64,000 nucleotides of DNA. Source: Aureimonas fodinaquatilis. Its GTDB lineage: Bacteria > Pseudomonadota > Alphaproteobacteria > Rhizobiales > Rhizobiaceae. Of this stretch, positions 1 to 64,000 are shown in pieces; the first letter of the stretch is position 1; each line of letters starts with the position of its first letter. The DNA lies in assembly GCF_008369445.1 (NCBI RefSeq), contig NZ_VTWH01000001.1:1116001-1180000 (forward strand), given 5' to 3'. The position numbers and the translations under genes are program-made. Below the pieces are notes generated by a model, which made no database searches, was not told the DNA's origin, and saw only the letters and a list, made by a program, of their open reading frames with translations.

Positions 1-476
1 TCTGTCCGGCTGCTGCCTGCAAATGCGGAAACCGCGGCGCCGCCCGTGTCGCCCGATGTGGCGCCAACAATGGTGGCACGCTGGCCGCGCTCTGCCAGCA
101 CATGATCCATCAACCGGGCCAGAAGCTGCATGGCCACGTCTTTGAAAGCCATCGTCGGCCCGTGAAACAGCTCCAGCACATATTCGTTGGCACCAGTCTG
201 TACCAGCGGCGCAACTGCAGGGTGGCGGAAACTGCCATAAGCATCATCAATCATGGCTTTGAGCGCCTGATCGGAAATATCGCCGCCGACAAAAGGCTTT
301 ATAACGTCAAATGCAACGTCTGCATAAGGACGCCCGGCAAAACCGGCAATGGTTGCCTTGTCCAGACCTGGCCAGGTTTCCGGCACATACAGGCCGCCAT
401 CACTTGCCAATCCAGCGAGGAGAACATCTGCAAAACCAAGACGAGGCGCTGTTCCCCGCGTACTTACGTATTTCAC
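1..476 (-). CDS. thrC: Threonine synthase, N-terminal part (runs off the left edge)
   Basis: This is the N-terminal 158 residues of threonine synthase, the PLP enzyme that converts O-phosphohomoserine to threonine. The reverse-strand translation starts MKYVSTRGTAPRLGFADVLL and contains the family block FHGPTMAFKDVAMQLLARL, in which the lysine of FKD is the PLP Schiff-base residue, followed by the phosphate-binding run GATSGDTGGAA. The start is a GTG at 476, with GGAAAG about five bases upstream. An in-frame TGA lies not far upstream, so no ATG start is available. The rest of the gene lies beyond base 1. The 214 bases between this start and the lipoprotein gene form a divergent promoter region in which I see no clear operator. 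Confidence 0.9.
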   Translation of the reverse strand, partial: MKYVSTRGTAPRLGFADVLLAGLASDGGLYVPETWPGLDKATIAGFAGRPYADVAFDVIKPFVGGDISDQALKAMIDDAYGSFRHPAVAPLVQTGANEYVLELFHGPTMAFKDVAMQLLARLMDHVLAERGQRATIVGATSGDTGGAAVSAFAGSSRT

Positions 477-690
477 GGCATCTTTCCATTCTGCACACAA
501 GGCACTGTCAGTTCAGATATGCTGGAATTCCTCTAGCACAAATTTCACAAACTGTTCCAACTGTCTGGCTGCTGAATTTACAGTTCTGATTGCCAGCCAG
601 TGCTTAATATATAAATACAAGGCAGGAAATCAGTGATTTTTTAAGCAGGTCTGGCGATTCGTTCGCCTTGATTAAAATGGGGGATTGGTC

Positions 691-1188
691 ATGTTGGCAT
701 CCGGAATGCGCTGCGCAACAGGCGCTGCAATGGCGGCAGTTATTGCGGTATTGGCAGGTTGTTCAACATCCGGCACGCCCTCTGCGCTGGAAGAGGCGGC
801 TTTGAACTATGCCGATCCCCGGGATTGTCCGCGTGTGGCCCTGATTGAGGAATCATCCATTCTGCGCAAGGGCGAAGCACCGAATTATGAGTATGTGGTT
901 TCAATCTCTGAAGTCACACGCTCCTGCGTCATCAATGGCGGCCAGATATCCATGGATATCGGCGTTGCCGGTCGCCTGGTGCCGGGAAATGCGGCGCGTG
1001 CCGGCAATATGACCTTGCCGGTTACAGTGACCGTTTCTGACAGCACGGGTGTCGTTGTTTCCAAATCCGGGCGCATTGCGGTGGCCATAGCGCCCGGCGG
1101 ACCATCCAACTTTACCTTTGTTGAACGCGGCGTCGTGGTTCCGGCAGGTGGGTCTTTCGTGGTCAGCGCTTCCATCAACGGCCAATAA
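691..1188 (+). CDS. Small predicted lipoprotein of unknown function
   Basis: A 165-residue protein with a signal peptide ending in the lipobox AVLAGC at about residues 20-25, so it is probably lipid-anchored in the envelope. The mature part begins with a serine/threonine-rich linker and continues as a beta-rich sequence (for example GNMTLPVTVTVSDSTGVVV) with no catalytic motif I recognise. The ATG at 691 is preferred over the upstream TTG at 685 because GGGGGA lies seven bases before it. The gene stands alone, divergent from thrC and convergent with the HAD gene. The secretion call is secure but the function is unknown. Confidence 0.75.
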   Translation: MLASGMRCATGAAMAAVIAVLAGCSTSGTPSALEEAALNYADPRDCPRVALIEESSILRKGEAPNYEYVVSISEVTRSCVINGGQISMDIGVAGRLVPGNAARAGNMTLPVTVTVSDSTGVVVSKSGRIAVAIAPGGPSNFTFVERGVVVPAGGSFVVSASINGQ

Positions 1189-1209
1189 GCCGCACCGGCA
1201 AATACGGGA

Positions 1210-1890
1210 TCAAGCTTTTTCCCAATCGGAAAAAGCCTCAACCACGGCGGGAAAATCGCTCAGGCGGTGAATAACGGTTTCTGCACCTGCGTCGGTCAGT
1301 GAATCCGCATGGCCGACATGGGTGTGCCTGCCGCCGGTGAAGCCAACCACGCGGCAACCGGCTGCCGCCGCTGCGGCAACACCATGCACGGAATCCTCCA
1401 GCACAATGGCGTTTTCCGGCGCTACGCCAAATTCCCGGCAAGCATATAGAAAAACGTCCGGCGCAGGCTTGCCGCGCTTGGTGCCAACCTCGCGGGAAGG
1501 GTAGATGTAGGGGCGGAACCTGTTCCACAAATCCACGTGCCGCAGCATCAGTTCCAGACGGAACATCATGGAGTTGGAGCAAATGCAGCGGGGCAGGTCC
1601 AGCCTGTCCAGCATGTCATGCACACCGGCAATTGCGGCCACTTTGGCCAACCGGATGTCGCTTTCCTTTTCCACGTCTGCGACGAAGTTCTCCGGCACAC
1701 GCAGGCCAGCCTCTTCACCCAGAATTTCAACAATGCGAACCAGCGTCAAACCGGCAAAGCGCTGTGAAATCTCTTCGGGCGAAATCTCGTAACCAAGCTC
1801 GGCAAACTTTTCCGATTCAATTTCCGAAGCCACAATTTCTGAATCCACGAGCACGCCATCGCAGTCGAAAATAATCAGCGAGAGAGCCAT
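1210..1890 (-). CDS. HAD-superfamily hydrolase (beta-phosphoglucomutase/phosphatase type)
   Basis: A 226-residue haloacid dehalogenase-family phosphatase. Motif I is IIFDCDGVLVDS (residues 6-17, nucleophile and acid aspartates), motif II is the serine in ICSNSM, motif III is the lysine in KRGKPAPDVF, and motif IV is VLEDSVHG. The helical cap lies between motifs I and II, which is subfamily I and fits sugar-phosphate or phosphoglycolate-type phosphatases such as YieH. I start at the ATG at 1890 because the homologous core begins at MALSLIIFDCDG and AGGAG lies 11 bases upstream; a longer reading frame to 1929 has no support. The substrate cannot be told from sequence. It is divergent from ccrM. 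Confidence 0.82.
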   Translation of the reverse strand: MALSLIIFDCDGVLVDSEIVASEIESEKFAELGYEISPEEISQRFAGLTLVRIVEILGEEAGLRVPENFVADVEKESDIRLAKVAAIAGVHDMLDRLDLPRCICSNSMMFRLELMLRHVDLWNRFRPYIYPSREVGTKRGKPAPDVFLYACREFGVAPENAIVLEDSVHGVAAAAAAGCRVVGFTGGRHTHVGHADSLTDAGAETVIHRLSDFPAVVEAFSDWEKA

Positions 1891-1908
1891 ATTTGTAAAA
1901 ACTCCTGA

Positions 1909-3252
<1,344 letters not shown>

Positions 3253-3281
3253 GCTGTGTTTTCCTGTTAAGCGAGACCGAT

Positions 3282-4349
3282 CTACGGTTTCGCCAGTGCC
3301 AGAGCCAGGCACTTGCGCATCAGCGTTGGCAGCGCCTGCTGGTCCAGCGTTGGCTGGGCCTGCCACCAGCCGTCAAGGGTCTGGTTGGTGTTGGCCCTGG
3401 CATGCCACACTGTCAGCGTCAGGTGAAAATGCGTGAAGGTGTGGCGCACTTTTCCAGCCTCTCGCCAACTGGCTTCAAACGGCGCCGCTTCATCGCCCGT
3501 TGCACCATCCTGCCTTGCCGACCACGCGGTCGTGGGTGGCTCCGCCATACCGCCAAGCATGCCGGATGGCGGGCGTTGACGCAGAAAAACAGCGCCATCC
3601 GAGGGGCGCTCAGCCACAAAGGCTGCGCCCACGCGCTCCGGCTTGGCCGGCTTTTTCTTTTTGACAGGAAAGTCTTCGGCAGTTCCCGCGCTGTAGGCTC
3701 CACAATGGTCATTGACCGGGCAGAGCGCGCAGACAGGTCTGCGCGGTGTGCAGATTGTTGCACCTAGATCCATCATCGCCTGCGCAAAATCACCTGCGCG
3801 CGTTTGCGGTGTCAGCGCTTGCATTTTCTGGCGAATTTCCGCTCTGGCCGCTGGCAGAGGCCTATCAATGCAGAACAACCGGCTGATGACACGCTCAATA
3901 TTGCCATCCACCACCGCCACCGGCTCGTCATAGGCAATGGCAGCAATGGCGGCTGACGTATAATCGCCAATGCCGGGCAGGTCTCTCAACCGGGCCGCTG
4001 ATGCCGGAAACGCTCCACCTGTTGCCGAAACTGCCCTGGCGCAGGCAAGCAGGTTGCGGGCGCGGGCATAGTAGCCAAGACCCGCCCATGCGGCCATGAC
4101 CTCCTCATCCCGTGCGGCTGCAAGATCGTGCACCTTTGGCCAGCGAGTGGTAAAATCTTCAAAATATTTTTTCACCGCGGCAACGGTGGTCTGTTGCAGC
4201 ATGACTTCGGACAGCCAGACCCTGTAAGCATCCGGCCAGACGCCCGCCCGCCGCTGGTCAGGCGCGGTGCGCCAAGGCAAAGTGCGGGCATGGCGATCAT
4301 ACCATGTCAGCAGATTGGATGTTACCTTGTTTGCTCCGGCACCCGGCAT
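3282..4349 (-). CDS. mutY: A/G-specific adenine glycosylase MutY
   Basis: A base-excision repair enzyme of 355 residues that removes adenine mispaired with 8-oxoguanine. The HhH-GPD core shows LSEVMLQQTTV with the catalytic glutamate, the helix-hairpin-helix LPGIGDYTSAAIAAIA and the catalytic aspartate in VVDGNIERVISRLF. The 4Fe-4S loop has the spacing C-x6-C-x2-C-x5-C in CTPRRPVCALCPVNDHC. The C-terminal third (GAAFVAERPSDGAVFLRQRP onward) is the NUDIX-like domain that recognises 8-oxoG. The start at 4349 has GGAGAAG at a good distance. It converges on ccrM and is divergent from the GT25 gene. Confidence 0.95.
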   Translation of the reverse strand: MPGAGANKVTSNLLTWYDRHARTLPWRTAPDQRRAGVWPDAYRVWLSEVMLQQTTVAAVKKYFEDFTTRWPKVHDLAAARDEEVMAAWAGLGYYARARNLLACARAVSATGGAFPASAARLRDLPGIGDYTSAAIAAIAYDEPVAVVDGNIERVISRLFCIDRPLPAARAEIRQKMQALTPQTRAGDFAQAMMDLGATICTPRRPVCALCPVNDHCGAYSAGTAEDFPVKKKKPAKPERVGAAFVAERPSDGAVFLRQRPPSGMLGGMAEPPTTAWSARQDGATGDEAAPFEASWREAGKVRHTFTHFHLTLTVWHARANTNQTLDGWWQAQPTLDQQALPTLMRKCLALALAKP

Positions 4350-4459
4350 TGGCGTCGCTTCTCCGGCAAATGTTCGCCTGCGTCATGAGACTGGCTTGAC
4401 TCATTGCAGCGCGAAGTTCATCCGACGGGGAAAGACATTCACACAAGAGTTGTCAAGGC

Positions 4460-5206
4460 GTGTTGATCAACCACTATATCATCAATCTCGATCGTTCCCC
4501 AGACCGCCTTGCCGCCATCGTGGCGGATTGCGCAGCGGCGGGCATTGAGCCCATTCGCGTGCCGGCGGTGGATGGCAAGGCCGTTCCGGTTGCCGAACGG
4601 ACGTTGCTGGACGAAAAAGGCTTTCTGCGCGACCATGGCAAACGCCCGCAACCGGGGGAGTTTGGATGCTATGCCAGCCACTTGCGGGTGTTCGAAGCTT
4701 TTCTGGCAAGCGATGCGGATTACGCCGTGGTGCTGGAAGACGATGCCGCGCCACCGGTGGACCTGAAAGAGATTGAACAATCGCTTCTGGAAAAGGACGA
4801 TTGGGATCTGGTCAAGCTGGTCAACTACCGCATGCCCAAGCTGCTGGTGGACCGCAAGTTGCACGGCAATATTGCCTTGGGCCGCGCAGTCTTTGGCCCG
4901 ACCGGCGGCTCGGCGGCCTATATGCTGAACCGCAAGGCGGCAGCAAAGCTGTTGCAAACATTGGTTCCCATGACATTGCCCTATGATGTGGCGCTGGAGC
5001 GCGGCTGGGCTCATAAAATTCGTGTGCGGCATGTTGCGCCCGATGCAATTGCCCTGAACGAGCTGACCAATAACGGTCTGACTATGGAAGGCCAGAGCTA
5101 TTCAGCCTACCGGCTGAAGCCGTGGCAACGGCTGCCGACATTACGCTTTCGCGCCGTGGATTTTGCCCGCCGCATGATTTTCGCCGTTTCAGGACGCTCT
5201 GCATGA
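4460..5206 (+). CDS. Glycosyltransferase family 25 (LPS-type)
   Basis: A 248-residue GT25 glycosyltransferase of the LOS/LPS galactosyltransferase type. The N-terminus INHYIINLDRSPDRL is the family's opening strand and helix, VVLEDDAAPPVDL carries the metal/nucleotide-sugar acidic motif at about residues 91-103, and FGPTGGSAAYMLNRKAA is the conserved glycine-rich segment. It should transfer a sugar onto a surface glycan in the cytoplasm. The start is GTG at 4460. Its last codons overlap the next start as ATGA, so it is translationally coupled to the O-antigen ligase-like gene. The acceptor is unknown. Confidence 0.88.
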   Translation: MLINHYIINLDRSPDRLAAIVADCAAAGIEPIRVPAVDGKAVPVAERTLLDEKGFLRDHGKRPQPGEFGCYASHLRVFEAFLASDADYAVVLEDDAAPPVDLKEIEQSLLEKDDWDLVKLVNYRMPKLLVDRKLHGNIALGRAVFGPTGGSAAYMLNRKAAAKLLQTLVPMTLPYDVALERGWAHKIRVRHVAPDAIALNELTNNGLTMEGQSYSAYRLKPWQRLPTLRFRAVDFARRMIFAVSGRSA

Positions 5207-6429
5207 CGCGAAGCCGATTTTTCTTTTTGCGGCGGCGGTTGGATGCACTAGCGCTGGTGCTGGCGATGGCGGCCATTTCCGTGCTGGTTTCTGCCGGAAA
5301 GGTGCTGTTTGGCGCGCTGGCCGTGTCGGGCCTTGTGCTGGCTGTTATCCGGCCAAAAAGCTGGAACTCCGCGCCAAAGGTGTTTTCGCTGCTGCTGGCG
5401 GCTTACTGCATCTGGTCGATTGGACTGAGCCTTTTGCGGGGCGAGGGGCTGGACGGCAACCGCCTGCTTTCATACGCCGCTATAGAACTGGCCGTAGTGT
5501 TTTTGCCGCTGGGGCTGTTTTTCATTCGCAAGCCGCTGGATGCGATGATTTTGGGCGCGCGTATTGGCGTGGTGGCGCTGCTGCTGGCAACGGTAACGGA
5601 ATTCTGGCTTACGGGTGAGCGCATCGGGTTGGGGCGCAATCCGGCCATTCTTGGCTTCATGGTGGCTGCTGCGGGGTTGATTGCCCGTTTGCCAATGGAC
5701 AAGCCCGTGCGGTTTCTGCCGAATGGTCGCTGGTGGCTGTATGTTTCGCTGGTGCCAGCGCTGTTGACGCAAACCCGTGCGGCATGGGGCGTTTACCCGG
5801 CAATGGCCGTGCTGGATATGGTTGAGCTTGGGCGTAGTGCTCTGCGCCGCCGGGATAAAAATTCCCTGGCTGTCATGGCAATAGCCGGTGTTGTTGCGGC
5901 AGTTGTGCTTTTGCCATTCGTTTCCACCATTGTGGAGCGCGGGCAATCGGGCATGGTGGAAATTCACCGGTACGAAACCACCGGTGTTGCCACGGGTTCT
6001 GTGGATGTGCGCCTTGCCATGTGGGATTCCGCGTTGCAGGTTCTGGCGCAAACACCGGCCATTGGCGTTGGCCATGTGAACAAAATGGCCATTGTTTCGG
6101 AAAATGCCGGGGTTAATAAAGCCGAGGTTGGCAAATACACCCATTTGCACAATCTGGTGGTGGATGAGGCGTTGAACAGTGGCCTTATTGGTCTGAGCCT
6201 GCTGCTTCTGGTGTTTGGCTGCTTTATCGTTTCTGTCTTTGTCCAAAGCCGAAATGTGCTGCTGCGTGAAACGGCGGTGGTGTTCGTGTTTCTGGTTTTC
6301 AGCTATGGTTCGTTTCACGGCGTGCTGCTGAATGAATGGATGATCATTCTGGTCTTCGGCTTCATGAGCGTAACGCTGACAGACCTTGCCAGGCGAAGGC
6401 GCGCTTTGGCAATCAGACAAAGACTGTAA
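5203..6429 (+). CDS. O-antigen ligase/polymerase family membrane protein
   Basis: A polytopic inner-membrane protein of 408 residues with roughly ten to twelve hydrophobic segments and the Wzy_C/WaaL family signature: a large periplasmic loop ending in YTHLHNLVVDEALNSGLIGL, the usual H-x-LxxxxxxxGxxGL motif. Such proteins ligate or polymerise undecaprenyl-linked glycans. I begin at the ATG at 5203, which overlaps the GT25 stop as ATGA; the longer frame from 5122 would lie inside the GT25 gene. Together the pair forms a compact surface-glycan unit between mutY and the DUF721 gene. Ligase and polymerase cannot be separated here. Confidence 0.85.
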   Translation: MTRSRFFFLRRRLDALALVLAMAAISVLVSAGKVLFGALAVSGLVLAVIRPKSWNSAPKVFSLLLAAYCIWSIGLSLLRGEGLDGNRLLSYAAIELAVVFLPLGLFFIRKPLDAMILGARIGVVALLLATVTEFWLTGERIGLGRNPAILGFMVAAAGLIARLPMDKPVRFLPNGRWWLYVSLVPALLTQTRAAWGVYPAMAVLDMVELGRSALRRRDKNSLAVMAIAGVVAAVVLLPFVSTIVERGQSGMVEIHRYETTGVATGSVDVRLAMWDSALQVLAQTPAIGVGHVNKMAIVSENAGVNKAEVGKYTHLHNLVVDEALNSGLIGLSLLLLVFGCFIVSVFVQSRNVLLRETAVVFVFLVFSYGSFHGVLLNEWMIILVFGFMSVTLTDLARRRRALAIRQRL

Positions 6430-6450
6430 TGCTTTGAGGAGGGCGGATTG

Positions 6451-6957
6451 ATGGCACGCCCGCAAGCGCCGAAAGGCGCGCGACAGGTAGGCGAACTGGT
6501 TGCAAATCTGGTGGACCCGGTTCTGGCACGCAAGGCCGGCATCAGCATCAGCCTTTTGTCCGCATGGCCGGAAATCGCCGGGGCCAGACTGGCGGAGGCG
6601 ACACGGCCGGAGCGTCTGGTCTGGAATACGAAGCCCTATGATGATGCGCCGTTTGAACCCGCAACGCTGATCGTTGCGTGTGAAGGAGCATTCGTGCTGC
6701 GTTTGCAGCATGAAAGCAACGAGCTGGTGCAGCGCATCAACGCGGCGTTTGGCTATCACGCTGTCAACCGGGTGAAGATTGTTCAGAAGCCGGTTCATAT
6801 CACCCCGCCCAATCGCAAACTCAAAATGCGACCGCTGAACGCGCAGGATCATGACTTTATTCAGCAGGCCACGCAGTCAATTGAGAATCCAAGGCTTAAA
6901 GCAGCACTTGAACGGTATGGCGAAACGATTCTCGGCCGCAACCAGCCGAAGAAATGA
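6451..6957 (+). CDS. DUF721/DciA-like protein
   Basis: A 168-residue protein with a DUF721 domain across roughly residues 10-100 (LSAWPEIAGARLAEATRPERL, then VACEGAFVLRLQHESNELVQRINAAFGYHAVNRVKIVQ). The domain belongs to the DciA group, which in many bacteria helps load the replicative helicase. The C-terminal tail is charged and probably flexible. The start at 6451 is supported by GAGGAGGG upstream. In Alphaproteobacteria this gene usually lies between mutY and dsbA/smc, and that neighbourhood is partly kept here. The role in helicase loading is inferred from the family. Confidence 0.8.
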   Translation: MARPQAPKGARQVGELVANLVDPVLARKAGISISLLSAWPEIAGARLAEATRPERLVWNTKPYDDAPFEPATLIVACEGAFVLRLQHESNELVQRINAAFGYHAVNRVKIVQKPVHITPPNRKLKMRPLNAQDHDFIQQATQSIENPRLKAALERYGETILGRNQPKK

Positions 6958-7169
6958 TCGGGCATGCCGCCTGCTTGAAAAAATCGTTTGAAAAATATCT
7001 TTAACTGATTGAAATTAAACTTATTAATGGGTTCTGTGCCAGGTCTTGCCCGCAAGGTTTCCCAATCGTGATGCTGGTTTGGTATGGTTTTGCGTCTTTG
7101 CGCCCTATTCGTGACGTGATTTATGGGATAGCTGGCTTTATGAGCCGTGGCATCAATCAGGAAGTTCTC

Positions 7170-7853
7170 ATGTCGCCAATTAAATCAGCCGGAATTGTCA
7201 AAAGTTTTGCATCAGCGTTGTTTGCCGGAGCAATTTTTGTCGCAGGGGCGCAGGCTGTTACAGCGCCTGCCTTTGCACAGGAAACCGCTGCGCCGCAGGC
7301 TCAAGGTACCGTTGACGTGGAAGCGCTGATGCGTGAAGGGGCGCTGCCCGATGTTGTCATCGGCGACCCGGACGCACCAGTTACGATTGTTGAATATGCT
7401 TCGTTGACATGCAGCCACTGCGCGGCCTTTCATGAAAACACCTATCCCAAAATCAAGGAAGACTATCTTGATAAGGGCATAGCCAAGCTGATCATTCGCG
7501 AGTTCCCGTTTGATCCGCGTGCGACGGCTGGTTTCATGTTGGCGCGTTGCGTGCCGGAAGACCGCAGAACCGCAATGGTGGATGTGTTGTTTGATCAGCA
7601 GCAACGCTGGGCCATGGCGCAGAATGCTTCGGTTGAGCTTCTGGCAATTGCCCGTCAGGCTGGCATGTCGCAGGAACAGTTCACCGCTTGTTTGCAGGAC
7701 AGGGACCTGCTGGCCAAGGTTGAAGCCGTGCAGAAGCGTGGCCAGGATGAGTTTGCGGTCAATGCCACACCGACATTCTTCGTGAACGGCAACCGTTACG
7801 GCGGCGCGCTCAATGTTGAAGAAATGAGCGCGGTTATCGAAGCAAATCGTTGA
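7170..7853 (+). CDS. DsbA-family thiol:disulfide oxidoreductase, periplasmic
   Basis: A 227-residue thioredoxin-fold protein. It has a signal peptide of about 36 residues ending in PAFAQE and an active site C-S-H-C in YASLTCSHCAAFH at about residues 75-87. The cis-proline block NATPTFFVNG comes near the C-terminus. It would introduce or isomerise disulfides in exported proteins. I chose the ATG at 7170, with AGGAAG five bases upstream, rather than frames opening at 7068 or 7140 that would bury the signal peptide. A strong hairpin follows at 7916-7947. In related genomes smc follows this gene, but here a dikinase gene does. Confidence 0.88.
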   Translation: MSPIKSAGIVKSFASALFAGAIFVAGAQAVTAPAFAQETAAPQAQGTVDVEALMREGALPDVVIGDPDAPVTIVEYASLTCSHCAAFHENTYPKIKEDYLDKGIAKLIIREFPFDPRATAGFMLARCVPEDRRTAMVDVLFDQQQRWAMAQNASVELLAIARQAGMSQEQFTACLQDRDLLAKVEAVQKRGQDEFAVNATPTFFVNGNRYGGALNVEEMSAVIEANR

Positions 7854-7915
7854 TGCCAATCATACCGGTCAGTCTTAAGACTTTGGTTTGGTTCTGCTTA
7901 TAGGATGAGACTGCA

Positions 7916-7947
7916 GAATTTCCGCTTTTTCCAAAAGGCGGAAATTC
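7916..7947 (+). terminator. Hairpin after dsbA-like gene (probable terminator)
   Basis: An inverted repeat with ten perfectly paired bases, GAATTTCCGC (7916-7925) and GCGGAAATTC (7938-7947). A T-run facing an A-run extends the stem inward to a tiny loop. The following bases TCTCGTTTAAC are only weakly T-rich. It lies between the dsbA-like stop and the dikinase start, so it probably ends transcription or stabilises the mRNA end. Confidence 0.6.
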
Positions 7948-7993
7948 TCGTTTAACAACTCTTTGAAAGCCCGGCATGGCGGGCCGGTTAAAA

Positions 7994-10675
7994 ATGGCAA
8001 GGAAGTCTTTTTCATTCCGACGTGGCGCGGCTGATCGCGTTGCGGACCCCGTTGAATCATTGGGGTTAAAGGGTGCCAACCTTGCGCTGCTGGCTGCGCT
8101 TGATCTGCCTGTGCCACCGGGATTCACCATTTCAACTGCTGCATGGCGTGAAGCTGCATCGGCTCATGATGGTCTGCCTCAGTCATTGCGGGCAGAAGTA
8201 CTGACAATGGTGGAAGGGCTGGAAGAGGTAACGGGCAGAGTTTTTGACGGAGACAGCCGGCCCTTGCTGCTGGCTGTGCGCTCCAGTGCGCGGGCTGCCA
8301 TGCCAGGGCTTGCCGACACGGTGCTGGATATTGGCCTGAACAATCGCACGGTTGAAACCATTGCGCTGGAACTGGGCGATCTGCCATTTGCCTTCCGCTC
8401 TTATCGCCGGTTCATCGAAAGCTTTTCCAGTCTGGTTTTTGCCGCTGACCCCGCGGAATTTGAAGAACTGGCAGATGCTGAGCGTGAAAGCGCCAAGTGG
8501 CAGCTTGCCGAGCCTTCCACTCCGGACGAGTGGCGTGCGCTGATAGCGCGCTACCTTGCCTATATTGAGGATGAGCTGGGCGAATCCCTGCCACAAGGGC
8601 CGTTTGAGCAATTGCTGAAAGTGGTGGAAGCCGGCTTCGCAAGCTGGCGAAATCCGGTGGCGCGCGCCTTTCGTGCCGCGCACGGTATTTCTGAAAATGC
8701 CGGTCTTGCAGTGACCATTCACGCAATGATTTTCAACGAGCGCGGCGAAAAATCCGGCACCGGCCATGCGCTGTCGCGGGATGCGGTAACCGGCAAGGCT
8801 GCTTTGTGCGGCGAGTTTAGGCTGGGTGCCAGCGAAGAGGATGAGGATTTCGGCGGGTCCGGCAAGGCCATTGACCTTGCATCCGAAACTGCCACGGCAG
8901 CATTTCCCGCTGAAATCGGCGCTCTGGCCGATTATGTCCGGCGCATTGAAACGCATCTGGGTGATGCCTGCGAAGTGGACTTCATGGTGGGGGACGGGGA
9001 GCTGTATCTGCTCCAGTCCCGCGTGGCGCGGCGCAGCGTCGCCGAAGCGGTGCGCATTGCCGTAGAAATGGCCCGGGAGGGCGTCATCGATGAAGATGAG
9101 GCGTTGCTGCGCATTGACCCGATGTCACTGGAGCAGCTTTTGCACCCGACGATTGAGCGGGGTGAGGCGGTCGAGGTGATTGGACGCGGCATGCCGGCTT
9201 CTCCCGGTGCAGCCAGCGGCCAGATTGCCTTTACCGCCGAAGCGGCTTTGCAGCTTGTGGCGGAAGGGCGCAAAATTATTCTGGTGCGCAATGAGACCCT
9301 GCCGGAAGATGTGCACGGCATGCACGTGGCCGAGGGGGTTTTAACCATACGCGGTGGCACAACCAGCCACGCTGCTGTTGTGGCACGCGGAATTGGCAAA
9401 CCGTGTGTGACGGGTGCAGGTGCGCTGCGAATTGATTTTGCTGCCGAAACGCTGACGGCTGGGTCCACTGTTCTGGCCGCAGGAGATTTCATCACCATTG
9501 ACGGCGCTTCCGGGGAAGTTCTGCGCGGCGAAGCGCGGCTGAGCCGGCCAATGCTGACGGGCGACTTTGCTACGCTGATGGAGTTTGCCGATCGTGCGCG
9601 CCGCATGGGCGTGCGCACAAATGCGGAAACTCCGCTGGAAGCGCGGGCCGCACGTGCCTTCGGCGCCGAGGGCATCGGCCTTTGTCGTACAGAGCATATG
9701 TTTTTCGAGGGTGAGCGCATTGGCGTGATGCGCGAGATGATCCTTGCCAGTGACGAGGCCGGGCGGCGCGCGGCGCTGGACAAGCTGTTGCCCATGCAGC
9801 GCTCGGACTTTGTCGAGCTGTTTGAAATCATGGCTGGTCTGCCCGTGACCATCCGCCTGCTTGATCCGCCATTGCATGAGTTTCTGCCAAAGGGCGATAC
9901 GGAAATTGCCGAAACCGCCGCAAGTTTGAACCTGCCGGAAAAGGCATTGCGGGACCGGATTGAAAAGCTGCGCGAGTTTAACCCTATGCTTGGGCATCGC
10001 GGCTGCAGACTGGCTATCTCGTATCCGGAAATCGTGGAAATGCAGGCCCGCGCGATATTGGAAGCGGCCATTATTGCCGGTGGGCGCAAGGGCAAGGACG
10101 TGGTGCCCGAAATTATGCTGCCGCTGGTTGGGCTGCGCCGCGAACTGGACTTTGTAAAACAGCGAATTGATGCTGTTGCCGCGCAGGTGACGGCCGAACG
10201 CGGGCGGGAAGTGTCCTATAAGGTCGGCTCGATGATCGAGTTGCCGCGCGCCGTGATGCGCGCTGACTCGATTGCCGAAGTTGCGGACTTCTTTTCGTTT
10301 GGCACCAACGACCTGACGCAGACCGTTTATGGAATTTCGCGGGATGACTCGGCTAATTTCCTGTCCACCTATCAGCGGGAGAGGATTATCGAGCGGGATC
10401 CGTTTCAGACCATCGACGTGGAAGGCGTTGGCGAATTTATCGCCATGGGAGTGGAAAAGGCGCGTCGCACAAGGCCCGACATAACATTGGGCGTTTGTGG
10501 CGAGCAGGGCGGTGACCCGGTGTCGATCGGCTTTTTTGAACAAACGGGCCTCGACTATGTTTCGTGCTCGCCATTTCGCGTGCCCATTGCCCGTGTGGCG
10601 GCGGCACAGGCGGCCATACGCTTTGAACGCGCCATGCGCACAGCAACTTCACCCAAAACCCGTGGGCGCGGCTAA
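7994..10675 (+). CDS. ppdK: Pyruvate, phosphate dikinase
   Basis: PPDK interconverts pyruvate, ATP and phosphate with phosphoenolpyruvate, AMP and PPi. It contributes to gluconeogenesis and to setting the PEP/pyruvate balance. The 893-residue product has the N-terminal ATP-grasp region (SLGLKGANLALLAAL, LLLAVRSSARAAMPGLADTV). The swivelling phosphohistidine domain follows, with GGTTSHAAVVARGIGKPCVTG carrying the catalytic histidine. The PEP-binding TIM barrel comes last (SFGTNDLTQTVYGISRDD and GVCGEQGGDP). This length fits the family. The start is uncertain: ATG at 7994 (MARKSFSF) or at 7976, neither with a strong ribosome-binding site. A copy of the dispersed palindromic repeat follows the stop. 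Confidence 0.93.
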   Translation: MARKSFSFRRGAADRVADPVESLGLKGANLALLAALDLPVPPGFTISTAAWREAASAHDGLPQSLRAEVLTMVEGLEEVTGRVFDGDSRPLLLAVRSSARAAMPGLADTVLDIGLNNRTVETIALELGDLPFAFRSYRRFIESFSSLVFAADPAEFEELADAERESAKWQLAEPSTPDEWRALIARYLAYIEDELGESLPQGPFEQLLKVVEAGFASWRNPVARAFRAAHGISENAGLAVTIHAMIFNERGEKSGTGHALSRDAVTGKAALCGEFRLGASEEDEDFGGSGKAIDLASETATAAFPAEIGALADYVRRIETHLGDACEVDFMVGDGELYLLQSRVARRSVAEAVRIAVEMAREGVIDEDEALLRIDPMSLEQLLHPTIERGEAVEVIGRGMPASPGAASGQIAFTAEAALQLVAEGRKIILVRNETLPEDVHGMHVAEGVLTIRGGTTSHAAVVARGIGKPCVTGAGALRIDFAAETLTAGSTVLAAGDFITIDGASGEVLRGEARLSRPMLTGDFATLMEFADRARRMGVRTNAETPLEARAARAFGAEGIGLCRTEHMFFEGERIGVMREMILASDEAGRRAALDKLLPMQRSDFVELFEIMAGLPVTIRLLDPPLHEFLPKGDTEIAETAASLNLPEKALRDRIEKLREFNPMLGHRGCRLAISYPEIVEMQARAILEAAIIAGGRKGKDVVPEIMLPLVGLRRELDFVKQRIDAVAAQVTAERGREVSYKVGSMIELPRAVMRADSIAEVADFFSFGTNDLTQTVYGISRDDSANFLSTYQRERIIERDPFQTIDVEGVGEFIAMGVEKARRTRPDITLGVCGEQGGDPVSIGFFEQTGLDYVSCSPFRVPIARVAAAQAAIRFERAMRTATSPKTRGRG

Positions 10676-10677
10676 GG

Positions 10678-10731
10678 CAGTTTCGTTGAACCGGTTTCAG
10701 GTTCAACGGCAGGATAATGCAACATAACGGG
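10678..10731. repeat. Single copy of the dispersed ~54-bp palindromic repeat
   Basis: A palindromic element just after the dikinase stop codon, with arms GTTGAAC (10685-10691) and GTTCAAC (10700-10706). The tail GGCAGGATAATGC is the same as, or close to, the tail of the array units at 52.9-53.0 kb and of the copy at 59.1 kb. It resembles REP/BIME-type intergenic repeats and may act as an mRNA 3'-end hairpin. Confidence 0.55.
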
Positions 10732-10767
10732 CCAGCGCAGTCTATTGTAACGAACGGAGCTTGAGGT

Positions 10768-11604
10768 TTGGCCGGACACTATATTCGAAAGCGGGTCTGG
10801 GCTGCCGACTGGTCGTTCTTTCTGGTGGCCTTTTCGGGCGCATTGCTGCTAACCGGCTTTGCGTTTTTCCGCGCCAGCATGTCGGACAGGTTGGTCTTTG
10901 CCTACACGGTCATTGCAGTGGCTGGTTTCCTGGCGCTTGGTCTCCTGTTGTCTTTCTATTCAATCGCTCAGGTCTGGCGACGCGGCGGATATGGCGGCGG
11001 CAGGGCAATTGCCGCTTTGTTTCTGGGCCTTATCGTTGCTGCGCCGTTTGTTGGCGGCGGCATCCTGGCTTACGAATACCCCACCGGCAATTCTGCCCGC
11101 ACCGCTGGCCTGGTCAATGAAACAGAGGCAGAAATACAAGAGGGCGGCGCTCTGATGCTGGGCAGGGATTTTCCCGCAACCGCACGAGAGGTTTACCAGG
11201 CAAGCCGGCAGGTGCTTGATGACTTGAGGTGGCGGGTGGTTGAAGTGGAAAGCGCCAGTCTGCCAGAGCTTGAAAATGGTGATCTTGGCGTTTCCGGAAC
11301 TGTCAGCGTGCCGCTTCCGACCCTGCGCTCCAGCATTCCCGCGGACACGGAATATGATCGCTTTGCGCAGATTGATGCGGAAGAATACGACATAACGGCA
11401 GAGGCTTTTGCCCCGCTGTTCCACTTTGCCAGCGACGTGGCCATTCGCATTCAGGAAGACTCGGGCACCACCTTCGTGGATGTTCAGGCCACATCGCGCG
11501 ATGTGCCGCGCGATCTAGGCCAGAACCGGCGTTTTATAGATGCGTTTCTGATGCGGTTGGAGGCGGTGATGTCGCAACGCCAAAGCGGCGTGGTGGAAGA
11601 TTAG
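10768..11604 (+). CDS. DUF1499 domain membrane protein
   Basis: A 278-residue protein. Three hydrophobic segments fill the first ~110 residues. A soluble DUF1499 domain follows, shown by ATAREVYQASRQVLDDLRWRVVEVE, FASDVAIRIQEDSGTTFVDVQATSR and the ending RDLGQNRRFIDAFLMRLEAV. The biochemical role of DUF1499 proteins is not known to me. The start is a TTG at 10768 preceded by GGAG at eight bases; no ATG fits the first membrane segment. It converges on the MBL hydrolase gene with very little space between the stops. Confidence 0.75.
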   Translation: MAGHYIRKRVWAADWSFFLVAFSGALLLTGFAFFRASMSDRLVFAYTVIAVAGFLALGLLLSFYSIAQVWRRGGYGGGRAIAALFLGLIVAAPFVGGGILAYEYPTGNSARTAGLVNETEAEIQEGGALMLGRDFPATAREVYQASRQVLDDLRWRVVEVESASLPELENGDLGVSGTVSVPLPTLRSSIPADTEYDRFAQIDAEEYDITAEAFAPLFHFASDVAIRIQEDSGTTFVDVQATSRDVPRDLGQNRRFIDAFLMRLEAVMSQRQSGVVED

Positions 11605-11620
11605 AGCCCTACCGCCGATC

Positions 11621-12532
11621 TCATGCCAGTGCCCAGCGCGTGGTCAGACTTGGTGGACCGTCTGCCTGAACCCGCCCTTGCTGGTGCAAATATTCCAGTT
11701 GCGCCAGAACGCTTAGGCCCGCTGCACCATGCAGGCGCTTATCCGTTGTGCGGTAGATTGCCGCCACAATATCGGCAATCAAACTGTCGCCGCCATTCAG
11801 CCGCTCCAGAATAGCGGTTTCGCGCATGCGTCTGTGCGAGCGAAGGCCGCGTAAAAACGCCTGCGGGTTTTCCACCGGGCCGCCATGGCCCGGGAAATAG
11901 GTCGCCTCACGCCGCTTCATCAGCTTGTCCAGTGAAGCCATGTAGTCCGCCATTGAGCCATCCGGCGGCGCAACAATGCTGGTAGACCAAGCCATCACGT
12001 GGTCTCCCGAAAGCAGTATTGTCTGGTCCGGCAGTGCAAACACCATATGGTTGGCGCAATGGCCCGGTGTGGCCACCGCCTGAAATGTGCCTGCACGAAA
12101 CTTCAAAACCTCGCCATCGTCCAGCCGGCGGTCGATGACAAGCGCATGGTCGGCTGCGGCATCCAGCAGATTGACCTCGCCATCAAAAAGCGGGCGGGCG
12201 GCCTTGTGCGGCCCCTGCGCCATCACCGGTGCACCGGTTTCTGCCGCCAGTTGCGCGGTCAATACCGTATGATCCAGATGGGTGTGAGTGATCAGGATTG
12301 CTTCCACCGGGCGCGACCCGATGGCAGCCATCAGTGCTTCCATATGCTTCGGATCATCCGGGCCCGGATCGACTACCACCAGACTGTCGCGGCCGATCAG
12401 ATAGCTGTTGGTGCCGTGAAAGGTCATGGGGCTGGCATTGGCTGCCGTGATGCGCCAGACCATCGGGGCAACTTCCACTGCCTTGCCGGTCTGCGGATCA
12501 AATTGTGTTTGCAGGGCCAAGGTATCTTTCAT
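11621..12532 (-). CDS. MBL-fold metallo-hydrolase
   Basis: A 303-residue metallo-beta-lactamase-fold hydrolase. The metal-binding motif is THTHLDHT (H-x-H-x-D-H), followed by further metal ligands in TPGHCANHM and LLSGDHVM and in FPGHGGPVE. The C-terminal helical extension with a winged-helix look (SLIADIVAAIYRTTDKRLHGAAGLSVLAQLEYL) resembles the LACTB2-like group, whose members include nucleases and small-molecule hydrolases. I use the ATG at 12532; an in-frame TTG at 12568 could extend it by 12 residues. It is divergent from trhO, and the substrate is unknown. Confidence 0.8.
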   Translation of the reverse strand: MKDTLALQTQFDPQTGKAVEVAPMVWRITAANASPMTFHGTNSYLIGRDSLVVVDPGPDDPKHMEALMAAIGSRPVEAILITHTHLDHTVLTAQLAAETGAPVMAQGPHKAARPLFDGEVNLLDAAADHALVIDRRLDDGEVLKFRAGTFQAVATPGHCANHMVFALPDQTILLSGDHVMAWSTSIVAPPDGSMADYMASLDKLMKRREATYFPGHGGPVENPQAFLRGLRSHRRMRETAILERLNGGDSLIADIVAAIYRTTDKRLHGAAGLSVLAQLEYLHQQGRVQADGPPSLTTRWALA

Positions 12533-12597
12533 TCTGAAATGGGTTGTCTTCCAATGACGACTTGTCAAGTCGCGCAGTTTTTGCGAGAGCGATATTC

Positions 12598-13473
12598 ATG
12601 AGCTACAAAATTGCTGCACTTTATAGATTTGTTTGCGTGTCTGATCTGCCGTCCCTGCGGTCAGAGCTGCTAACCTTGTGCCAAAACAATGAGATATGTG
12701 GAACATTGCTCATTGCGCATGAGGGCATCAACGGCACCATTGCCGGCCCGGCAGAGGGGCTTGACCGGGTGGTGGACGCCTTGGATCAACTGTTGGGCAT
12801 TCGACAGGGTGAGGTGAAGTTCTCCTATGCCGGCCGACGGCCTTTTCGCCGCCTGAAGGTGCGCATCAAGGCAGAGCTGATAACGCTTCGTGCGCCGCAA
12901 GCCAACCCTGCTGTGCTGGTTGGCCAATATGTCACTCCGGAAGACTGGAACGCGGTGATCAGCGACCCTGAAACGGTGGTGCTGGATACCCGCAACCGTT
13001 ATGAAACGAGACTTGGCACATTTGAGCGGGCGATTGATCCCGACATCGACACTTTCACCGAGTTCAAGCAGTATGTAGCGGAAAATCTGGACCCGGCCAA
13101 ACATCGCAAGGTGGCGATGTTCTGCACAGGCGGCATTCGCTGCGAAAAAGCCTCTGCCTACATGCTGTCGGAAGGGTTTGAGGAAGTGTTTCACCTCAAA
13201 GGCGGCATTCTGCAATATCTGGAAGATGTGCCGCAGCAGGAAACGCTCTGGCAGGGCGAATGCTATGTGTTTGATGAGCGGGTGGCTGTCGGGCATGGGC
13301 TGGTTGAGTCGACCATGCGCAACTGCTTCGGCTGTGGCGAGGCACTTTCCAAGTCGGATATGTCGCGCCCGGAGTATGAATCCGGTGTTTCCTGCCATCA
13401 TTGCATAGGCGAATTGACGGAAGAGCGGGCAAAAGGCCTGCGCCAGCGCAATGAAAGTCATCGCGTCGCATAA
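12598..13473 (+). CDS. trhO: tRNA uridine(34) hydroxylase TrhO (rhodanese-related)
   Basis: A TrhO/YceA family enzyme of 291 residues that hydroxylates U34 in tRNA, a step toward 5-carboxymethoxyuridine-type modifications. The N-terminal acylphosphatase-like domain begins YKIAALYRFVCVSDLP and contains LLIAHEGINGTIAG. The rhodanese domain has VVLDTRNRYET and the active loop MFCTGGIRCEKASAYM. The C-terminal part carries four cysteines in CFGCGEAL and SCHHC, probably a zinc site, as in long family members. The ATG at 12598 gives the family's usual start, MSYKIAALYRF. It stands upstream of an MFS gene with a 62-base gap. Confidence 0.93.
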   Translation: MSYKIAALYRFVCVSDLPSLRSELLTLCQNNEICGTLLIAHEGINGTIAGPAEGLDRVVDALDQLLGIRQGEVKFSYAGRRPFRRLKVRIKAELITLRAPQANPAVLVGQYVTPEDWNAVISDPETVVLDTRNRYETRLGTFERAIDPDIDTFTEFKQYVAENLDPAKHRKVAMFCTGGIRCEKASAYMLSEGFEEVFHLKGGILQYLEDVPQQETLWQGECYVFDERVAVGHGLVESTMRNCFGCGEALSKSDMSRPEYESGVSCHHCIGELTEERAKGLRQRNESHRVA

Positions 13474-13535
13474 TGTGACTTCTCAGGGCAGGTTTGTTGG
13501 CTCATAAATTGCTGCACAGCAACGAGGGCAGTAAA

Positions 13536-14864
13536 ATGAGTGCAGCCGCAAAAACTGGTTATGGGGTTGAGGAGGTGCTGGATCGTGCCGGCACCGGAAC
13601 TTTCCAGAAGCGGCTGCTCGGAATTTTCGGGCTGGTCTGGGCCGCAGATGCAATGCAGGTCATTGCGGTGGGTTTCAGTGCGCCCTCCATTGCAGCCACC
13701 TTTGGCCTGACATTGCCACAGGCCCTGCAGACGGGAACGCTGTTTTTTCTGGGCATGTTGATAGGCGCTTATGCGTTTGGCCGGCTGGCCGATAAATATG
13801 GCCGCCGCAGAATTCTGCTTCTAACCGTGGCAGTGGACGCAATTTTCAGTCTTGCTTCGGTTTTTGCTCCAAGTTTCGGCATTCTTCTGGCATTGCGCTT
13901 TGTCACCGGTCTTGCGGTCGGCGGCACGTTGCCGGTGGACTATGCCATGATGGCAGAGTTTCTTCCGTCCAGGCGGCGCGGTCGCTGGCTGGTTATGCTG
14001 GAAGGGTTCTGGGCGGTGGGCACCGTGGCGGTGGCCGTGGTTGCATGGGCGGCGCATGCTTATGGCGTTATTGACGCCTGGCGGGTCATTTTCTTCGCTA
14101 CCGCGCTTCCGGCAATCGTTGGAATAGGACTGAGGTTCTGGATTCCCGAGTCTCCACGCTATCTGCTGGCCAATGGCCGAGCGGAAGAGGCAAGAAGCGT
14201 TTTCGACAAGGTGCTGACCACCAATGGCAAACCAAAGCTGGATGCGCCCGTGGTGCCGGATCCACAACCGGAAGGCGCAAGATCCAGCATTTTTTCACCA
14301 GAGTTCCGGCGCAGAACCATTTTCATTCTGGCAATCTGGCTGCTGGTTTCAACCGCCTATTATGGCGTGTTCACCTGGTTGCCCGGCCGGTTGGCGGGTG
14401 AGGGGCTGGGCTTCCTGCGGGGCTATGGTTTCCTCATTCTTGTCGCTCTTGCCCAGATTCCAGGATATGCGCTGGCTGCCTATGGGGTGGAGCGTTGGGG
14501 CCGTCGTGAAACGCTGATCGGCTTTTTGCTGCTGTCGACCCTGGGCTGCTTCCTGTTTGCCATATCTCTGAATCCGCAGATTGTGACCTTTGCCATCCTG
14601 CTGATGAGCTTTGCTCTGCTGGGCACATGGGGCGCGCTCTACGCCTGGACGCCGGAGCTTTACCCGACGGCCATTCGCGCCACGGGCATGGGCACAGCCG
14701 GCGCCATGGCGCGGCTTGGCGGTTTGCTGGCACCCACCGCCATTGCTCCGTTGATTGCTCTGGGCTTTCCGGTGGCTGTGGGCTTTTTCGCCGCTTTGCT
14801 GTTCATTGCCATGCTGGCCGCAGCGGCAATCAATTTCGAAACCCGGCAACGGGCCATTTCCTGA
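13536..14864 (+). CDS. MFS transporter (sugar/organic-acid:H+ symporter type)
   Basis: A 12-helix major facilitator of 442 residues. It shows the loop 2-3 signature GRLADKYGRRRILLL, the motif PESPRYLLANGRAEEA after helix 6, and ELYPTAIRATGMG in the C-terminal half, a pattern seen in the metabolite/H+ and niacin or aromatic-acid symporter families. Starting at 13536 (MSAAAKTGYG) gives GAGGGC at a good distance; the frame open to 13494 is less likely. The transported compound cannot be read from sequence. A strong hairpin at 14931-14965 separates it from the convergent ribB. Confidence 0.82.
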   Translation: MSAAAKTGYGVEEVLDRAGTGTFQKRLLGIFGLVWAADAMQVIAVGFSAPSIAATFGLTLPQALQTGTLFFLGMLIGAYAFGRLADKYGRRRILLLTVAVDAIFSLASVFAPSFGILLALRFVTGLAVGGTLPVDYAMMAEFLPSRRRGRWLVMLEGFWAVGTVAVAVVAWAAHAYGVIDAWRVIFFATALPAIVGIGLRFWIPESPRYLLANGRAEEARSVFDKVLTTNGKPKLDAPVVPDPQPEGARSSIFSPEFRRRTIFILAIWLLVSTAYYGVFTWLPGRLAGEGLGFLRGYGFLILVALAQIPGYALAAYGVERWGRRETLIGFLLLSTLGCFLFAISLNPQIVTFAILLMSFALLGTWGALYAWTPELYPTAIRATGMGTAGAMARLGGLLAPTAIAPLIALGFPVAVGFFAALLFIAMLAAAAINFETRQRAIS

Positions 14865-14930
14865 AACAGCCCAAATTCGGGCGTTACCGTTGGCTGTAAC
14901 TGTTTCAGCAAAAATTGCGCTGGCAAAAGC

Positions 14931-14966
14931 AAACGCCGCGAAGTCTGTGCGACTTCGCGGCGTTTT
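14931..14966. terminator. Bidirectional terminator between the MFS gene and ribB
   Basis: A perfect 15-base stem: AAACGCCGCGAAGTC at 14931-14945 and its complement at 14951-14965, with a TGTGC loop and T/A runs on both sides. It sits between two convergent genes, so it probably terminates both. Confidence 0.85.
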
Positions 14967-14999
14967 CATAGCTTTGCGCCGATGTGCTGGCTGTTGGCT

Positions 15000-16127
15000 C
15001 TATTCGTCCAGCAGCAAAGTGCCGGCAACTTCAATGCCAAATCCGGTCAGCCCCACATAAGCGCGTTCATGCGTGGCAAGAATGCGAATGGACCGCACGC
15101 CGATATCACGCAGTATCTGTGCGCCAATGCCAACTTCCCGCCAGCGCTGCATGCGCGCACGGGCGCTGCCGTGCTTTTCACCATCCTGCGGTCCATCTGT
15201 CAGATCGGCTTCTTCCACGCTTTCGAAGTCGTCCGCTTCTGCCGTGCGCAGCAGCATCAGAATGCCGTTCTGCTGTTCCTGCAATTTATCAACCGCCGCT
15301 TCCACCCATGTCGCAGAGTTGCGCCCCCGGCCGAACAGGTCCTTAACCGGCTGTTCGCGGTGAATGCGGGTTGGCACGCCCGACGCGTAGCGCACTTCAC
15401 CAAACAGCGCGACCACATGCTGCATGTCATCAAATGGCGTTTCGTAAATTCTGACGCGGCCACGCAGTCCGCCGATCACCATTTCCTGTTCCTTGACACA
15501 GGTGACAAAGCTTTCGCGACGGATTCGGTAGGAAATCAGGTCTTCAATCGACACGATTTTCAAACCGTGCTCCCGCGCAAAGGGGATGAGCTCCGGCAGC
15601 CGCTTGACCGTGCCATCATCATTGACAATTTCGGCCAGCACACCGGCTGGCTCCAGCCCCGCCAGCTTGGCCAGATCCGTGCCTGCCTCGGTATGGCCGG
15701 AGCGGGTCAGCACGCCGCCTTCCCGAGAGATCAGCGGAAAAATGTGGCCGGGGCGAAGAAAGTCCTGTCCTGAAACATTGTCGTTGGCCAATGCCCGCGC
15801 CGTATTGGCGCGTTCCTCGGCCGAAATTCCGGTTGTCATGCCCACTTTGTAATCCACCGAAACGGTGAATGCCGTGCGCATCGGGTCCAGATTGTTGGCC
15901 ACCATTGGCGGCAGGTTCAATTTCTGCGCCCGCTCTGCGGTCATTGGTACACAGAGAATACCGCTGGTATGACGAATCATGAAAGCGATCTTCTCGGGTG
16001 TCGCCTTGGACGCCGCCATAATGAGGTCGCCCTCATTTTCACGGTCCAGATCATCCACGACAACAACCAGTTCACCCGCTGCTATGGCGGCGATTGCGTC
16101 TTCAACCTTATCAAGCTCTGTCGTCAT
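15000..16127 (-). CDS. ribB: 3,4-dihydroxy-2-butanone 4-phosphate synthase with degenerate GTP cyclohydrolase II domain
   Basis: RibB makes the four-carbon unit of riboflavin from ribulose 5-phosphate. Residues ~1-205 hold the synthase domain, with VVVDDLDRENEGDLIMAAS, the metal/substrate acidic loop, and GHIFPLISREGGVLTRSGHTEA. The C-terminal ~165 residues align with GTP cyclohydrolase II, but the zinc-binding C-x10-C-x-C segment is replaced by a sequence without cysteine (IHREQPVKDLFGRGRNSATW). That half is therefore probably not a cyclohydrolase. Such RibB-X proteins are known in Rhizobiales, for example Brucella. The ATG at 16127 has AGGAA five bases upstream. TerC is directly upstream on the same strand with a 40-base gap. 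Confidence 0.9.
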   Translation of the reverse strand: MTTELDKVEDAIAAIAAGELVVVVDDLDRENEGDLIMAASKATPEKIAFMIRHTSGILCVPMTAERAQKLNLPPMVANNLDPMRTAFTVSVDYKVGMTTGISAEERANTARALANDNVSGQDFLRPGHIFPLISREGGVLTRSGHTEAGTDLAKLAGLEPAGVLAEIVNDDGTVKRLPELIPFAREHGLKIVSIEDLISYRIRRESFVTCVKEQEMVIGGLRGRVRIYETPFDDMQHVVALFGEVRYASGVPTRIHREQPVKDLFGRGRNSATWVEAAVDKLQEQQNGILMLLRTAEADDFESVEEADLTDGPQDGEKHGSARARMQRWREVGIGAQILRDIGVRSIRILATHERAYVGLTGFGIEVAGTLLLDE

Positions 16128-16167
16128 GCTATTCCTATACCTTTTGGGCAAGGGGCACAGCCGTGGT

Positions 16168-16800
16168 TCAATGCACCGCGCAAAGAGCCGGAAGAATACC
16201 GGCACAGGCCACTTGTTCTGCGCCCTCGTAAATCATCTTTATTGCCACGAAAAGGATGATCAGCAGGCCTATCCATGCAATGAAGCGGTATTTGTTCAGC
16301 AGGCGGGCGATTAAAGTTGCCATCGCCCCCATCAGAATAACTGAAATAAACAGGCCGAGCACCATGACCCACACATGTTCGCGCGCGGCCCCCGCTACCG
16401 CCAGAACATTGTCCAGCGACATGGAAACATCCGCCACAATGATCTGCACAAGCGCCTGACGAAATGTTTTGCGCGGCGCGGCCACGCTGGCATCGGCTTC
16501 TTCGCTGCTATCGGCGTGGCGAATTTCGCGGTACATTTTCCAGCAGACCCAAAGCAGCAAAACGCCGCCGGCCAAGGTCAGGCCGATGATGGTCAGGAGT
16601 TGCACGGCCACAACAGCGAACAGAACGCGCAGTATGACGGCGCCGCCAATGCCCCAGAAAATGACTTTGCGGCGAATGGAAGGATCCACCCCGGCAGCCG
16701 CCATGCCCACGACAACGGCATTGTCGCCCGCCAGCACCAGATCAATGAAAAGCACCTGAATGAGTGCGGCGAATTCCGATGCAAGGACGGCTTCGTTCAA
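16168..16800 (-). CDS. TerC family integral membrane protein (YjbE type)
   Basis: A 210-residue protein with about seven membrane segments. It has the TerC signature acidic motifs inside helices, FIDLVLAGDNAVVVGMA near residue 20 and IIVADVSMSLDNVLAVAG near residue 125. Family members are linked to tellurite resistance and to manganese or other metal export. The short central loop between ~95 and ~115 is charged and cytoplasmic. The start is TTG at 16800, with AGGTGA five bases upstream. It is divergent from fdhD across 118 bases. Confidence 0.85.
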   Translation of the reverse strand: MNEAVLASEFAALIQVLFIDLVLAGDNAVVVGMAAAGVDPSIRRKVIFWGIGGAVILRVLFAVVAVQLLTIIGLTLAGGVLLLWVCWKMYREIRHADSSEEADASVAAPRKTFRQALVQIIVADVSMSLDNVLAVAGAAREHVWVMVLGLFISVILMGAMATLIARLLNKYRFIAWIGLLIILFVAIKMIYEGAEQVACAGILPALCAVH

Positions 16801-16918
16801 AACATCACCTATATACAGCCAAGGGCGGCTTTACTGGCATTAACACGTTTGTGTGATTGGCATGAACACATAATCACAAGTGCCTCGCGATTTCGTGAGG
16901 TTGCAGGGAGTTTTGATC

Positions 16919-17758
16919 ATGGGGCAGAGTTTGCAGGCGATCATCGGCTGGAACGGCGAAGATTTTCTGGCCCGGCAACGCTTGCTGCCTGAAGAAGCCG
17001 CAGTTGCGCTGTCCATCAACGGCTCCACCCATGCGGTGATGATGGCGACACCGGCCGACCTTCATGACTTTGCAGTCGGGTTGGCCATGAACGAGCGCAT
17101 CATAACTTCGCCCGAACAGATTGAGCGGCTGGACATAGAGGAAGCGCCCACTGGTGTGGATTGCCGCCTGTGGCTGGCTGCAGACCTGTCAGCCGGCTAT
17201 GTGGCGCGCCGCAGACAAATGACCGGTCCAGCAGGTTGTGGTCTGTGTGGTGTGGAGTCTCTGGAACTTGCCAATGTCGCCTTGCCGCAAGTCCATGGCG
17301 GGGTGGCACTTACGCCGGAGAAGATCACCCGTGCAATGGCGGCAATGGCTGAGGGGCAGGTGCTGGGGCACCAGACCCGCGCTGTGCATGCCGCGGCTTT
17401 CCACCAGCCGGACAGGGGCATGGTGGTGGTTCGCGAGGATGTGGGCCGCCACAATGCCCTTGACAAGGTGGCCGGCCATCTGGCGCGCAATGACATCTCG
17501 GCCAATGGTGGTTTTCTGACCATCACCAGCCGTGTGTCTGTGGAGTTGATTCAGAAAGCGGCAATGATGGGATGCGGGCTGATTGCGGCAATTTCCGTGC
17601 CGACGCAATTGGCGGTGCAGCTTGCGCACCAGGCCGGCATAACTCTGGTGGCCGTGGTGCGCGGCAGCGAGTTTGAGGTTTTCAGCCATCCGCGGCGAAT
17701 AGTCGGGGCAGGTGGGCAGGCTTACTCCGAAGCTTCCCAATCTTCTGCAAGATCCTGA
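16919..17758 (+). CDS. fdhD: Formate dehydrogenase accessory sulfurtransferase FdhD
   Basis: FdhD passes sulfur from a cysteine desulfurase to the molybdenum cofactor of formate dehydrogenase. The 279-residue product has the conserved cysteine loop in MTGPAGCGLCGVESL (C-x2-C) near residue 115, VREDVGRHNALDKV, and a late ITSRVSVELIQKAAMMG. AGGGAG precedes the ATG at 16919. No formate dehydrogenase gene lies within the window. Its last ~37 bases overlap the 3' end of the convergent M42 peptidase gene. Confidence 0.93.
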   Translation: MGQSLQAIIGWNGEDFLARQRLLPEEAAVALSINGSTHAVMMATPADLHDFAVGLAMNERIITSPEQIERLDIEEAPTGVDCRLWLAADLSAGYVARRRQMTGPAGCGLCGVESLELANVALPQVHGGVALTPEKITRAMAAMAEGQVLGHQTRAVHAAAFHQPDRGMVVVREDVGRHNALDKVAGHLARNDISANGGFLTITSRVSVELIQKAAMMGCGLIAAISVPTQLAVQLAHQAGITLVAVVRGSEFEVFSHPRRIVGAGGQAYSEASQSSARS

Positions 17759-18876
17759 TGCGCCTCAGCCGCCGGCTGGTGGGTGAAGCCTTCCAGCCCG
17801 GCATGCAGGTTTCTGTCCCGCTCAATTTCAACCGGGGCGGTGGCATAGGCGGTCAAAAGCTCGGCCAGTGAGCGAAGCGCGTGCACATGAATTCTTTCCC
17901 AGCCATGGGAAGCATCGACACCGAAGGTAACGAGCGCAGTGCGCACATCCGCCCCAGCTTCCACCGCCGATGCGGAATCTGAGCGGTAGTAGCGGAAAAT
18001 ATCCTTCTGATGAACAATCTCTTCCGCCTCGCACAGTCGCACCAGCTTTTTCGTCAGATGGTAGTCAAACGGGCCGGTCTGGTCCGCCATGGCAATGGTG
18101 ACGCCAAATTCAGACGAGTTCTGGCCGGGGGCTGTGGTGCCATTGTCCACCGTGACCATGGAGGCAACATCCGGTGTCAAGATGGATGATGCGCCAACGC
18201 CAACTTCCTCGGCGATGGTGAACAGCCAGTGGATATCCACCGGAGTGGCGGCGTTTGCCCGTTCCAAGGCGTCGATTGCGGCCAGCATGATGGCAACGCC
18301 TGCCTTGTCGTCCAGATGGCGAGAAACGATAAAGCCGTTTTCCAGAAATTCGGCCTGAGGATCAATGGCAACAATGTCGCCGATTTCCACGCCAAGCTTG
18401 CCAAGGTCGCCAACATTGCGTGCCAGCGCATCCACTCGCAGCTCAACATGCGCCCAGCCAATTGGCTGCGTGTCCACCTCATTATTGAATGTGTGGCCCG
18501 ATGCCTTGAGCGGCAGAATGGTGCCGCGATAAGAACCCTTGTCGGAAAAAATCGTGGCGCGGGCACCCATGGCGAACAAGGCAGACCATGTACCAATCGG
18601 TACCAGTTCCAGCCTGCCATTGGGCTTGATCGCCTTTACCTGCGCACCCAGCGTATCGACATGGCTGACTATGGCACGGGCAGAAGCACGGCGGCTTCCC
18701 TGCCGCACCGCACGAATGGCGCCCCGCCTTGTCAACTCCACATGCAGGCCAAGGCGCTGCAACTCTTTGGTGACATGGCGAACAATGGTGTCGGTGTAGC
18801 CAGTGGGGCTTTGAATGGCCAGCAGCTGCTTCAACTGGTCTGTAAGGTAATGAATGTCTATGGCGCAGCGGGTCAT
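17722..18876 (-). CDS. Osmoprotectant NAGGN system M42-family peptidase
   Basis: A 384-residue M42-type metallo-aminopeptidase homologue found as the third gene of NAGGN (N-acetylglutaminylglutamine amide) loci. The dinuclear metal site is visible as IVSHVDTLGAQV (His-x-Asp), RHLDDKAGVAIMLAA with the bridging aspartate, and FTIAEEVGVGASSI with the catalytic glutamate pair. It may hydrolyse or recycle the dipeptide osmolyte, which is inference from the context. The ATG follows the ligase stop directly (TAAATG), so the two genes are translationally coupled. Confidence 0.9.
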   Translation of the reverse strand: MTRCAIDIHYLTDQLKQLLAIQSPTGYTDTIVRHVTKELQRLGLHVELTRRGAIRAVRQGSRRASARAIVSHVDTLGAQVKAIKPNGRLELVPIGTWSALFAMGARATIFSDKGSYRGTILPLKASGHTFNNEVDTQPIGWAHVELRVDALARNVGDLGKLGVEIGDIVAIDPQAEFLENGFIVSRHLDDKAGVAIMLAAIDALERANAATPVDIHWLFTIAEEVGVGASSILTPDVASMVTVDNGTTAPGQNSSEFGVTIAMADQTGPFDYHLTKKLVRLCEAEEIVHQKDIFRYYRSDSASAVEAGADVRTALVTFGVDASHGWERIHVHALRSLAELLTAYATAPVEIERDRNLHAGLEGFTHQPAAEAHQDLAEDWEASE

Positions 18877-20598
18877 TTATTCCCCTTCCAGCTTGCGTTG
18901 TCGCACTTGCCGGGCAGATGCGGGCACGGACAGAGGGAAGAGCAGATCAACAAACCGCTCGGCGGTGGGCTGCGGTTCGTGATTGGCCAGCCCCGGGCGT
19001 TCATTCGCTTCAATGAACACGTAGTCCGGCTGTGTCGGATCCTTGACCATGAAATCTATACCGCTCACCGGAATATCAATTGCGCGCGCGGCAGTAATGG
19101 CTGCTTCCACCAGACGTGGGTGAACCATGGCCGTTACATCGTGAATGGTACCACCCGTGTGCAGATTGGCCGTCCCGCGCACTTTAACCTCAACGCCTTC
19201 CGGCAGAACAGTATTCAACTCGTAGCCCGCTTTGCGCACTGCACGCGTTGTTTCATCATCCAGCGGAATGCGGCTTTCGCCTCCGGTAGCGGCAGCGCGG
19301 CGGCGAGATTGCTGCTCGATCAAACGCCGGATGGTGTGCTTGCCATCACCAATCACCACAGGAGGCCGGCGCAAGGCCGCGGCAACCAGCCGAAAATCAA
19401 TCACCACCAGCCGCAGGTCCTCACCGGTGAAACAGGCTTCCAGCAAAACATTGTCGCACTGCTTGCGCGCGTTGGTAATTGCGGCGCGGGCATGCTCCAG
19501 CGTTTCCACGCCAACCGCAATGCCACGGCCCTGTTCGCCACGCGCTGGCTTGACCACGATGGCGCCATGCTTGCGGATAAACAGCTCTATCTCATCCTCG
19601 TCGCCGGTGGCCACAATCTGCTCTGGCACCACCACGCCGGCAGCCTGCACCACACGGCGGGTTACCGCTTTGTCATCGCATATCGACATGGCCACAGCCG
19701 AGGTCAGTTCGGTCAGGCTTTCGCGGCAGCGCACCGTTCTGCCGCCGAATGTCAGTCGGAAAAAGCCGCCATCCGCATCCGTCAGTTCCACCAGAATGTT
19801 CCGGCGGTGTGCTTCATCCACGATGATGCGGGCATAGGGGTTCAGAGCGGCAAAATCCTCATTGCTTGTAAACAGTTGCTCGTTGATCTGGTTTCTCCGC
19901 TTAACGGCAAACATCGGCACGCGGTAAAAGCCCAGCCGCTCATACAGAGCAATGGCCGGTGCATTGTCATGCATGACCGACAGATCCATGTAGGCACGAC
20001 CTTGCGCCTGAAAATATTCAGCAAGGCGACGCACAAGGGCCTCGCCAATTGCGGGATGCCGCGCCTGCGGATCCACCGCAAGGCACCAGAGGGAAGAACC
20101 GTTTTCAGGGTCATTGAACGCCTGACTGTGGTCTATCCCCGTAACGGTACCAACGATCTGCCGGGTCTGCCGGTCTTCAGCCACATAATGGATCAGTGTT
20201 TCGCTGTTGCGGCGATCTTTCAGAAAATTCGGGTCAACCATCACCATGCGGCGGCTTTGGTAAATCCGGTTGATGGCCTGAGCGTCCATCAGCGATGACA
20301 AGCGCCGGATGGTAAAGCCGCTCTGTCGTGGGCGACTGGGCTGATAGCTTGCCAGATCCAGCCGATAGGTATGCGAGGGGTCAAGAAACAGTTCCTGCGG
20401 GGCCTGACCGATCAGCACATGCGGATCGCGCACATAAAACGCAATATCGCGGCGATCCGGCCCTTCTTCCGCAAGGCTGTGGATCAGCGGTTCGGCCTGC
20501 TCGAATGTCTGGCCGAAAAACAGATGGCCCCAGCCGCAATCCACAGAGGCGTTCGCGTTGGGCGCCTCGTGGATTGTTTGCGTGTCGTTGCTTGTCAT
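18877..20598 (-). CDS. ngg: N-acetylglutaminylglutamine synthetase
   Basis: A two-domain ligase of 573 residues. The first ~290 residues are a GNAT acetyltransferase domain (LWCLAVDPQARHPAIGEALVRRL and YMDLSVMHDNAPAIALYERLGFYRV). The rest is an ATP-grasp domain related to cyanophycin/glutathione ligases (IVVKPARGEQGRGIAVGVE, GEDLRLVVIDFRLVAAALRR, SGIDFMVKDPTQPDYVFIEANE). It would acetylate and join glutamine residues to give N-acetylglutaminylglutamine, the precursor of the osmolyte NAGGN. The ATG at 20598 lies four bases after the amidotransferase stop with AGGAG upstream, which argues against the longer frame from 20643. Confidence 0.92.
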   Translation of the reverse strand: MTSNDTQTIHEAPNANASVDCGWGHLFFGQTFEQAEPLIHSLAEEGPDRRDIAFYVRDPHVLIGQAPQELFLDPSHTYRLDLASYQPSRPRQSGFTIRRLSSLMDAQAINRIYQSRRMVMVDPNFLKDRRNSETLIHYVAEDRQTRQIVGTVTGIDHSQAFNDPENGSSLWCLAVDPQARHPAIGEALVRRLAEYFQAQGRAYMDLSVMHDNAPAIALYERLGFYRVPMFAVKRRNQINEQLFTSNEDFAALNPYARIIVDEAHRRNILVELTDADGGFFRLTFGGRTVRCRESLTELTSAVAMSICDDKAVTRRVVQAAGVVVPEQIVATGDEDEIELFIRKHGAIVVKPARGEQGRGIAVGVETLEHARAAITNARKQCDNVLLEACFTGEDLRLVVIDFRLVAAALRRPPVVIGDGKHTIRRLIEQQSRRRAAATGGESRIPLDDETTRAVRKAGYELNTVLPEGVEVKVRGTANLHTGGTIHDVTAMVHPRLVEAAITAARAIDIPVSGIDFMVKDPTQPDYVFIEANERPGLANHEPQPTAERFVDLLFPLSVPASARQVRQRKLEGE

Positions 20599-20602
20599 CG
20601 GA

Positions 20603-22378
20603 TCAGATCTCCTGTTGCTGCAACCAGAGTTCCAGCAGGGCAACCTGCCAAAGTTCAGATCCGTTCAGTGGGGTTATGTGCTGTTCCGGGCTGGCAAACA
20701 GCGTGTCCAGATAAGCCGGCTGGAAAATCTGCCGCTCACGCGCCTTTGTGCTGCCCAATGCATCGCGTGCCATATCCAGATAAGGTCCAGCCAGATATTT
20801 CAGCTGCGGCACCGGGAAATAGCCCTTTTTCCGGTCGATCACATCAGCAGGAATAACCAGCCTTGCAGCGTCCTTCAGCACGCCCTTGCCACCCTGACGC
20901 AGCTTTTCGCTGGTGGGAATGCGCGCCGCCAGTTCCGCCAGTTCGTGGTCCAGAAATGGCACACGGGCTTCCAGACCCCACGCCATGGTCATATTGTCCA
21001 CGCGCTTGACAGGGTCATCTACCAGCATGATCTGGCTGTCCAGCCGCAATGCCTTGTTGACCGGGTCTTCTGCTCCCGGCATGGCAAAGTGCCGGGCAAC
21101 CAGAGCGCGGCTCACATCATCCCCGGCCATCCATTCGGCAGAAAGCTGCTTTTGCAGGGTCGCATGGTTGCGGTCGAAGAATGCACCGGAATAGGCCGCC
21201 AGCGGATCGGGCGCGTCCGCCATTGGTGGATACCAGTGATAGCCGCCAAAAATTTCATCTGCACCCTGACCGGACTGCACGACCTTGATGTGTTTGGAAA
21301 CCTCCCGCGACAGAAGGTAGAAGCCGATATTGTCATAGGACACCATCGGCTCGGACATTGCTGCAATGGCGTCCGGCAGGTGTGATAGCAACTCGCTGCC
21401 CGGCACAAATATCTGATGGTGCTTTGTACCGTAGTGGCTGGCAATTCTGTCTGAATAGACGAACTCATTGCCGCATTCGCCATTGGCATCCTCGAAACCA
21501 ATGGAAAACGTATTCAGGCCAGACTGTCCGGCCTCGGCCAGCAGGCCAACGATCAGCGATGAGTCGACGCCACCGGACAAAAGCACGCCGACCGGCACAT
21601 CGGCCACCATGCGCCGGGCAACCGCGGCACGCAGGCTTTCCAGCACAGCATCGCGCCAGTCATCGGCGGAAAGCGCCTCATCACCCGGCTGCGGCGCAAA
21701 TTCTGGCTGCCAGAACACCTCATCGCGGTATGTGCCATCCGGCTCTATTTCGCGGATGGTGGCAGGGGGCAACTTCCGCACGCCCTTCAGAATTGTCAGT
21801 GGCGCAGGCACCACGGCATGAAAGCTCATATAATGGTGCAGCGCTTCACGGTCGATGCTGGTATCCACATCTCCTGTCGCCAGAATGGCCTGCAGTGAGG
21901 AAGCAAGGTAAAGCCGCTCCGGCGTTTGCGAGATATAGAGCGGTTTGATGCCGAACCGGTCGCGCGCAAGGGTTACCCGCCCACTTTCACGTTCATGAAT
22001 GGCAAAGGCAAACATGCCTTTGAAACGCTTGACGCAGTGCGGCCCCCAGGCATGAAATGCCTTGATGATCACTTCCGTGTCGCCAGTGGAAAAAAAGCGG
22101 TAGCCCTTTGCCTGAAGCTCCGTGCGCAACTCGGGGTAATTATAGATGCAGCCGTTGAAAGCCAGCGTAAGCCCAAGTTCCGGGTCAACCATTGGCTGTT
22201 GGGCTTTTTCCGACAAATCGATGATTTTCAACCGTCGATGACCCAGGCCCACAGGCCCGCGCACAACCTGCCCGGAACCATCCGGGCCGCGCCTTGCCAG
22301 ACAATCGCCCATGCGTTGCAACCGCTCCGGTGAGGCTGGTTTGCCATCGAAGCGGATCTCACCGCAAATACCACACAT
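20603..22378 (-). CDS. asnO: N-acetylglutaminylglutamine amidotransferase (asparagine synthase-like)
   Basis: A class II glutamine amidotransferase of 591 residues and the first gene of the NAGGN operon. After Met comes the nucleophile Cys2 in MCGICGEIRFDG. Further glutaminase residues are in RRGPDGSG and LAFNGCIYNYPELR. The synthetase domain has the PP-loop VLLSGGVDSSLIVGLLAE near residue 265, and GQGADEIFGGYHWYPP after it. It should amidate the C-terminus of N-acetylglutaminylglutamine. AGGAAA lies six bases before the ATG. The three genes form one tight unit, and osmotic induction is expected from the family. Confidence 0.93.
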   Translation of the reverse strand: MCGICGEIRFDGKPASPERLQRMGDCLARRGPDGSGQVVRGPVGLGHRRLKIIDLSEKAQQPMVDPELGLTLAFNGCIYNYPELRTELQAKGYRFFSTGDTEVIIKAFHAWGPHCVKRFKGMFAFAIHERESGRVTLARDRFGIKPLYISQTPERLYLASSLQAILATGDVDTSIDREALHHYMSFHAVVPAPLTILKGVRKLPPATIREIEPDGTYRDEVFWQPEFAPQPGDEALSADDWRDAVLESLRAAVARRMVADVPVGVLLSGGVDSSLIVGLLAEAGQSGLNTFSIGFEDANGECGNEFVYSDRIASHYGTKHHQIFVPGSELLSHLPDAIAAMSEPMVSYDNIGFYLLSREVSKHIKVVQSGQGADEIFGGYHWYPPMADAPDPLAAYSGAFFDRNHATLQKQLSAEWMAGDDVSRALVARHFAMPGAEDPVNKALRLDSQIMLVDDPVKRVDNMTMAWGLEARVPFLDHELAELAARIPTSEKLRQGGKGVLKDAARLVIPADVIDRKKGYFPVPQLKYLAGPYLDMARDALGSTKARERQIFQPAYLDTLFASPEQHITPLNGSELWQVALLELWLQQQEI

Positions 22379-22540
22379 ATAATTTTCCTATGCATTCAAT
22401 CTTGGGTTGGGGTTGCCCTTCATATGGGGCAGAATGCCGCTATGCCTACCCCGCCACAGGCTTTTGCCGCAGAATGGTGCTTCCATTTGCGCGGCGGCGC
22501 GGGCATATGGGGCATGTTGCAACCGCGTGGGAAAGCAAGC

Positions 22541-23038
22541 ATGGCCAATGCAGAACAGGCGCAACCGCGCCAACGTCTGGTTCCGATTGAAACATATCGC
22601 ACCTATCAGAACGGACAGGATTTTGTGTCTGACTGGGTGCTGGTAGACCAGACGATGATCGACCGTTTTGCGCTGGCAACGCATGATCATCAGTTCATTC
22701 ATGTTGACCCTGAACGTGCGCGGTCCGAAGGGCCTTACGGCGGAACGGTGGCGCATGGTTTTCTGACCCTGTCGCTCCTGTCTGTGCTGGCCTATGATGC
22801 CATGCCCGGTGTCGAGGGCATGAAGGTTGGTGTCAATTACGGTTTCGACAAAGTGCGGTTTGTTGCGCCGGTCAAGTCGGGTGCCAAAGTGCGGGGCCGG
22901 TTCAGGCTGGTGGGCATTACCGAGCGGGCGGTTACCATTCAATCTGCATGGGAAGCAGCGATTGAAATTGAGGGCGGGCAAAAACCTGCACTGACTGCAG
23001 AATGGATTACAGTCGCTATTATTGACCCTCCGGCTTGA
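22541..23038 (+). CDS. MaoC family dehydratase
   Basis: A 165-residue hot-dog-fold hydratase of the MaoC type. The R-hydratase motif is ALATHDHQFIHVDPERA, followed by the active-site-proximal GPYGGTVAHGFLTLSLLS. Such enzymes hydrate 2-enoyl-CoA to (R)-3-hydroxyacyl-CoA. The start at 22541 (MANAEQAQ) has GGGAAAG six bases upstream. The frame is open further upstream to 22424, but that part does not match the family. The downstream phosphatase gene starts about ten bases after the stop. Confidence 0.83.
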   Translation: MANAEQAQPRQRLVPIETYRTYQNGQDFVSDWVLVDQTMIDRFALATHDHQFIHVDPERARSEGPYGGTVAHGFLTLSLLSVLAYDAMPGVEGMKVGVNYGFDKVRFVAPVKSGAKVRGRFRLVGITERAVTIQSAWEAAIEIEGGQKPALTAEWITVAIIDPPA

Positions 23039-23048
23039 GGACACAGAA

Positions 23049-23780
23049 TTGGAATTTTCAACCGCAATTCAGGGCAGAACACCAGCCGGACAATGGCCCA
23101 AAGCAGTGCTGTTTGATCTGGATGGAACGCTGGTCGACTCCATCCCCGACATTCATGAATCCTTAAATGAGGCGATAGCGGGAGATGCCGGGCGCGAATT
23201 TTCGGTTGCGGAAGTCACCGGCTTTGTCGGGCAGGGGGTTCAGCGACTTGTTGAGCGGGCTTATGCGGCTCTTGGAAGAAGCCTGGATGTTGCCACACGG
23301 GATGCGATGGTGAGCCGCTTTCTGGAGGTTTACGGGCCCCGTGCGACCCGCCTGACCCGGCTGAATGCAGGCGCTCAGGCCACGGTGGAGCGGCTTGCGG
23401 CCAATGGCTGTCTTTTGGCGGTCGTAACGAACAAGCCCGGCTCCGAGACTCGCGAGATTCTGGCGCATTTTGGTATCGCTGACGGCATGAATGTGGTGGT
23501 GGGCGGTGATGCCGGGCCACCAAAAAAGCCGGAGCCGGACCTTCTGCTGCTGGCTTGCGCAGAATTAAATGTGCAACCGCAGGATGCGCTTTTTGTTGGC
23601 GACAGTGAAAATGACGTTGCGGCAGCACGCGCAGCAGGCATGGCAGTTGTGGTGCTGGCTGGTGGATATACGAGCCTTTCGCTGGAAGAGCTTGCAGCCG
23701 ACGCAGCGTTGCAAAGTCTGGGTGATCTACCGCAGGTTATTGTCATGCTGGCTGCTGCTCGAAGAGAAGCCGCGCTGTAG
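23049..23780 (+). CDS. gph: Phosphoglycolate phosphatase (HAD family)
   Basis: A 243-residue HAD hydrolase of the Gph type, which dephosphorylates 2-phosphoglycolate. The motifs are VLFDLDGTLVDSIPD (motif I), VVTNKPGSET (motif II), PPKKPEPDLLLLA (motif III lysine) and FVGDSENDVAAARAAG (motif IV), with the alpha-helical cap between I and II containing TGFVGQGVQRLVERA. The likely start is TTG at 23049, with GAGG eight bases upstream; an in-frame TTG at 23022 overlapping the MaoC gene is the alternative. It is probably co-transcribed with the MaoC gene. Confidence 0.85.
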   Translation: MEFSTAIQGRTPAGQWPKAVLFDLDGTLVDSIPDIHESLNEAIAGDAGREFSVAEVTGFVGQGVQRLVERAYAALGRSLDVATRDAMVSRFLEVYGPRATRLTRLNAGAQATVERLAANGCLLAVVTNKPGSETREILAHFGIADGMNVVVGGDAGPPKKPEPDLLLLACAELNVQPQDALFVGDSENDVAAARAAGMAVVVLAGGYTSLSLEELAADAALQSLGDLPQVIVMLAAARREAAL

Positions 23781-23824
23781 CGCAGATGAAATTGCATTGA
23801 CCTGAAAACTTTTGCAAAATCGGC

Positions 23825-23853
23825 TTGAACCCGGCGCAGTTAGCTAGTATCAG
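23825..23853 (+). promoter_or_regulatory. Possible promoter of tRNA-Thr
   Basis: TTGAAC at 23825-23830 and TATCAG at 23848-23853 are separated by 17 bases, about 40 bases before the tRNA. This fits a sigma-70 type promoter, but the -10 match is weak. Confidence 0.4.
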
Positions 23854-23891
23854 AGCGCCGTTCCGGAAGCTTGAAGTCTTCCGCATATTAT

Positions 23892-23967
23892 GCCGCTTTA
23901 GCTCAGTTGGTAGAGCACATCATTCGTAATGATGGGGTCACGTGTTCGAGTCACGTAAGCGGCACCA
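23892..23967 (+). tRNA. tRNA-Thr (anticodon CGT)
   Basis: A full cloverleaf: acceptor GCCGCTT/AAGCGGC; D-arm GCTC/GAGC; anticodon stem CATCA/TGATG with loop TTCGTAA, giving anticodon CGT (reads ACG, Thr); and T-arm ACGTG-TTCGAGT-CACGT. Discriminator A is at 23964 and CCA is encoded at 23965-23967. The last bases of this gene are the left copy of the direct repeat that bounds the downstream island. Confidence 0.95.
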
Positions 23968-23968
23968 T
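23955..23968 (+). repeat. Left attachment-site repeat (tRNA-Thr 3' end)
   Basis: The 14 bases GTAAGCGGCACCAT cover the last part of the tRNA acceptor stem, the discriminator, CCA and one further base. An identical copy lies at 33310-33323. Confidence 0.7.
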
Positions 23969-24169
23969 ATGTCATCAAATTATTCAATAATATAAGATAC
24001 TTAGCGCAGTATCATATTTCTCATCCCTCCGTATGTCCACCTTTCTTTCATTTCTCCGATTGCCGTGGCGATGGTGGTGTGGATGCAACATGAGCCCGTC
24101 TGCGACTCAGGCTGTAGGCATCCACTCTCACTTAGACCCGTAGTATTTGTTAGAGCCGGTATCTTCGAA

Positions 24170-24832
24170 CTATGGGTCGGTTCGGTCAGCCGCAGTAGCA
24201 CGCATCTGAATTTCCGCGCGGGTAATCCTATCGGCCACCAGATCCTTCGCGTCGTTTATCCTTCGTCTTCTAAGAAGCTCGACCAGTTTGAGGTGATCGC
24301 TGCGAAGAGCTTGAAGATCGTATTTGTGAGAACGAGTGACATCAGCCATGGCAAGCTGCAATTTGGCAAGCAGTCCCTTGTAAAACTCGACCAAATCCGC
24401 GGAGTCAATCAGGCCAACAATCGCTATATGACAGTTGATGTCGTGCCTGACAATCTCACGATGATCTTTAGCCTCAATCGCAACGATCAGCTTGTTAGTT
24501 GCTTCAACGAGAGGCTGAAGGGCACTATCCTCTCGTAGTGCAAACGCCGCGACACCGCCTATTTCAAGCAGGCGCCGGGCACGATAGATTTCGCTTATTT
24601 TCTCTGAACCCAAGCGGGTTACATAAAGGCTGCGTGTGCTGGTGTTGCGGGTCAGCAGTCCTTCGAGCATCAGCGTGTTAAGCACTTCGCGAACAGTTGC
24701 GCGTGAAACGCCCATATCCCGCGCCAGCGCCTCCTCAGTAACCACGTCACCAGGAAGGAGCTTTCGATCGAATATGTCATCGCGCAAAAGCTGAATGCAT
24801 TGCTCAGAGACGGTCTCACGCTTTATGCGCAT
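24170..24832 (-). CDS. GntR family transcriptional regulator (FadR/FCD subfamily)
   Basis: A 220-residue regulator. The N-terminal winged helix shows the GntR signature VVTEEALARDMGVSRATVREVLNTLMLEGLL, followed by a wing near residue 65. The C-terminal all-helical FCD effector domain has metal-ligand-like residues (RHDINCHIAIVGLID and LRSDHLKLVELL). It lies 39 bases downstream of the FAD oxidoreductase gene on the same strand and is probably co-transcribed with it. It likely controls the divergent transporter/gamma-glutamyltransferase operon through the inverted sites near 26.1 and 26.23 kb. The ATG at 24832 has GGAG five to six bases upstream. The effector is unknown. Confidence 0.87.
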   Translation of the reverse strand: MRIKRETVSEQCIQLLRDDIFDRKLLPGDVVTEEALARDMGVSRATVREVLNTLMLEGLLTRNTSTRSLYVTRLGSEKISEIYRARRLLEIGGVAAFALREDSALQPLVEATNKLIVAIEAKDHREIVRHDINCHIAIVGLIDSADLVEFYKGLLAKLQLAMADVTRSHKYDLQALRSDHLKLVELLRRRRINDAKDLVADRITRAEIQMRATAADRTDP

Positions 24833-24871
24833 GAGTTCTCCATTGTTGTGAGGCAGAAGCTGGTTGCAGCC

Positions 24872-26032
24872 TTACTGCTCTCCGGGTTTTCTTGGAGTAT
24901 ATGGTTGTCCATAAGTGTTGGCGAGAAGAAAGCGCTCGATCCGGAATTCTTCGAGCGCATCCTGTTTTTCCCCAAAAAGCTCTGCAGTTACTGCGTCTCC
25001 CAGATAAGGCGCAAGTGTAACGCCAGAATGTGTCGCGATCACATACAGCCAAGGCGCTTCTGGTGCGGTGCCGGCAATGGTTCTGCCATCATCCGGCATC
25101 ACGCGCTGGCCAACGACAATATTCTCTATTTTTGCGCCTCCGGTATTGGCGAGAAGTGCGCGCAGACGCGAGAGGAAAGTCTGAGCGAGTTCTGAACAGG
25201 GGCCTGGCACATTTCCAGGATCTGCAGTAGCGTCCAGATCAAGTGCCTGCAACATCAAACGCCCGCCTCCCGCTGGGCGGACATTGAGCCAGGGGCTCGT
25301 GATCAGGCGAGATAATCGAACTGGGAGCGGGTTGGTGATTGCCAGATAGCCGACAACTATATCGCCAGGCTCAGAGAACTCACGCACAGGGACATTGGCC
25401 CCAGCCAGCGCGGCGAATTTCTTTGTCCAGCGGCCGACCGCAGAGACCACCTTGTCAACGGTTATTACAGTGCCATCGGCCAGTCCTATCTCGGCACCTC
25501 TTTCGCTCGCCTTCAGTGAGGTCACCGCTACGCCCGTTCTTACCGTAACACCAGCATCACGCGCTTCGCCAATCATCTGGGCGAGATATTTAGCCGGATA
25601 AACATATCCTTCTTCTGCATAGTGGGCGATGAGCTGCACACCTTCGGGCAGCGCAAGGTCTGGCAGCAGGCTCTTAGCTTCGTCGCCGGTGAGTTCCCGC
25701 ACTGCATAATTCCAGCTGCGCAGCCGGGCAATGCGAGCCTCGAGATTGGCGCGGTGATGTTCATCTACCGCCATCTCGACGTGTCCGCCAAGGCCCAGCC
25801 ATCCACTGTCATCCTTTGGAGAAAGACGTGTGTGTGCCTCAAGTCCTGCACGGTTGATGCGATAATAGGCGGGAGGCTCCTTACCGTTGGAATTGACCCA
25901 GGCATAGGAGGTGCTGGTGGTGCCTGACCCTGGTTGGTCCTGGTCGAGCAGAACAACCTGGGCTCCTCTTTGGGCCAGGCGCGCCGCAACGGTAGCGCCG
26001 ATAACGCCAGCTCCAACCACTGCAATTTTCAT
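24872..26032 (-). CDS. FAD-dependent oxidoreductase (DAO/DadA-like amino-acid oxidase family)
   Basis: A 386-residue flavoprotein of the D-amino-acid oxidase fold. The dinucleotide-binding motif is IAVVGAGVIGATVAARLAQRG at residues 3-23, followed by the acidic ribose-binding residue in VVLLDQDQPG. The FAD motif ATHSGVTLAPYLGDAVTAEL is near the C-terminus. Family members oxidise the C-N bond of D-amino acids, glycine, sarcosine or related amines to imines. No signal peptide is present. GAGGAGC precedes the ATG. It is divergent from the transporter operon, and the presence of a RidA gene in the island fits an imine-producing reaction. Confidence 0.85.
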   Translation of the reverse strand: MKIAVVGAGVIGATVAARLAQRGAQVVLLDQDQPGSGTTSTSYAWVNSNGKEPPAYYRINRAGLEAHTRLSPKDDSGWLGLGGHVEMAVDEHHRANLEARIARLRSWNYAVRELTGDEAKSLLPDLALPEGVQLIAHYAEEGYVYPAKYLAQMIGEARDAGVTVRTGVAVTSLKASERGAEIGLADGTVITVDKVVSAVGRWTKKFAALAGANVPVREFSEPGDIVVGYLAITNPLPVRLSRLITSPWLNVRPAGGGRLMLQALDLDATADPGNVPGPCSELAQTFLSRLRALLANTGGAKIENIVVGQRVMPDDGRTIAGTAPEAPWLYVIATHSGVTLAPYLGDAVTAELFGEKQDALEEFRIERFLLANTYGQPYTPRKPGEQ

Positions 26033-26471
26033 TAGCCAAGCTCCTCAATGTCCAAAGTTTGTCGGCAGATAAACACCAAACTGAGCATATCAACAGTCAG
26101 ACTGTCTTACAACATAAGTTTCAGTTCCTCGAAACTGGCAATTTTTATGTGACCAATAAATGAGCAGTTATTCCCGATGTTTATCTGTTGACCCATCGAA
26201 AAGAATATGAATAGATGTCGTCAGACAGACTGACATTATGCCGATGTATTCAGGTTTGGCACAGCGTTTAGATGACGTGGCCGATGGGAGTTCAGGCCAT
26301 GCACGATGTTCTTCCCGCAGTAGACTTCAATAACTCTGTATGCGCGATCCGCTCTTTTGGACGGATAACGCGTCATCGTGGGTCAATGATCTTAGCAAAC
26401 CTCTGCATCCAGAGATGCAGCCGGCGGGACGGTTGTTAGTCGTTCGGGCAACAAGCAAGGAAGGGAAAGCT
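26033..26471. promoter_or_regulatory. Divergent control region with two inverted operator-like sites
   Basis: This 439-base, locally AT-rich region separates the oxidoreductase and tctC starts. The motif AGACAGTCTGACT occurs on the minus strand at 26095-26107 and, with two mismatches, as AGACAGACTGACA on the plus strand at 26223-26235. Each is itself partly palindromic. Their inverted arrangement about 116 bases apart between divergent promoters suggests binding sites for the island's GntR protein. I do not see confident -35/-10 boxes. Confidence 0.45.
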
Positions 26472-27455
26472 ATGAGAAATACAACTATAACTCGCCGGTG
26501 TGCCTTGGCACTCAGCACTGCGGTCACCCTGTCTTTCATATTGGTAGCACCAGCTGCGGCACAGAGCGGTTATCCAAACCGTGACATCACCTTCGTTGTT
26601 CCATATTCGCCCGGTGCTGTGGGTGACATTCTGGCCCGAAAATATACCGCGCTTCTTGGTGAGCTTCTGAAAGTCACTGTCGTCGTGAACAATGTTCCTG
26701 GCGGATCCGGTACGATCGGCACGGTAGAAATTTTTGGCGCCGAGCCCGATGGATATACGATCGGCTACGGCCATAACTCGCCTCTTGCCGTGCAGCCGCA
26801 CAATAACCCAGGCCTGCCCTATACCAATGCTGAGGAGTTTACGACCATCGGCGGTGTCGGGCATCAATCCGGTACGGTTTCGGTCAACGGGGCTTCCCAG
26901 TGGAAAACCTTCTCTGAATTCGTTGAATCGGCAAAAGCCGATCCCGGCGGCATCTCCATTGCGGTGGGTGGTGCCGGTAACGTCAAAGACCTTCAATTGC
27001 AGCAGTTCCAGCAAGCTGCGGGCGTCGAGTTCAATATTGTGCCATTTGCGGGCGGCGGCGCTGAGGCCGTGGTTGCGGTGATGGGGCAAATTGTAGACGG
27101 CGTTTCGGTCGCGTCGACAAGCGTTCGCGGGCAGATCCAATCAGGTGATCTTCGCCCCTTGGCGATGTTCGTTGATCTTGAGGCCGACGAAGTGGATGGG
27201 TTTGAGGTAATTACGCACCGAGAATATCCTGGCATGCTGTATTTGCAGGATTCCTCGGGTGTAATTGGCCCCAAAGGTATTCCTGAAGATGTCGTAGCCG
27301 TTCTCGAGGCTGCACATCTCGAGATCATGTCAAACCCTGAGTTCATCGCCAAGCTTGAGGCTGACGGCTATGTCGTCGACCCGACGAACTCAAAAGAGTA
27401 TCTCGCCCAGCTCGTCAGCGATTATTCCAATTTCGGTCAAATCCTTGGCAAGTGA
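26472..27455 (+). CDS. tctC: Tripartite tricarboxylate-type transporter substrate-binding protein (TctC/Bug family)
   Basis: A periplasmic binding protein of 327 residues. A signal peptide of about 31 residues ends in APAAAQ. The mature start YPNRDITFVVPYSPGAVGDILAR is the typical TctC/Bug opening with the substrate-carboxylate loop. A long C-terminal lobe ends in ...EYLAQLVSDYSNFGQILGK. It delivers a carboxylated solute to the TctA/TctB membrane complex. The start at 26472 is backed by GGGAAAG. The substrate is not encoded in any motif I can read. The context suggests a gamma-glutamyl compound rather than citrate. Confidence 0.88.
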   Translation: MRNTTITRRCALALSTAVTLSFILVAPAAAQSGYPNRDITFVVPYSPGAVGDILARKYTALLGELLKVTVVVNNVPGGSGTIGTVEIFGAEPDGYTIGYGHNSPLAVQPHNNPGLPYTNAEEFTTIGGVGHQSGTVSVNGASQWKTFSEFVESAKADPGGISIAVGGAGNVKDLQLQQFQQAAGVEFNIVPFAGGGAEAVVAVMGQIVDGVSVASTSVRGQIQSGDLRPLAMFVDLEADEVDGFEVITHREYPGMLYLQDSSGVIGPKGIPEDVVAVLEAAHLEIMSNPEFIAKLEADGYVVDPTNSKEYLAQLVSDYSNFGQILGK

Positions 27456-27930
27456 TAGCGCAGCGCACAAAACGCGCACCTGGCGTATTGGCCGCGCCAT
27501 AGCCGGTATTCTGGGGCTGATTTTTGCCTTGGTCTACTTGTTTGAAGGCCGGAACCTTCCCGTTGGCCAAATGAGGGCGCCAGGGGCTGGTATCTTCCCG
27601 CTCGTGGTTGGAGTGATTTTTGCTCTGGTAAGCATGGGTGTCATCATCGACGCGCTTTGGAGCAAAATGCCGGGGAAGGTCACCTTGCCAGCTGGGGAAG
27701 ACCGCAAGCGCTTGATCATCATCTTTTGCGCCTTTCTCGTCTACGTCGGTCTTATCAACCTACTCGGGTTCCTGATCTCAACTGTATTGTTGGTTATCGT
27801 CTTCACGCGTGTGGTTGGAGAAGTTTCCTGGCTTAAGGCCGCGATGTGCGGTTTCGGGCTCACGCTTTTGGTCTGGCTTGCGTTCGCGGTTCTGCTCGGA
27901 GTTCGGTTGCCAGCGGGAATATGGGGCTGA
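27445..27930 (+). CDS. tctB: Tripartite tricarboxylate-type transporter small membrane subunit (TctB)
   Basis: A small membrane protein of 161 residues with four predicted helices, starting near IAGILGLIFALVYLFEG. It shows the family features PGAGIFPLVVGVIFALVS and a last helix pair GLTLLVWLAFAVLLGVRLPAG. It is the small subunit of the TTT carrier. The likely start is TTG at 27445, overlapping the tctC end by 11 bases; no ATG lies near the correct N-terminus, so the exact start is uncertain. It is directly followed by tctA (stop, one base, ATG). Confidence 0.8.
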   Translation: MASDSAAHKTRTWRIGRAIAGILGLIFALVYLFEGRNLPVGQMRAPGAGIFPLVVGVIFALVSMGVIIDALWSKMPGKVTLPAGEDRKRLIIIFCAFLVYVGLINLLGFLISTVLLVIVFTRVVGEVSWLKAAMCGFGLTLLVWLAFAVLLGVRLPAGIWG

Positions 27931-27931
27931 C

Positions 27932-29452
27932 ATGGAAGCAATAATGGGCTTGCTTCAGGGATTTAGCGTTGCTTTCCTCCCTGAAAATCTTTTGGCGGCG
28001 CTTGCCGGCGCTGCGCTGGGAACTGCCGTAGGTGTACTTCCAGGGCTTGGGCCACTCGGTGGTGCAGCACTTATACTACCGTTCACTTATGCCATGAGCC
28101 CCACCGCTGCGATCATCATGATCGCCGGCATTTACTATGGTGGAATGTATGGCGGTTCTACCACATCGGTGCTTCTTAACGTGCCTGGAGAGACCGCGTC
28201 GGTTGTCACAACGCTGGACGGTTACCCGCTAACGCAAAAAGGGCGGGCGGGACCAACCCTGTTCATCATGGCAGTTGGTTCAGCCATTGCTGCATTTATC
28301 TCGCTTGTACTGGTTACCCTGTTTGCACCCTGGCTCGCCAGGTTCGGCGTCAATTTCGGTCCGGCCGAATTTTTCGCAGTGATGACCTGTGGTCTGATTG
28401 TCCTCTCGCGAATATCGGGGGGTAATCTGGTCAGTAACCTGTTCCCACTCATGCTTGGCATTTTGTTGGGCACAATCGGGCAGGAGCCCGTGACCTCAAT
28501 TGCAAGATTTACCTTCGGGTATTTTCCACTCATCGCCGGACTTGAACTCACTGCCATTGCTATCGGACTTTTCGGTATCGCCGAGATCATGCGCATGATC
28601 GAAAAGCGCGAATCCATACCCAAAATAATGCGTATCAGGGTGCGTGACATGCTGCCCAGCCGCGAAGAATGGCGCCGATCCTGGGCGCCGTGGGGACGCG
28701 GTTCACTGGTCGGCTTCGTATTCGGCCTCTTGCCCGGCCCTTCGGCGGCCTTGTCGTCATTTGCCTCTTATCAACTGGAGAAGAAGGTCTCGAAGGGGCG
28801 GCATGAAATGGGAACCGGCGCTATCGAAGGCGTGGCCGGACCTGAAGCAGCCAACAATGCGGCAGCGACTTCCGGGATGATCCCGGTCTTGGCGCTGGGG
28901 CTGCCTTTTTCGGCAACTCTGGCACTCATCCTGGCGGCTTTGATGATTCACGGTATCCAGCCCGGGCCGCTCCTGCCGGTTCAGCACCCCGATATCTTCT
29001 GGGGTGTGATTGCCTCTATGTGGGTGGGCAACGTCATGTTGCTGGTGCTCAACATCCCGATGATCGGCATCTGGGTTTCGATGCTCAAGGTGCCACCCTA
29101 TCTTCTGGGAGCCTTCGTTCTGGTAATCGCTGCTGTGGGAACCTACAGCGTCCGGCACAATATCGTGGATGTCTATCTTCTGGCAGGTGCAGCGGGCGTT
29201 GGTTATTTCTTCAACAAGCTCAACTTCAGCCTGTCGCCGCTCATCCTGGGCTTCATTCTTGGCCCTGAGATTGAGAAACATCTCCGGCAGGGCCTGTTCC
29301 TCTCGAGAGGTGATCTCATCTACTTCATAGAGCGACCGATCGCCGCCACTCTCTGGGGCCTGACGATTGCAGTGTTCCTTGGCGTGATCATCTACCGACT
29401 ATTAGGAAAGGATGCTGCACGTAAGATGGAAAAATTCGAGCTCGAAGACTAA
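27932..29452 (+). CDS. tctA: Tripartite tricarboxylate-type transporter large membrane subunit (TctA)
   Basis: The channel subunit of the carrier: 506 residues with about 11-12 hydrophobic helices. It has the TctA blocks GTAVGVLPGLGPLGGAALILP, YYGGMYGGSTTSVLLNVPGE and the second half-repeat GFVFGLLPGPSAALSSFASY with PEAANNAAATSGMIPVLALG. Solute uptake is driven by a sodium or proton gradient in this family. It starts one base after the tctB stop and is followed after 71 bases by the first gamma-glutamyltransferase gene. This links uptake to hydrolysis in one operon. Confidence 0.92.
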   Translation: MEAIMGLLQGFSVAFLPENLLAALAGAALGTAVGVLPGLGPLGGAALILPFTYAMSPTAAIIMIAGIYYGGMYGGSTTSVLLNVPGETASVVTTLDGYPLTQKGRAGPTLFIMAVGSAIAAFISLVLVTLFAPWLARFGVNFGPAEFFAVMTCGLIVLSRISGGNLVSNLFPLMLGILLGTIGQEPVTSIARFTFGYFPLIAGLELTAIAIGLFGIAEIMRMIEKRESIPKIMRIRVRDMLPSREEWRRSWAPWGRGSLVGFVFGLLPGPSAALSSFASYQLEKKVSKGRHEMGTGAIEGVAGPEAANNAAATSGMIPVLALGLPFSATLALILAALMIHGIQPGPLLPVQHPDIFWGVIASMWVGNVMLLVLNIPMIGIWVSMLKVPPYLLGAFVLVIAAVGTYSVRHNIVDVYLLAGAAGVGYFFNKLNFSLSPLILGFILGPEIEKHLRQGLFLSRGDLIYFIERPIAATLWGLTIAVFLGVIIYRLLGKDAARKMEKFELED

Positions 29453-29523
29453 CGCAGAACATGTGCCATACCCTCCAGGGGAGCGGCGCATCGAAAATAC
29501 CATGCAGCATATCGGAGACGACA

Positions 29524-31269
29524 ATGGATCAGGATGTAACGAAACAACTGCCTGGCATGGCACCGCATCGCTCCCGATTCATGGGCTTCAATCATGCTGT
29601 TGCTGCCGGCCACTATCTCGCAGCGCAGGCGGCGTTTCAGATCCTGGAAGCGGGTGGCAACGCTATCGACGCCGGTGTCGCCGGTGGCATTGCACTGGGT
29701 GTCGTGCAAAGCGAATATGTTGGGTTTGGCGGGGTTGCTCCGATCATGATCCGGCTTGCAGAAACGGGGCAAACATGGACTTTAGCCGGGGTAGGGCACT
29801 GGCCGGCAGCTACTGATGTCGAGGTGTTTCGCACCCGTTTTGGTGGTCGTATCCCGCGCGGCGTCCTGCGCACTGTCATACCGGCGGCGCCTGCGTCGTG
29901 GATTGGGGCGCTACAACGCTTCGGCACGATGTCGTATGGCGAGGTCGCCTCGGCGGCCCTTTGCTTCGCACGCGACGGCTTTCCTATGCCCTCGTTAATG
30001 AACATGATCATCAACAAGCATGCGAAAGAATATGGCGCGTATGAGAGCAGTGCCGCGATCTATCTGCGAGATGGTAAGGCTCCGGCGGTCGGAGAACGTT
30101 TCGTCCAGAGCGACCTTGCCAGCGTGATCCAGTATATGATCGATGAGGAAAAGCGCGCACTGTCAACAGGCGATCGGGCAACAGGTCTGAAAGCTGCACG
30201 TGATGCCTTCTATCGTGGTGATATTGGCGCCAAAATGGTCCGTTATCACGAGGAAAACGGTGGCTGGCTATCCATGTCCGATCTCGCGGATTACGAGGTC
30301 AAAACGGAGCAGATAAATCCGACCCAGTTTGGCGATATGGAACTCTTTACGTGCGGACCGTGGTGTCAGGGCCCTGTACTTGCCCAGACGGCAGGCATGC
30401 TGAAAGTGCACGATCTAAAGGCATTTGGTCATAATTCAATCGACTATATTCATTTTCTGACAGAGGCGTTCAAACTGGCTTATGCCGACCGCCACGCCTA
30501 TGTCGGAGATCCCGATTTTGTGGACGTCCCCTATACACAGATGGTTTCGCCGGAATATCTTGCGCAAAGGGCGAAAAATATTTCCATGGTAAAGGCAACC
30601 CCTGGCATGCCCGAGGCTGGCAATGCATACGGCTTTGCGCAACCGAACCCAAAAACTGCGCAATCTGTTGACGATGTTGAGCATCTTGATACCTCCTATA
30701 TCTCGGTGGTTGACAAAGACGGGAACGCGTTTTCAGCAACGCCGAGCGATGGCTCTTCAACCTCGCCGGTCATTCCGGGGCTGGGTTTTGTTCCTTCAAG
30801 TCGCGGTGTGCAGTCTTGGGTCGATGCCACCGCACCGGCGGTTGCGGGCCCCGGGCGCAGGCCGCGTTTAACGCCAAACCCGGTGATCCTTCATAAGCCT
30901 GATCATTTCGTGCAGCCGATCGGTTCGCCTGGTAATGACGTCCAGCCGCAAGCAATTTTGCAGGTTATTCTAAATGTTCATGTTTTTGGAATGACCCCAC
31001 AGGAGGCTGTGGAAGCGCCGCGCTTCGCCACTTTTAGTTACCCGCGTTCGTCCGAACCTCATTCCTATGACCCTGGTCTGCTCAAACTCGAAGAGCGGAT
31101 TAATCCGGCTGTTTTCGACGGCCTTGCAGCCCTCGGACACGACGTTCAGCGCTGGCCTGATTGGGAGTGGACCGCCGGCGCGGTGTGCACGGTTCTTGCC
31201 GACAGCAAGGCAGGCTTACTTGAAGGTGGCGCCGATCCCAGACGTCCGACTTCGGCGCTGGCAAGGTAA
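29524..31269 (+). CDS. Gamma-glutamyltransferase family protein (first copy)
   Basis: A 581-residue Ntn-hydrolase of the GGT family. It opens with the family block AAQAAFQILEAGGNAIDAGVAGG. The probable processing site and nucleophile threonine is in EHLDTSYISVVDKDGNAFSA near residue 405, and the small-subunit glycine-rich loop GSPGNDVQPQAILQVILNV follows. It should cleave itself into two subunits and hydrolyse or transfer gamma-glutamyl groups. Unlike the classical periplasmic GGT, it has no signal peptide, so it is predicted to be cytoplasmic. GGAG lies six bases before the ATG. It diverges clearly from the second copy and is not a recent duplicate. Confidence 0.87.
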   Translation: MDQDVTKQLPGMAPHRSRFMGFNHAVAAGHYLAAQAAFQILEAGGNAIDAGVAGGIALGVVQSEYVGFGGVAPIMIRLAETGQTWTLAGVGHWPAATDVEVFRTRFGGRIPRGVLRTVIPAAPASWIGALQRFGTMSYGEVASAALCFARDGFPMPSLMNMIINKHAKEYGAYESSAAIYLRDGKAPAVGERFVQSDLASVIQYMIDEEKRALSTGDRATGLKAARDAFYRGDIGAKMVRYHEENGGWLSMSDLADYEVKTEQINPTQFGDMELFTCGPWCQGPVLAQTAGMLKVHDLKAFGHNSIDYIHFLTEAFKLAYADRHAYVGDPDFVDVPYTQMVSPEYLAQRAKNISMVKATPGMPEAGNAYGFAQPNPKTAQSVDDVEHLDTSYISVVDKDGNAFSATPSDGSSTSPVIPGLGFVPSSRGVQSWVDATAPAVAGPGRRPRLTPNPVILHKPDHFVQPIGSPGNDVQPQAILQVILNVHVFGMTPQEAVEAPRFATFSYPRSSEPHSYDPGLLKLEERINPAVFDGLAALGHDVQRWPDWEWTAGAVCTVLADSKAGLLEGGADPRRPTSALAR

Positions 31270-31335
31270 TCATCCAAAAAAGACTGAGAGGGTAAGGCAT
31301 TGCCTCATCTCAAATAAAACCGAAAAGGGCTTTGG

Positions 31336-32928
31336 ATGAACGACTTTTCCTATTCTATGCCGTATGGGGCGTCTCGTCGGCCAGTTATGGCACGTAACAT
31401 GGTTGCCACCTCTCAGCCCTTGGCTGCGCAGGCCGGGCTCTCGATGCTGGCGCGGGGTGGCAATGCCGTCGATGCGGCACTGGCTGCAGCCGCGACGCTC
31501 ACTGTGGTGGAACCTACGGGCAATGGTTTAGGCAGCGACGCCTTCGCAATTATCTGGGATGGTAAAGAATTGCATGGCCTCAATGCGTCGGGGCGTTCGC
31601 CTGCCGGTTGGACGCCGGAGCGTTTCGCCGGGTACTGCAAAATGCCGGCGCGTGGATGGGAGAGCGTTACGGTTCCCGGAGCAGTATCTGCCTGGGTCGA
31701 TCTCTCGAAAAAGTTCGGGATGCTTGATTTCGAAACTCTCCTCGCTCCTGCCATCGGTTATGCCGAAGACGGTTTTGCCGTGTCTCCAATTATTTCCGAT
31801 CTCTGGGCCAAGGGCACCGCTCTGCTCAACGATCAACCGGGTTTTGCCGAAGCATTCATGCCTCAGGGGCGTGCTCCGCACGCTGGAGAAATTTTTCGTA
31901 ATCCGGCTCTGGCCGCTTCGCTAAGAGCCATTGCGGAAAGCAGGGGCGAAGAATTCTATCGGGGCGGGCTGGCGAAAAAAATCGCGGCGTTTGCTGCGGA
32001 ACAAGGTGCGGCGCTGACGGTCGAGGACATGGCTGCCCACACTAATGACTGGTGCGGCACCGTTTCGATGGATTTCGGTGATGTGCAACTACATGAAATT
32101 CCTCCCAACGGGCAGGGGATCGTCGCGCTCATGGCGCTCGGCATCCTGTCCAATCTGCCGCTCGACCAGTACGGGCCGGACGACGCACAATCCTTGCATT
32201 ATCAGATCGAGGCTATCAAACTGGCCATGGCGGACACTGAGCGGTTTGTATCTGATCCGGCTTATATGACGGTCAGCACCGATGCACTTCTCAATAAAGA
32301 TTATCTCAAGTCTCGGGCCGCCTTGATCGATCCCGACCGCGCTCAGCAGTTTGAGGTTGGGGCACCGGTGCACGGTGGCACAGTGTATCTCACGACCGCC
32401 GATGCGAGTGGAATGATGGTCTCCTATATCCAGTCGAACTATTCCGGTTTCGGCTCCGGCGTGGTCGTGCCTGGCACAGGCATTCACCTGCAAAACCGAG
32501 GGCTGGGCTTCACGCTGGAGGAGGGACACCCCAATCAGGTCGGCCCCAACAAGCGTCCTTTCCATACCATCATTCCGGGCTTTCTTATGAAGGCAGGTAA
32601 GCCCCTGATGAGCTTTGGTGTAATGGGTGGCCCGATGCAGGCCCAAGGACACGTACAAATGGTTTTGCGCACTCAGCTCTATGGCCAGAACCCTCAGGCG
32701 GCAAGTGACGCACCCCGCTGGCGCTTCGTTTCGGACCTCAACGTTGCCGTTGAAAGCACAATGGCTGCAGATACCATCGATGCTCTGGAGGCGCGGGGCC
32801 ATATCATTTCGCGCGAGGAACCCGACAGCAGCTTTGGCTTTGGCGGCGCGCAACTCATTCATCGCAATGACTTTGGGTATGTCGCAGGCTCCGACCATCG
32901 CAAAGACGGCATGGCCGTTGGATTTTAA
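31336..32928 (+). CDS. Gamma-glutamyltransferase family protein (second copy)
   Basis: A second GGT-family Ntn-hydrolase of 530 residues. It has the opening ARNMVATSQPLAAQAGLSMLARGGNAVDAALAAAATL, the nucleophile region HGGTVYLTTADASGMMVSYIQSN near residue 345, and the small-subunit loop FGVMGGPMQAQGHVQM. The nucleophile context differs from the first copy (GGTVYLTT versus LDTSYIS), which suggests different donor preferences or a heteromeric pair. There is no signal peptide. It lies 66 bases after the first copy and 33 bases before ridA, in one operon with the transporter. The reaction is assigned at family level only. Confidence 0.87.
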   Translation: MNDFSYSMPYGASRRPVMARNMVATSQPLAAQAGLSMLARGGNAVDAALAAAATLTVVEPTGNGLGSDAFAIIWDGKELHGLNASGRSPAGWTPERFAGYCKMPARGWESVTVPGAVSAWVDLSKKFGMLDFETLLAPAIGYAEDGFAVSPIISDLWAKGTALLNDQPGFAEAFMPQGRAPHAGEIFRNPALAASLRAIAESRGEEFYRGGLAKKIAAFAAEQGAALTVEDMAAHTNDWCGTVSMDFGDVQLHEIPPNGQGIVALMALGILSNLPLDQYGPDDAQSLHYQIEAIKLAMADTERFVSDPAYMTVSTDALLNKDYLKSRAALIDPDRAQQFEVGAPVHGGTVYLTTADASGMMVSYIQSNYSGFGSGVVVPGTGIHLQNRGLGFTLEEGHPNQVGPNKRPFHTIIPGFLMKAGKPLMSFGVMGGPMQAQGHVQMVLRTQLYGQNPQAASDAPRWRFVSDLNVAVESTMAADTIDALEARGHIISREEPDSSFGFGGAQLIHRNDFGYVAGSDHRKDGMAVGF

Positions 32929-32961
32929 TGTCAGACTTAATTCCAGTCTTAGGAGACACTC

Positions 32962-33309
32962 ATGATTGAACGCATCGAAAGCACGCCCATCATGCACCGC
33001 ATCGTTAAAACCAACGGCATGCTCTATTTGGGAGGAATTGTTGCAGATGACTTCAGCGAGGACATGGAAGGGCAAACACGCCAAGTTTGCGGCAAAATCG
33101 AAAAACTTTTGGTTCAGGCCGGTTCGGGAAAAGACAAGATCGTTTCTGCACAGATTTATGTTACAGATATTTCTGCAAAGGGCGGATTGAACAAGGCTTG
33201 GACGGAATGGCTTGCGACCGAACATCTGCCAGCCAGAGCGACTGTAGGGGTGGCCAGCCTTGGAAGTGAAAATACCCTTATTGAAATCGTCGTTGTCGCC
33301 ACTGCCTAG
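32962..33309 (+). CDS. RidA family protein (enamine/imine deaminase)
   Basis: A 115-residue member of the RidA/YjgF/UK114 family, trimeric proteins that hydrolyse reactive enamines and imines. It shows the family path LYLGGIVADD, TRQVCGKIEKLLVQAGSGKDKIVSAQIYVTDI and the active-site arginine block PARATVGVASLG followed by IEIVVVA. As the last gene of the island operon it fits a clean-up role for imines released by the FAD oxidoreductase. AGGAG lies upstream of the ATG. The stop codon abuts the right repeat of the island. Confidence 0.87.
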   Translation: MIERIESTPIMHRIVKTNGMLYLGGIVADDFSEDMEGQTRQVCGKIEKLLVQAGSGKDKIVSAQIYVTDISAKGGLNKAWTEWLATEHLPARATVGVASLGSENTLIEIVVVATA

Positions 33310-33323
33310 GTAAGCGGCACCAT
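33310..33323 (+). repeat. Right attachment-site repeat
   Basis: An exact 14-base copy (GTAAGCGGCACCAT) of the tRNA-Thr 3' end, in direct orientation, immediately after the RidA stop codon. It marks the probable right end of the island. Confidence 0.7.
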
Positions 33324-33698
33324 TTCCCGACCCGGACACAAATTACAGTCAATCATCACAGGTTAAATCCTCGCTTCAACCTTTGCGTGCGAAGTGGTTT
33401 GCGCCTGTTCTGGCAGGATTGACAGAGACGCGTGAAAGCGAGAAACACCCTGCTGGAACCGTACGTGCGGTTCCGGGGCGTGGAAACCCCAAACGATTAG
33501 GTGTGTTGTGCTGACCTGGAGCAGCACTATCTCTTGACCTATGGTCGGGGAGCCTGCGGCGTATGCAACAGGTTCTCCGAACTAAAGGCCGTGGGGACCG
33601 TATTCGTTCGGTTTTCCAACTCCCCGATCACCAGAGATCAAGGGGCCATGCGCGGGGACGTACCGCGCTTACCCCCTCTGATTGGGGGGGGGAATCGC
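33324..33698. other. Unexplained non-coding stretch rich in hairpins
   Basis: About 375 bases between the island end and the thermonuclease gene, without a convincing gene. Inverted repeats include GGAACCG/CGGTTCC with a TACGTG loop (33454-33473), GGGG/CCCC (33475-33490), GTGCTG/CAGCAC around 33508-33527, and GGAG-CTG/CAG-CTCC around 33549-33578. A GTGCG sequence near 33386 and the ACGTGCGGTTC string recall group II intron ends. No catalytic domain V triad or reverse transcriptase is visible, so I leave it unidentified. Confidence 0.35.
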
Positions 33699-34124
33699 AT
33701 GAAATCCATCACCGTGGCGGTCGTGCTTCTCGTTGTCGTAGGCTCCGGATCGTTGCTGGCCGCGGGTAAAGCAGCGCCCGCCGGTTATGAATTGTGCGGC
33801 AGCAAAGTGCGGATCAACTGCATTGTCGATGGTGATACGCTGTGGAGCAACGGCGTCAAAATTCGCATCGCCGAAATTGATGCGCCGGAAATTATCCATC
33901 CTCGATGTGCTGCCGAGAAAAATCTTGGCGAGCAAGCCGCAATCAGGCTGTTGCAGCTCGTGAATGATGGCCCTTTCGACATCAAGCCATGGCATGGCCG
34001 CAGTACAGACAAATATGGCCGCCAGCTCCGTCTTTTGGTTCGCAACGGCCGCTCTCTTGGCAGTATTTTAATGGAGGAAGGCCTGGCACGCCCGTGGACC
34101 GGGCAGAGACAGTTCTGGTGCTGA
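33699..34124 (+). CDS. Secreted thermonuclease (SNase)-like protein
   Basis: A 141-residue staphylococcal-nuclease-like protein with a signal peptide of about 25 residues (SITVAVVLLVVVGSGSLLAAG). The SNase core reads CIVDGDTLWSNGVKIRIAEIDAPEI, with the arginine and aspartates for calcium and phosphate binding. A glutamate in KNLGEQAAIRLL and the second arginine in DKYGRQLRLLVRNG follow, ending GSILMEEGLARPW. It is shorter than Nuc but matches the many small bacterial family members, so activity is plausible but unproven. I start at 33699; the frame continues upstream to 33501 with no recognisable protein. It lies between the island and the RTX block. Confidence 0.82.
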   Translation: MKSITVAVVLLVVVGSGSLLAAGKAAPAGYELCGSKVRINCIVDGDTLWSNGVKIRIAEIDAPEIIHPRCAAEKNLGEQAAIRLLQLVNDGPFDIKPWHGRSTDKYGRQLRLLVRNGRSLGSILMEEGLARPWTGQRQFWC

Positions 34125-34421
34125 CTGGAATCTCGTTTACTGCGTACGTCATGCTCTCATAACAATAAGTAATATTATTTTAAATTTCTAAAATAACTGG
34201 AATATCAGACATAATAAAGTTGCCTGATTTTGTGGATTCACATATATGCGTGCCAAAATAAAATAAATTTATAATCATTAAAATATTATTATTCGAAATT
34301 AAATACTCAATCGTAAATAGCATAAGACTGAATCATCACTCATGGCGATAAAAATCAAAGCCCGTTTCAGCATAATTTTGAATAAAACTGCGTAAATAAA
34401 ACTATATAGTAAGGGCCTGTT
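34125..34421. other. AT-rich intergenic region before the RTX fragment
   Basis: About 300 bases of strongly AT-rich sequence with many short A and T runs, in clear contrast to the GC-richer core. It probably contains the promoter for the following gene, but no single promoter stands out. The composition suggests foreign DNA or H-NS-like silencing targets. Confidence 0.5.
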
Positions 34422-34898
34422 ATGAGCGATAATGATTCAAATCCGGTGACAACCGATCAAGTTCTTGGAAATATAAAAGCTGCGATTTCCGATTATAATA
34501 TAATCAAAAACGAAATTGAGAAAATCGAACTTCTTGTTCAAACACTTTTCAGCGATTTCGTTGATAAATCTCCAGAGTTGCCGACCTTCGATTTTGACGA
34601 GAAAACCAGGGCGATATTCTCCCAGGCCGGGCAGGCCGCTTCATTGCTTAAAGCTGAGGGGGAAGAACTGGCAGCCCTTATACCTGCCGCAAAAACCCAG
34701 ATAAACCAGGTCGGGTGGGACGGATCGAAGGTTTATGACGATCTTTACAACGGCATCTGGCGCAACACACGCATGATCAAAACACCAGACAAGGTGCAGT
34801 TGGCTTTCGAAAAGCAGGCATTGATTGAATGGTACATGGGCAGTCGCTGTTGGCGCCTGATCAGTAGAGAAACGCTGTCACAACCATCGATCGCCTGA
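34422..34898 (+). CDS. Truncated paralogue of the downstream RTX protein N-terminus
   Basis: A 158-residue product that aligns with the first ~145 residues of the RTX protein that follows. Shared features are the start pattern (T-T-D/A-E/Q-x-L-x-N-I, then A-x-x-x-Y-N), DFxDK, FxFDE-like segments and the block QVGWD-x2-K-x-YD-x2-YN-x2-WRN-x-R. After residue ~145 the similarity stops and the frame ends at 34898. In another frame a 60-codon stretch remains open until TAG at 35077 and may be a remnant of another part. AAGGG precedes the ATG, so it could still be expressed. I read it as a decaying partial duplication. Confidence 0.6.
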   Translation: MSDNDSNPVTTDQVLGNIKAAISDYNIIKNEIEKIELLVQTLFSDFVDKSPELPTFDFDEKTRAIFSQAGQAASLLKAEGEELAALIPAAKTQINQVGWDGSKVYDDLYNGIWRNTRMIKTPDKVQLAFEKQALIEWYMGSRCWRLISRETLSQPSIA

Positions 34899-35301
34899 CG
34901 ACCGGATATCTAAGTGATCCTTCCGAAGAATTCGGTCGTCTCTCCTTCCATTTGCAGTTGCTCATGCACAGGACACTCTTCGCGCCGGCAGCAGGTTTCG
35001 AAAAGTGTTTTGCCATGACCTCTGCAAGCCAATTTGCATCTTTCATAAAAGTACATTATAAAATAAATATATTATAGAATATATAACTGCGTATAAATAT
35101 TACTTTTTTCAATTTTGGCACGTATAGTTGTGTCATTTTGCCTGAACCACAACACCGGGTTTTATATCAAGTTCAAATATAGAGACAAGATGACGTGCTT
35201 ATTTTCCTTCGAATAAAACCTTAAATTCCGGTATATCCTTAAATTTTTCAAATCAAGATTATTGGTTTGCCTATGAATTGCGAATAAAGTGGAGAAAACA
35301 A
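34899..35301. other. AT-rich intergenic region upstream of the RTX gene
   Basis: About 400 bases between the truncated copy and the RTX gene. The first 180 bases contain the possible out-of-frame coding remnant ending at 35077. The rest is very AT-rich, with poly-A and poly-T runs near 35107 and 35200-35260, and presumably holds the RTX promoter. Confidence 0.45.
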
Positions 35302-38300
35302 ATGAGTTCTACTGACCCGGTTTTGACTACGGCTGAAATTTTAAATAATATTCGTTTGGCGATTGCCGAGTACAATAAGACAAAAGCAGAAATTTCTGGT
35401 GTCGATGAGGCCATTCGAAGCCTGTTGACCGACTTTACCGATAAGCCGGCCTTTGTTCCAGATTTTACACTGGACGAAGTGACCAAGGCGGTTTTCAAGC
35501 AGATGCAGGCCGGCAACGTTTTGAATCCGCTTGCCGAAGCGGGCTCAGACGCTATCAACCCTCCCGTTGAAGAGCCTATAGGTCAGGTCGGATGGGACCA
35601 TCGCAAGACCTACGATAATGTTTACAATTCGGTTTGGCGCAATGCGCGGCTGGTCAGTCCTCGGTCCAAGCTGGCTTTGTCTTACGAGCTTATGGATTTC
35701 AAGCGCCGCATGAATGCGGGCATGGCGCCCGCAGACAACAATATGGTCTTCAGCAAAAACCTGAATTTTTCTTATCAGGCAGGTAATTTTGCGCCCGCGG
35801 GAAATGCGGATAATCGAGCTCTTGAACAAAAGAACAATATCTACCGGCAAAATATAACGTCTGTATACACAATAGCGAAATTCATTAATATTGTTACTGC
35901 GCTTTCTCATCAGGAAGGCGGCGGAGGTAAAGAAACGCTCCTTTTATCCGCGGATTTTTCTCAGATATTGCTTGAAGGCTTTTTCGCTTTTTATGCAAAC
36001 AGAAAGGGCGCTGAAGCAACTGCCAACCAATTGATAGGTGGCGGAATTGGCATAGCGCTTGTCAATATTCTGCAGACTGCAGCTTATGCGTTGCAATTTC
36101 ACGAGAATAAGGAAAGCGGAGCGTCCGGGCTTATCCTGGCAAGAGACGCCCTGTTGGCAACGGAAAACGCGCTTGAAGCCATGCGTGGTGTTGCCATGAG
36201 CCTCAGCGCCGCTGGCGTTGAAGGTCTTTCCGGTGTCAGTGGCGCAATTGGCGGCCTGGCAGCGCTGGCAGGTTTGACGTCTGATGCAATGCAACTGGCC
36301 GATGCTGCCCAGAACGAGGGCGCGTCCGGTGGTTATATAGCTGCTGGCGCCGCGACAATGATAACGCAACTGGCTGGCAGCCTGATGGTCTCCATGGCGG
36401 CTGGGCCGTGGGGTGCTGCCATTGGCGCAATGGTTTCGAGTTTCGATTTCCGGTCCCTTCAGCAATCGGTTGAAATGGGCGAGCTGAGCGACCAGTATTA
36501 TCAACGGGCGAGCGACTCCGGTTGGCTTGGCTACAAGGCTATCGGCGATGTCCTCAAAGTTAACGAGCTGACACTCATCTCAGCCGGAATCCCGGGCCTT
36601 AATCTGCTTCCTGGAATTTTTGGCAGCCTCTTTGGTCCAAAATCTTCCGATCTTCAAAATGAGATCTGGGAAAAATACGGCACAGGTGAAAATACGAAGG
36701 AGTCATTGGCAACTGCCTACGGCCTGTTCTGGAACGCTGGCTACGATGATAATTTCAAGGCGGTGCAAGGCAAATATATTGACCTTGTCAAGACAATGGC
36801 GGCCACCACCGAGGTCAAGAGAGTTGTTGCCATTACCCGGCAGGAAGTGACAGCGGAGATGCTTGTCATTGGTGCCTATCTTGGCAACGCGGCTATCGAA
36901 AACATGAAGAGCTCCAGCAACGTGTCCGTCGACAGTCTTGGGGTCACAAGCCGGCTGAACTCGGATGAGATCGACATTACGACCAGCGCGGAATCTCAAT
37001 ATGTCTTTATCGACAGCCCGATCATGCCGGTATCGGATGAAGAGCGAAAGCAGATAAAGCAGGGTAAGAAGTCGTCTTATTCCACCAGTTTGCCAACAAC
37101 GCCGATTAAATTTGTCGACAAGGGCGAAACGTCATCCATTATCGACGTGAGAAATGTTGCTACAACGCGTGCAAACATCATTACCCCTCAGCAATACAGT
37201 ACTGCTTCCAAGGTTAGTGGTTCAGCAGGCGGTGTTGTGGTTAAAGCCGGCAACGGCAATGACCAGGTCATTTTCGGGCTGACCGCGGGCGAGATGGATG
37301 GCGGCGAAGGCATCGACGGCGCCGTCTATCAGCACGCCATTTCAAGTGCCGCCAAAGTCAATGTGTTCAATACGGACACTACAAGGTGGGAAGAAGTGAT
37401 TGCGGGTGGCATTACCGTCGTTGCCACACCGAACACAGCAAAAACCGGTTCCGATTATGAAGTGTCGAAAATCGGCTACGGTGACATCCACGAAATAGTG
37501 CTGAAAGAAACCGTTATTGAAGAGGGTAAGAAGACCACCACCATCCAAACCCGCTCCATTGTAACGCATAAGAACGTATTCAGTGGTGTCAACGCCGACC
37601 TTTTGAAGAATGTCGAGTGGATTGCCGGATCCAATGTCAACGATAAATTTGTCGGCGATGCTCTTGCCCAGACATTTTATCTCAATGGCGGACGCGACGT
37701 CGCAGAAGGTTTGGGCGGAGACGACACCATTCATGGCGGTGACGACAACGATACTGTTGATGGTGGCGAGGGCTATGATCTGACCTTGGGTGGCGCTGGT
37801 GATGATGTGTTGCGTGACACCGGCACAGACACGGGACCCAAGCCCACTGGTGATGCCAATGTTGCGCCAACGAAGCTGGGCGACACCCTGATCGGCGGAG
37901 ATGGCCTGGACACCATTTACGCCGGTGCGGGTGACGATCTTGTCTTCGGCGATACGCCGCCCGGTATGGAGGATGCCTCTGCGGCCGGTGCCAAAGTGGC
38001 TTACAAAGACTTCCTGTATGGAGAAGCCGGCAAGGACACAATTGACGGCGGCGCAGGCAATGATGTGATTTCAGGCGGCGACGGTGACGACCACCTGTTT
38101 GGCGGACTAGGCAATGACACGATTTCCGGTGATGCGGGCCGTGACCTGATCTGGGGTGGGGAAGGCAATGACAGCCTGATTGGTGGTGCAGACGGCGGCG
38201 CGCTGTACGGCCAGGAAGGTGACGACATTCTCACCGCTTCAAATGTCGGCACATTGCTGATGGGTGGTTCTGGCAAAAACACGCTGAGGGGCGGCAATGG

Positions 38301-39210
38301 CCATGACACCATCATTGGTGGTGCGGATTCGGACATCATTCAGGCGGGTGATGGCAATGACCTTATCTTCAATGAAGGTGCTGCGGCGAAAGTGCAGAAC
38401 CAGGTCTTTGGCGGCGGCGGCAACGACATTTACGTCATGGTCGATAAAACGCTGTTCGATCTGTTTGATGGCGGCGCGGGAATAGACTGGGTCAGCGCAC
38501 AGTTTCTGACCAAGGGCGTCGATATCAACCTGGAACGCCGAACGGCAGACTGGGCAGGCGGTGCAGCTCCGTCCAAAGACAGTCTGCGCAGTGTCGAGCG
38601 GGCTATCGGCTCGGAGTTCAACGACATTCTGACGGGCAGTTCAACCGACAACTACCTGATTGGCCGTGGCGGGAACGACTCACTGAACGGCGGCAACGGA
38701 AAAGACATTCTGTTTGGCGGTGCCGGCAGAGATGAATTGCGCGGAGGTGCCGGCGCTGACCTTTTGGATGGTGGTGCGGGAGATGACTATCTCTACGCAT
38801 TGGGCGGTGACACATTCTTCTTTGACGGTGATTTCGGTCATGATCTGGTTTTGGCGGAAGAAGGGGGAAACATGGCCCGGGCGCTGCTGATTTTCACCGG
38901 CATCGATTATCGAAATCTCTACTTCGTTCGCGAGGACAATCATCTGCTGGTCCGCCGTGAACAAGTCATTCTGGATACCGACAAGTCGCAGTTCATGGGT
39001 CAGAGCGGCGTTATGGTGATGGATTTCTTCAAGGAGGAAAATTACAACGGCTTTGCTATCGCCGATCAATCCGGGCGAGCTCTGGTGGGTGTCCAGGTTG
39101 AAACGCTGACCAACGCCATGGCTGCTGCGACGGATGTCAGCTCACCGGGCTATGCCCAGTTTATGCAGCCAATCTGGAACGCGGCCTGGACCATCACTGC
39201 CCCTGCCTAG
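35302..39210 (+). CDS. RTX-repeat protein, likely type I-secreted calcium-binding protein or toxin
   Basis: A 1302-residue protein. Residues 1-140 form an N-terminal domain also found in the truncated upstream copy. A glycine- and alanine-rich hydrophobic region follows at about 283-380 (GLSGVSGAIGGLAALAG, IAAGAATMITQLAGSLMVSM), of the kind seen in pore-forming RTX toxins. From about 795 to 1166 it carries many GGxGxDxIx nonapeptides in several blocks, expected to bind calcium as a beta-roll. The ~135-residue C-terminus without repeats resembles the uncleaved secretion-signal region. There is no N-terminal signal peptide. No HlyC acyltransferase, HlyB or HlyD gene lies nearby. GGAG precedes the ATG at seven bases. 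Toxin activity is inference. Confidence 0.82.
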   Translation: MSSTDPVLTTAEILNNIRLAIAEYNKTKAEISGVDEAIRSLLTDFTDKPAFVPDFTLDEVTKAVFKQMQAGNVLNPLAEAGSDAINPPVEEPIGQVGWDHRKTYDNVYNSVWRNARLVSPRSKLALSYELMDFKRRMNAGMAPADNNMVFSKNLNFSYQAGNFAPAGNADNRALEQKNNIYRQNITSVYTIAKFINIVTALSHQEGGGGKETLLLSADFSQILLEGFFAFYANRKGAEATANQLIGGGIGIALVNILQTAAYALQFHENKESGASGLILARDALLATENALEAMRGVAMSLSAAGVEGLSGVSGAIGGLAALAGLTSDAMQLADAAQNEGASGGYIAAGAATMITQLAGSLMVSMAAGPWGAAIGAMVSSFDFRSLQQSVEMGELSDQYYQRASDSGWLGYKAIGDVLKVNELTLISAGIPGLNLLPGIFGSLFGPKSSDLQNEIWEKYGTGENTKESLATAYGLFWNAGYDDNFKAVQGKYIDLVKTMAATTEVKRVVAITRQEVTAEMLVIGAYLGNAAIENMKSSSNVSVDSLGVTSRLNSDEIDITTSAESQYVFIDSPIMPVSDEERKQIKQGKKSSYSTSLPTTPIKFVDKGETSSIIDVRNVATTRANIITPQQYSTASKVSGSAGGVVVKAGNGNDQVIFGLTAGEMDGGEGIDGAVYQHAISSAAKVNVFNTDTTRWEEVIAGGITVVATPNTAKTGSDYEVSKIGYGDIHEIVLKETVIEEGKKTTTIQTRSIVTHKNVFSGVNADLLKNVEWIAGSNVNDKFVGDALAQTFYLNGGRDVAEGLGGDDTIHGGDDNDTVDGGEGYDLTLGGAGDDVLRDTGTDTGPKPTGDANVAPTKLGDTLIGGDGLDTIYAGAGDDLVFGDTPPGMEDASAAGAKVAYKDFLYGEAGKDTIDGGAGNDVISGGDGDDHLFGGLGNDTISGDAGRDLIWGGEGNDSLIGGADGGALYGQEGDDILTASNVGTLLMGGSGKNTLRGGNGHDTIIGGADSDIIQAGDGNDLIFNEGAAAKVQNQVFGGGGNDIYVMVDKTLFDLFDGGAGIDWVSAQFLTKGVDINLERRTADWAGGAAPSKDSLRSVERAIGSEFNDILTGSSTDNYLIGRGGNDSLNGGNGKDILFGGAGRDELRGGAGADLLDGGAGDDYLYALGGDTFFFDGDFGHDLVLAEEGGNMARALLIFTGIDYRNLYFVREDNHLLVRREQVILDTDKSQFMGQSGVMVMDFFKEENYNGFAIADQSGRALVGVQVETLTNAMAAATDVSSPGYAQFMQPIWNAAWTITAPA

Positions 39211-39235
39211 GCCCAAGCTTTCCTGTAACAAAAAT

Positions 39236-39262
39236 GCCTTCGCGATCTGGCATCGCGAAGGC
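39236..39262. terminator. Terminator hairpin between the RTX gene and the RMF-like gene
   Basis: An 11-base perfect stem, GCCTTCGCGAT (39236-39246) and ATCGCGAAGGC (39252-39262), with a five-base loop. On the minus strand it is followed by ATTTTTG, so it fits a rho-independent terminator for the RMF-like gene. It may serve the RTX gene as well. Confidence 0.75.
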
Positions 39263-39303
39263 TTGAAACGAGCATTTAGCGCTTTCGATTGTCGAAGGCG
39301 CTT

Positions 39304-39576
39304 TTACTTTTTCCCGAAGGCTTCACGAACCTCGCTTTCAGTGATGCGAGCGTCCGGATTGCCCTTCTGGTTCAAATTCTGTTCCTCAGTTCCATCACCC
39401 ATCATGCCCGGGTGCGGATCGGTATCCGAAACAGTTCGGCGCGCCAGATTGTTGGCCTCAGTCCACCCGGACATCCAATCTGCCCGAAGGCTGGACCCCA
39501 CAGGGTATTCGCATGAAGACATTGGAAGATTGTGTTCAAACGCAAGCTTGCCTTGCGCAAAAGCATCCGTGGCCAT
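39304..39576 (-). CDS. Small protein with a ribosome modulation factor (RMF)-like domain
   Basis: A 90-residue protein whose N-terminal half matches the RMF pattern: AFAQGKLAFEHNLPMSSCEYP, then GSSLRADWMSGWTEA, that is A-x2-x-G-x2-A...C-x-Y-P...LR-x2-W-x2-GW. RMF binds 70S ribosomes and promotes 100S dimers in stationary phase. The remaining ~45 residues are charged and unlike Escherichia coli RMF, so the function could differ. The ATG at 39576 has GGAG six bases upstream; the frame is open to 39660 but lacks support. It is a single gene with its own terminator. Confidence 0.62.
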   Translation of the reverse strand: MATDAFAQGKLAFEHNLPMSSCEYPVGSSLRADWMSGWTEANNLARRTVSDTDPHPGMMGDGTEEQNLNQKGNPDARITESEVREAFGKK

Positions 39577-39689
39577 CGAGATCTCCATTTTTGCTATAAG
39601 CAAAGAACGCCTAGATGGCGGTTTGGTTCCCACCTGTTGAAACGGATGGTTGATCGGCAAGTTGATCTGACAAATCAGAAAAGGCAGTT

Positions 39690-40739
39690 CTAATCCAGGA
39701 AATCGCTGAACTGTTCAATCTCCTGCTGGCTGGTGGACCAGCTCGTTACGAGACGAAGCAGCCGTTCATCGGGTTGGATGATAAAATCCGCCGGATCAGG
39801 CACAGGCCAGTCATAGAACATTGAGCCCGCGGCTTGCAGTCTCTCCGCCGCAGCATTTGGCACAATAACGAACGCTTCGTTTGTGGTGCCATCCCACGCA
39901 AGGCGTGAGGTGGGCGAACTGTTTATGGCTTGCCGCAAAAGAGTGGCCATAGCGTTGGAATGGGCTGCCAGTTCCAACCAGAGATTGTTCTGGAAATAGG
40001 CCAGGAACTGCGCAGCAATGAAACGCGATTTGGAAAAAAGCTGCGCTGAACGCTTGCGGATGTACGGAAACTGGCGTGCCTGTTCCGGATTGAAAAACAC
40101 CACGGCTTCTGCGCACCAGCAGCCGTTTTTCGTGCCGCCGAACGACATGACATCAACACCGGCTTGCCAGGTCATCTGCGCCGGTGTCAGACCAGTTGCC
40201 ACCAATGCATTGGCAAAGCGTGCGCCGTCCATGTGCAGGGGCAGGGCATGTTGATGAGCAAGCTGCGAAATTTCCGCCAGGGCGGCAGCCGAATAAAGCG
40301 TTCCTGCTTCGCCAGGCTGGCTGACAGATATAGCCATCGGCTGTCCGCCATGCACAAATTGCGGGTCAAACCCTGCAAGCTTGCTGGCCAAGGCGGCCGA
40401 GTTCATCAGGCCGTGCGCACCGCTGACTGCAGCCAGCTTTGCGCCGGGCGAGAAAAACTCCGGTGCGCCACACTCGTCAACATGAATATGCGCCTCGGCA
40501 TGGCATAGAACTACACCGCCCGGCCTGTTATAAGCAGAGAGGGCCAGAGCGTTGGCTGCCGTTCCGGTGCCTACGAAGTATACGGCGACCTCTCGCTCGA
40601 ACACTTCGTTAAACTGCGCGGCGACCTGACGATCGAGCGCACTTTGCCCATAGGCCGCCACTGCGCCCTGCGAGTGCTGGTTGAGAGAAGCTGCGATTGC
40701 CGGGTGTACGCCGGACCAATTGTCTGAAGCGAAGAACAT
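39690..40739 (-). CDS. ltaE: Low-specificity L-threonine aldolase
   Basis: A fold-type I PLP enzyme of 349 residues that cleaves L-threonine or allo-threonine to glycine and acetaldehyde. It shows the N-terminal FASDNWSGVHPAI, the cofactor-binding FVGTGTAANALAL, the histidine stacking on PLP in AEAHIHVDECGA, HMDGARFANAL and the Schiff-base lysine in VMSFGGTKNGCWCAEAVVF. The length fits the family. The ATG at 40739 has no strong ribosome-binding site. It is divergent from gltB across about 220 AT-leaning bases in which I see no definite regulatory site. Confidence 0.92.
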   Translation of the reverse strand: MFFASDNWSGVHPAIAASLNQHSQGAVAAYGQSALDRQVAAQFNEVFEREVAVYFVGTGTAANALALSAYNRPGGVVLCHAEAHIHVDECGAPEFFSPGAKLAAVSGAHGLMNSAALASKLAGFDPQFVHGGQPMAISVSQPGEAGTLYSAAALAEISQLAHQHALPLHMDGARFANALVATGLTPAQMTWQAGVDVMSFGGTKNGCWCAEAVVFFNPEQARQFPYIRKRSAQLFSKSRFIAAQFLAYFQNNLWLELAAHSNAMATLLRQAINSSPTSRLAWDGTTNEAFVIVPNAAAERLQAAGSMFYDWPVPDPADFIIQPDERLLRLVTSWSTSQQEIEQFSDFLD

Positions 40740-40958
40740 GGACAGCGAATATACTGCGAAAAAGCCCGTGTAAAGTGCATTTAAATCGATTAAATTAGCT
40801 TTCTTAGAACTGTGAAAAAAAATTGAACCGTTTGAAATAGAAGCATTGCAGATTGTAGAAAAACCTGCGATAAACAGGATAGGTCAGCATGGCTGTCTTA
40901 TTATCGAGAGCAAAAATGAGGTGCGGAACGCGCCTCACACCGCAGTCGGGAGGGTGTA

Positions 40959-43900
40959 ATGAGAACACAAGCGCGTGAGTGGCGGGCGGCAAAGCCGACC
41001 CAGCCCCGGTTGCTGCCCGCAAAAACCGCTTTGTACGACCCTGCCAATGAGCATGATGCCTGCGGCGTTGGCTTCATTGCCAGCATGAAAAACCACAAGT
41101 CGCACGACGTTGTGCGCAAAGGTCTGCGAATTCTTGAAAACCTGACTCACCGGGGCGCGGTTGGCGCAGACCCGTTGATGGGTGATGGTGCGGGAATTCT
41201 TGTGCAGATTCCTGATGAATTTTTCCGGCAGGAAATGGCAGCGCAGGACGTGACCCTGCCGCAGCCTGGCCACTACGGCGTTGGCTTTGTGTTTATGCCG
41301 CAGGATGCAGACCGCCGTTTGCATTTCAAGGAACTGTTTGAAAAGGCCGCAGCCGAAGAAGGGTTGCAGGTCATAGGCTGGCGTGAAGTGCCGGTCGACA
41401 ACTCATCGCTTTCCAGGGCGCCGGAAATCATGGCGACGGAACCGGTTCACCGGCAGGTCTTCATCCAGCGTTCCACCTCCTGCGTGACGGATGAGGACTT
41501 TGAGCGCAAGCTGTTCCTGATCCGCAAGGTGGTTTCCAACCGCGTCTATGCGGAAATGAATGCGGTTGATACGGATTTTTACGTCGTGTCGCTGTCTTCG
41601 AGCACCATTGTCTACAAGGGCATGTTCCTGGCCTATCAGGTTGGTGCGTATTATACAGACCTGCGCGATGAACGGTTTCAAAGTGCACTTGCATTGGTGC
41701 ATCAACGCTTTTCCACCAACACATTTCCATCCTGGCGGCTGGCTCACCCATACCGCATGGTTGCGCATAATGGTGAAATCAACACCCTGCGCGGCAATGT
41801 CAACTGGATGGCGGCGCGTCAGGCATCGGTTGATTCCGAGCTGTTTGGCAATGACATTTCCAAGCTGTGGCCAATTTCATATGAAGGGCAGTCCGACACG
41901 GCGTGTTTTGACAATGCCTTGGAATTTCTGACGCAGGGCGGTTACTCGCTGGCCCATGCAATGATGATGCTGATTCCCGAGGCATGGTCTGGCAACAAGC
42001 AGATGCCGGCTGACCTGAAGTCGTTTTACGAATACCACGCTGCCTTGATGGAGCCGTGGGACGGCCCGGCCGCCGTTTGCTTTACCGATGGCAAGCAGAT
42101 TGGCGCAACGCTGGACCGCAACGGTTTGCGGCCGGCCCGCTATGTCGTGACGGATGATGACTATGTCATTCTGGCATCCGAAGCTGGCACGCTGGAAGTG
42201 GCCGAAGAGCGCATTATCAAGAAGTGGCGCTTGCAGCCCGGCCGCATGCTGCTGATTGATCTCGATAAGGGCCGCATCGTTTCCGACGATGAGCTGAAGC
42301 GCGAGATTGCCACGGCCAACCCTTATCGCGACTGGCTGAAAAACAGCCAGCTCATTCTGGAAGATCAAAAGCCGGTGGCACCGCGCGCCGCGCGCTCGGA
42401 TGTGTCTCTTCTCGACCGGCAGCAGGTGTTTGGCTATACGCAGGAAGACACACGGTTGTTGATGGCGCCGATGGCCACGGTGGGCCAGGAAGCTATTGGG
42501 TCGATGGGCACGGACACGCCCATTTCGGCCATGTCCGACCAGTCGAAGCTGCTTTACACCTATTTCAAGCAGAACTTCGCGCAGGTAACCAACCCGCCGA
42601 TCGACCCTATTCGCGAAGAACTGGTGATGAGCCTTGTCTCATTCATTGGCCCGCGCCCGAATATTTTTGATCTGGAAGGGACATCGCGCCGCAAGCGGCT
42701 GGAAGTTCGCCAGCCCATTCTGACGAATGGCGATCTGGAAAAAATCCGCAATATTGGTCACACCGAAGACCGGTTTGACACCAAGACACTGGACATCACC
42801 TACCCCACCGAACAACGCGCCGAGGGGATGCTGGGCGCGGTGGAGCGCCTGTGTGAGCGCGCCGAGGCTGCCGTGGTCGGCGGTTACAACATCATCATCC
42901 TGTCAGATCGGCAGGTTGGGCCGGATCGTATTCCCATTCCCGCGCTGCTGGCCTGCGCGGCTGTGCACCACCACCTTATTCGCAAGGGGTTGCGCACAGC
43001 GGTCGGACTGGTCGTGGAATCTGGCGAGCCGCGTGAAGTGCACCATTTTGCTTGCCTTGCCGGCTATGGCGCAGAGGCAATCAACCCCTATCTGGCGTTT
43101 GACTCGCTGCTCGGCATGCATGCACGCGGTGACTTTCCACCAGAGGTGGACCAGAAGGAAATCATCAACCGCTTCATCAAATCCGTGGGCAAGGGACTGC
43201 TCAAGGTCATGTCCAAAATGGGCATATCGACCTACCAGTCCTATTGCGGCGCGCAGATTTTTGACGCTGTTGGCCTGAAGACCGGTTTTGTCGAACATTA
43301 CTTTGCAGGCACGGCGACCACGATTGAGGGTGTCGGGCTGGAAGAAATTGCACGCGAAACGGTGGAGCGTCACGAACGGGCGTTTTCGGCAGATCCTGTG
43401 CTGGCGCGCGCTCTGGCTGTCGGCGGCGAATATGCTTACCGCGTGCGCGGTGAGGCGCATATGTGGTCACCAGAGGCGGTGGCCACGCTGCAGCACGCTG
43501 TGCGGCTGGATAGCTGGGAGAAGTACAAGGAATATTCGGCGCTGGTCAACCAGAGCGCCGTGGCCAGTTCGACCATTCGCGGCTTGTTCCGCATTCGTAT
43601 GGCGGAAGAGGTCGGCCTGTTGCCGGTGCCGCTGAGCGAGGTGGAACCCGCCTCGGAAATCGTCAAGCGCTTTGCCACTGGCGCAATGAGCTTTGGCTCG
43701 ATTTCCCGCGAGGCGCACTCGACACTGGCAGTTGCCATGAACCGCATTGGTGGCAAGTCCAACACCGGCGAGGGCGGCGAGGAGCCAGACCGCTATCTGC
43801 CCCTTCGCGATGGCAGCTCCAACCCGGAACGCTCTGCCATCAAGCAGATTGCATCGGGCCGATTTGGCGTGAACGCCGACTATCTTGTGAATGCGGATAT

Positions 43901-45647
43901 GCTGCAGATCAAGGTGGCTCAGGGTGCAAAGCCGGGTGAGGGCGGGCAGCTGCCCGGCCACAAGGTGGACGCAACGATTGCCAAGACCCGGCATTCCACG
44001 CCAGGCGTTGGCTTGATTTCACCGCCGCCACACCATGACATTTATTCGATCGAAGATCTGGCTCAGCTGATCTACGACCTGAAAAACGTAAACCCCCAGG
44101 CGGACATCTCGGTCAAGCTGGTGTCGGAAGTTGGCGTTGGCACGGTTGCCGCTGGTGTTGCCAAGGCACGAGCCGACCACATCACGATTTCCGGTTATGA
44201 TGGCGGCACCGGCGCTTCGCCATTGACATCGATCAAGCATGCCGGTTCCCCATGGGAAATGGGTCTGGCGGAAACCCAGCAGACACTGGTGCTGAATGGC
44301 CTTCGCTCACGCGTGGCGTTGCAGGTGGATGGTGGCCTGCGTTCTGGCCGTGACGTGATCATTGGCGCGCTGCTGGGCGCGGATGAATTTGGCTTCGCCA
44401 CCGGCCCGTTGATTGCGGCTGGCTGTATCCTGATGCGCAAATGCCATCTGAACACCTGCCCGGTTGGCGTGGCAACGCAGGACCCGGTTCTGCGCAAGCG
44501 CTTCAAGGGCACGCCGGAACACGTTATCAACTACTTCTTCTTCGTGGCTGAAGAAGTGCGTGAGCTGATGGCTGCAATGGGCGTGCGCACGCTGACGGAA
44601 CTGATTGGCCATGCCGACCGGTTGGACAAGCGGCCGATGATTGATCACTGGAAGGCGCAGGGGCTGGACTTCACCAATGTGTTCTACAAGCCGGATGCAC
44701 CGCATGAGGAAATGCGCTGGACCCGTCTTCAGGAACATCCGATTGCCGATGTGCTGGACCGCAAGTTGATTGCCGAGGCTGAGGCTGCGTTGGCGCACCG
44801 CCAGCCGGTGGTGGTGGAAACGCCCATTTCCAACGTCGACCGTTCGGCCGGTGCCATGTTGTCTGGCAAGGTTGCTCAGAAATATGGCTTGAAGGGGCTG
44901 CCGGATGACACGATCAAAGTGCTTTTGACAGGCACCGCCGGGCAAAGCTTTGGCGCATTTCTGATGCGCGGCATTACCTTTGATCTGGTGGGTGATGGCA
45001 ACGACTATGTGGGCAAGGGGCTATCGGGCGGACGGATTATTGTTCGCCCTCGGGCAGAGACGCGCATTGTGCCGGAAGAATCCATCATCATTGGCAACAC
45101 GGTTCTGTATGGCGCCATTTCCGGCGAGTGCTATTTCCGCGGTGTTGCGGGTGAACGCTTTGCCGTACGCAATTCCGGCGCCATTGCGGTTGTGGAGGGC
45201 GTTGGCGACCACGGCTGCGAATATATGACCGGCGGTGTTGTGGTTATTCTTGGCCAAACCGGGCGCAACTTTGCTGCTGGCATGTCGGGCGGCGTTGCCT
45301 ATGTCTATGACGCAGTCGGCGACTTTGCCGAGCGCTGCAACATGGCCATGGTGGACCTGGAGCCAGTGCCGGAAGAGGACGAGCTGTTGGAAAAGCTGCA
45401 CCACCATGGTGGTGACCTGCAGCACAAGGGGCTTGTTGACGTTTCTTCCGATATGACCGGTCATGATAATGAGCGTTTGTACCAGCTCATTTCCAAGCAT
45501 CTGCATCACACAGGCTCCGAGCGAGCCCGTGACATACTGGATAACTGGGAAGTGCATCGGCCGAAATTTGTGAAGGTGATGCCGGTTGAGTATCGCCGGG
45601 CGCTTCAGGAAATGGAGCGTATGCGCATGGCGGTTGCTGCCGAGTAA
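40959..45647 (+). CDS. gltB: Glutamate synthase (NADPH) large subunit
   Basis: GltB makes two glutamates from glutamine and 2-oxoglutarate with the small subunit as electron entry. The 1562-residue product has a short propeptide, then the nucleophile Cys35 in EHDACGVGF. The class II amidotransferase domain covers roughly 35-430 ([31 protein letters not shown] in shape). The central domain and the FMN/(beta-alpha)8 domain follow, with [27 protein letters not shown] and the 3Fe-4S cysteines in [15 protein letters not shown]. The glycine-rich C-terminal beta-helix has [23 protein letters not shown] lies before the ATG. gltD follows after 132 bases. Confidence 0.97.
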
Positions 45648-45779
45648 ATCTCGAAACAGCAAAATTGCAAACAAATGCTGGAAAGTTTTCGCTTCAAATC
45701 AGGGCGAGGATTTTCCAGCCGGTGGCCCTGAAGTGTGGCCTTAAATCCGAAAACGTGAATTACAGGGACGGAGTGGAGA

Positions 45780-47234
45780 ATGGGCAAGGTTACGGGCTTT
45801 CTCGAAATCGACCGGCAGACGGCAAAATATCAGCCGGCGTCGGACCGTATTCGCCATTTTCGCGAGTTCACCCTGCCGATTTCCGATGATGAAGTGGGCA
45901 AGCAGGCAGCGCGTTGCATGGACTGCGGCATACCATTCTGCCATGGGCCCACCGGCTGCCCTGTCAACAACCAGATTCCCGACTGGAATGACCTGGTTTA
46001 TTCCGGCGACTGGGAAACCGCGATCCGCAACCTGCATTCGACCAACAACTTTCCCGAGTTCACCGGCAGAATTTGCCCCGCGCCATGCGAGGAAGCCTGC
46101 ACGCTGAATCTGGAGGACGTGCCGGTTGCCATCAAGACCGTGGAGCAGGCACTGGCCGACAAGGCCTACCGCCTTGGGCTGGTGCAGCCGCAGCCGCCGG
46201 AAACCATTACAGGCAAGCGGGTTGCCGTTATCGGCTCTGGTCCGGCTGGCATGGCCGCGGCCCAGCAGCTTGGCCGGGCGGGGCATGAAGTGGATGTGTT
46301 TGAGCGCGAATCCCGCCCCGGCGGTCTGCTGCGATACGGCATTCCTGATTTTAAAATGGAAAAGCACTGGATTGACCGCCGCGTTGAACAGATGAGCGGA
46401 GAGGGTGTCACCTTCCACTGCGGCGTGGAAATCGGCAAAGACAAGCAACTGGACGAGCTTCTGGCCCTGTATGACGCCGTGCTTTATTGCGGCGGCGCTG
46501 AAACCCCGCGCGACGCGGGCATTCCAACCAATGACCTGACCGGCATCCATGATGCCATGCCCTATCTGGTGCAGCAGAACCGCCGCGTGGGTGGCGAAAG
46601 CCTGCAGAGCGTTTTGTGGGAAGCGCCGGAAATCTGGGCCGGTGGCAAGCATGTCGTGGTTGTTGGCGGGGGCGATACTGCCTCGGACTGCGTGGGCACC
46701 GCATTTCGGCAGGGCGCAGTCAAAGTAACGCAGCTCGACATTCGCCCCATGCCACCGCAACTGGAAGACAAGATGACGACCTGGCCCTATTGGGCAACCA
46801 AGATGCGGGTTTCGTCCAGCCAGGCGGAAGGTGCCGTGCGCGAATTCCAGATTGCCACGCTGGAATTTGTTGGCGAAGACGGTGTTTTGACCGGGGTCAA
46901 ATGCGCCGAGGTGGACCAGCAGCGCCGTCCCGTGGCTGGCACGGAATTCATCATTCGTGCGGACCTGGCGTTCATCGCCATCGGCTTTTCCGGACCCGAC
47001 TATAATGGGTTGCTTTCGGGCGCTGGCGATACGCTGGAGCGGGCAGTGGACCGGCGCGGCAATGTTTCAATCAAGGCAAATGACCGCGACTACGCCACCT
47101 CCATCGACCGGCTGTTTGTTGCGGGCGACGTGCGGCGCGGCCAGTCGCTTGTGGTCTGGGCTATTCGTGAAGGGCGGCAGGCTGCCCATGCCATCGACCT
47201 GAGCCTGATGGGCAAAACCACGCTGCCGCGTTAG
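45780..47234 (+). CDS. gltD: Glutamate synthase small subunit
   Basis: GltD is the flavoprotein that passes electrons from NADPH to GltB, 484 residues. The N-terminal cysteines for the 4Fe-4S clusters are in [19 protein letters not shown] and [14 protein letters not shown]. The FAD motif [21 protein letters not shown] is near residue 147 and the NADPH motif [17 protein letters not shown] is near residue 290. The C-terminal FAD segment is [22 protein letters not shown]. The N-terminus [12 protein letters not shown] is typical. It is in one operon with gltB, and the gap between them contains only weak hairpins. Confidence 0.96.
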
Positions 47235-47243
47235 TGGCAAAAT

Positions 47244-48437
47244 TTATGGCGTTGTTTGTGGCCAGCTGAAATTATCCGCCCGCCCTTCCTGCGAGGGTGC
47301 GGGCAGGCCGGAGTAAACCAGCTTTTCGCGCGGGGATGGATCGACATTGGGCTTTGCCGGTTCCGCGGGCGCGCGCAGCAATTGTTCGCCTCCATCAAAG
47401 CCGGGGTCAGAAAACGCAACCGGGGCAAGTTTGGTGGCATTGCCAGGGTTCACAAGTGGCGCAACAATCTGCGGTAGCGCTTCTTCCGGCGCAACAGCCA
47501 TCGCCCCGCCGTCAGTCGGCAGGCCGAGTATACGCTGGATCGGCTTTTCAACGAAAAAGGCCAGCTTGGCTATTCCGGCGGGCGTCAGCGTGATGCCGTC
47601 AGAATTGCGCAGGCGGGTCTGTTGGCCAGCCACGTCCGGGCCAGAAGTGATATAAGCGCCGCTGGCATCCGCAAAGCCGCCCCAGATATCAACAAACTCG
47701 CCGCCTGCCGCCGTAGCATGTTTCTGGTAGACGCCGTTCAGAAACGTCATATCGACGCTCATCCGGTCGGATTGATAAGACGGTTGACCCACCCAGACCA
47801 GCGGCAGGTTGTTTTCCCGCGCCAGGGCGACGAGGGATTTGACCCGCTTTTCGTATTCCTGCGTCCACAGGTCCGAGCGCAAGGGCTGTGATGCGCCGCC
47901 ATGCCGTATGGCCTGCCGGTCGTTGCCGCCCAGCATGATGGTGATCAGGTCGGGCTTTTCAGATTCTATAAGCTTGGGTAGCGCGTCGTTCCAGTCGTAA
48001 AAATCATCCCGCACCAGACCGGAAGAGCCATTGGCTTTGCCAATCACCACTGCATGGGCGTTGCTGGCAAAGCTGTCTGTTAAACCGCGCGCCAGAGATG
48101 ACGCCATAAAATCGCCGACAACCAGAATTTTTCGGGCGTCGTCGGCCTTGGCAACTGCGGGCGCCACAGGTGCCGCGGCCGGTGCGCGGTTTCTTGCCGT
48201 GGATGATGTGCCTTGGCGCCGCGGGGCTTTTTTGCGCGTTGTGCGCTGCTTCTTGACCGTTGGCCGCGGCTCTTTCACAGTTTGCCGCTGCACACCAAAC
48301 AGCATTTCCAGAAGATTGCGCGGCTTTTCCTGCGCATAGGCAACCGGCACAGGCATGCCGGTTATGACCACTGCCAGAGAGAGCGGGTAACAAAGAAGGC
48401 GTATGCGCCGACCTACGCTGTTAGCCCTGCTCTTCAT
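47244..48437 (-). CDS. SGNH/GDSL-type hydrolase (DUF459 family), exported
   Basis: A 397-residue exported protein. The signal peptide spans ~35 residues and ends in PVAYAQ. A basic/alanine-rich linker to ~95 follows (KKQRTTRKKAPRRQGTSS). An SGNH hydrolase-like domain comes next, with VVGDFMASSLARGL, in which the serine lies in a GDFMASS context, IMLGGNDRQAIR (Gly-Asn block) and DGITLTPAG near the C-terminus. DUF459 proteins are cell-envelope hydrolases or esterases of unknown substrate, possibly acting on glycan O-acetyl groups. It starts three bases after the stop of the lytic transglycosylase gene, which suggests a wall-related operon. Confidence 0.82.
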   Translation of the reverse strand: MKSRANSVGRRIRLLCYPLSLAVVITGMPVPVAYAQEKPRNLLEMLFGVQRQTVKEPRPTVKKQRTTRKKAPRRQGTSSTARNRAPAAAPVAPAVAKADDARKILVVGDFMASSLARGLTDSFASNAHAVVIGKANGSSGLVRDDFYDWNDALPKLIESEKPDLITIMLGGNDRQAIRHGGASQPLRSDLWTQEYEKRVKSLVALARENNLPLVWVGQPSYQSDRMSVDMTFLNGVYQKHATAAGGEFVDIWGGFADASGAYITSGPDVAGQQTRLRNSDGITLTPAGIAKLAFFVEKPIQRILGLPTDGGAMAVAPEEALPQIVAPLVNPGNATKLAPVAFSDPGFDGGEQLLRAPAEPAKPNVDPSPREKLVYSGLPAPSQEGRADNFSWPQTTP

Positions 48438-48440
48438 GCT

Positions 48441-49670
48441 TTACTGCCTGCGCAAAAGGTCGAGCAGGGCCTTGGATGCGTTGCCATCTTCTGCAACGCC
48501 CCTTTGCCGCTGGTAAGCGCTGATCGCAAGCCGCGATCCACTGCCGATTTTGCCATCAATCTTGCCGTCATAAAGCCCTTGCCGTGAAAGCCGCTGCTGC
48601 AACTCGTACCGCTCTGCCACTGAAAGGGGAGTATAACCCCGCGGCCAGTTTTGAACAAATTCGCCGCCGCCGGCAATTCTGTCGGCCAGATGACCAACGC
48701 CAAGCGCATACAGATCTGAATTGTTGTAACGCTTGATAACAAAGAAGTTGCGCGTCATCAGAAACACCGGACCATTGGCTCCGGCCGGCATGATCAGATT
48801 TGCGTTATCGGATCCTTGAGGAAAACCCTGACCGTTTGCGCGCCTGAAGCCCAGGCGCTGCCACTCGCCCAAAGTCTTGTTGGCACGCTCCAGAGATTTC
48901 AGATTGACGCCGCGTGGTGCGGCAACTTCGTAACCCCAGGTTTTACCGGTCTGCCAGCCATTCTGCTTCAACAGATTTGCAGCCGTGGCAAGGGCATCTG
49001 CCGGCGAGTTCCAGATATCGGCACGCCCGTCGCCATCACCATCGGCCGCATAGGCCAGGTAACTGGTTGGAATAAATTGCGTGTGACCCATGGCACCCGC
49101 CCACGAGCCGGTCAGCCCTCTGGGTTGCACATGGCCTTTCTGCACAATCTTCATTGCACCTATCAACTGCTCACGCGCAAATTTGGCGCGGCGTTGATCC
49201 TGATAGGCAAGGGTTGCCAATGCCTGCGGCACGTATTTCAAAACATCCGGCCGCTGCAAAACTTCGCCATAGCTGGATTCCATCGACCAGATGGCCAGAA
49301 GGATGTTGCGGCTGACGCCATATTTGCGCTCAACAAAGTCCAGAGTGCGCTTGTACTGCTGCGCCATGCGGCGGCCATTGGCCACCGTTTCCTCATTGAC
49401 GCGGTTGTCCAGATAGTCCCAGGCGGCATCACGAAATTCCGGCTGGAAGCGCGCTTTCTGCAATACATCCGGATCGGGTTGCCGCACGCCGGCAAACACG
49501 GCCCGATATGTGTCGCGGCTTACGCCATTGGCTACAGCGGTTTTCTCAAAATCGGCAATCCATTTTTGAAAGCCAGCATCGGCCATGGCTGGTTGCAGGC
49601 CACCGATAACTAAGGCAAGTGAAATCAACGCCGGTTTGATAGTTCCGCGAAAGCGCACAATTCCTGGCAT
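48441..49670 (-). CDS. Lytic murein transglycosylase (MltB-like) with peptidoglycan-binding domain
   Basis: A 409-residue periplasmic enzyme that cuts peptidoglycan with formation of 1,6-anhydromuramic ends. It has a signal peptide to about residue 30 (LQPAMADAG). The SLT/MltB catalytic domain has the active glutamate in ILLAIWSMESSYGEVLQ near residue 148, then GSWAGAMGHTQFIPTSYLAYAADGDGDGRADIWNS. The C-terminal PG_binding_1 domain is LSRQGLYDGKIDGKIGSGSRLAISAYQRQRG in form. There is no lipobox, so it is probably soluble. It is the first gene of an operon with the SGNH hydrolase. Confidence 0.9.
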   Translation of the reverse strand: MPGIVRFRGTIKPALISLALVIGGLQPAMADAGFQKWIADFEKTAVANGVSRDTYRAVFAGVRQPDPDVLQKARFQPEFRDAAWDYLDNRVNEETVANGRRMAQQYKRTLDFVERKYGVSRNILLAIWSMESSYGEVLQRPDVLKYVPQALATLAYQDQRRAKFAREQLIGAMKIVQKGHVQPRGLTGSWAGAMGHTQFIPTSYLAYAADGDGDGRADIWNSPADALATAANLLKQNGWQTGKTWGYEVAAPRGVNLKSLERANKTLGEWQRLGFRRANGQGFPQGSDNANLIMPAGANGPVFLMTRNFFVIKRYNNSDLYALGVGHLADRIAGGGEFVQNWPRGYTPLSVAERYELQQRLSRQGLYDGKIDGKIGSGSRLAISAYQRQRGVAEDGNASKALLDLLRRQ

Positions 49671-49896
49671 TTCGTTCCTCCAATGGGAGTTCAGATCATC
49701 TGCGAGCCACTCATGCTAGGCCAATGACGTTAAGGTTTCCTTTACCACAGATTATTCTGGCACATGGGATGTACTTCAAGGGTTGTTTCTGAGGTGTCTA
49801 TGCGGCGAATTGACGGCGCTTGATGCACGCCACGTGCTGGCTTTATGCTGCTCTGCAATTGCACAGGCGAAATTTTGGCAGGAGGAGACAGTCGTG

Positions 49897-50955
49897 ATGC
49901 AGGGTAATGAAACGGAGCGTCCGGTTCTGACTGGCGTTGAAGGGCGCGCCGGAATTATTCGGTTGAACAGGCCAAGGGCGTTGAACGCGCTGACACCGGA
50001 AATGGTGCGCATAGCGCAAGGAGCCTTGACCGAATATGCCCGCGATCCGGCCGTGTCCCACATTGTGCTGGAAGGCGCTGGCGACAGGGCCTTCTGTGCC
50101 GGCGGTGACATTCGCTATCTGGTAGAGAAAGGCAAAGAGCAATCTGGCGAGGCGGAAGCGTTCTGGCGAGATGAGTACCGCCTCATTCACACTCTGGCCA
50201 ACTATTCCAAGCCGGTGATTGCCTTGATGGATGGCATCATCATGGGGGGCGGTGCCGGACTGGCCATGCATGTGTCTCACCGCATTGTGACCGACAATAC
50301 CCGTTTTGCCATGCCGGAAGTCGGCATCGGCTTTCTGCCGGATGTGGGCGCGACCTACCGGCTTGCTCGCGCGCAGGGGGAAACCGGGCGCTATCTGGCG
50401 TTGACGGGTGAAACAGTGGGCGCGGCGGATGTCATCCATGCCGGCCTTGCCGATCATCATATTCGCGCCGAAAGGCTCGGCGAATTCCGCAATGCATTGC
50501 TGGCTGCAGATGCCAGCCAACTGGAATCGGTGATTGAGCAATATGCCGAGAAGCCTGAGCCTGGCCTGTTTGAAACATATGAAGCGCAGATCGAAGCGGT
50601 GTTTCGCCATGACACGGTGAATGATATTGTTGAGGCGCTGACGCACCGCAGCCTGGAATTTTCCAAACGCACGCTGGCGACCATTCTTTCGCGCTCTCCA
50701 CGCAGCCTGCTGGTTACGAGCGAGCTGCTGCGTCTTGGGCGGACGGCACCCACGCTGGAAGATTGCCTGACGCGGGAGTACCATGCCGCCTGCCGCTGCC
50801 TGTCTGCGCCAGACTATTATGAGGGCGTGCGCGCTGCGGTTATTGACAAGGACCGCAACCCTAAATGGTCACCCGCAACTTTGGCGGAAGCCGGAGCCTT
50901 TGACCCGGAAGATATTGCGCCTGTGCCGGGCGTGCCCGACCCCGTCTACTCATAA
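49897..50955 (+). CDS. 3-hydroxyisobutyryl-CoA hydrolase (enoyl-CoA hydratase/isomerase fold)
   Basis: A crotonase-fold enzyme of 352 residues, longer than plain enoyl-CoA hydratases (~260) and matching the hydrolase of valine degradation. The oxyanion-hole blocks are GAGDRAFCAGGDIRYLVEKG and MDGIIMGGGAGLAMHVSHR. The catalytic acid region is MPEVGIGFLPDVGATYRLAR. The C-terminal signature RAAVIDKDRNPKWSPATL is characteristic of the HIBCH group. The ATG at 49897 follows a strong GGAGGAG. The enoyl-CoA hydratase gene lies 84 bases downstream, so both may work in branched-chain acid breakdown. Confidence 0.88.
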   Translation: MQGNETERPVLTGVEGRAGIIRLNRPRALNALTPEMVRIAQGALTEYARDPAVSHIVLEGAGDRAFCAGGDIRYLVEKGKEQSGEAEAFWRDEYRLIHTLANYSKPVIALMDGIIMGGGAGLAMHVSHRIVTDNTRFAMPEVGIGFLPDVGATYRLARAQGETGRYLALTGETVGAADVIHAGLADHHIRAERLGEFRNALLAADASQLESVIEQYAEKPEPGLFETYEAQIEAVFRHDTVNDIVEALTHRSLEFSKRTLATILSRSPRSLLVTSELLRLGRTAPTLEDCLTREYHAACRCLSAPDYYEGVRAAVIDKDRNPKWSPATLAEAGAFDPEDIAPVPGVPDPVYS

Positions 50956-51039
50956 GAGTGCGTGCTCTGGTCGATGCCGGAATTTTGTGCCAGAGCACCG
51001 CCGGACTGAAACCGACACAATGCTTCTACAGGAACAAGC

Positions 51040-51807
51040 ATGACAACAATCATCATTGAAAAGATCGGTCGTGCGGCCCTGATCCGCCTGAACCGCCCCG
51101 AAGCATTGAATGCTCTGAACCGGCAGGTGGCGAAAGAGCTTGCCGATGCTGCCCAAAGCTTTGACCGGGACCCGGATATTGGCTGCATTGTCATCACCGG
51201 TTCGGAAAAAGCCTTTGCAGCCGGGGCCGACATCAAGGAAATGCAGCCCGCCAGCCACCGCGAAATGTATGGTCAGGACTGGTTTGCCGACTGGGACCGC
51301 TTTGCTGCCACACGCCTGCCCACCATTGCCGCGGTGAACGGTTATGCGCTGGGCGGCGGCTGTGAACTGGCGATGATGTGCGACATTATCGTGGCCGGGG
51401 AAACGGCCCGTTTTGGTCAGCCGGAAATCAAGCTGGGTGTGATGCCGGGAATGGGCGGCACGCAGCGCCTGACCCGGTTGATCGGCAAATCCAAGGCGAT
51501 GGAGCTTTGCCTGACAGGCCGGTTGATGGATGCGCAGGAAGCCGAGCGTTGCGGCCTTGTTGCCCGAATTTTCGCCACGGCGGAGCTGGAGGCCAAGGCG
51601 CTTGAAATGGCTCAGACCATTGCCGGTTTTTCCCGAACCATTGCCATGATGACGAAGGAAACCATCAGCCGGGCGGAAGAAGTTTCCACCGTGGAAGGTG
51701 TGCGGTTTGAGCGCCGGATGTTCTATTCCATGTTCGGGCTGGAGGACCAGAGAGAGGGCATGGCTGCTTACATCGAGAAGCGCAAACCGGAATTCCCGCG
51801 CGATTGA
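51040..51807 (+). CDS. Enoyl-CoA hydratase
   Basis: A 255-residue crotonase-family enzyme that adds water to 2-enoyl-CoA. It shows [15 protein letters not shown], the first oxyanion-hole segment [10 protein letters not shown], the catalytic glutamate in [17 protein letters not shown] and the second glutamate in [20 protein letters not shown]. Both glutamates are present, so a true hydratase rather than an isomerase is likely. AGGAA is five bases before the ATG. It probably shares an operon with the hydrolase gene upstream and takes part in fatty-acid or branched-chain acid oxidation. Confidence 0.92.
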
Positions 51808-51941
51808 TTGGGCGGTCTGGCGTTGACAGTCTGTTGTAGGTGCACCCGGTGGGATGAGCCGGTCTGGCCTGCCATATAGATGCCAACGACAAACGCACGG
51901 CGAATTTGCTGGTTCGCCCACGCAAGCGGAGGCTTTGAACA

Positions 51942-52880
51942 ATGCAATTGACCGGAATTCACCATCTGACCGCCGTTACGGCTGATGCCAAAGGCAACCA
52001 CCGTTTTTACACCGACACGCTGGGCATGCGGCTGGTGAAAAAGACCGTCAATCAGGACGATGTATCCGCCTATCACCTGTTCTATGCCGACGGTAAAGCC
52101 AGCCCCGGCACTGACATCACGTTTTTCGACTGGCCGGTGGAAAGGGAACGGCGGGGCACCCACTCCATTGTGCGCACCGGGCTGCGTGTGGCTGGCCGTG
52201 ATGCACTGGAATTCTGGGCAAAGCGGCTGGAAGAGGCTGGTGTGCAGCATGGTGGCATTGTGACCCGTGATGACCGGCTGACCCTGGATTTCGAGGATTT
52301 TGAGGGTCAGCGTCTGTCTCTTGTTGACGATGGCGGTCAGGGAGAGGTGCATCCGTGGGACCGCAGCTCCGTGCCGGAGCAATTCCAGATCCGCGGCCTT
52401 GGCCCCATTGTTATGAGCGTGCCGGATGCCGAGCGTACGGAGCTAGTGGTCACTCAGATTCTTGGCATGCGCAGAGCGCGCGACTATGCCGGGTTGGAGG
52501 GTGCACGGACCCTTGTGTTTGAGATGGGCGAGGGTGGTGCTGGCGCAGAATTGCATGTTGCGGTGGAGCCAGACCTGCCGCAGGCGCGGGCCGGGGCCGG
52601 CAGCGTGCACCATGTTGCATTTCGCATTCCGGATGGCGACTACGACGCATGGACGCAGAAACTGGCACATTTGCGCCTGCCACAAAGCGGGCCGGTGGAT
52701 CGTTACTATTTCCGCAGCCTGTATTTCCGCGAGCCCAATGGCATTCTGTTTGAGATTGCCACTGATGGCCCGGGCTTTGCCGCGGATGAACCGATGGAAA
52801 GCCTGGGTGAGAGTCTGGCCTTGCCACCATTTCTGGAGCCACGACGCCAGGAAATTGAAGCTGGCCTGAAGCCGCTTTAA
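51942..52880 (+). CDS. Ring-cleaving dioxygenase, VOC family (MhqO-like)
   Basis: A 312-residue protein of two vicinal-oxygen-chelate modules. The first starts [36 protein letters not shown], with the metal histidine in GIHHLT, and includes [16 protein letters not shown]. The second has [12 protein letters not shown] with a histidine and [17 protein letters not shown] with a glutamate, completing a 2-His-1-Glu metal site. Relatives are annotated as glyoxalase/ring-cleaving dioxygenases that act on hydroquinones. The natural substrate is not clear. GGAGG is about ten bases before the ATG. The repeat array at 52881 follows its stop. Confidence 0.83.
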
Positions 52881-53080
52881 AGTATTTCCAGTTGAAACGC
52901 CTGAGTTACAACGTCAGGCAAATGCGTGAAAACAAGCATTTCCAGTTGAAACGCTTGAGTTTCAACGTCAGGACAATGCGGGAAAACAAGCATTTCCAGT
53001 TGAAACGCTTGAGTTTCAACGTCAGGACAGTGCGTGAGTGCCAGCATTTCCCGTTGTAGCGGTAGTGCTACAACGGGCGT
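52881..53080. repeat. Tandem array of four 54-bp palindromic units
   Basis: Units begin at 52881, 52935, 52989 and 53043, an exact 54-base period. Units 1-3 carry a hairpin of the type GTTGAAAC/GTTTCAAC around GCTTGA, followed by GTCAGGACAATGCG. Unit 4 has diverged in sequence but keeps a stronger stem, CCCGTTGTAGC (53050-53060) with GCTACAACGGG (53067-53077), that is, compensatory change. The array fills the gap between two convergent genes (VOC dioxygenase and tonB), and single relatives lie at 10.68 and 59.11 kb. Unit 4 is probably the terminator. Confidence 0.8.
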
Positions 53081-53083
53081 TGG

Positions 53084-54112
53084 TCATCGATTGTTGAAGC
53101 GAATTGGCAATGTCAGCGAAACCGGTGCGCCGTCCGGCGGCGCATCATATGGCCCGGCGCGCTGCACCAGTTGCAGCGCCTGCTGGTCCAGAGCCGCATT
53201 GCCGGAAGAGCGGACCAGTCTTGATCCTGTCAGCCTGCCGCCGCCATCCATTGAAAACTGCACGGTGACAACCGCGGCCTGTCTGCCGGAAGCGCGCGTG
53301 CGGCTGGCAGCGCGGTTAACCCGCGCCTGAATGCGTGATTGCCACGTTGCTTTCGCTCTTGGTGAAACCTGCGCACCCTGGCTGGCCTGGCGGTTTGGCT
53401 GGCCCGTGGACGCGACAGAGGGTGCCGGAGCCGCCCTTCGCGATTGCGGAGGTTTGGGGGCTGGAGGCTTCTGCTGGCGTTGAGGTTTTACCGCCTCTTT
53501 TCTGGGTCTTTCGCGTTCCCGCACGGCCTGGCGAACCGGTGGCTCCGGCGGGCGTGGCCTGACTGTGGGCACCGGAACATTCAGCACAGCATCGGAAGTG
53601 GTTTCCATCTGCGGCAGTTCCGGAGGCAAAACGTCCGGCTCCTCAACAGGCTCCGGCTCAACAATTGGTTCTGGTTCGGCCACCGGCTCCGGCTCAACAA
53701 CCGGCTCAGGCTCAACCACTGGCTCAGGTTCAACTACGGGCTCCGGTTCAACAACCGGCTCAGGTTCAACTACGGGCTCTGGTTCAACTACAGGATCGGG
53801 TTCCGGCTGTGGCTCAGGCTCTTCCACCGGAGGCGTTTCAGTGACTGGTTCCGGTTGTGCCTCCGAATGTTCTTCCGCAACTTCCGCATCTGTGGCTGCA
53901 ACAAATTCAGAGGCGGCAGGCGGGGCCATGTCAATCAACACGGCCGCTTCCTGAATGCCGGAAGGCGCCGCTTCGGGCGTACGCATGAACCCATACCAGG
54001 CGGCCGCACTGTGCAGTGTCAAAATGGCTGCCGCCGCTGCTCCCCATCGCAGGGTGGTCAGCCCGACATGTGATTTTTCTATTCGCCGGTAGTGTGGCAA
54101 CCTGACCGTCAT
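53084..54112 (-). CDS. tonB: TonB-type energy transducer with EPVVEP repeats
   Basis: A 342-residue TonB-like protein that carries proton-motive energy from ExbB-ExbD to outer-membrane receptors. A hydrophobic anchor lies at about residues 23-43 ([21 protein letters not shown]). A long proline/glutamate region, about residues 90-165, spans the periplasm and is built of EPVVEP-like hexapeptide steps. A basic linker follows. The C-terminal TonB domain is about 80 residues long ([25 protein letters not shown] onward). Its start overlaps the exbD stop as ATGA. No TonB-dependent receptor is in this window, so the cargo is unknown. Iron is the usual guess. Confidence 0.88.
53640..53820. repeat. 18-bp coding repeat in tonB (EPVVEP units)
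   Basis: Inside tonB an imperfect 18-base unit repeats about seven to eight times and encodes Glu-Pro-Glu-Pro-Val-Val-type hexapeptides. Such tracts change length by slippage, so the periplasmic span of TonB may vary between strains. Confidence 0.7.
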
Positions 54113-54555
54113 TGCGCCACCTGAGGCTGCGGCTGGCTGCCAGCCTCCAACCCGACCAATGCAATTTTCAGATAGCCGGCACTGCGCAGTGCATTCATCA
54201 CATCCATCAGGTCGCTATAGGCCACAGCGCCATCGGCCCTCAGGAAAATACGCTGCTCCCGGTCGCCCTCGGTACGGGCATCCAGCGGAGTTTGCAGAGT
54301 TTCCATTTCCACTTCCTGCTCGCCAAGCACCAGACGCAGATCGTCCTGCACGGTCAGGTAAACCGGCTCATCGGTTCTGGGTGCAGGTTGCGCATTGGAA
54401 ATCGGCAGATCCACCGGAACATCCACAGTGGACAGCGGGGCCGCGACCATGAAAATGATCAGAAGCACCAGAACAACGTCGATAAAAGGCGTCACGTTGA
54501 TGTCGGAAATCTCTCCGACATCATCATCTGACGATTCTTTGAGTTGAATGCCCAT
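54109..54555 (-). CDS. exbD: Biopolymer transport protein ExbD
   Basis: ExbD forms the proton channel and stator with ExbB; 148 residues. A short cytoplasmic N-terminus ([21 protein letters not shown]) leads into the single membrane helix [18 protein letters not shown], which carries the conserved aspartate in TPFIDVV. The periplasmic domain ends near [14 protein letters not shown] start at MGIQLKES (54555), four bases after the exbB stop, and drop the longer open frame that would lie inside exbB. tonB overlaps its stop codon. Confidence 0.92.
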
Positions 54556-54559
54556 GACG

Positions 54560-55510
54560 CTACACCGCTGCCTGGTTGAGGCGATGCAAAGTGGATGACA
54601 CTTCAACGGTGTCTCTGGCATCCAGATCTCGCGACAGATGTTGCAGGATGGCGGCTGAACCGTCGGACAGAATGGAGCGATAGCCGCCAATGGCCCGGGC
54701 GAAGTTGTTGTAGATGATGACGGCAGGGATGGCCGCAACAAGTCCAATCCCGGTTGCCAGCAAAGCCTCGGCAATACCGGGAGCAACAACCGCCAGATTG
54801 GTGGTGTTGGCCTGACTGATGCCGATGAACGAATTCATGATGCCCCAGACGGTGCCAAACAGGCCGACAAAGGGTGCAGTGGACCCGATGGTCGCCAGTA
54901 CGCCGGTGCCGCGCGTCATACGACGGCCGGCACGCGCTTCGATACGGGTCAGGGAAATTGCAACGCGTTCCTTGATACCATCGGCCGCCAGGGCGCCAGA
55001 GCGTTGCCGCTCATCATTGGCTGCATGCACCAGCGCTGCTACCGGCCCGTTGCGCAGCGCGCCTCTACCTTGCCCTTCAAGGTCAGCCAAAGACCGTGCG
55101 CTTTCCACCCGGCGCACTGCCACGCGCGCCCGTCTTTTGGCGAAAATCAATTCCAACGCCTTGGCCAGACCTATTGTCCAGGTCACCAGCGACGCAAAAA
55201 CCAGCCCGATCATCACAGCTTTGACCACCCAGTCGGCGGCTATGAACATGCCCCAGGGCGAAAGATCATGCGGCAGCGTGCTGAGCGGGGCCTGCTCTGT
55301 TTCAACAATTGTCGGATCTGCCGGTTGTATCTCCACAGGCTCACCCGCAGTTGGGGCGGCAGGATCAGCGGCCGGTGGAGGGGCGACGATGGGTGCGGCA
55401 GCCGGAGCGGGGTCGGCCGGCTGGCTTTCAACCTGTGCCATGGCAGTTGGTGCCGTAAGCGCCAAGGCAAAAAGCAAGGCGCAGGCCGCCGTGGAAAACT
55501 TCAATGTCAT
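54560..55510 (-). CDS. exbB: Biopolymer transport protein ExbB (tonB-system)
   Basis: A MotA/TolQ/ExbB-family channel protein of 316 residues. Like many alphaproteobacterial ExbB proteins it has a cleavable signal peptide (to about residue 24, TAPTAMAQ). A proline/alanine-rich periplasmic segment follows, then three helices with ADWVVKAVMIGLVFASLVTW, the cytoplasmic loop and the conserved pair GSTAPFVGLFGTVWGIMNSF and GIAEALLATGIGLVAAIPAVI. The ATG at 55510 has AAAGGATG at eight bases; the frame to 55588 is open but would hide the signal peptide. It heads the exbB-exbD-tonB operon. Confidence 0.92.
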   Translation of the reverse strand: MTLKFSTAACALLFALALTAPTAMAQVESQPADPAPAAAPIVAPPPAADPAAPTAGEPVEIQPADPTIVETEQAPLSTLPHDLSPWGMFIAADWVVKAVMIGLVFASLVTWTIGLAKALELIFAKRRARVAVRRVESARSLADLEGQGRGALRNGPVAALVHAANDERQRSGALAADGIKERVAISLTRIEARAGRRMTRGTGVLATIGSTAPFVGLFGTVWGIMNSFIGISQANTTNLAVVAPGIAEALLATGIGLVAAIPAVIIYNNFARAIGGYRSILSDGSAAILQHLSRDLDARDTVEVSSTLHRLNQAAV

Positions 55511-55781
55511 TGCGCCGCATCCTTTGACCGCGGATTTAACCTTGTGTCTGACGTTCAGTGCCAACGCCAACCGAGTGCTATGATGCACTTATTAAATCAT
55601 GAATAAAAAAGTCAACTATTTTGCGGGAAGATCGACAAATATCTCTGGATAGAGCTTTGAGATCCGTTGAAAAATCTGTGATTGCAAGGGACTGAAACGA
55701 CAATGGCGAATGCAGTGGTCTGCATCCGCCATTAATTTAAATACATAATATCAGTGATTTGTCAGGGTTTTCTGACGTGGT
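55511..55781. other. AT-rich intergenic region upstream of exbB
   Basis: About 270 bases, in part very AT-rich, between the exbB start and the choX stop. It contains TGA-N9-TCA at 55600-55614, the core of the IRO motif bound by the iron regulator RirA in Rhizobiales. I see no other structure and no convincing terminator for choX. Confidence 0.4.
55600..55614. promoter_or_regulatory. Possible RirA (IRO) box upstream of exbB-exbD-tonB
   Basis: TGA-N9-TCA (TGAATAAAAAAGTCA) about 90 bases before the exbB start. RirA represses iron-uptake genes in rhizobia at such sites. The core is short and can arise by chance in AT-rich DNA, so this is only suggestive. Confidence 0.3.
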
Positions 55782-56738
55782 TTATGAACCGATGTCAGCC
55801 TTGACCGCATCAAGACCAGGCTCGCCGGTAAAGGTTGTCACACCTGCAAGCCAAGGTGTCAAAACATCCGGGCTGGCCGCAAGCCATTCTTTGGCTGCCG
55901 TTTCCGGCTCCTTGCTGTCGTTCAGGATGCCGCCCATGATTTCATTTTCCAGTTCCAGTGAAAATTCCAGATTGGCAAGGAACTGGCCAAGATTGGGACA
56001 CTCGTCTTTCAAGCCTTTGCGGGTGTTTGTGTCCACCGTCGCGCCGCCAAAATCCGCGCCGAACACATCATCGCCGCCAGACAGGTAGCGAAGATCAAAA
56101 TTGGCATTCATCGGATGCGGTTCCCAGCCCAGAAACACAATCGGCTGTTCGCCCCGTGTCTGGCGGGACACCTGCGAAAGCATGCCCTGCTCGGAAGATT
56201 CAACAAGCTCGAAGCCGGAAAGGTCGAACTTGTTATCATTGATCATTTCCAGAATGAGGCGGTTGCCGTCATTGCCGGGTTCAATTCCATAGATACGGTT
56301 GCCCAGCTCATCGCGGAATTTTGCAATGTCCTCAAACGATGTCAGGCCTTTGTCGTAAAGGTAGGCTGGAACTGCCAGCGTATATTTTGCGCCGGTCAGG
56401 TTGGTGCGGATAACCTCGATTGTGCCCTTATCGCGATATGGGGCAATGTCGGCTTCCATTGTTGGCATCCAGTTGCCCAGAAACACATCAATGTCACCAT
56501 TGGCCAGCGAGGTGAATGTAACAGGCAAGGCCAGAATGCTGGTCTGCGGTTCATAGCCGAGGGCTTTGAGAACAATGGAGGCGGTTGCCGTGGTTGCGGT
56601 GATGTCTGTCCAGCCCACATCCGCAAACCGGACCGCCTTGCAGGACTGAGGTTCTGCTGCGACTGCCTGGCCTGAGAAAGCGGCGATTGTAACAATGGCC
56701 GCAAATACCGGCATTTTGAGTTTCAAGGCGAGCGACAT
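55782..56738 (-). CDS. choX: Choline ABC transporter substrate-binding protein ChoX
   Basis: A periplasmic choline-binding protein of the OpuAC/ProX fold, 318 residues. The signal peptide ends at AVAAE (about residue 28). The ligand-binding aromatic residues expected for ChoX are visible: tryptophan in VRFADVGWTDI, GNWMPTMEAD, tyrosine near AKYTLAVPAYLYDKG, and GWEPHPMNANFD. It would deliver choline with high affinity. Unlike the usual choXWV operon, no permease or ATPase gene follows; the next gene downstream is exbB. GAGGGAA precedes the ATG. It is divergent from the betI-betB fusion and probably under BetI control. Confidence 0.9.
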   Translation of the reverse strand: MSLALKLKMPVFAAIVTIAAFSGQAVAAEPQSCKAVRFADVGWTDITATTATASIVLKALGYEPQTSILALPVTFTSLANGDIDVFLGNWMPTMEADIAPYRDKGTIEVIRTNLTGAKYTLAVPAYLYDKGLTSFEDIAKFRDELGNRIYGIEPGNDGNRLILEMINDNKFDLSGFELVESSEQGMLSQVSRQTRGEQPIVFLGWEPHPMNANFDLRYLSGGDDVFGADFGGATVDTNTRKGLKDECPNLGQFLANLEFSLELENEIMGGILNDSKEPETAAKEWLAASPDVLTPWLAGVTTFTGEPGLDAVKADIGS

Positions 56739-56863
56739 AGATTCCCTCTTTTGCTAAAATAACAATCTGAATGGTTCACTAGCTTGTCTTGCCGTAACTG
56801 CACAATGACATGTAAGCGGATATCAAGAAGTCTGGCACGAAGACCAGAAAAGTCAATTGGCTG

Positions 56864-56879
56864 TTGAATGCGCGTTCAA
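56864..56879. promoter_or_regulatory. BetI-like palindrome 1
   Basis: TTGAATGCGCGTTCAA, an inverted repeat TTGAA-N6-TTCAA, lies in the choX/betIB divergent region. It matches the half-site of the second palindrome 97 bases away, so both probably bind the BetI domain encoded next door. Confidence 0.5.
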
Positions 56880-56959
56880 GTTAAATTCTATTGGATATGC
56901 GACATTTATTTGCCAGTATGTGCCGAGTCATATGCTAGTGATCGAAAATCAACCAGTTC

Positions 56960-56977
56960 ATTGAACGCTTGTTCAAT
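56960..56977. promoter_or_regulatory. BetI-like palindrome 2
   Basis: ATTGAACGCTTGTTCAAT: perfect seven-base arms around GCTT, ending 30 bases before the fusion gene's ATG. Position and symmetry fit an autorepressor operator of the TetR type. The TTGAAC half-site resembles that of the first palindrome. Confidence 0.6.
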
Positions 56978-57007
56978 ATCTGTTATTCTGCCCGTGAAGG
57001 ATTTTTT

Positions 57008-59113
57008 ATGAGCAAAGCTGCGCCCGCACCCCGCATTGGAGTCGAAGATGAGCGCCGCCGCCAACTGGTGGATGCCACCGTGGAGTCTATGGCGGAGGTG
57101 GGTTTTGCCGCATCCAGCCTGACCGAAATCGCCGGCAGAGCGGGGTTTGCTGCCAGCCTTGTATCACATTATTTCGGTGATAAGGATGGCCTGCTTGAAG
57201 CAACATTGCGGCATCTGGCCAGCCGTGTTTCCGATGCTGTGCTGTTGCGCCTGCGCGCCGCTGACGGCCCGAGAGAGCGTATACAGGCTATCATTGATGC
57301 CAATCTGGCACCGGAAGAGTTTGACCAGCGCACTGGCAGTGTCTGGCTGGCCTTCTGGGGGCAGGTCCTGCATTCCGACCGGTTGAGGCGGGTTCAGCGT
57401 GTTTACCAGCAGCGCATGCTTTCCAATCTTCGTCATGACCTGCGGGCGCTGGTATCGACTGAGGATGCACCGCGCATCGCTTTGGCCATTGCCGCGGTGA
57501 TCGACGGGTTGTGGTTGCGTTCCACCCTTTCGCAAACAGTGGAAACCGACAGCGAAGCTGCGCGCAGCATGGCCAGCGAATTTGTGGACCGGGAAATCGC
57601 CGCCGCGCGCCCGGCTGCGCCGAAGTCACTGCCGCGCCCGGCCGTTATTTCCTCCGCGCCGGTGGCGGGTTGCTATATCGACGGACACCTGGTGACCGAC
57701 ATTCGGGGCCCGGCTTTTGCCGACATCAATCCGGCAACAGGCGAGGTTTTGGCGCAGGTGCCAATTGCCGGTGCAAACGAGGTGGACCGTGCGGTGCAGT
57801 CTGCCAAAAAGGGCCAGGCTGTCTGGGCGGCAATGACCGGTGCAGAGCGTGGCCGCATCATGCAGCGAGCCGTGGCCTTGCTGCGCGAAGAAAATGATGA
57901 GTTGGCCGAGCTGGAAACCCGTGACACCGGCAAGCCGGTGCAGGAAACACGCGTTGTGGACATTGCCTCCGGCGCGGATTGTCTGGAATATTTTGCCGGA
58001 CTGGCGGCGGGACTGGTTGGCGAGCATGTGGATCTTGGTCCGCAGGCGTTTGGCTATACAAGGCGGGAGCCGTTGGGCATTGTTGCCGGCATTGGCGCCT
58101 GGAATTATCCGTTGCAGATTGCTGCGTGGAAAGCCGCCCCTGCGCTGGCGGCCGGCAATGCCATGATTTTCAAACCAGCGGAGCTGAGCCCGCTGTCGGC
58201 GCTGAAACTGGCGGAAATTTTCACCCGCGCCGGAATGCCGAACGGCGTTTTCAATGTGGTGCAGGGCGATGGCTCTACCGGGCAATTGCTGTCTCGCCAC
58301 CCCGACATTGCCAAAATTTCGCTGACGGGTGAGGTTGGCACCGGCAAACGTGTGCTGGCCGATGCTGCCAACACCATGAAGCAGGTGACATTGGAGCTTG
58401 GCGGCAAATCACCATTGGTGATTTTTGATGATTGCGATCTTGATGATGCGGTTTCCGCGGCTCTTCTGGCGAACTTCTATTCCGCCGGCGAGGTCTGTTC
58501 CAACGGCACCCGTGTGTTTGTGCAACAGGGGCTGCATGAGCGGTTTGTTGAACGATTGGTTGAACGCACGGCCCGCATGATTGTTGGCGATCCGCTGGAT
58601 CCGGCGACACAGGTTGGCGCGCTGATTTCTGAAAAGCACATGCAGAAGGTGCTTTCCTACATTGAAGTTGGTCGGCGCGAGGGTGCGCGGCTGGTCAGTG
58701 GCGGTCACCGGGTAACAGATGGAGCACTGGCACAGGGTGCCTTTGTTGCCCCAACGGTGTTTGATGCCTGCCGCGATGATATGCGCATTGCCACAGAGGA
58801 AATCTTCGGCCCAGTCATGTCGGTTCTGACCTTCCGCGACGAAGACGAGGTTGTAAGCCGCGCCAATGCAACCGAATTTGGTTTGGCCGCTGGCGTCTTC
58901 ACCCGCGATCTGGCGCGCGGGCACCGGGTTATTGCACGCCTGGATGCCGGCACAACCTGGATCAACCATTACAATCTAACGCCGATCGAGCTGCCATTTG
59001 GCGGAGTGAAGCGATCCGGGCTTGGGCGTGAAAATGGCCGCGCCGCTCTGGAGGCGCATACACGCGTCAAGAGCGTCTACGTCAATCTGGGGCCGGTGGA
59101 AGCTCCCTACTGA
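57008..59113 (+). CDS. betB: BetI-BetB fusion: TetR-type choline-responsive repressor joined to betaine aldehyde dehydrogenase
   Basis: One uninterrupted 701-residue frame that joins two proteins normally made separately. Residues ~1-204 match full-length BetI: the HTH region ([21 protein letters not shown]) and the ligand domain with [17 protein letters not shown] and [16 protein letters not shown] short linker, about 205-218, is rich in proline and alanine. From ~218 to the end it is BetB, which oxidises betaine aldehyde to glycine betaine: [38 protein letters not shown], the general-base glutamate in LELGGKSP (about 462), the nucleophile in SAGEVCSNG (about 496) and [12 protein letters not shown]. 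No stop or likely internal start lies in the linker. GAAGGA precedes the ATG. betA follows. Confidence 0.92.
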
Positions 59114-59167
59114 AGCATTTCCTGTTGGGGCGCAAACGCTTCAACAGCAGGGCAATGCAACACAACA
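59114..59167. repeat. Single copy of the dispersed ~54-bp palindromic repeat
   Basis: It begins AGCATTTCC one base after the betIB stop and ends with GCAGGGCAATGCAACAC, like the units at 52.9 kb and the copy at 10.68 kb. The palindrome centre is changed (TGTTG...CAACA). It may act as an mRNA 3'-end structure between betIB and betA. Confidence 0.5.
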
Positions 59168-59172
59168 AAGGG

Positions 59173-59205
59173 TTGGAGCAGTTCAGGTGACCTGAACTGC
59201 TCCAA
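59173..59205. promoter_or_regulatory. 33-bp perfect palindrome just before betA
   Basis: Arms of 16 bases (TTGGAGCAGTTCAGGT and its exact complement) around a single G, ending eight bases before the betA ATG. As RNA it would form a stable hairpin next to the ribosome-binding site. As DNA it could be a dimer-binding site. It does not resemble the BetI-like sites. Confidence 0.55.
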
Positions 59206-59213
59206 GGTATGTC

Positions 59214-60875
59214 ATGCACGAACAGCGGTTTGATTATGTCATTATTGGTGCGGGTTCGGCCGGTTCGGTGCTGGCTTCCCGCCTGAGCGAGGACAAGTCA
59301 AACCGGGTGCTTGTGCTGGAATATGGCGGCTCTGACCGGTCCATGCTGATCCAGATGCCCAGCGCGCTTTCCATTCCCATGAACATGAAAAAGTACAATT
59401 GGGGTTATGAAAGCCTGCCGGAGCCCCATTTGAACAATCGGCGCATGAACCTGCCGCGCGGCAAGGTGCTGGGCGGGTCTTCGTCCATCAATGGCATGGT
59501 GTATGTGCGCGGCGCGCCGCAGGATTTCGATGGCTGGGAAAAGCTGGGTGCGCGGGGTTGGTCCTATGCCGATGTGCTGCCGTATTTTCGCAAGGCAGAG
59601 AGCAGGCAGAGCGGTGGTGACGACTATCGCGGGTCGGAAGGCGCATTGCACACGCGCTATGGTGAACTGACAAACCCGCTGTACCAAACCTTCATCGAAG
59701 CCGGGCGGCAGGCGGGTTATGATGTCACCGATGATTACAATGGCGAACATTTTGAAGGCTTCGGCCGACTGGACATGACCGTGCATAATGGTCGGCGCTG
59801 GTCTGCGGCAAATGCCTATCTGCACCCGGCAATGGAACGCGCCAATCTGACCGTGCAGTTGCATGCGCTGGTTGAGCGGATTGTTTTTGACGGGCGGCGT
59901 GCCACGGGTGTGGAGTTTCTGCTGAATGGTGAGCGGCAGGTGGTTCACGCCAGCCGGGAGGTTATTCTGTCCGCCGGTTCCATCAATTCGCCCAAGCTTC
60001 TGAAGCTTTCAGGCATTGGCGGTGGTGCAGAACTGCAAGGCCATGGCATTGACGTCATTGCCGATCGACCCGGTGTCGGGACAAATTTGCAGGACCATCT
60101 GGAGTTTTACTTTCAACTTGCCTGCACCCAGCCGCTGACCCTGTACTCCGCGCAAAGTCTGGTGGCGAAGGGGCGCATCGGGGCGCAGTGGCTGTTGATG
60201 AAAAACGGCCTCGGGTCCACCAATCATTTCGAGGCTGGCGGCTTTATCCGCTCGCGTCCCGGTGTTGAATATGCCGATATTCAGTTTCACTTTCTGCCGT
60301 TGGCGGTGACGTATGATGGCAAGGGGCTGGCGTCCGAGCATGGTTTTCAGGCGCATGTCGGCCCGATGCGCTCCAGGTCGCGCGGGCAGGTGCGGCTGGC
60401 ATCAGCAGACCCGAGGGCTGCGCCGCTGGTGCAGTTCAACTATATGAGCCACCCGGAAGACTGGGAAGAAATGCGCGCCTGTGTGCGGCTGACGCGGGAA
60501 ATTTTTGCGCAAGCGGCATTTGACCCCTATCGCGGACGGGAGATTCAGCCTGGTGCCGATGTGCAGAGCGATGAGCAGATAGACGCCTTTGTGCGTGAAC
60601 ATGTGGAAAGCGCCTTCCACCCGTCCTGCAGCAACAGAATGGGGCAGGCGGATGACGCGTTGAGCGTTGTGGATGAAGAGACGCGGCTGATCGGGGTGGA
60701 TGGTCTGCGCGTTGTCGATTCATCGATTATGCCTGCAATTACCACCGGCAATTTGAATGCTCCGACAATTATGCTGGCGGAGAAAGCGGCAGACCATATT
60801 CTGGGCAGGCCCATGCTGCCAGCGGTGCCGGTGAAGTACCACCGGCCCGAAAACTGGCAGACAGCGCAGCGTTAA
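59214..60875 (+). CDS. betA: Choline dehydrogenase
   Basis: A GMC-family flavoprotein of 553 residues that oxidises choline to betaine aldehyde, usually at the inner membrane. The FAD motif is [19 protein letters not shown] at residues 8-26, the GMC signature 1 is [20 protein letters not shown] near 83-102, and signature 2 is [19 protein letters not shown] near 255. The catalytic histidine is in [13 protein letters not shown], and the C-terminal [28 protein letters not shown] follows. It lies 100 bases after betIB, with a repeat and a 33-bp palindrome in between. Its stop codon overlaps that of the convergent etfB gene. Confidence 0.94.
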
Positions 60876-61615
60876 CCCAGGCCAAGCTTGCGCAAATGCG
60901 CCAGAATGGCCCTGGCAGCGTGTTCTGCCTCAGGGGCAATCAGCAGTTCTCCATCACCGCTTGCCGCTTCCGTGGCGGCCTTCAAGCGCTCTGCCGCGCT
61001 GCCGCCCAGAGCGGTATTGCGCATCAATCTGGGGCGGGGGCGCAACGGCCGCTCGACAAGCTCCTGCTGCCAATCTGGTCCATCCGCCGCAAGTTCAGAA
61101 ATGACGCCGCGGCGCTGGCGGGCAAATGCGAATGGCATTGCAGCCAGGGCAGAAGAATGCACCGTCACCAGCAACGGCCCCGTCTGGTGTATGCGGCGGC
61201 GCTGGCCTTTGCCAAGCGCCTGATCCAGAACAAACGCATCACCATCCACGCTGATGGCAGCAATGTTGGCCAGGACCGGCCAACCCATGGCTTGCGCCAG
61301 AAGATAGGGAAGCATGCCGGTTGCATCACGGCCACTGCGCCCGCCCGCCAGAACCAGCGCCGGCTTGATGTCGTTCAATCTGGCCTGCAGGGCAGGCAAT
61401 ACATCCAGACTGTCCGGAATTGCCAGGTGCTCAATCTGCGTAAGCCCATGGCCCAGTGCTGGCGCGACCGCCTGAAGATCATTTCCAGCATAAAGGCCTA
61501 GTGTTTCAGCCTGTAGCGCGTTTGCCAGCGCAATGGCCTGCAACTCTTCCTGCTGTGGTTGCGGGTTGCCGGTTTCCGGGTGGCGTGCGGCGGACAGAAG
61601 AACAACCGCCTTCAT
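60872..61615 (-). CDS. Electron transfer flavoprotein beta subunit (methylated-glycine catabolism type)
   Basis: A 247-residue ETF beta-like protein. It starts [29 protein letters not shown] and has [27 protein letters not shown]-like text, the adenine-nucleotide domain signature DxxGRDATG found in ETF/FixA proteins, and [13 protein letters not shown]. This divergent branch goes with DgcB-type dehydrogenases rather than with fatty-acid oxidation. The ATG overlaps the etfA stop as ATGA, so the two are coupled. It probably accepts electrons from a dimethylglycine or sarcosine dehydrogenase. Confidence 0.85.
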
Positions 61616-62673
61616 GCATCTTCCTCCGCCAACAGCGACAGCAGCGCAACCATGATGGGGTGTGCATCGCCGACAATGGCCAGATCAGCCCGGGCTATCA
61701 TGGCGGCATGCAGATCCGTGTTGACTGCGATAACGTGCTGGCAATCCGCAATGCCTTGCAGATGCTGCGGAGCGCCAGCAATACCAAGGGCAAGGTAGCA
61801 CCCGGCTGCAAGCACAGTGCCGGATGCGCCCACCTGCGCCTCACGCGGCATGAGCCCGGCATCGCAGACAACGCGGCTGGCACCGGGCGTTGCCTTAAGG
61901 GCAGCGGCAAGCTGGCGAAACAGGTCAAAATCCACAATGCCATTGCCGGCAGATGCTACGAAATCTGCCTCCGTCAACGGCAATTGCCCGGTGTCCAGAG
62001 GCAGCATCTCTGCCTGCCATTCGCTGCAGGTTGAAGTCGGGGCGGGCAATGGTCGCGCCTCACGCTGGTCTGCGGCATAGGGCGGCACCATATCTGGCGC
62101 GATTGTGATTATGGCGGGCGGCGTCTGTGCAACTTGTTCAACTCTTTGAGCAGGCAGCCCGCGTACCAGCCCGCGCTCGCTGACTTGCTCGGCATTGGCG
62201 AAAAACGGCAGGTTCAACGCAACGGCAAGGCGGCGGGCAAGGTCGCCGCCGTCAAGCGTTTCCGCAACAATGATATGGCGCGGCTCTAAGGTTCTGATGG
62301 CCGCAATCAGGCTTTCAGCGCGGGCTTGCGGGTGTATGTCAGGCGGCAAGACGCAAACGCGGTCTGCCCCGGCGGCCCCCGCCCCGTCAACCGGCCTCTC
62401 GGCAATCAGAACGACTCCGCCCGATTTGCCAGCGAGAGCGCGTGCCGCGCCCAGCACCTGCCGGTCAACCGGGTTCAGGTCGCTGATGCCTCTGTCTGCC
62501 ACGGCAACCACCCAGAATTCCGGATTCTCAACAATGATTGCCAGTTGCTGCCGTTTTGCTGTTTCAACGGGTTGGAATCCAGCGGTCGATGTGCGGTCAA
62601 AACGCGGGCGTGCGTCGCCGGCAACCCGCATAGCTTCCCGCGCCAGACGCGGGTCCCTGCGCGGGCGGCTCAT
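61612..62673 (-). CDS. Electron transfer flavoprotein alpha subunit (methylated-glycine catabolism type)
   Basis: A 353-residue ETF alpha-like protein. The N-terminal ~240 residues form the nucleotide-fold domain (LAIIVENPEFWVVAVADRG and HIIVAETLDGGDLARRLAVALNLP). The C-terminal FAD domain shows FVASAGNGIVDFDLFRQLA, AGLMPREAQVGASGTVLAAGCYLALGIAGAPQHL and DLAIVGDAHPIMVALLSLL, the standard FAD-binding order. It should shuttle electrons with its beta partner encoded downstream. Its start overlaps the end of the DgcB-like gene as ATGA, so all three are one transcription unit. Confidence 0.87.
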   Translation of the reverse strand: MSRPRRDPRLAREAMRVAGDARPRFDRTSTAGFQPVETAKRQQLAIIVENPEFWVVAVADRGISDLNPVDRQVLGAARALAGKSGGVVLIAERPVDGAGAAGADRVCVLPPDIHPQARAESLIAAIRTLEPRHIIVAETLDGGDLARRLAVALNLPFFANAEQVSERGLVRGLPAQRVEQVAQTPPAIITIAPDMVPPYAADQREARPLPAPTSTCSEWQAEMLPLDTGQLPLTEADFVASAGNGIVDFDLFRQLAAALKATPGASRVVCDAGLMPREAQVGASGTVLAAGCYLALGIAGAPQHLQGIADCQHVIAVNTDLHAAMIARADLAIVGDAHPIMVALLSLLAEEDA

Positions 62674-64000
62674 GCTGCCACCGGCGTTTTCAGCGGTTGC
62701 GTTTCCACCGCGCGCAAAACCAGTTCTGCAAGGTCCATGACATCGGGGCGCTCACCAACAACGCCTTCCAGCATGGCGGTGCATTGCGGGCAAGCCACGG
62801 CCAGAAGGGTCGCACCCGTGGCTTTTGCCTCATTCATGCGAATATCGGGAATGCGCCTTTCGCCCGCAATGTCGCTCAGCGCTGCGCCACCGCCGCCGCC
62901 GCAGCAACGCGACCGCATGGCATGTCGCGGCATTTCCCTGACGTCCAGCCCCAGCCGCGCCAGAAGTTGGCGCGGGGCAGCAACCTCGCCATTGTACCGG
63001 CCCAGATAGCATGGGTCATGGTAGGTTGCGGTTTGTGCGGGCAGGTTTTGCACCGTCATGCGCCCGTCTGCTGCCAGCTCTTCCAGAAACTGGCTGTGAT
63101 GGGTTACCTGATAAATGCCGCCCAGCGCTGGATATTCATTGCGCAAGACATGCAGAGCGTGCGGGTCGGCGGTGACAATACGGTTGAACTGATATTGCGC
63201 AAGAGTTGCAATATTGGCAGCTGCGAGGCGTTGAAAACCAGCCTCGTCACCCAGGCGACGGGCAATGTCGCCGCAATCGCGCTCCTGTGGCCCCAGCACT
63301 GCAAAATCGACCCTTGCATGCTGCAAAAGCCGCACCAGCGCACGCAATGTGCGGCCATAGCGCAGGTCGTATGCGCCTTCACCCAGCCACAACAGAACAT
63401 CTGCCCGGCCTTTGGTGGTCATCAGCGGCAGTTCCAGCCCGGCGGCAAAGTCCAGCCGCGAAGCCAGTGGCCGCCCTCCCGGTTCATCTGCCTGCCGCAG
63501 AGCGGCAAGCGCGGTTTCAGCTTTTGCCGGCAGCGCACCCAGTTCCATGGTTTGGAACCGGCGAAGATCCACCACCGCGTCCACATGCTCAATCATCATC
63601 GGGCATTCTTCAACGCAGGCGCGGCAGGTGGTGCAGGACCACAATGTGTCGGGATGAATGGCGGCATCCGTGCCGATGATCGGCGCATTCTCGTCATGCG
63701 CCATGGCGCGGGCCAGATCGGCGATGAGGTGCCGGGGGCTGAGCGGCTGGCCAGCGGCAAAGGCAGGACATGCGCTTTCGCACCGCCCGCATTGCACGCA
63801 TGCGTCAAAGGAAAGCAGCCGGTTCCAGCTGAAGTCCGCCGGGGTTTCAACCCCGAGCTTTTCCGCGTCAAGATTTGTTGGGAGCAGATTGCTGGCGAGA
63901 TGACCGGAAAAGCGCGTGGGCCGAGGATGTGCCGCCAGATGCAAAGCGCCAGCCAGAGCATGGCGCATCGGCCCATTGCCCGCCTGCCATGCCAGTGCAA
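62670..64000 (-). CDS. DgcB-like iron-sulphur protein of dimethylglycine/betaine catabolism (partial, runs off the right edge)
   Basis: The last ~443 residues of a 4Fe-4S (Fe-S)-binding oxidoreductase; the reading frame is open to the end of the window, so the N-terminus, normally a membrane domain (DUF3483 type), is missing. Two ferredoxin-like cysteine clusters are visible: CVQCGRCESACP and CTTCRACVEECP. The C-terminal CCG domain has HDPCYLGRYN, RSRCCGGGGGAA and VACPQC. Related DgcB proteins work with DgcA in demethylating dimethylglycine. The immediate etfA and etfB neighbours and the bet genes support a role in betaine breakdown. The ATG at 63968 is internal, not the true start. Confidence 0.83.
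   Translation of the reverse strand, partial: ALAWQAGNGPMRHALAGALHLAAHPRPTRFSGHLASNLLPTNLDAEKLGVETPADFSWNRLLSFDACVQCGRCESACPAFAAGQPLSPRHLIADLARAMAHDENAPIIGTDAAIHPDTLWSCTTCRACVEECPMMIEHVDAVVDLRRFQTMELGALPAKAETALAALRQADEPGGRPLASRLDFAAGLELPLMTTKGRADVLLWLGEGAYDLRYGRTLRALVRLLQHARVDFAVLGPQERDCGDIARRLGDEAGFQRLAAANIATLAQYQFNRIVTADPHALHVLRNEYPALGGIYQVTHHSQFLEELAADGRMTVQNLPAQTATYHDPCYLGRYNGEVAAPRQLLARLGLDVREMPRHAMRSRCCGGGGGAALSDIAGERRIPDIRMNEAKATGATLLAVACPQCTAMLEGVVGERPDVMDLAELVLRAVETQPLKTPVAA

Follow-up and report, generated by a model that had tools for sequence, protein, structure and literature searches.

A BetI-BetB fusion gene of Aureimonas fodinaquatilis and its relatives: a probable repressor-enzyme acting on its own choline divergon

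In the 64,000-nucleotide stretch of the Aureimonas fodinaquatilis genome analyzed here (the window), a complete BetI and a complete betaine aldehyde dehydrogenase (BetB) are joined in one protein, a putative repressor-enzyme built from two known families. The earlier note on this DNA had reported such a fusion, and the analysis agreed: an open reading frame check of the window gave a single frame from ATG to TGA without an internal stop codon, both domains were complete, and the curated cut-offs were passed. The protein is probably a bifunctional repressor-enzyme that makes expression of its own divergon depend on choline; dehydrogenase activity, DNA binding, and a response to choline are predicted from sequence. 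Coordinates are collected in the table.

Table. Features of the fused gene and its surroundings, in window positions
Feature	Coordinates	Strand	Basis or remark
choX, choline ABC transporter substrate-binding protein, divergent	55782..56738	-	TIGR03414, 460.2 bits vs 379.05
BetI-type box 2, GTTGAATGCGCGTTCAAG	56863..56880		97 bp from box 1, start to start
BetI-type box 1, ATTGAACGCTTGTTCAAT	56960..56977		30 bp to ATG; palindrome scan
Fused gene betI-betB	57008..59113	+	single open frame, 701 aa; domain models
TetR_N helix-turn-helix of the BetI half, residues 20-65	57065..57202	+	Pfam PF00440, 45.8 bits vs 24
TetR_C_6, BetI-type ligand/dimerisation domain, residues 88-197	57269..57598	+	Pfam PF13977, 101.2 bits vs 27
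Linker, about residues 198-221	57599..57670	+	low model confidence at 206-214; variable among relatives
Betaine aldehyde dehydrogenase half, residues 218-701	57659..59110	+	two NCBIfam equivalogs
Glu463 codon	58394..58396	+	invariant column, 52 fused proteins
Cys497 codon	58496..58498	+	invariant column, 52 fused proteins
betA, choline dehydrogenase	59214..60875	+	TIGR01810, 837.6 bits vs 732.1

The BetB half exceeded the cut-offs of NF009725 (799 bits versus 593) and TIGR01804 (677.5 versus 668.6), with an Aldedh domain above the Pfam cut-off at residues 237 to 690, and the BetI half alone passed the NCBIfam BetI equivalog TIGR03384 (218.5 bits versus 201.3), as did the BetI halves of four further fused proteins (205.7 to 216.1 bits). 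Pfam gave TetR_N, TetR_C_6, and Aldedh only, and no PRODH domain was found in the fused protein. The BetI half is not a stand-alone repressor of about 190 to 200 residues, as the frame runs on into BetB. In the alignment of 52 fused proteins, Asn366 and Lys389 were invariant, like Glu463 and Cys497; residues at these four positions have catalytic roles in the aldehyde dehydrogenase (ALDH) family. Six residues of the BetI half, W113, F116, W117, D166, W169, and R171, were conserved in at least 90% of the proteins, in fused BetI and in BetI from split loci (separate betI and betB) alike. Positions 51, 100, 104, and 129 of BetI, among others, differed between the fused and split groups. The predicted structure (mean pLDDT, 81.4; pTM, 0.64) consisted of a helical part up to residue 199 followed by the ALDH part, with low confidence at residues 206 to 214, poor modeling of the last ~50 residues, and an unreliable placing of the BetI part relative to the ALDH part. 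An alternative start, TTG at 56969, would add 13 residues; the ATG at 57008 is the likelier start of the fused gene, because the TTG lies inside an operator-like box. Elsewhere in the same genome, aldehyde dehydrogenase matches all had at most 43% identity, and further matches to the BetI half appeared only at E values of 7.7e-6 and 1.1e-4.

The fusion was found in related genomes, where the earlier note had proposed that it be sought: the fused frame was present in 20 of the 21 genomes of the genus, including that of A. fodinaquatilis, and 120 nonredundant loci with adjacent BetI and BetB comprised 87 fused in one frame and 33 split by a stop codon or frame change, a ratio that is not a natural frequency, since the fused protein served as the search query and distant split loci were therefore under-sampled. 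Excluded from the 120 were loci without a BetI match at an E value of 1e-10, BetB matches below 500 bits, 17 duplicates, and L132, in which the halves lie on opposite strands. All 12 Paraburkholderia loci fell into the split group. The one genome of the genus without the fused frame, G018, has a different BetB-like gene (C1:243971-245488; 57% identity) with a TGA within the matched stretch. In 18 of the 20 fused genomes of the genus, the BetI half had no other match at an E value of ≤1e-8; the second matches in the remaining two had 28% identity (G005) and 40% identity over 63 residues (G012).

Beyond the genus, the distribution of the fusion was patchy. Among the best 80 of 308 loci, the titled genome records included Aureimonas, Ancylobacter, Methylobrevis, Faunimonas, Bosea, Rhodomicrobium, Acidisoma, Caulobacterales, Sphingomonadaceae, and Paraburkholderia, together with bins labeled Gammaproteobacteria or Steroidobacteraceae. 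None of the 40 genomes sampled elsewhere in the family and order, all from other genera, had the fused frame. Of the 385 genomes sampled from the class, 3 gave open full-length matches (E value, ≤1e-200), as did 3 of the 398 sampled from the phylum (≤1e-220), the A. fodinaquatilis genome counted in both, and 14 of the 397 sampled from the order (≤1e-230; the same genome and 13 others); the samples overlap, and thresholds this strict would miss diverged fusions. A complete plasmid of Komagataeibacter saccharivorans carries a fused gene (L156, 6001-8061) that is annotated just as betB. This gene is diverged (BetI half, ~40% identical) and has a TonB-dependent receptor gene in the divergent position. 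Another fused locus, L081 of Rhodomicrobium sp. R_RK_3, contains choX and betA, although a survey lists betaine synthesis genes as missing from freshwater Rhizobiales, Rhodomicrobium included (PMC7824335). A sequencing or assembly error, which no finding favored and for which the chance is negligible, would have had to produce the same open frame in 87 nonredundant loci, the complete K. saccharivorans plasmid among them, and it was ruled out by the 86 fused loci other than that of the window. These loci also overturn the earlier note's treatment of the fusion as a possibly isolated case in need of a resequenced linker, and the spread points to an old conserved architecture held in many lineages rather than to a sequencing error. 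The openness of the linker in itself is no separate evidence, as an open frame was the criterion that defined the 87.

The neighboring genes are those of choline metabolism. In the window, the divergent choX lies to the left of the fused gene and betA to the right; betA is downstream in 86 of the 87 fused loci, and the remaining one, L109, ends within the betB gene. Of the 86 fused loci whose upstream sequence was long enough, 65 had a divergent choX within 800 bp and 21 did not. Past betA, on the minus strand (60872-63968), follow genes for ETF-like, iron-sulphur, old-yellow-enzyme-like, GbdR-like, and GbcA/GbcB-like proteins, none of the ETF-, GbdR-, GbcA-, and GbcB-like members reaching a curated cut-off; the same gene run was found at L162 (2171-9468, minus strand). 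The run probably serves the breakdown of glycine betaine and dimethylglycine, and the whole setting looks like choline breakdown via glycine betaine. A TonB-family protein with long Pro-Glu-Pro-Val repeats is encoded at 53084-54112 (minus strand), near exbD, exbB, and choX.

Phylogenetic trees, which were quick searches with SH-aLRT support only, point to a single origin of the fusion among the sampled loci and to its retention since. In the BetI-half tree, the 87 fused rows formed one clade (SH-aLRT, 98) that covered taxa labeled as two classes and contained no split row, the nearest split rows being L120 and L131. The first BetB tree grouped 85 of the 87 fused rows in a clade, with the long-branched L098 and L156 outside; a tree constrained to hold all 87 together had a likelihood above that of the free quick search (p-AU, 0.984). 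The fused clade also contained the BetB rows L125 and L134, which had no adjacent betI and may represent losses of the repressor half. Both halves are under strong purifying selection, and the repressor part is not decaying: dN/dS was 0.025 to 0.128 for the BetI half and 0.033 to 0.109 for the BetB half in 17 hand-chosen pairs, some of which share a row.

The linker is the part of the protein that varies, in both length and sequence, across relatives. In the window, no ATG was found in the linker, and none of its GTG and TTG codons was preceded by a Shine-Dalgarno (SD)-like sequence. An internal ATG start for free BetB in the window was therefore ruled out, and efficient internal initiation, which the earlier note had named as a possible source of free BetB that would speak against the fusion, is unlikely there. 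Among the 87 fused genes, 30 had an ATG within the linker, with an SD-like sequence before it in 7 of those, and some relatives may also make free BetB from such starts. An in-frame linker ATG was kept in L017, L042, L050 to L053, L055 to L060, L102, and L103, whose bacteria may make both the fused protein and free BetB. In most Ancylobacter loci, the ATG lies near the presumed former BetB start, a position that agrees with an origin of the fusion through loss of the betI stop codon. The free variation of the linker, the Ancylobacter ATG, and the two BetB rows lacking an adjacent betI are also what would be expected if the stop codon had been lost by chance and the loss were neutral and tolerated, with the halves acting as if separate. 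This account is unlikely, given that no split locus appeared inside the BetI clade of 87 fused rows spanning two labeled classes; re-split close relatives would have shown up, because the fused protein was the query.

Both boxes in the table are palindromes in the region that separates choX from the fused gene. Their core pattern, with at most one mismatch, was expected 0.14 times in the window and was observed twice, and 1 of 100 shuffles gave two. Genome-wide, the strict pattern occurred in three places; the third (G000 C6:19813) was rejected as a box, being probably a chance match inside what looked by eye like a substrate-binding-protein-like frame. An upstream BetI-type box was found in all 86 testable fused loci (each with P ≤ 0.05 against 40 shuffles), the upstream DNA of L083 being too short, and the identical scan gave one in 29 of the 33 split loci at P ≤ 0.05. 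The first scan used a consensus derived from the window, which favors symmetric boxes, and the comparison was repeated with the middle left free and with three more matrices, one of them from split loci thinned of Paraburkholderia. With the middle free, position 6 was T in 31 of the 33 split loci, whereas in the 86 fused loci it was A in 51 and T in 22; the split-locus box is different and asymmetric, and fused-locus boxes are mostly symmetric. A candidate promoter at box 1 read by eye (TTGAAC, 17 bp, TATTCT) was not returned by a promoter scan requiring 9 of 12 matches and was discarded. According to the accessible part of one report, BetI of Ruegeria pomeroyi protects the palindrome ATTGACG-CGTCAAT, in a region spanning the -35 box (PMC12442346).

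A second box was present in 79 of the 86 fused loci versus 1 of the 33 split loci, in 80 of 86 fused loci when the region was extended slightly and a score cut-off was applied, and in 77 to 79 of 86 versus 2 to 3 of 33 with the three other matrices. Among loci with a divergent choX, the counts were 65 of 65 fused versus 1 of 13 split, for which the Fisher value of 3e-13 is an overstatement, since the fusion arose once; in a stricter region, the fused count was 64 of 65, the second box of L102 falling outside. With a single origin, the two-box pattern likewise counts as one event and not as repeated evolution. The six fused loci with one box (of 86) were five from Caulobacterales and L099. L127, the only split locus with two boxes in every scan, has them 108 and 88 bp before betI, 20 bp apart, and it is the only one among the 13 split loci with choX; L149, also split with choX, gave a weak second-box pass in one matrix run.

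The box-to-box spacing was the most conserved distance across tree-independent sister pairs. In 28 such choX pairs, many of them close relatives, a change of at most 2 bp was seen for the box-to-box distance in 19, for box 1 to the start codon in 14, and for box 2 to choX in 8; when only the 16 pairs separated by ≥0.15 substitutions per site are considered, the numbers are 8, 3, and 1. Over all sister pairs, the box spacing stayed within 2 bp in 24 of 36, a count of 24 of 35 before inclusion of the pair L086/L079, which differs by 100 bp and lies outside the 28 choX pairs. Helical phasing of the spacing over all loci was not significant (P = 0.33; 44 distinct distances), and global phasing was dropped as support for a DNA loop. 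In the sister jumps, phasing was weak, with uncorrected P values of 0.43, 0.07, and 0.026 for periods of 10.5, 11, and 11.3, from 10 changed pairs of 36 and with two jumps of ≥60 bp omitted.

Two readings of the paired boxes, both compatible with the repressor-enzyme described above, were weighed. The simpler assigns one box to each promoter, that of betIB and that of the divergent choline or betaine gene, the fusion adding nothing to DNA binding. The frames beside one-box fused loci appear by eye to be unrelated to choline, and choline-like divergent frames occur at two-box loci without choX, namely, an ABC ATPase (L069 and L092), an oxidoreductase (L075), and an MttB-like protein (L090), as judged by eye for some of the 15 such loci, of which L042 lies at a contig edge. 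However, of the 13 split loci that also have choX in the divergent position, 12 carry one box, and the spacing between boxes is conserved even where the distances to both genes have changed, which this reading does not require. We give it an even chance and judge it more likely than bridging by the enzyme oligomer.

The bridging alternative is a particular form of the repressor-enzyme reading. BetB is tetrameric in other bacteria, and a BetB oligomer with two BetI dimers could hold both boxes and loop the DNA over the divergent promoters; the fusion would have been kept since it makes BetI bivalent. The near confinement of the second box to fused loci (77 to 80 of 86, against 1 to 3 of 33 split loci), its persistence in fused loci when the divergent choX is the same, and the conserved spacing in 19 of 28 pairs, which exceeds that of the distances to the genes, are all in its favor, and ALDH1L1 provides a precedent for a tetrameric ALDH whose N-terminal domain is mobile, as stated in the available portion of the source (PMC8748788). 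Against it stand the absence of significant helical phasing overall and its weakness in the sister jumps, the co-occurrence of fusion and two boxes as one evolutionary event, and the six one-box fused loci. Bridging is an attractive but tentative proposal, and its specific version, a BetB tetramer presenting two BetI dimers that clamp both boxes in a loop over both promoters that opens upon choline, is a shade more doubtful still.

Under the favored explanation of a repressor-enzyme acting on its own divergon, the BetI half would bind the palindromes between choX and betIB and, when bound, would repress the operon that encodes it (betIB-betA) and probably also the divergent gene for choline uptake. 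Choline binding to the BetI ligand domain would end repression, as with BetI of other bacteria, and the BetB half, invariably coproduced with the BetI half, would oxidize betaine aldehyde to glycine betaine. The repressor-to-enzyme ratio would be one to one, with more enzyme meaning more repressor, so that the operon would be self-limiting and a quick shut-off could be expected once choline was gone. The earlier note's view that the enzyme is carried by its own regulator gained support from the conservation of the protein, the purifying selection on both halves, and the BetI-type boxes; a coupling of enzyme oligomerization to DNA binding, which it had added, is plausible. Counting against the favored explanation, the patchy spread, the G018 genome without the fusion, and L125 and L134 without betI suggest that loss of the fusion may be tolerated; the linker ATGs from which some relatives may make free BetB and the below-cut-off scores of the breakdown genes also weigh against it.

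The arrangement joins a full TetR-family sensor, not a mere DNA-binding module, to an enzyme of its own pathway, and it persists in several alphaproteobacterial orders as well as in bins labeled Gammaproteobacteria. It offers a natural test of equal repressor and enzyme numbers, and the two-box arrangement offers one of whether an enzyme assembly can build a bivalent repressor. Furthermore, BetI can hide behind the annotation betB for the whole protein, as in one annotated example. No BetI-BetB fusion was described among the matches listed in full-text searches of the open-licence literature, and descriptions may exist elsewhere; nor was one described in the available parts of PMC12442346, PMC7824335, PMC4744692, PMC5882156, and PMC4921024.

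The separate BetI and BetB of Escherichia coli, Sinorhizobium, and R. pomeroyi resemble the fused system in the curated models passed, choX, betA, and BetI-type palindromes, and they differ from it in that here there is one polypeptide. Relative to the split loci sampled, fused loci mostly have two, mainly symmetric boxes, whereas split loci have one asymmetric box. Two further proteins are comparable in part. The shikimate-kinase-like part of BzdR is a sensor, and the fused protein, unlike BzdR, retains the catalytic residues of its enzyme. An enzyme and a DNA-binding part gave rise to the regulator BzdR, according to the accessible text (PMC3602430), and 10-formyltetrahydrofolate dehydrogenase (ALDH1L1) bears its mobile N-terminal domains on a tetrameric aldehyde dehydrogenase (PMC8748788, seen in part). 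Unlike those of the fused protein, the N-terminal parts of ALDH1L1 are catalytic and carrier domains and do not bind DNA.

Few enzymes are known to repress their own genes, and PutA is the textbook case. PutA has a ribbon-helix-helix domain, senses its substrate through the enzyme, and controls the divergent transporter gene putP. Unlike PutA, the fused protein contains a complete TetR-family repressor with a ligand domain of its own and has no PRODH domain; like PutA, it has a DNA-binding domain and an ALDH in one chain, and putative operator-like sites lie at its own promoter region beside the divergent uptake gene choX. In the available part of the source, PutA is described as a catabolic enzyme whose single chain carries both an aldehyde dehydrogenase and a DNA-binding domain and which represses the proline utilization genes, including its own (PMC9132996). 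By this analogy, PutA is the closest known system in working principle, and the fused gene is best read as its choline counterpart.
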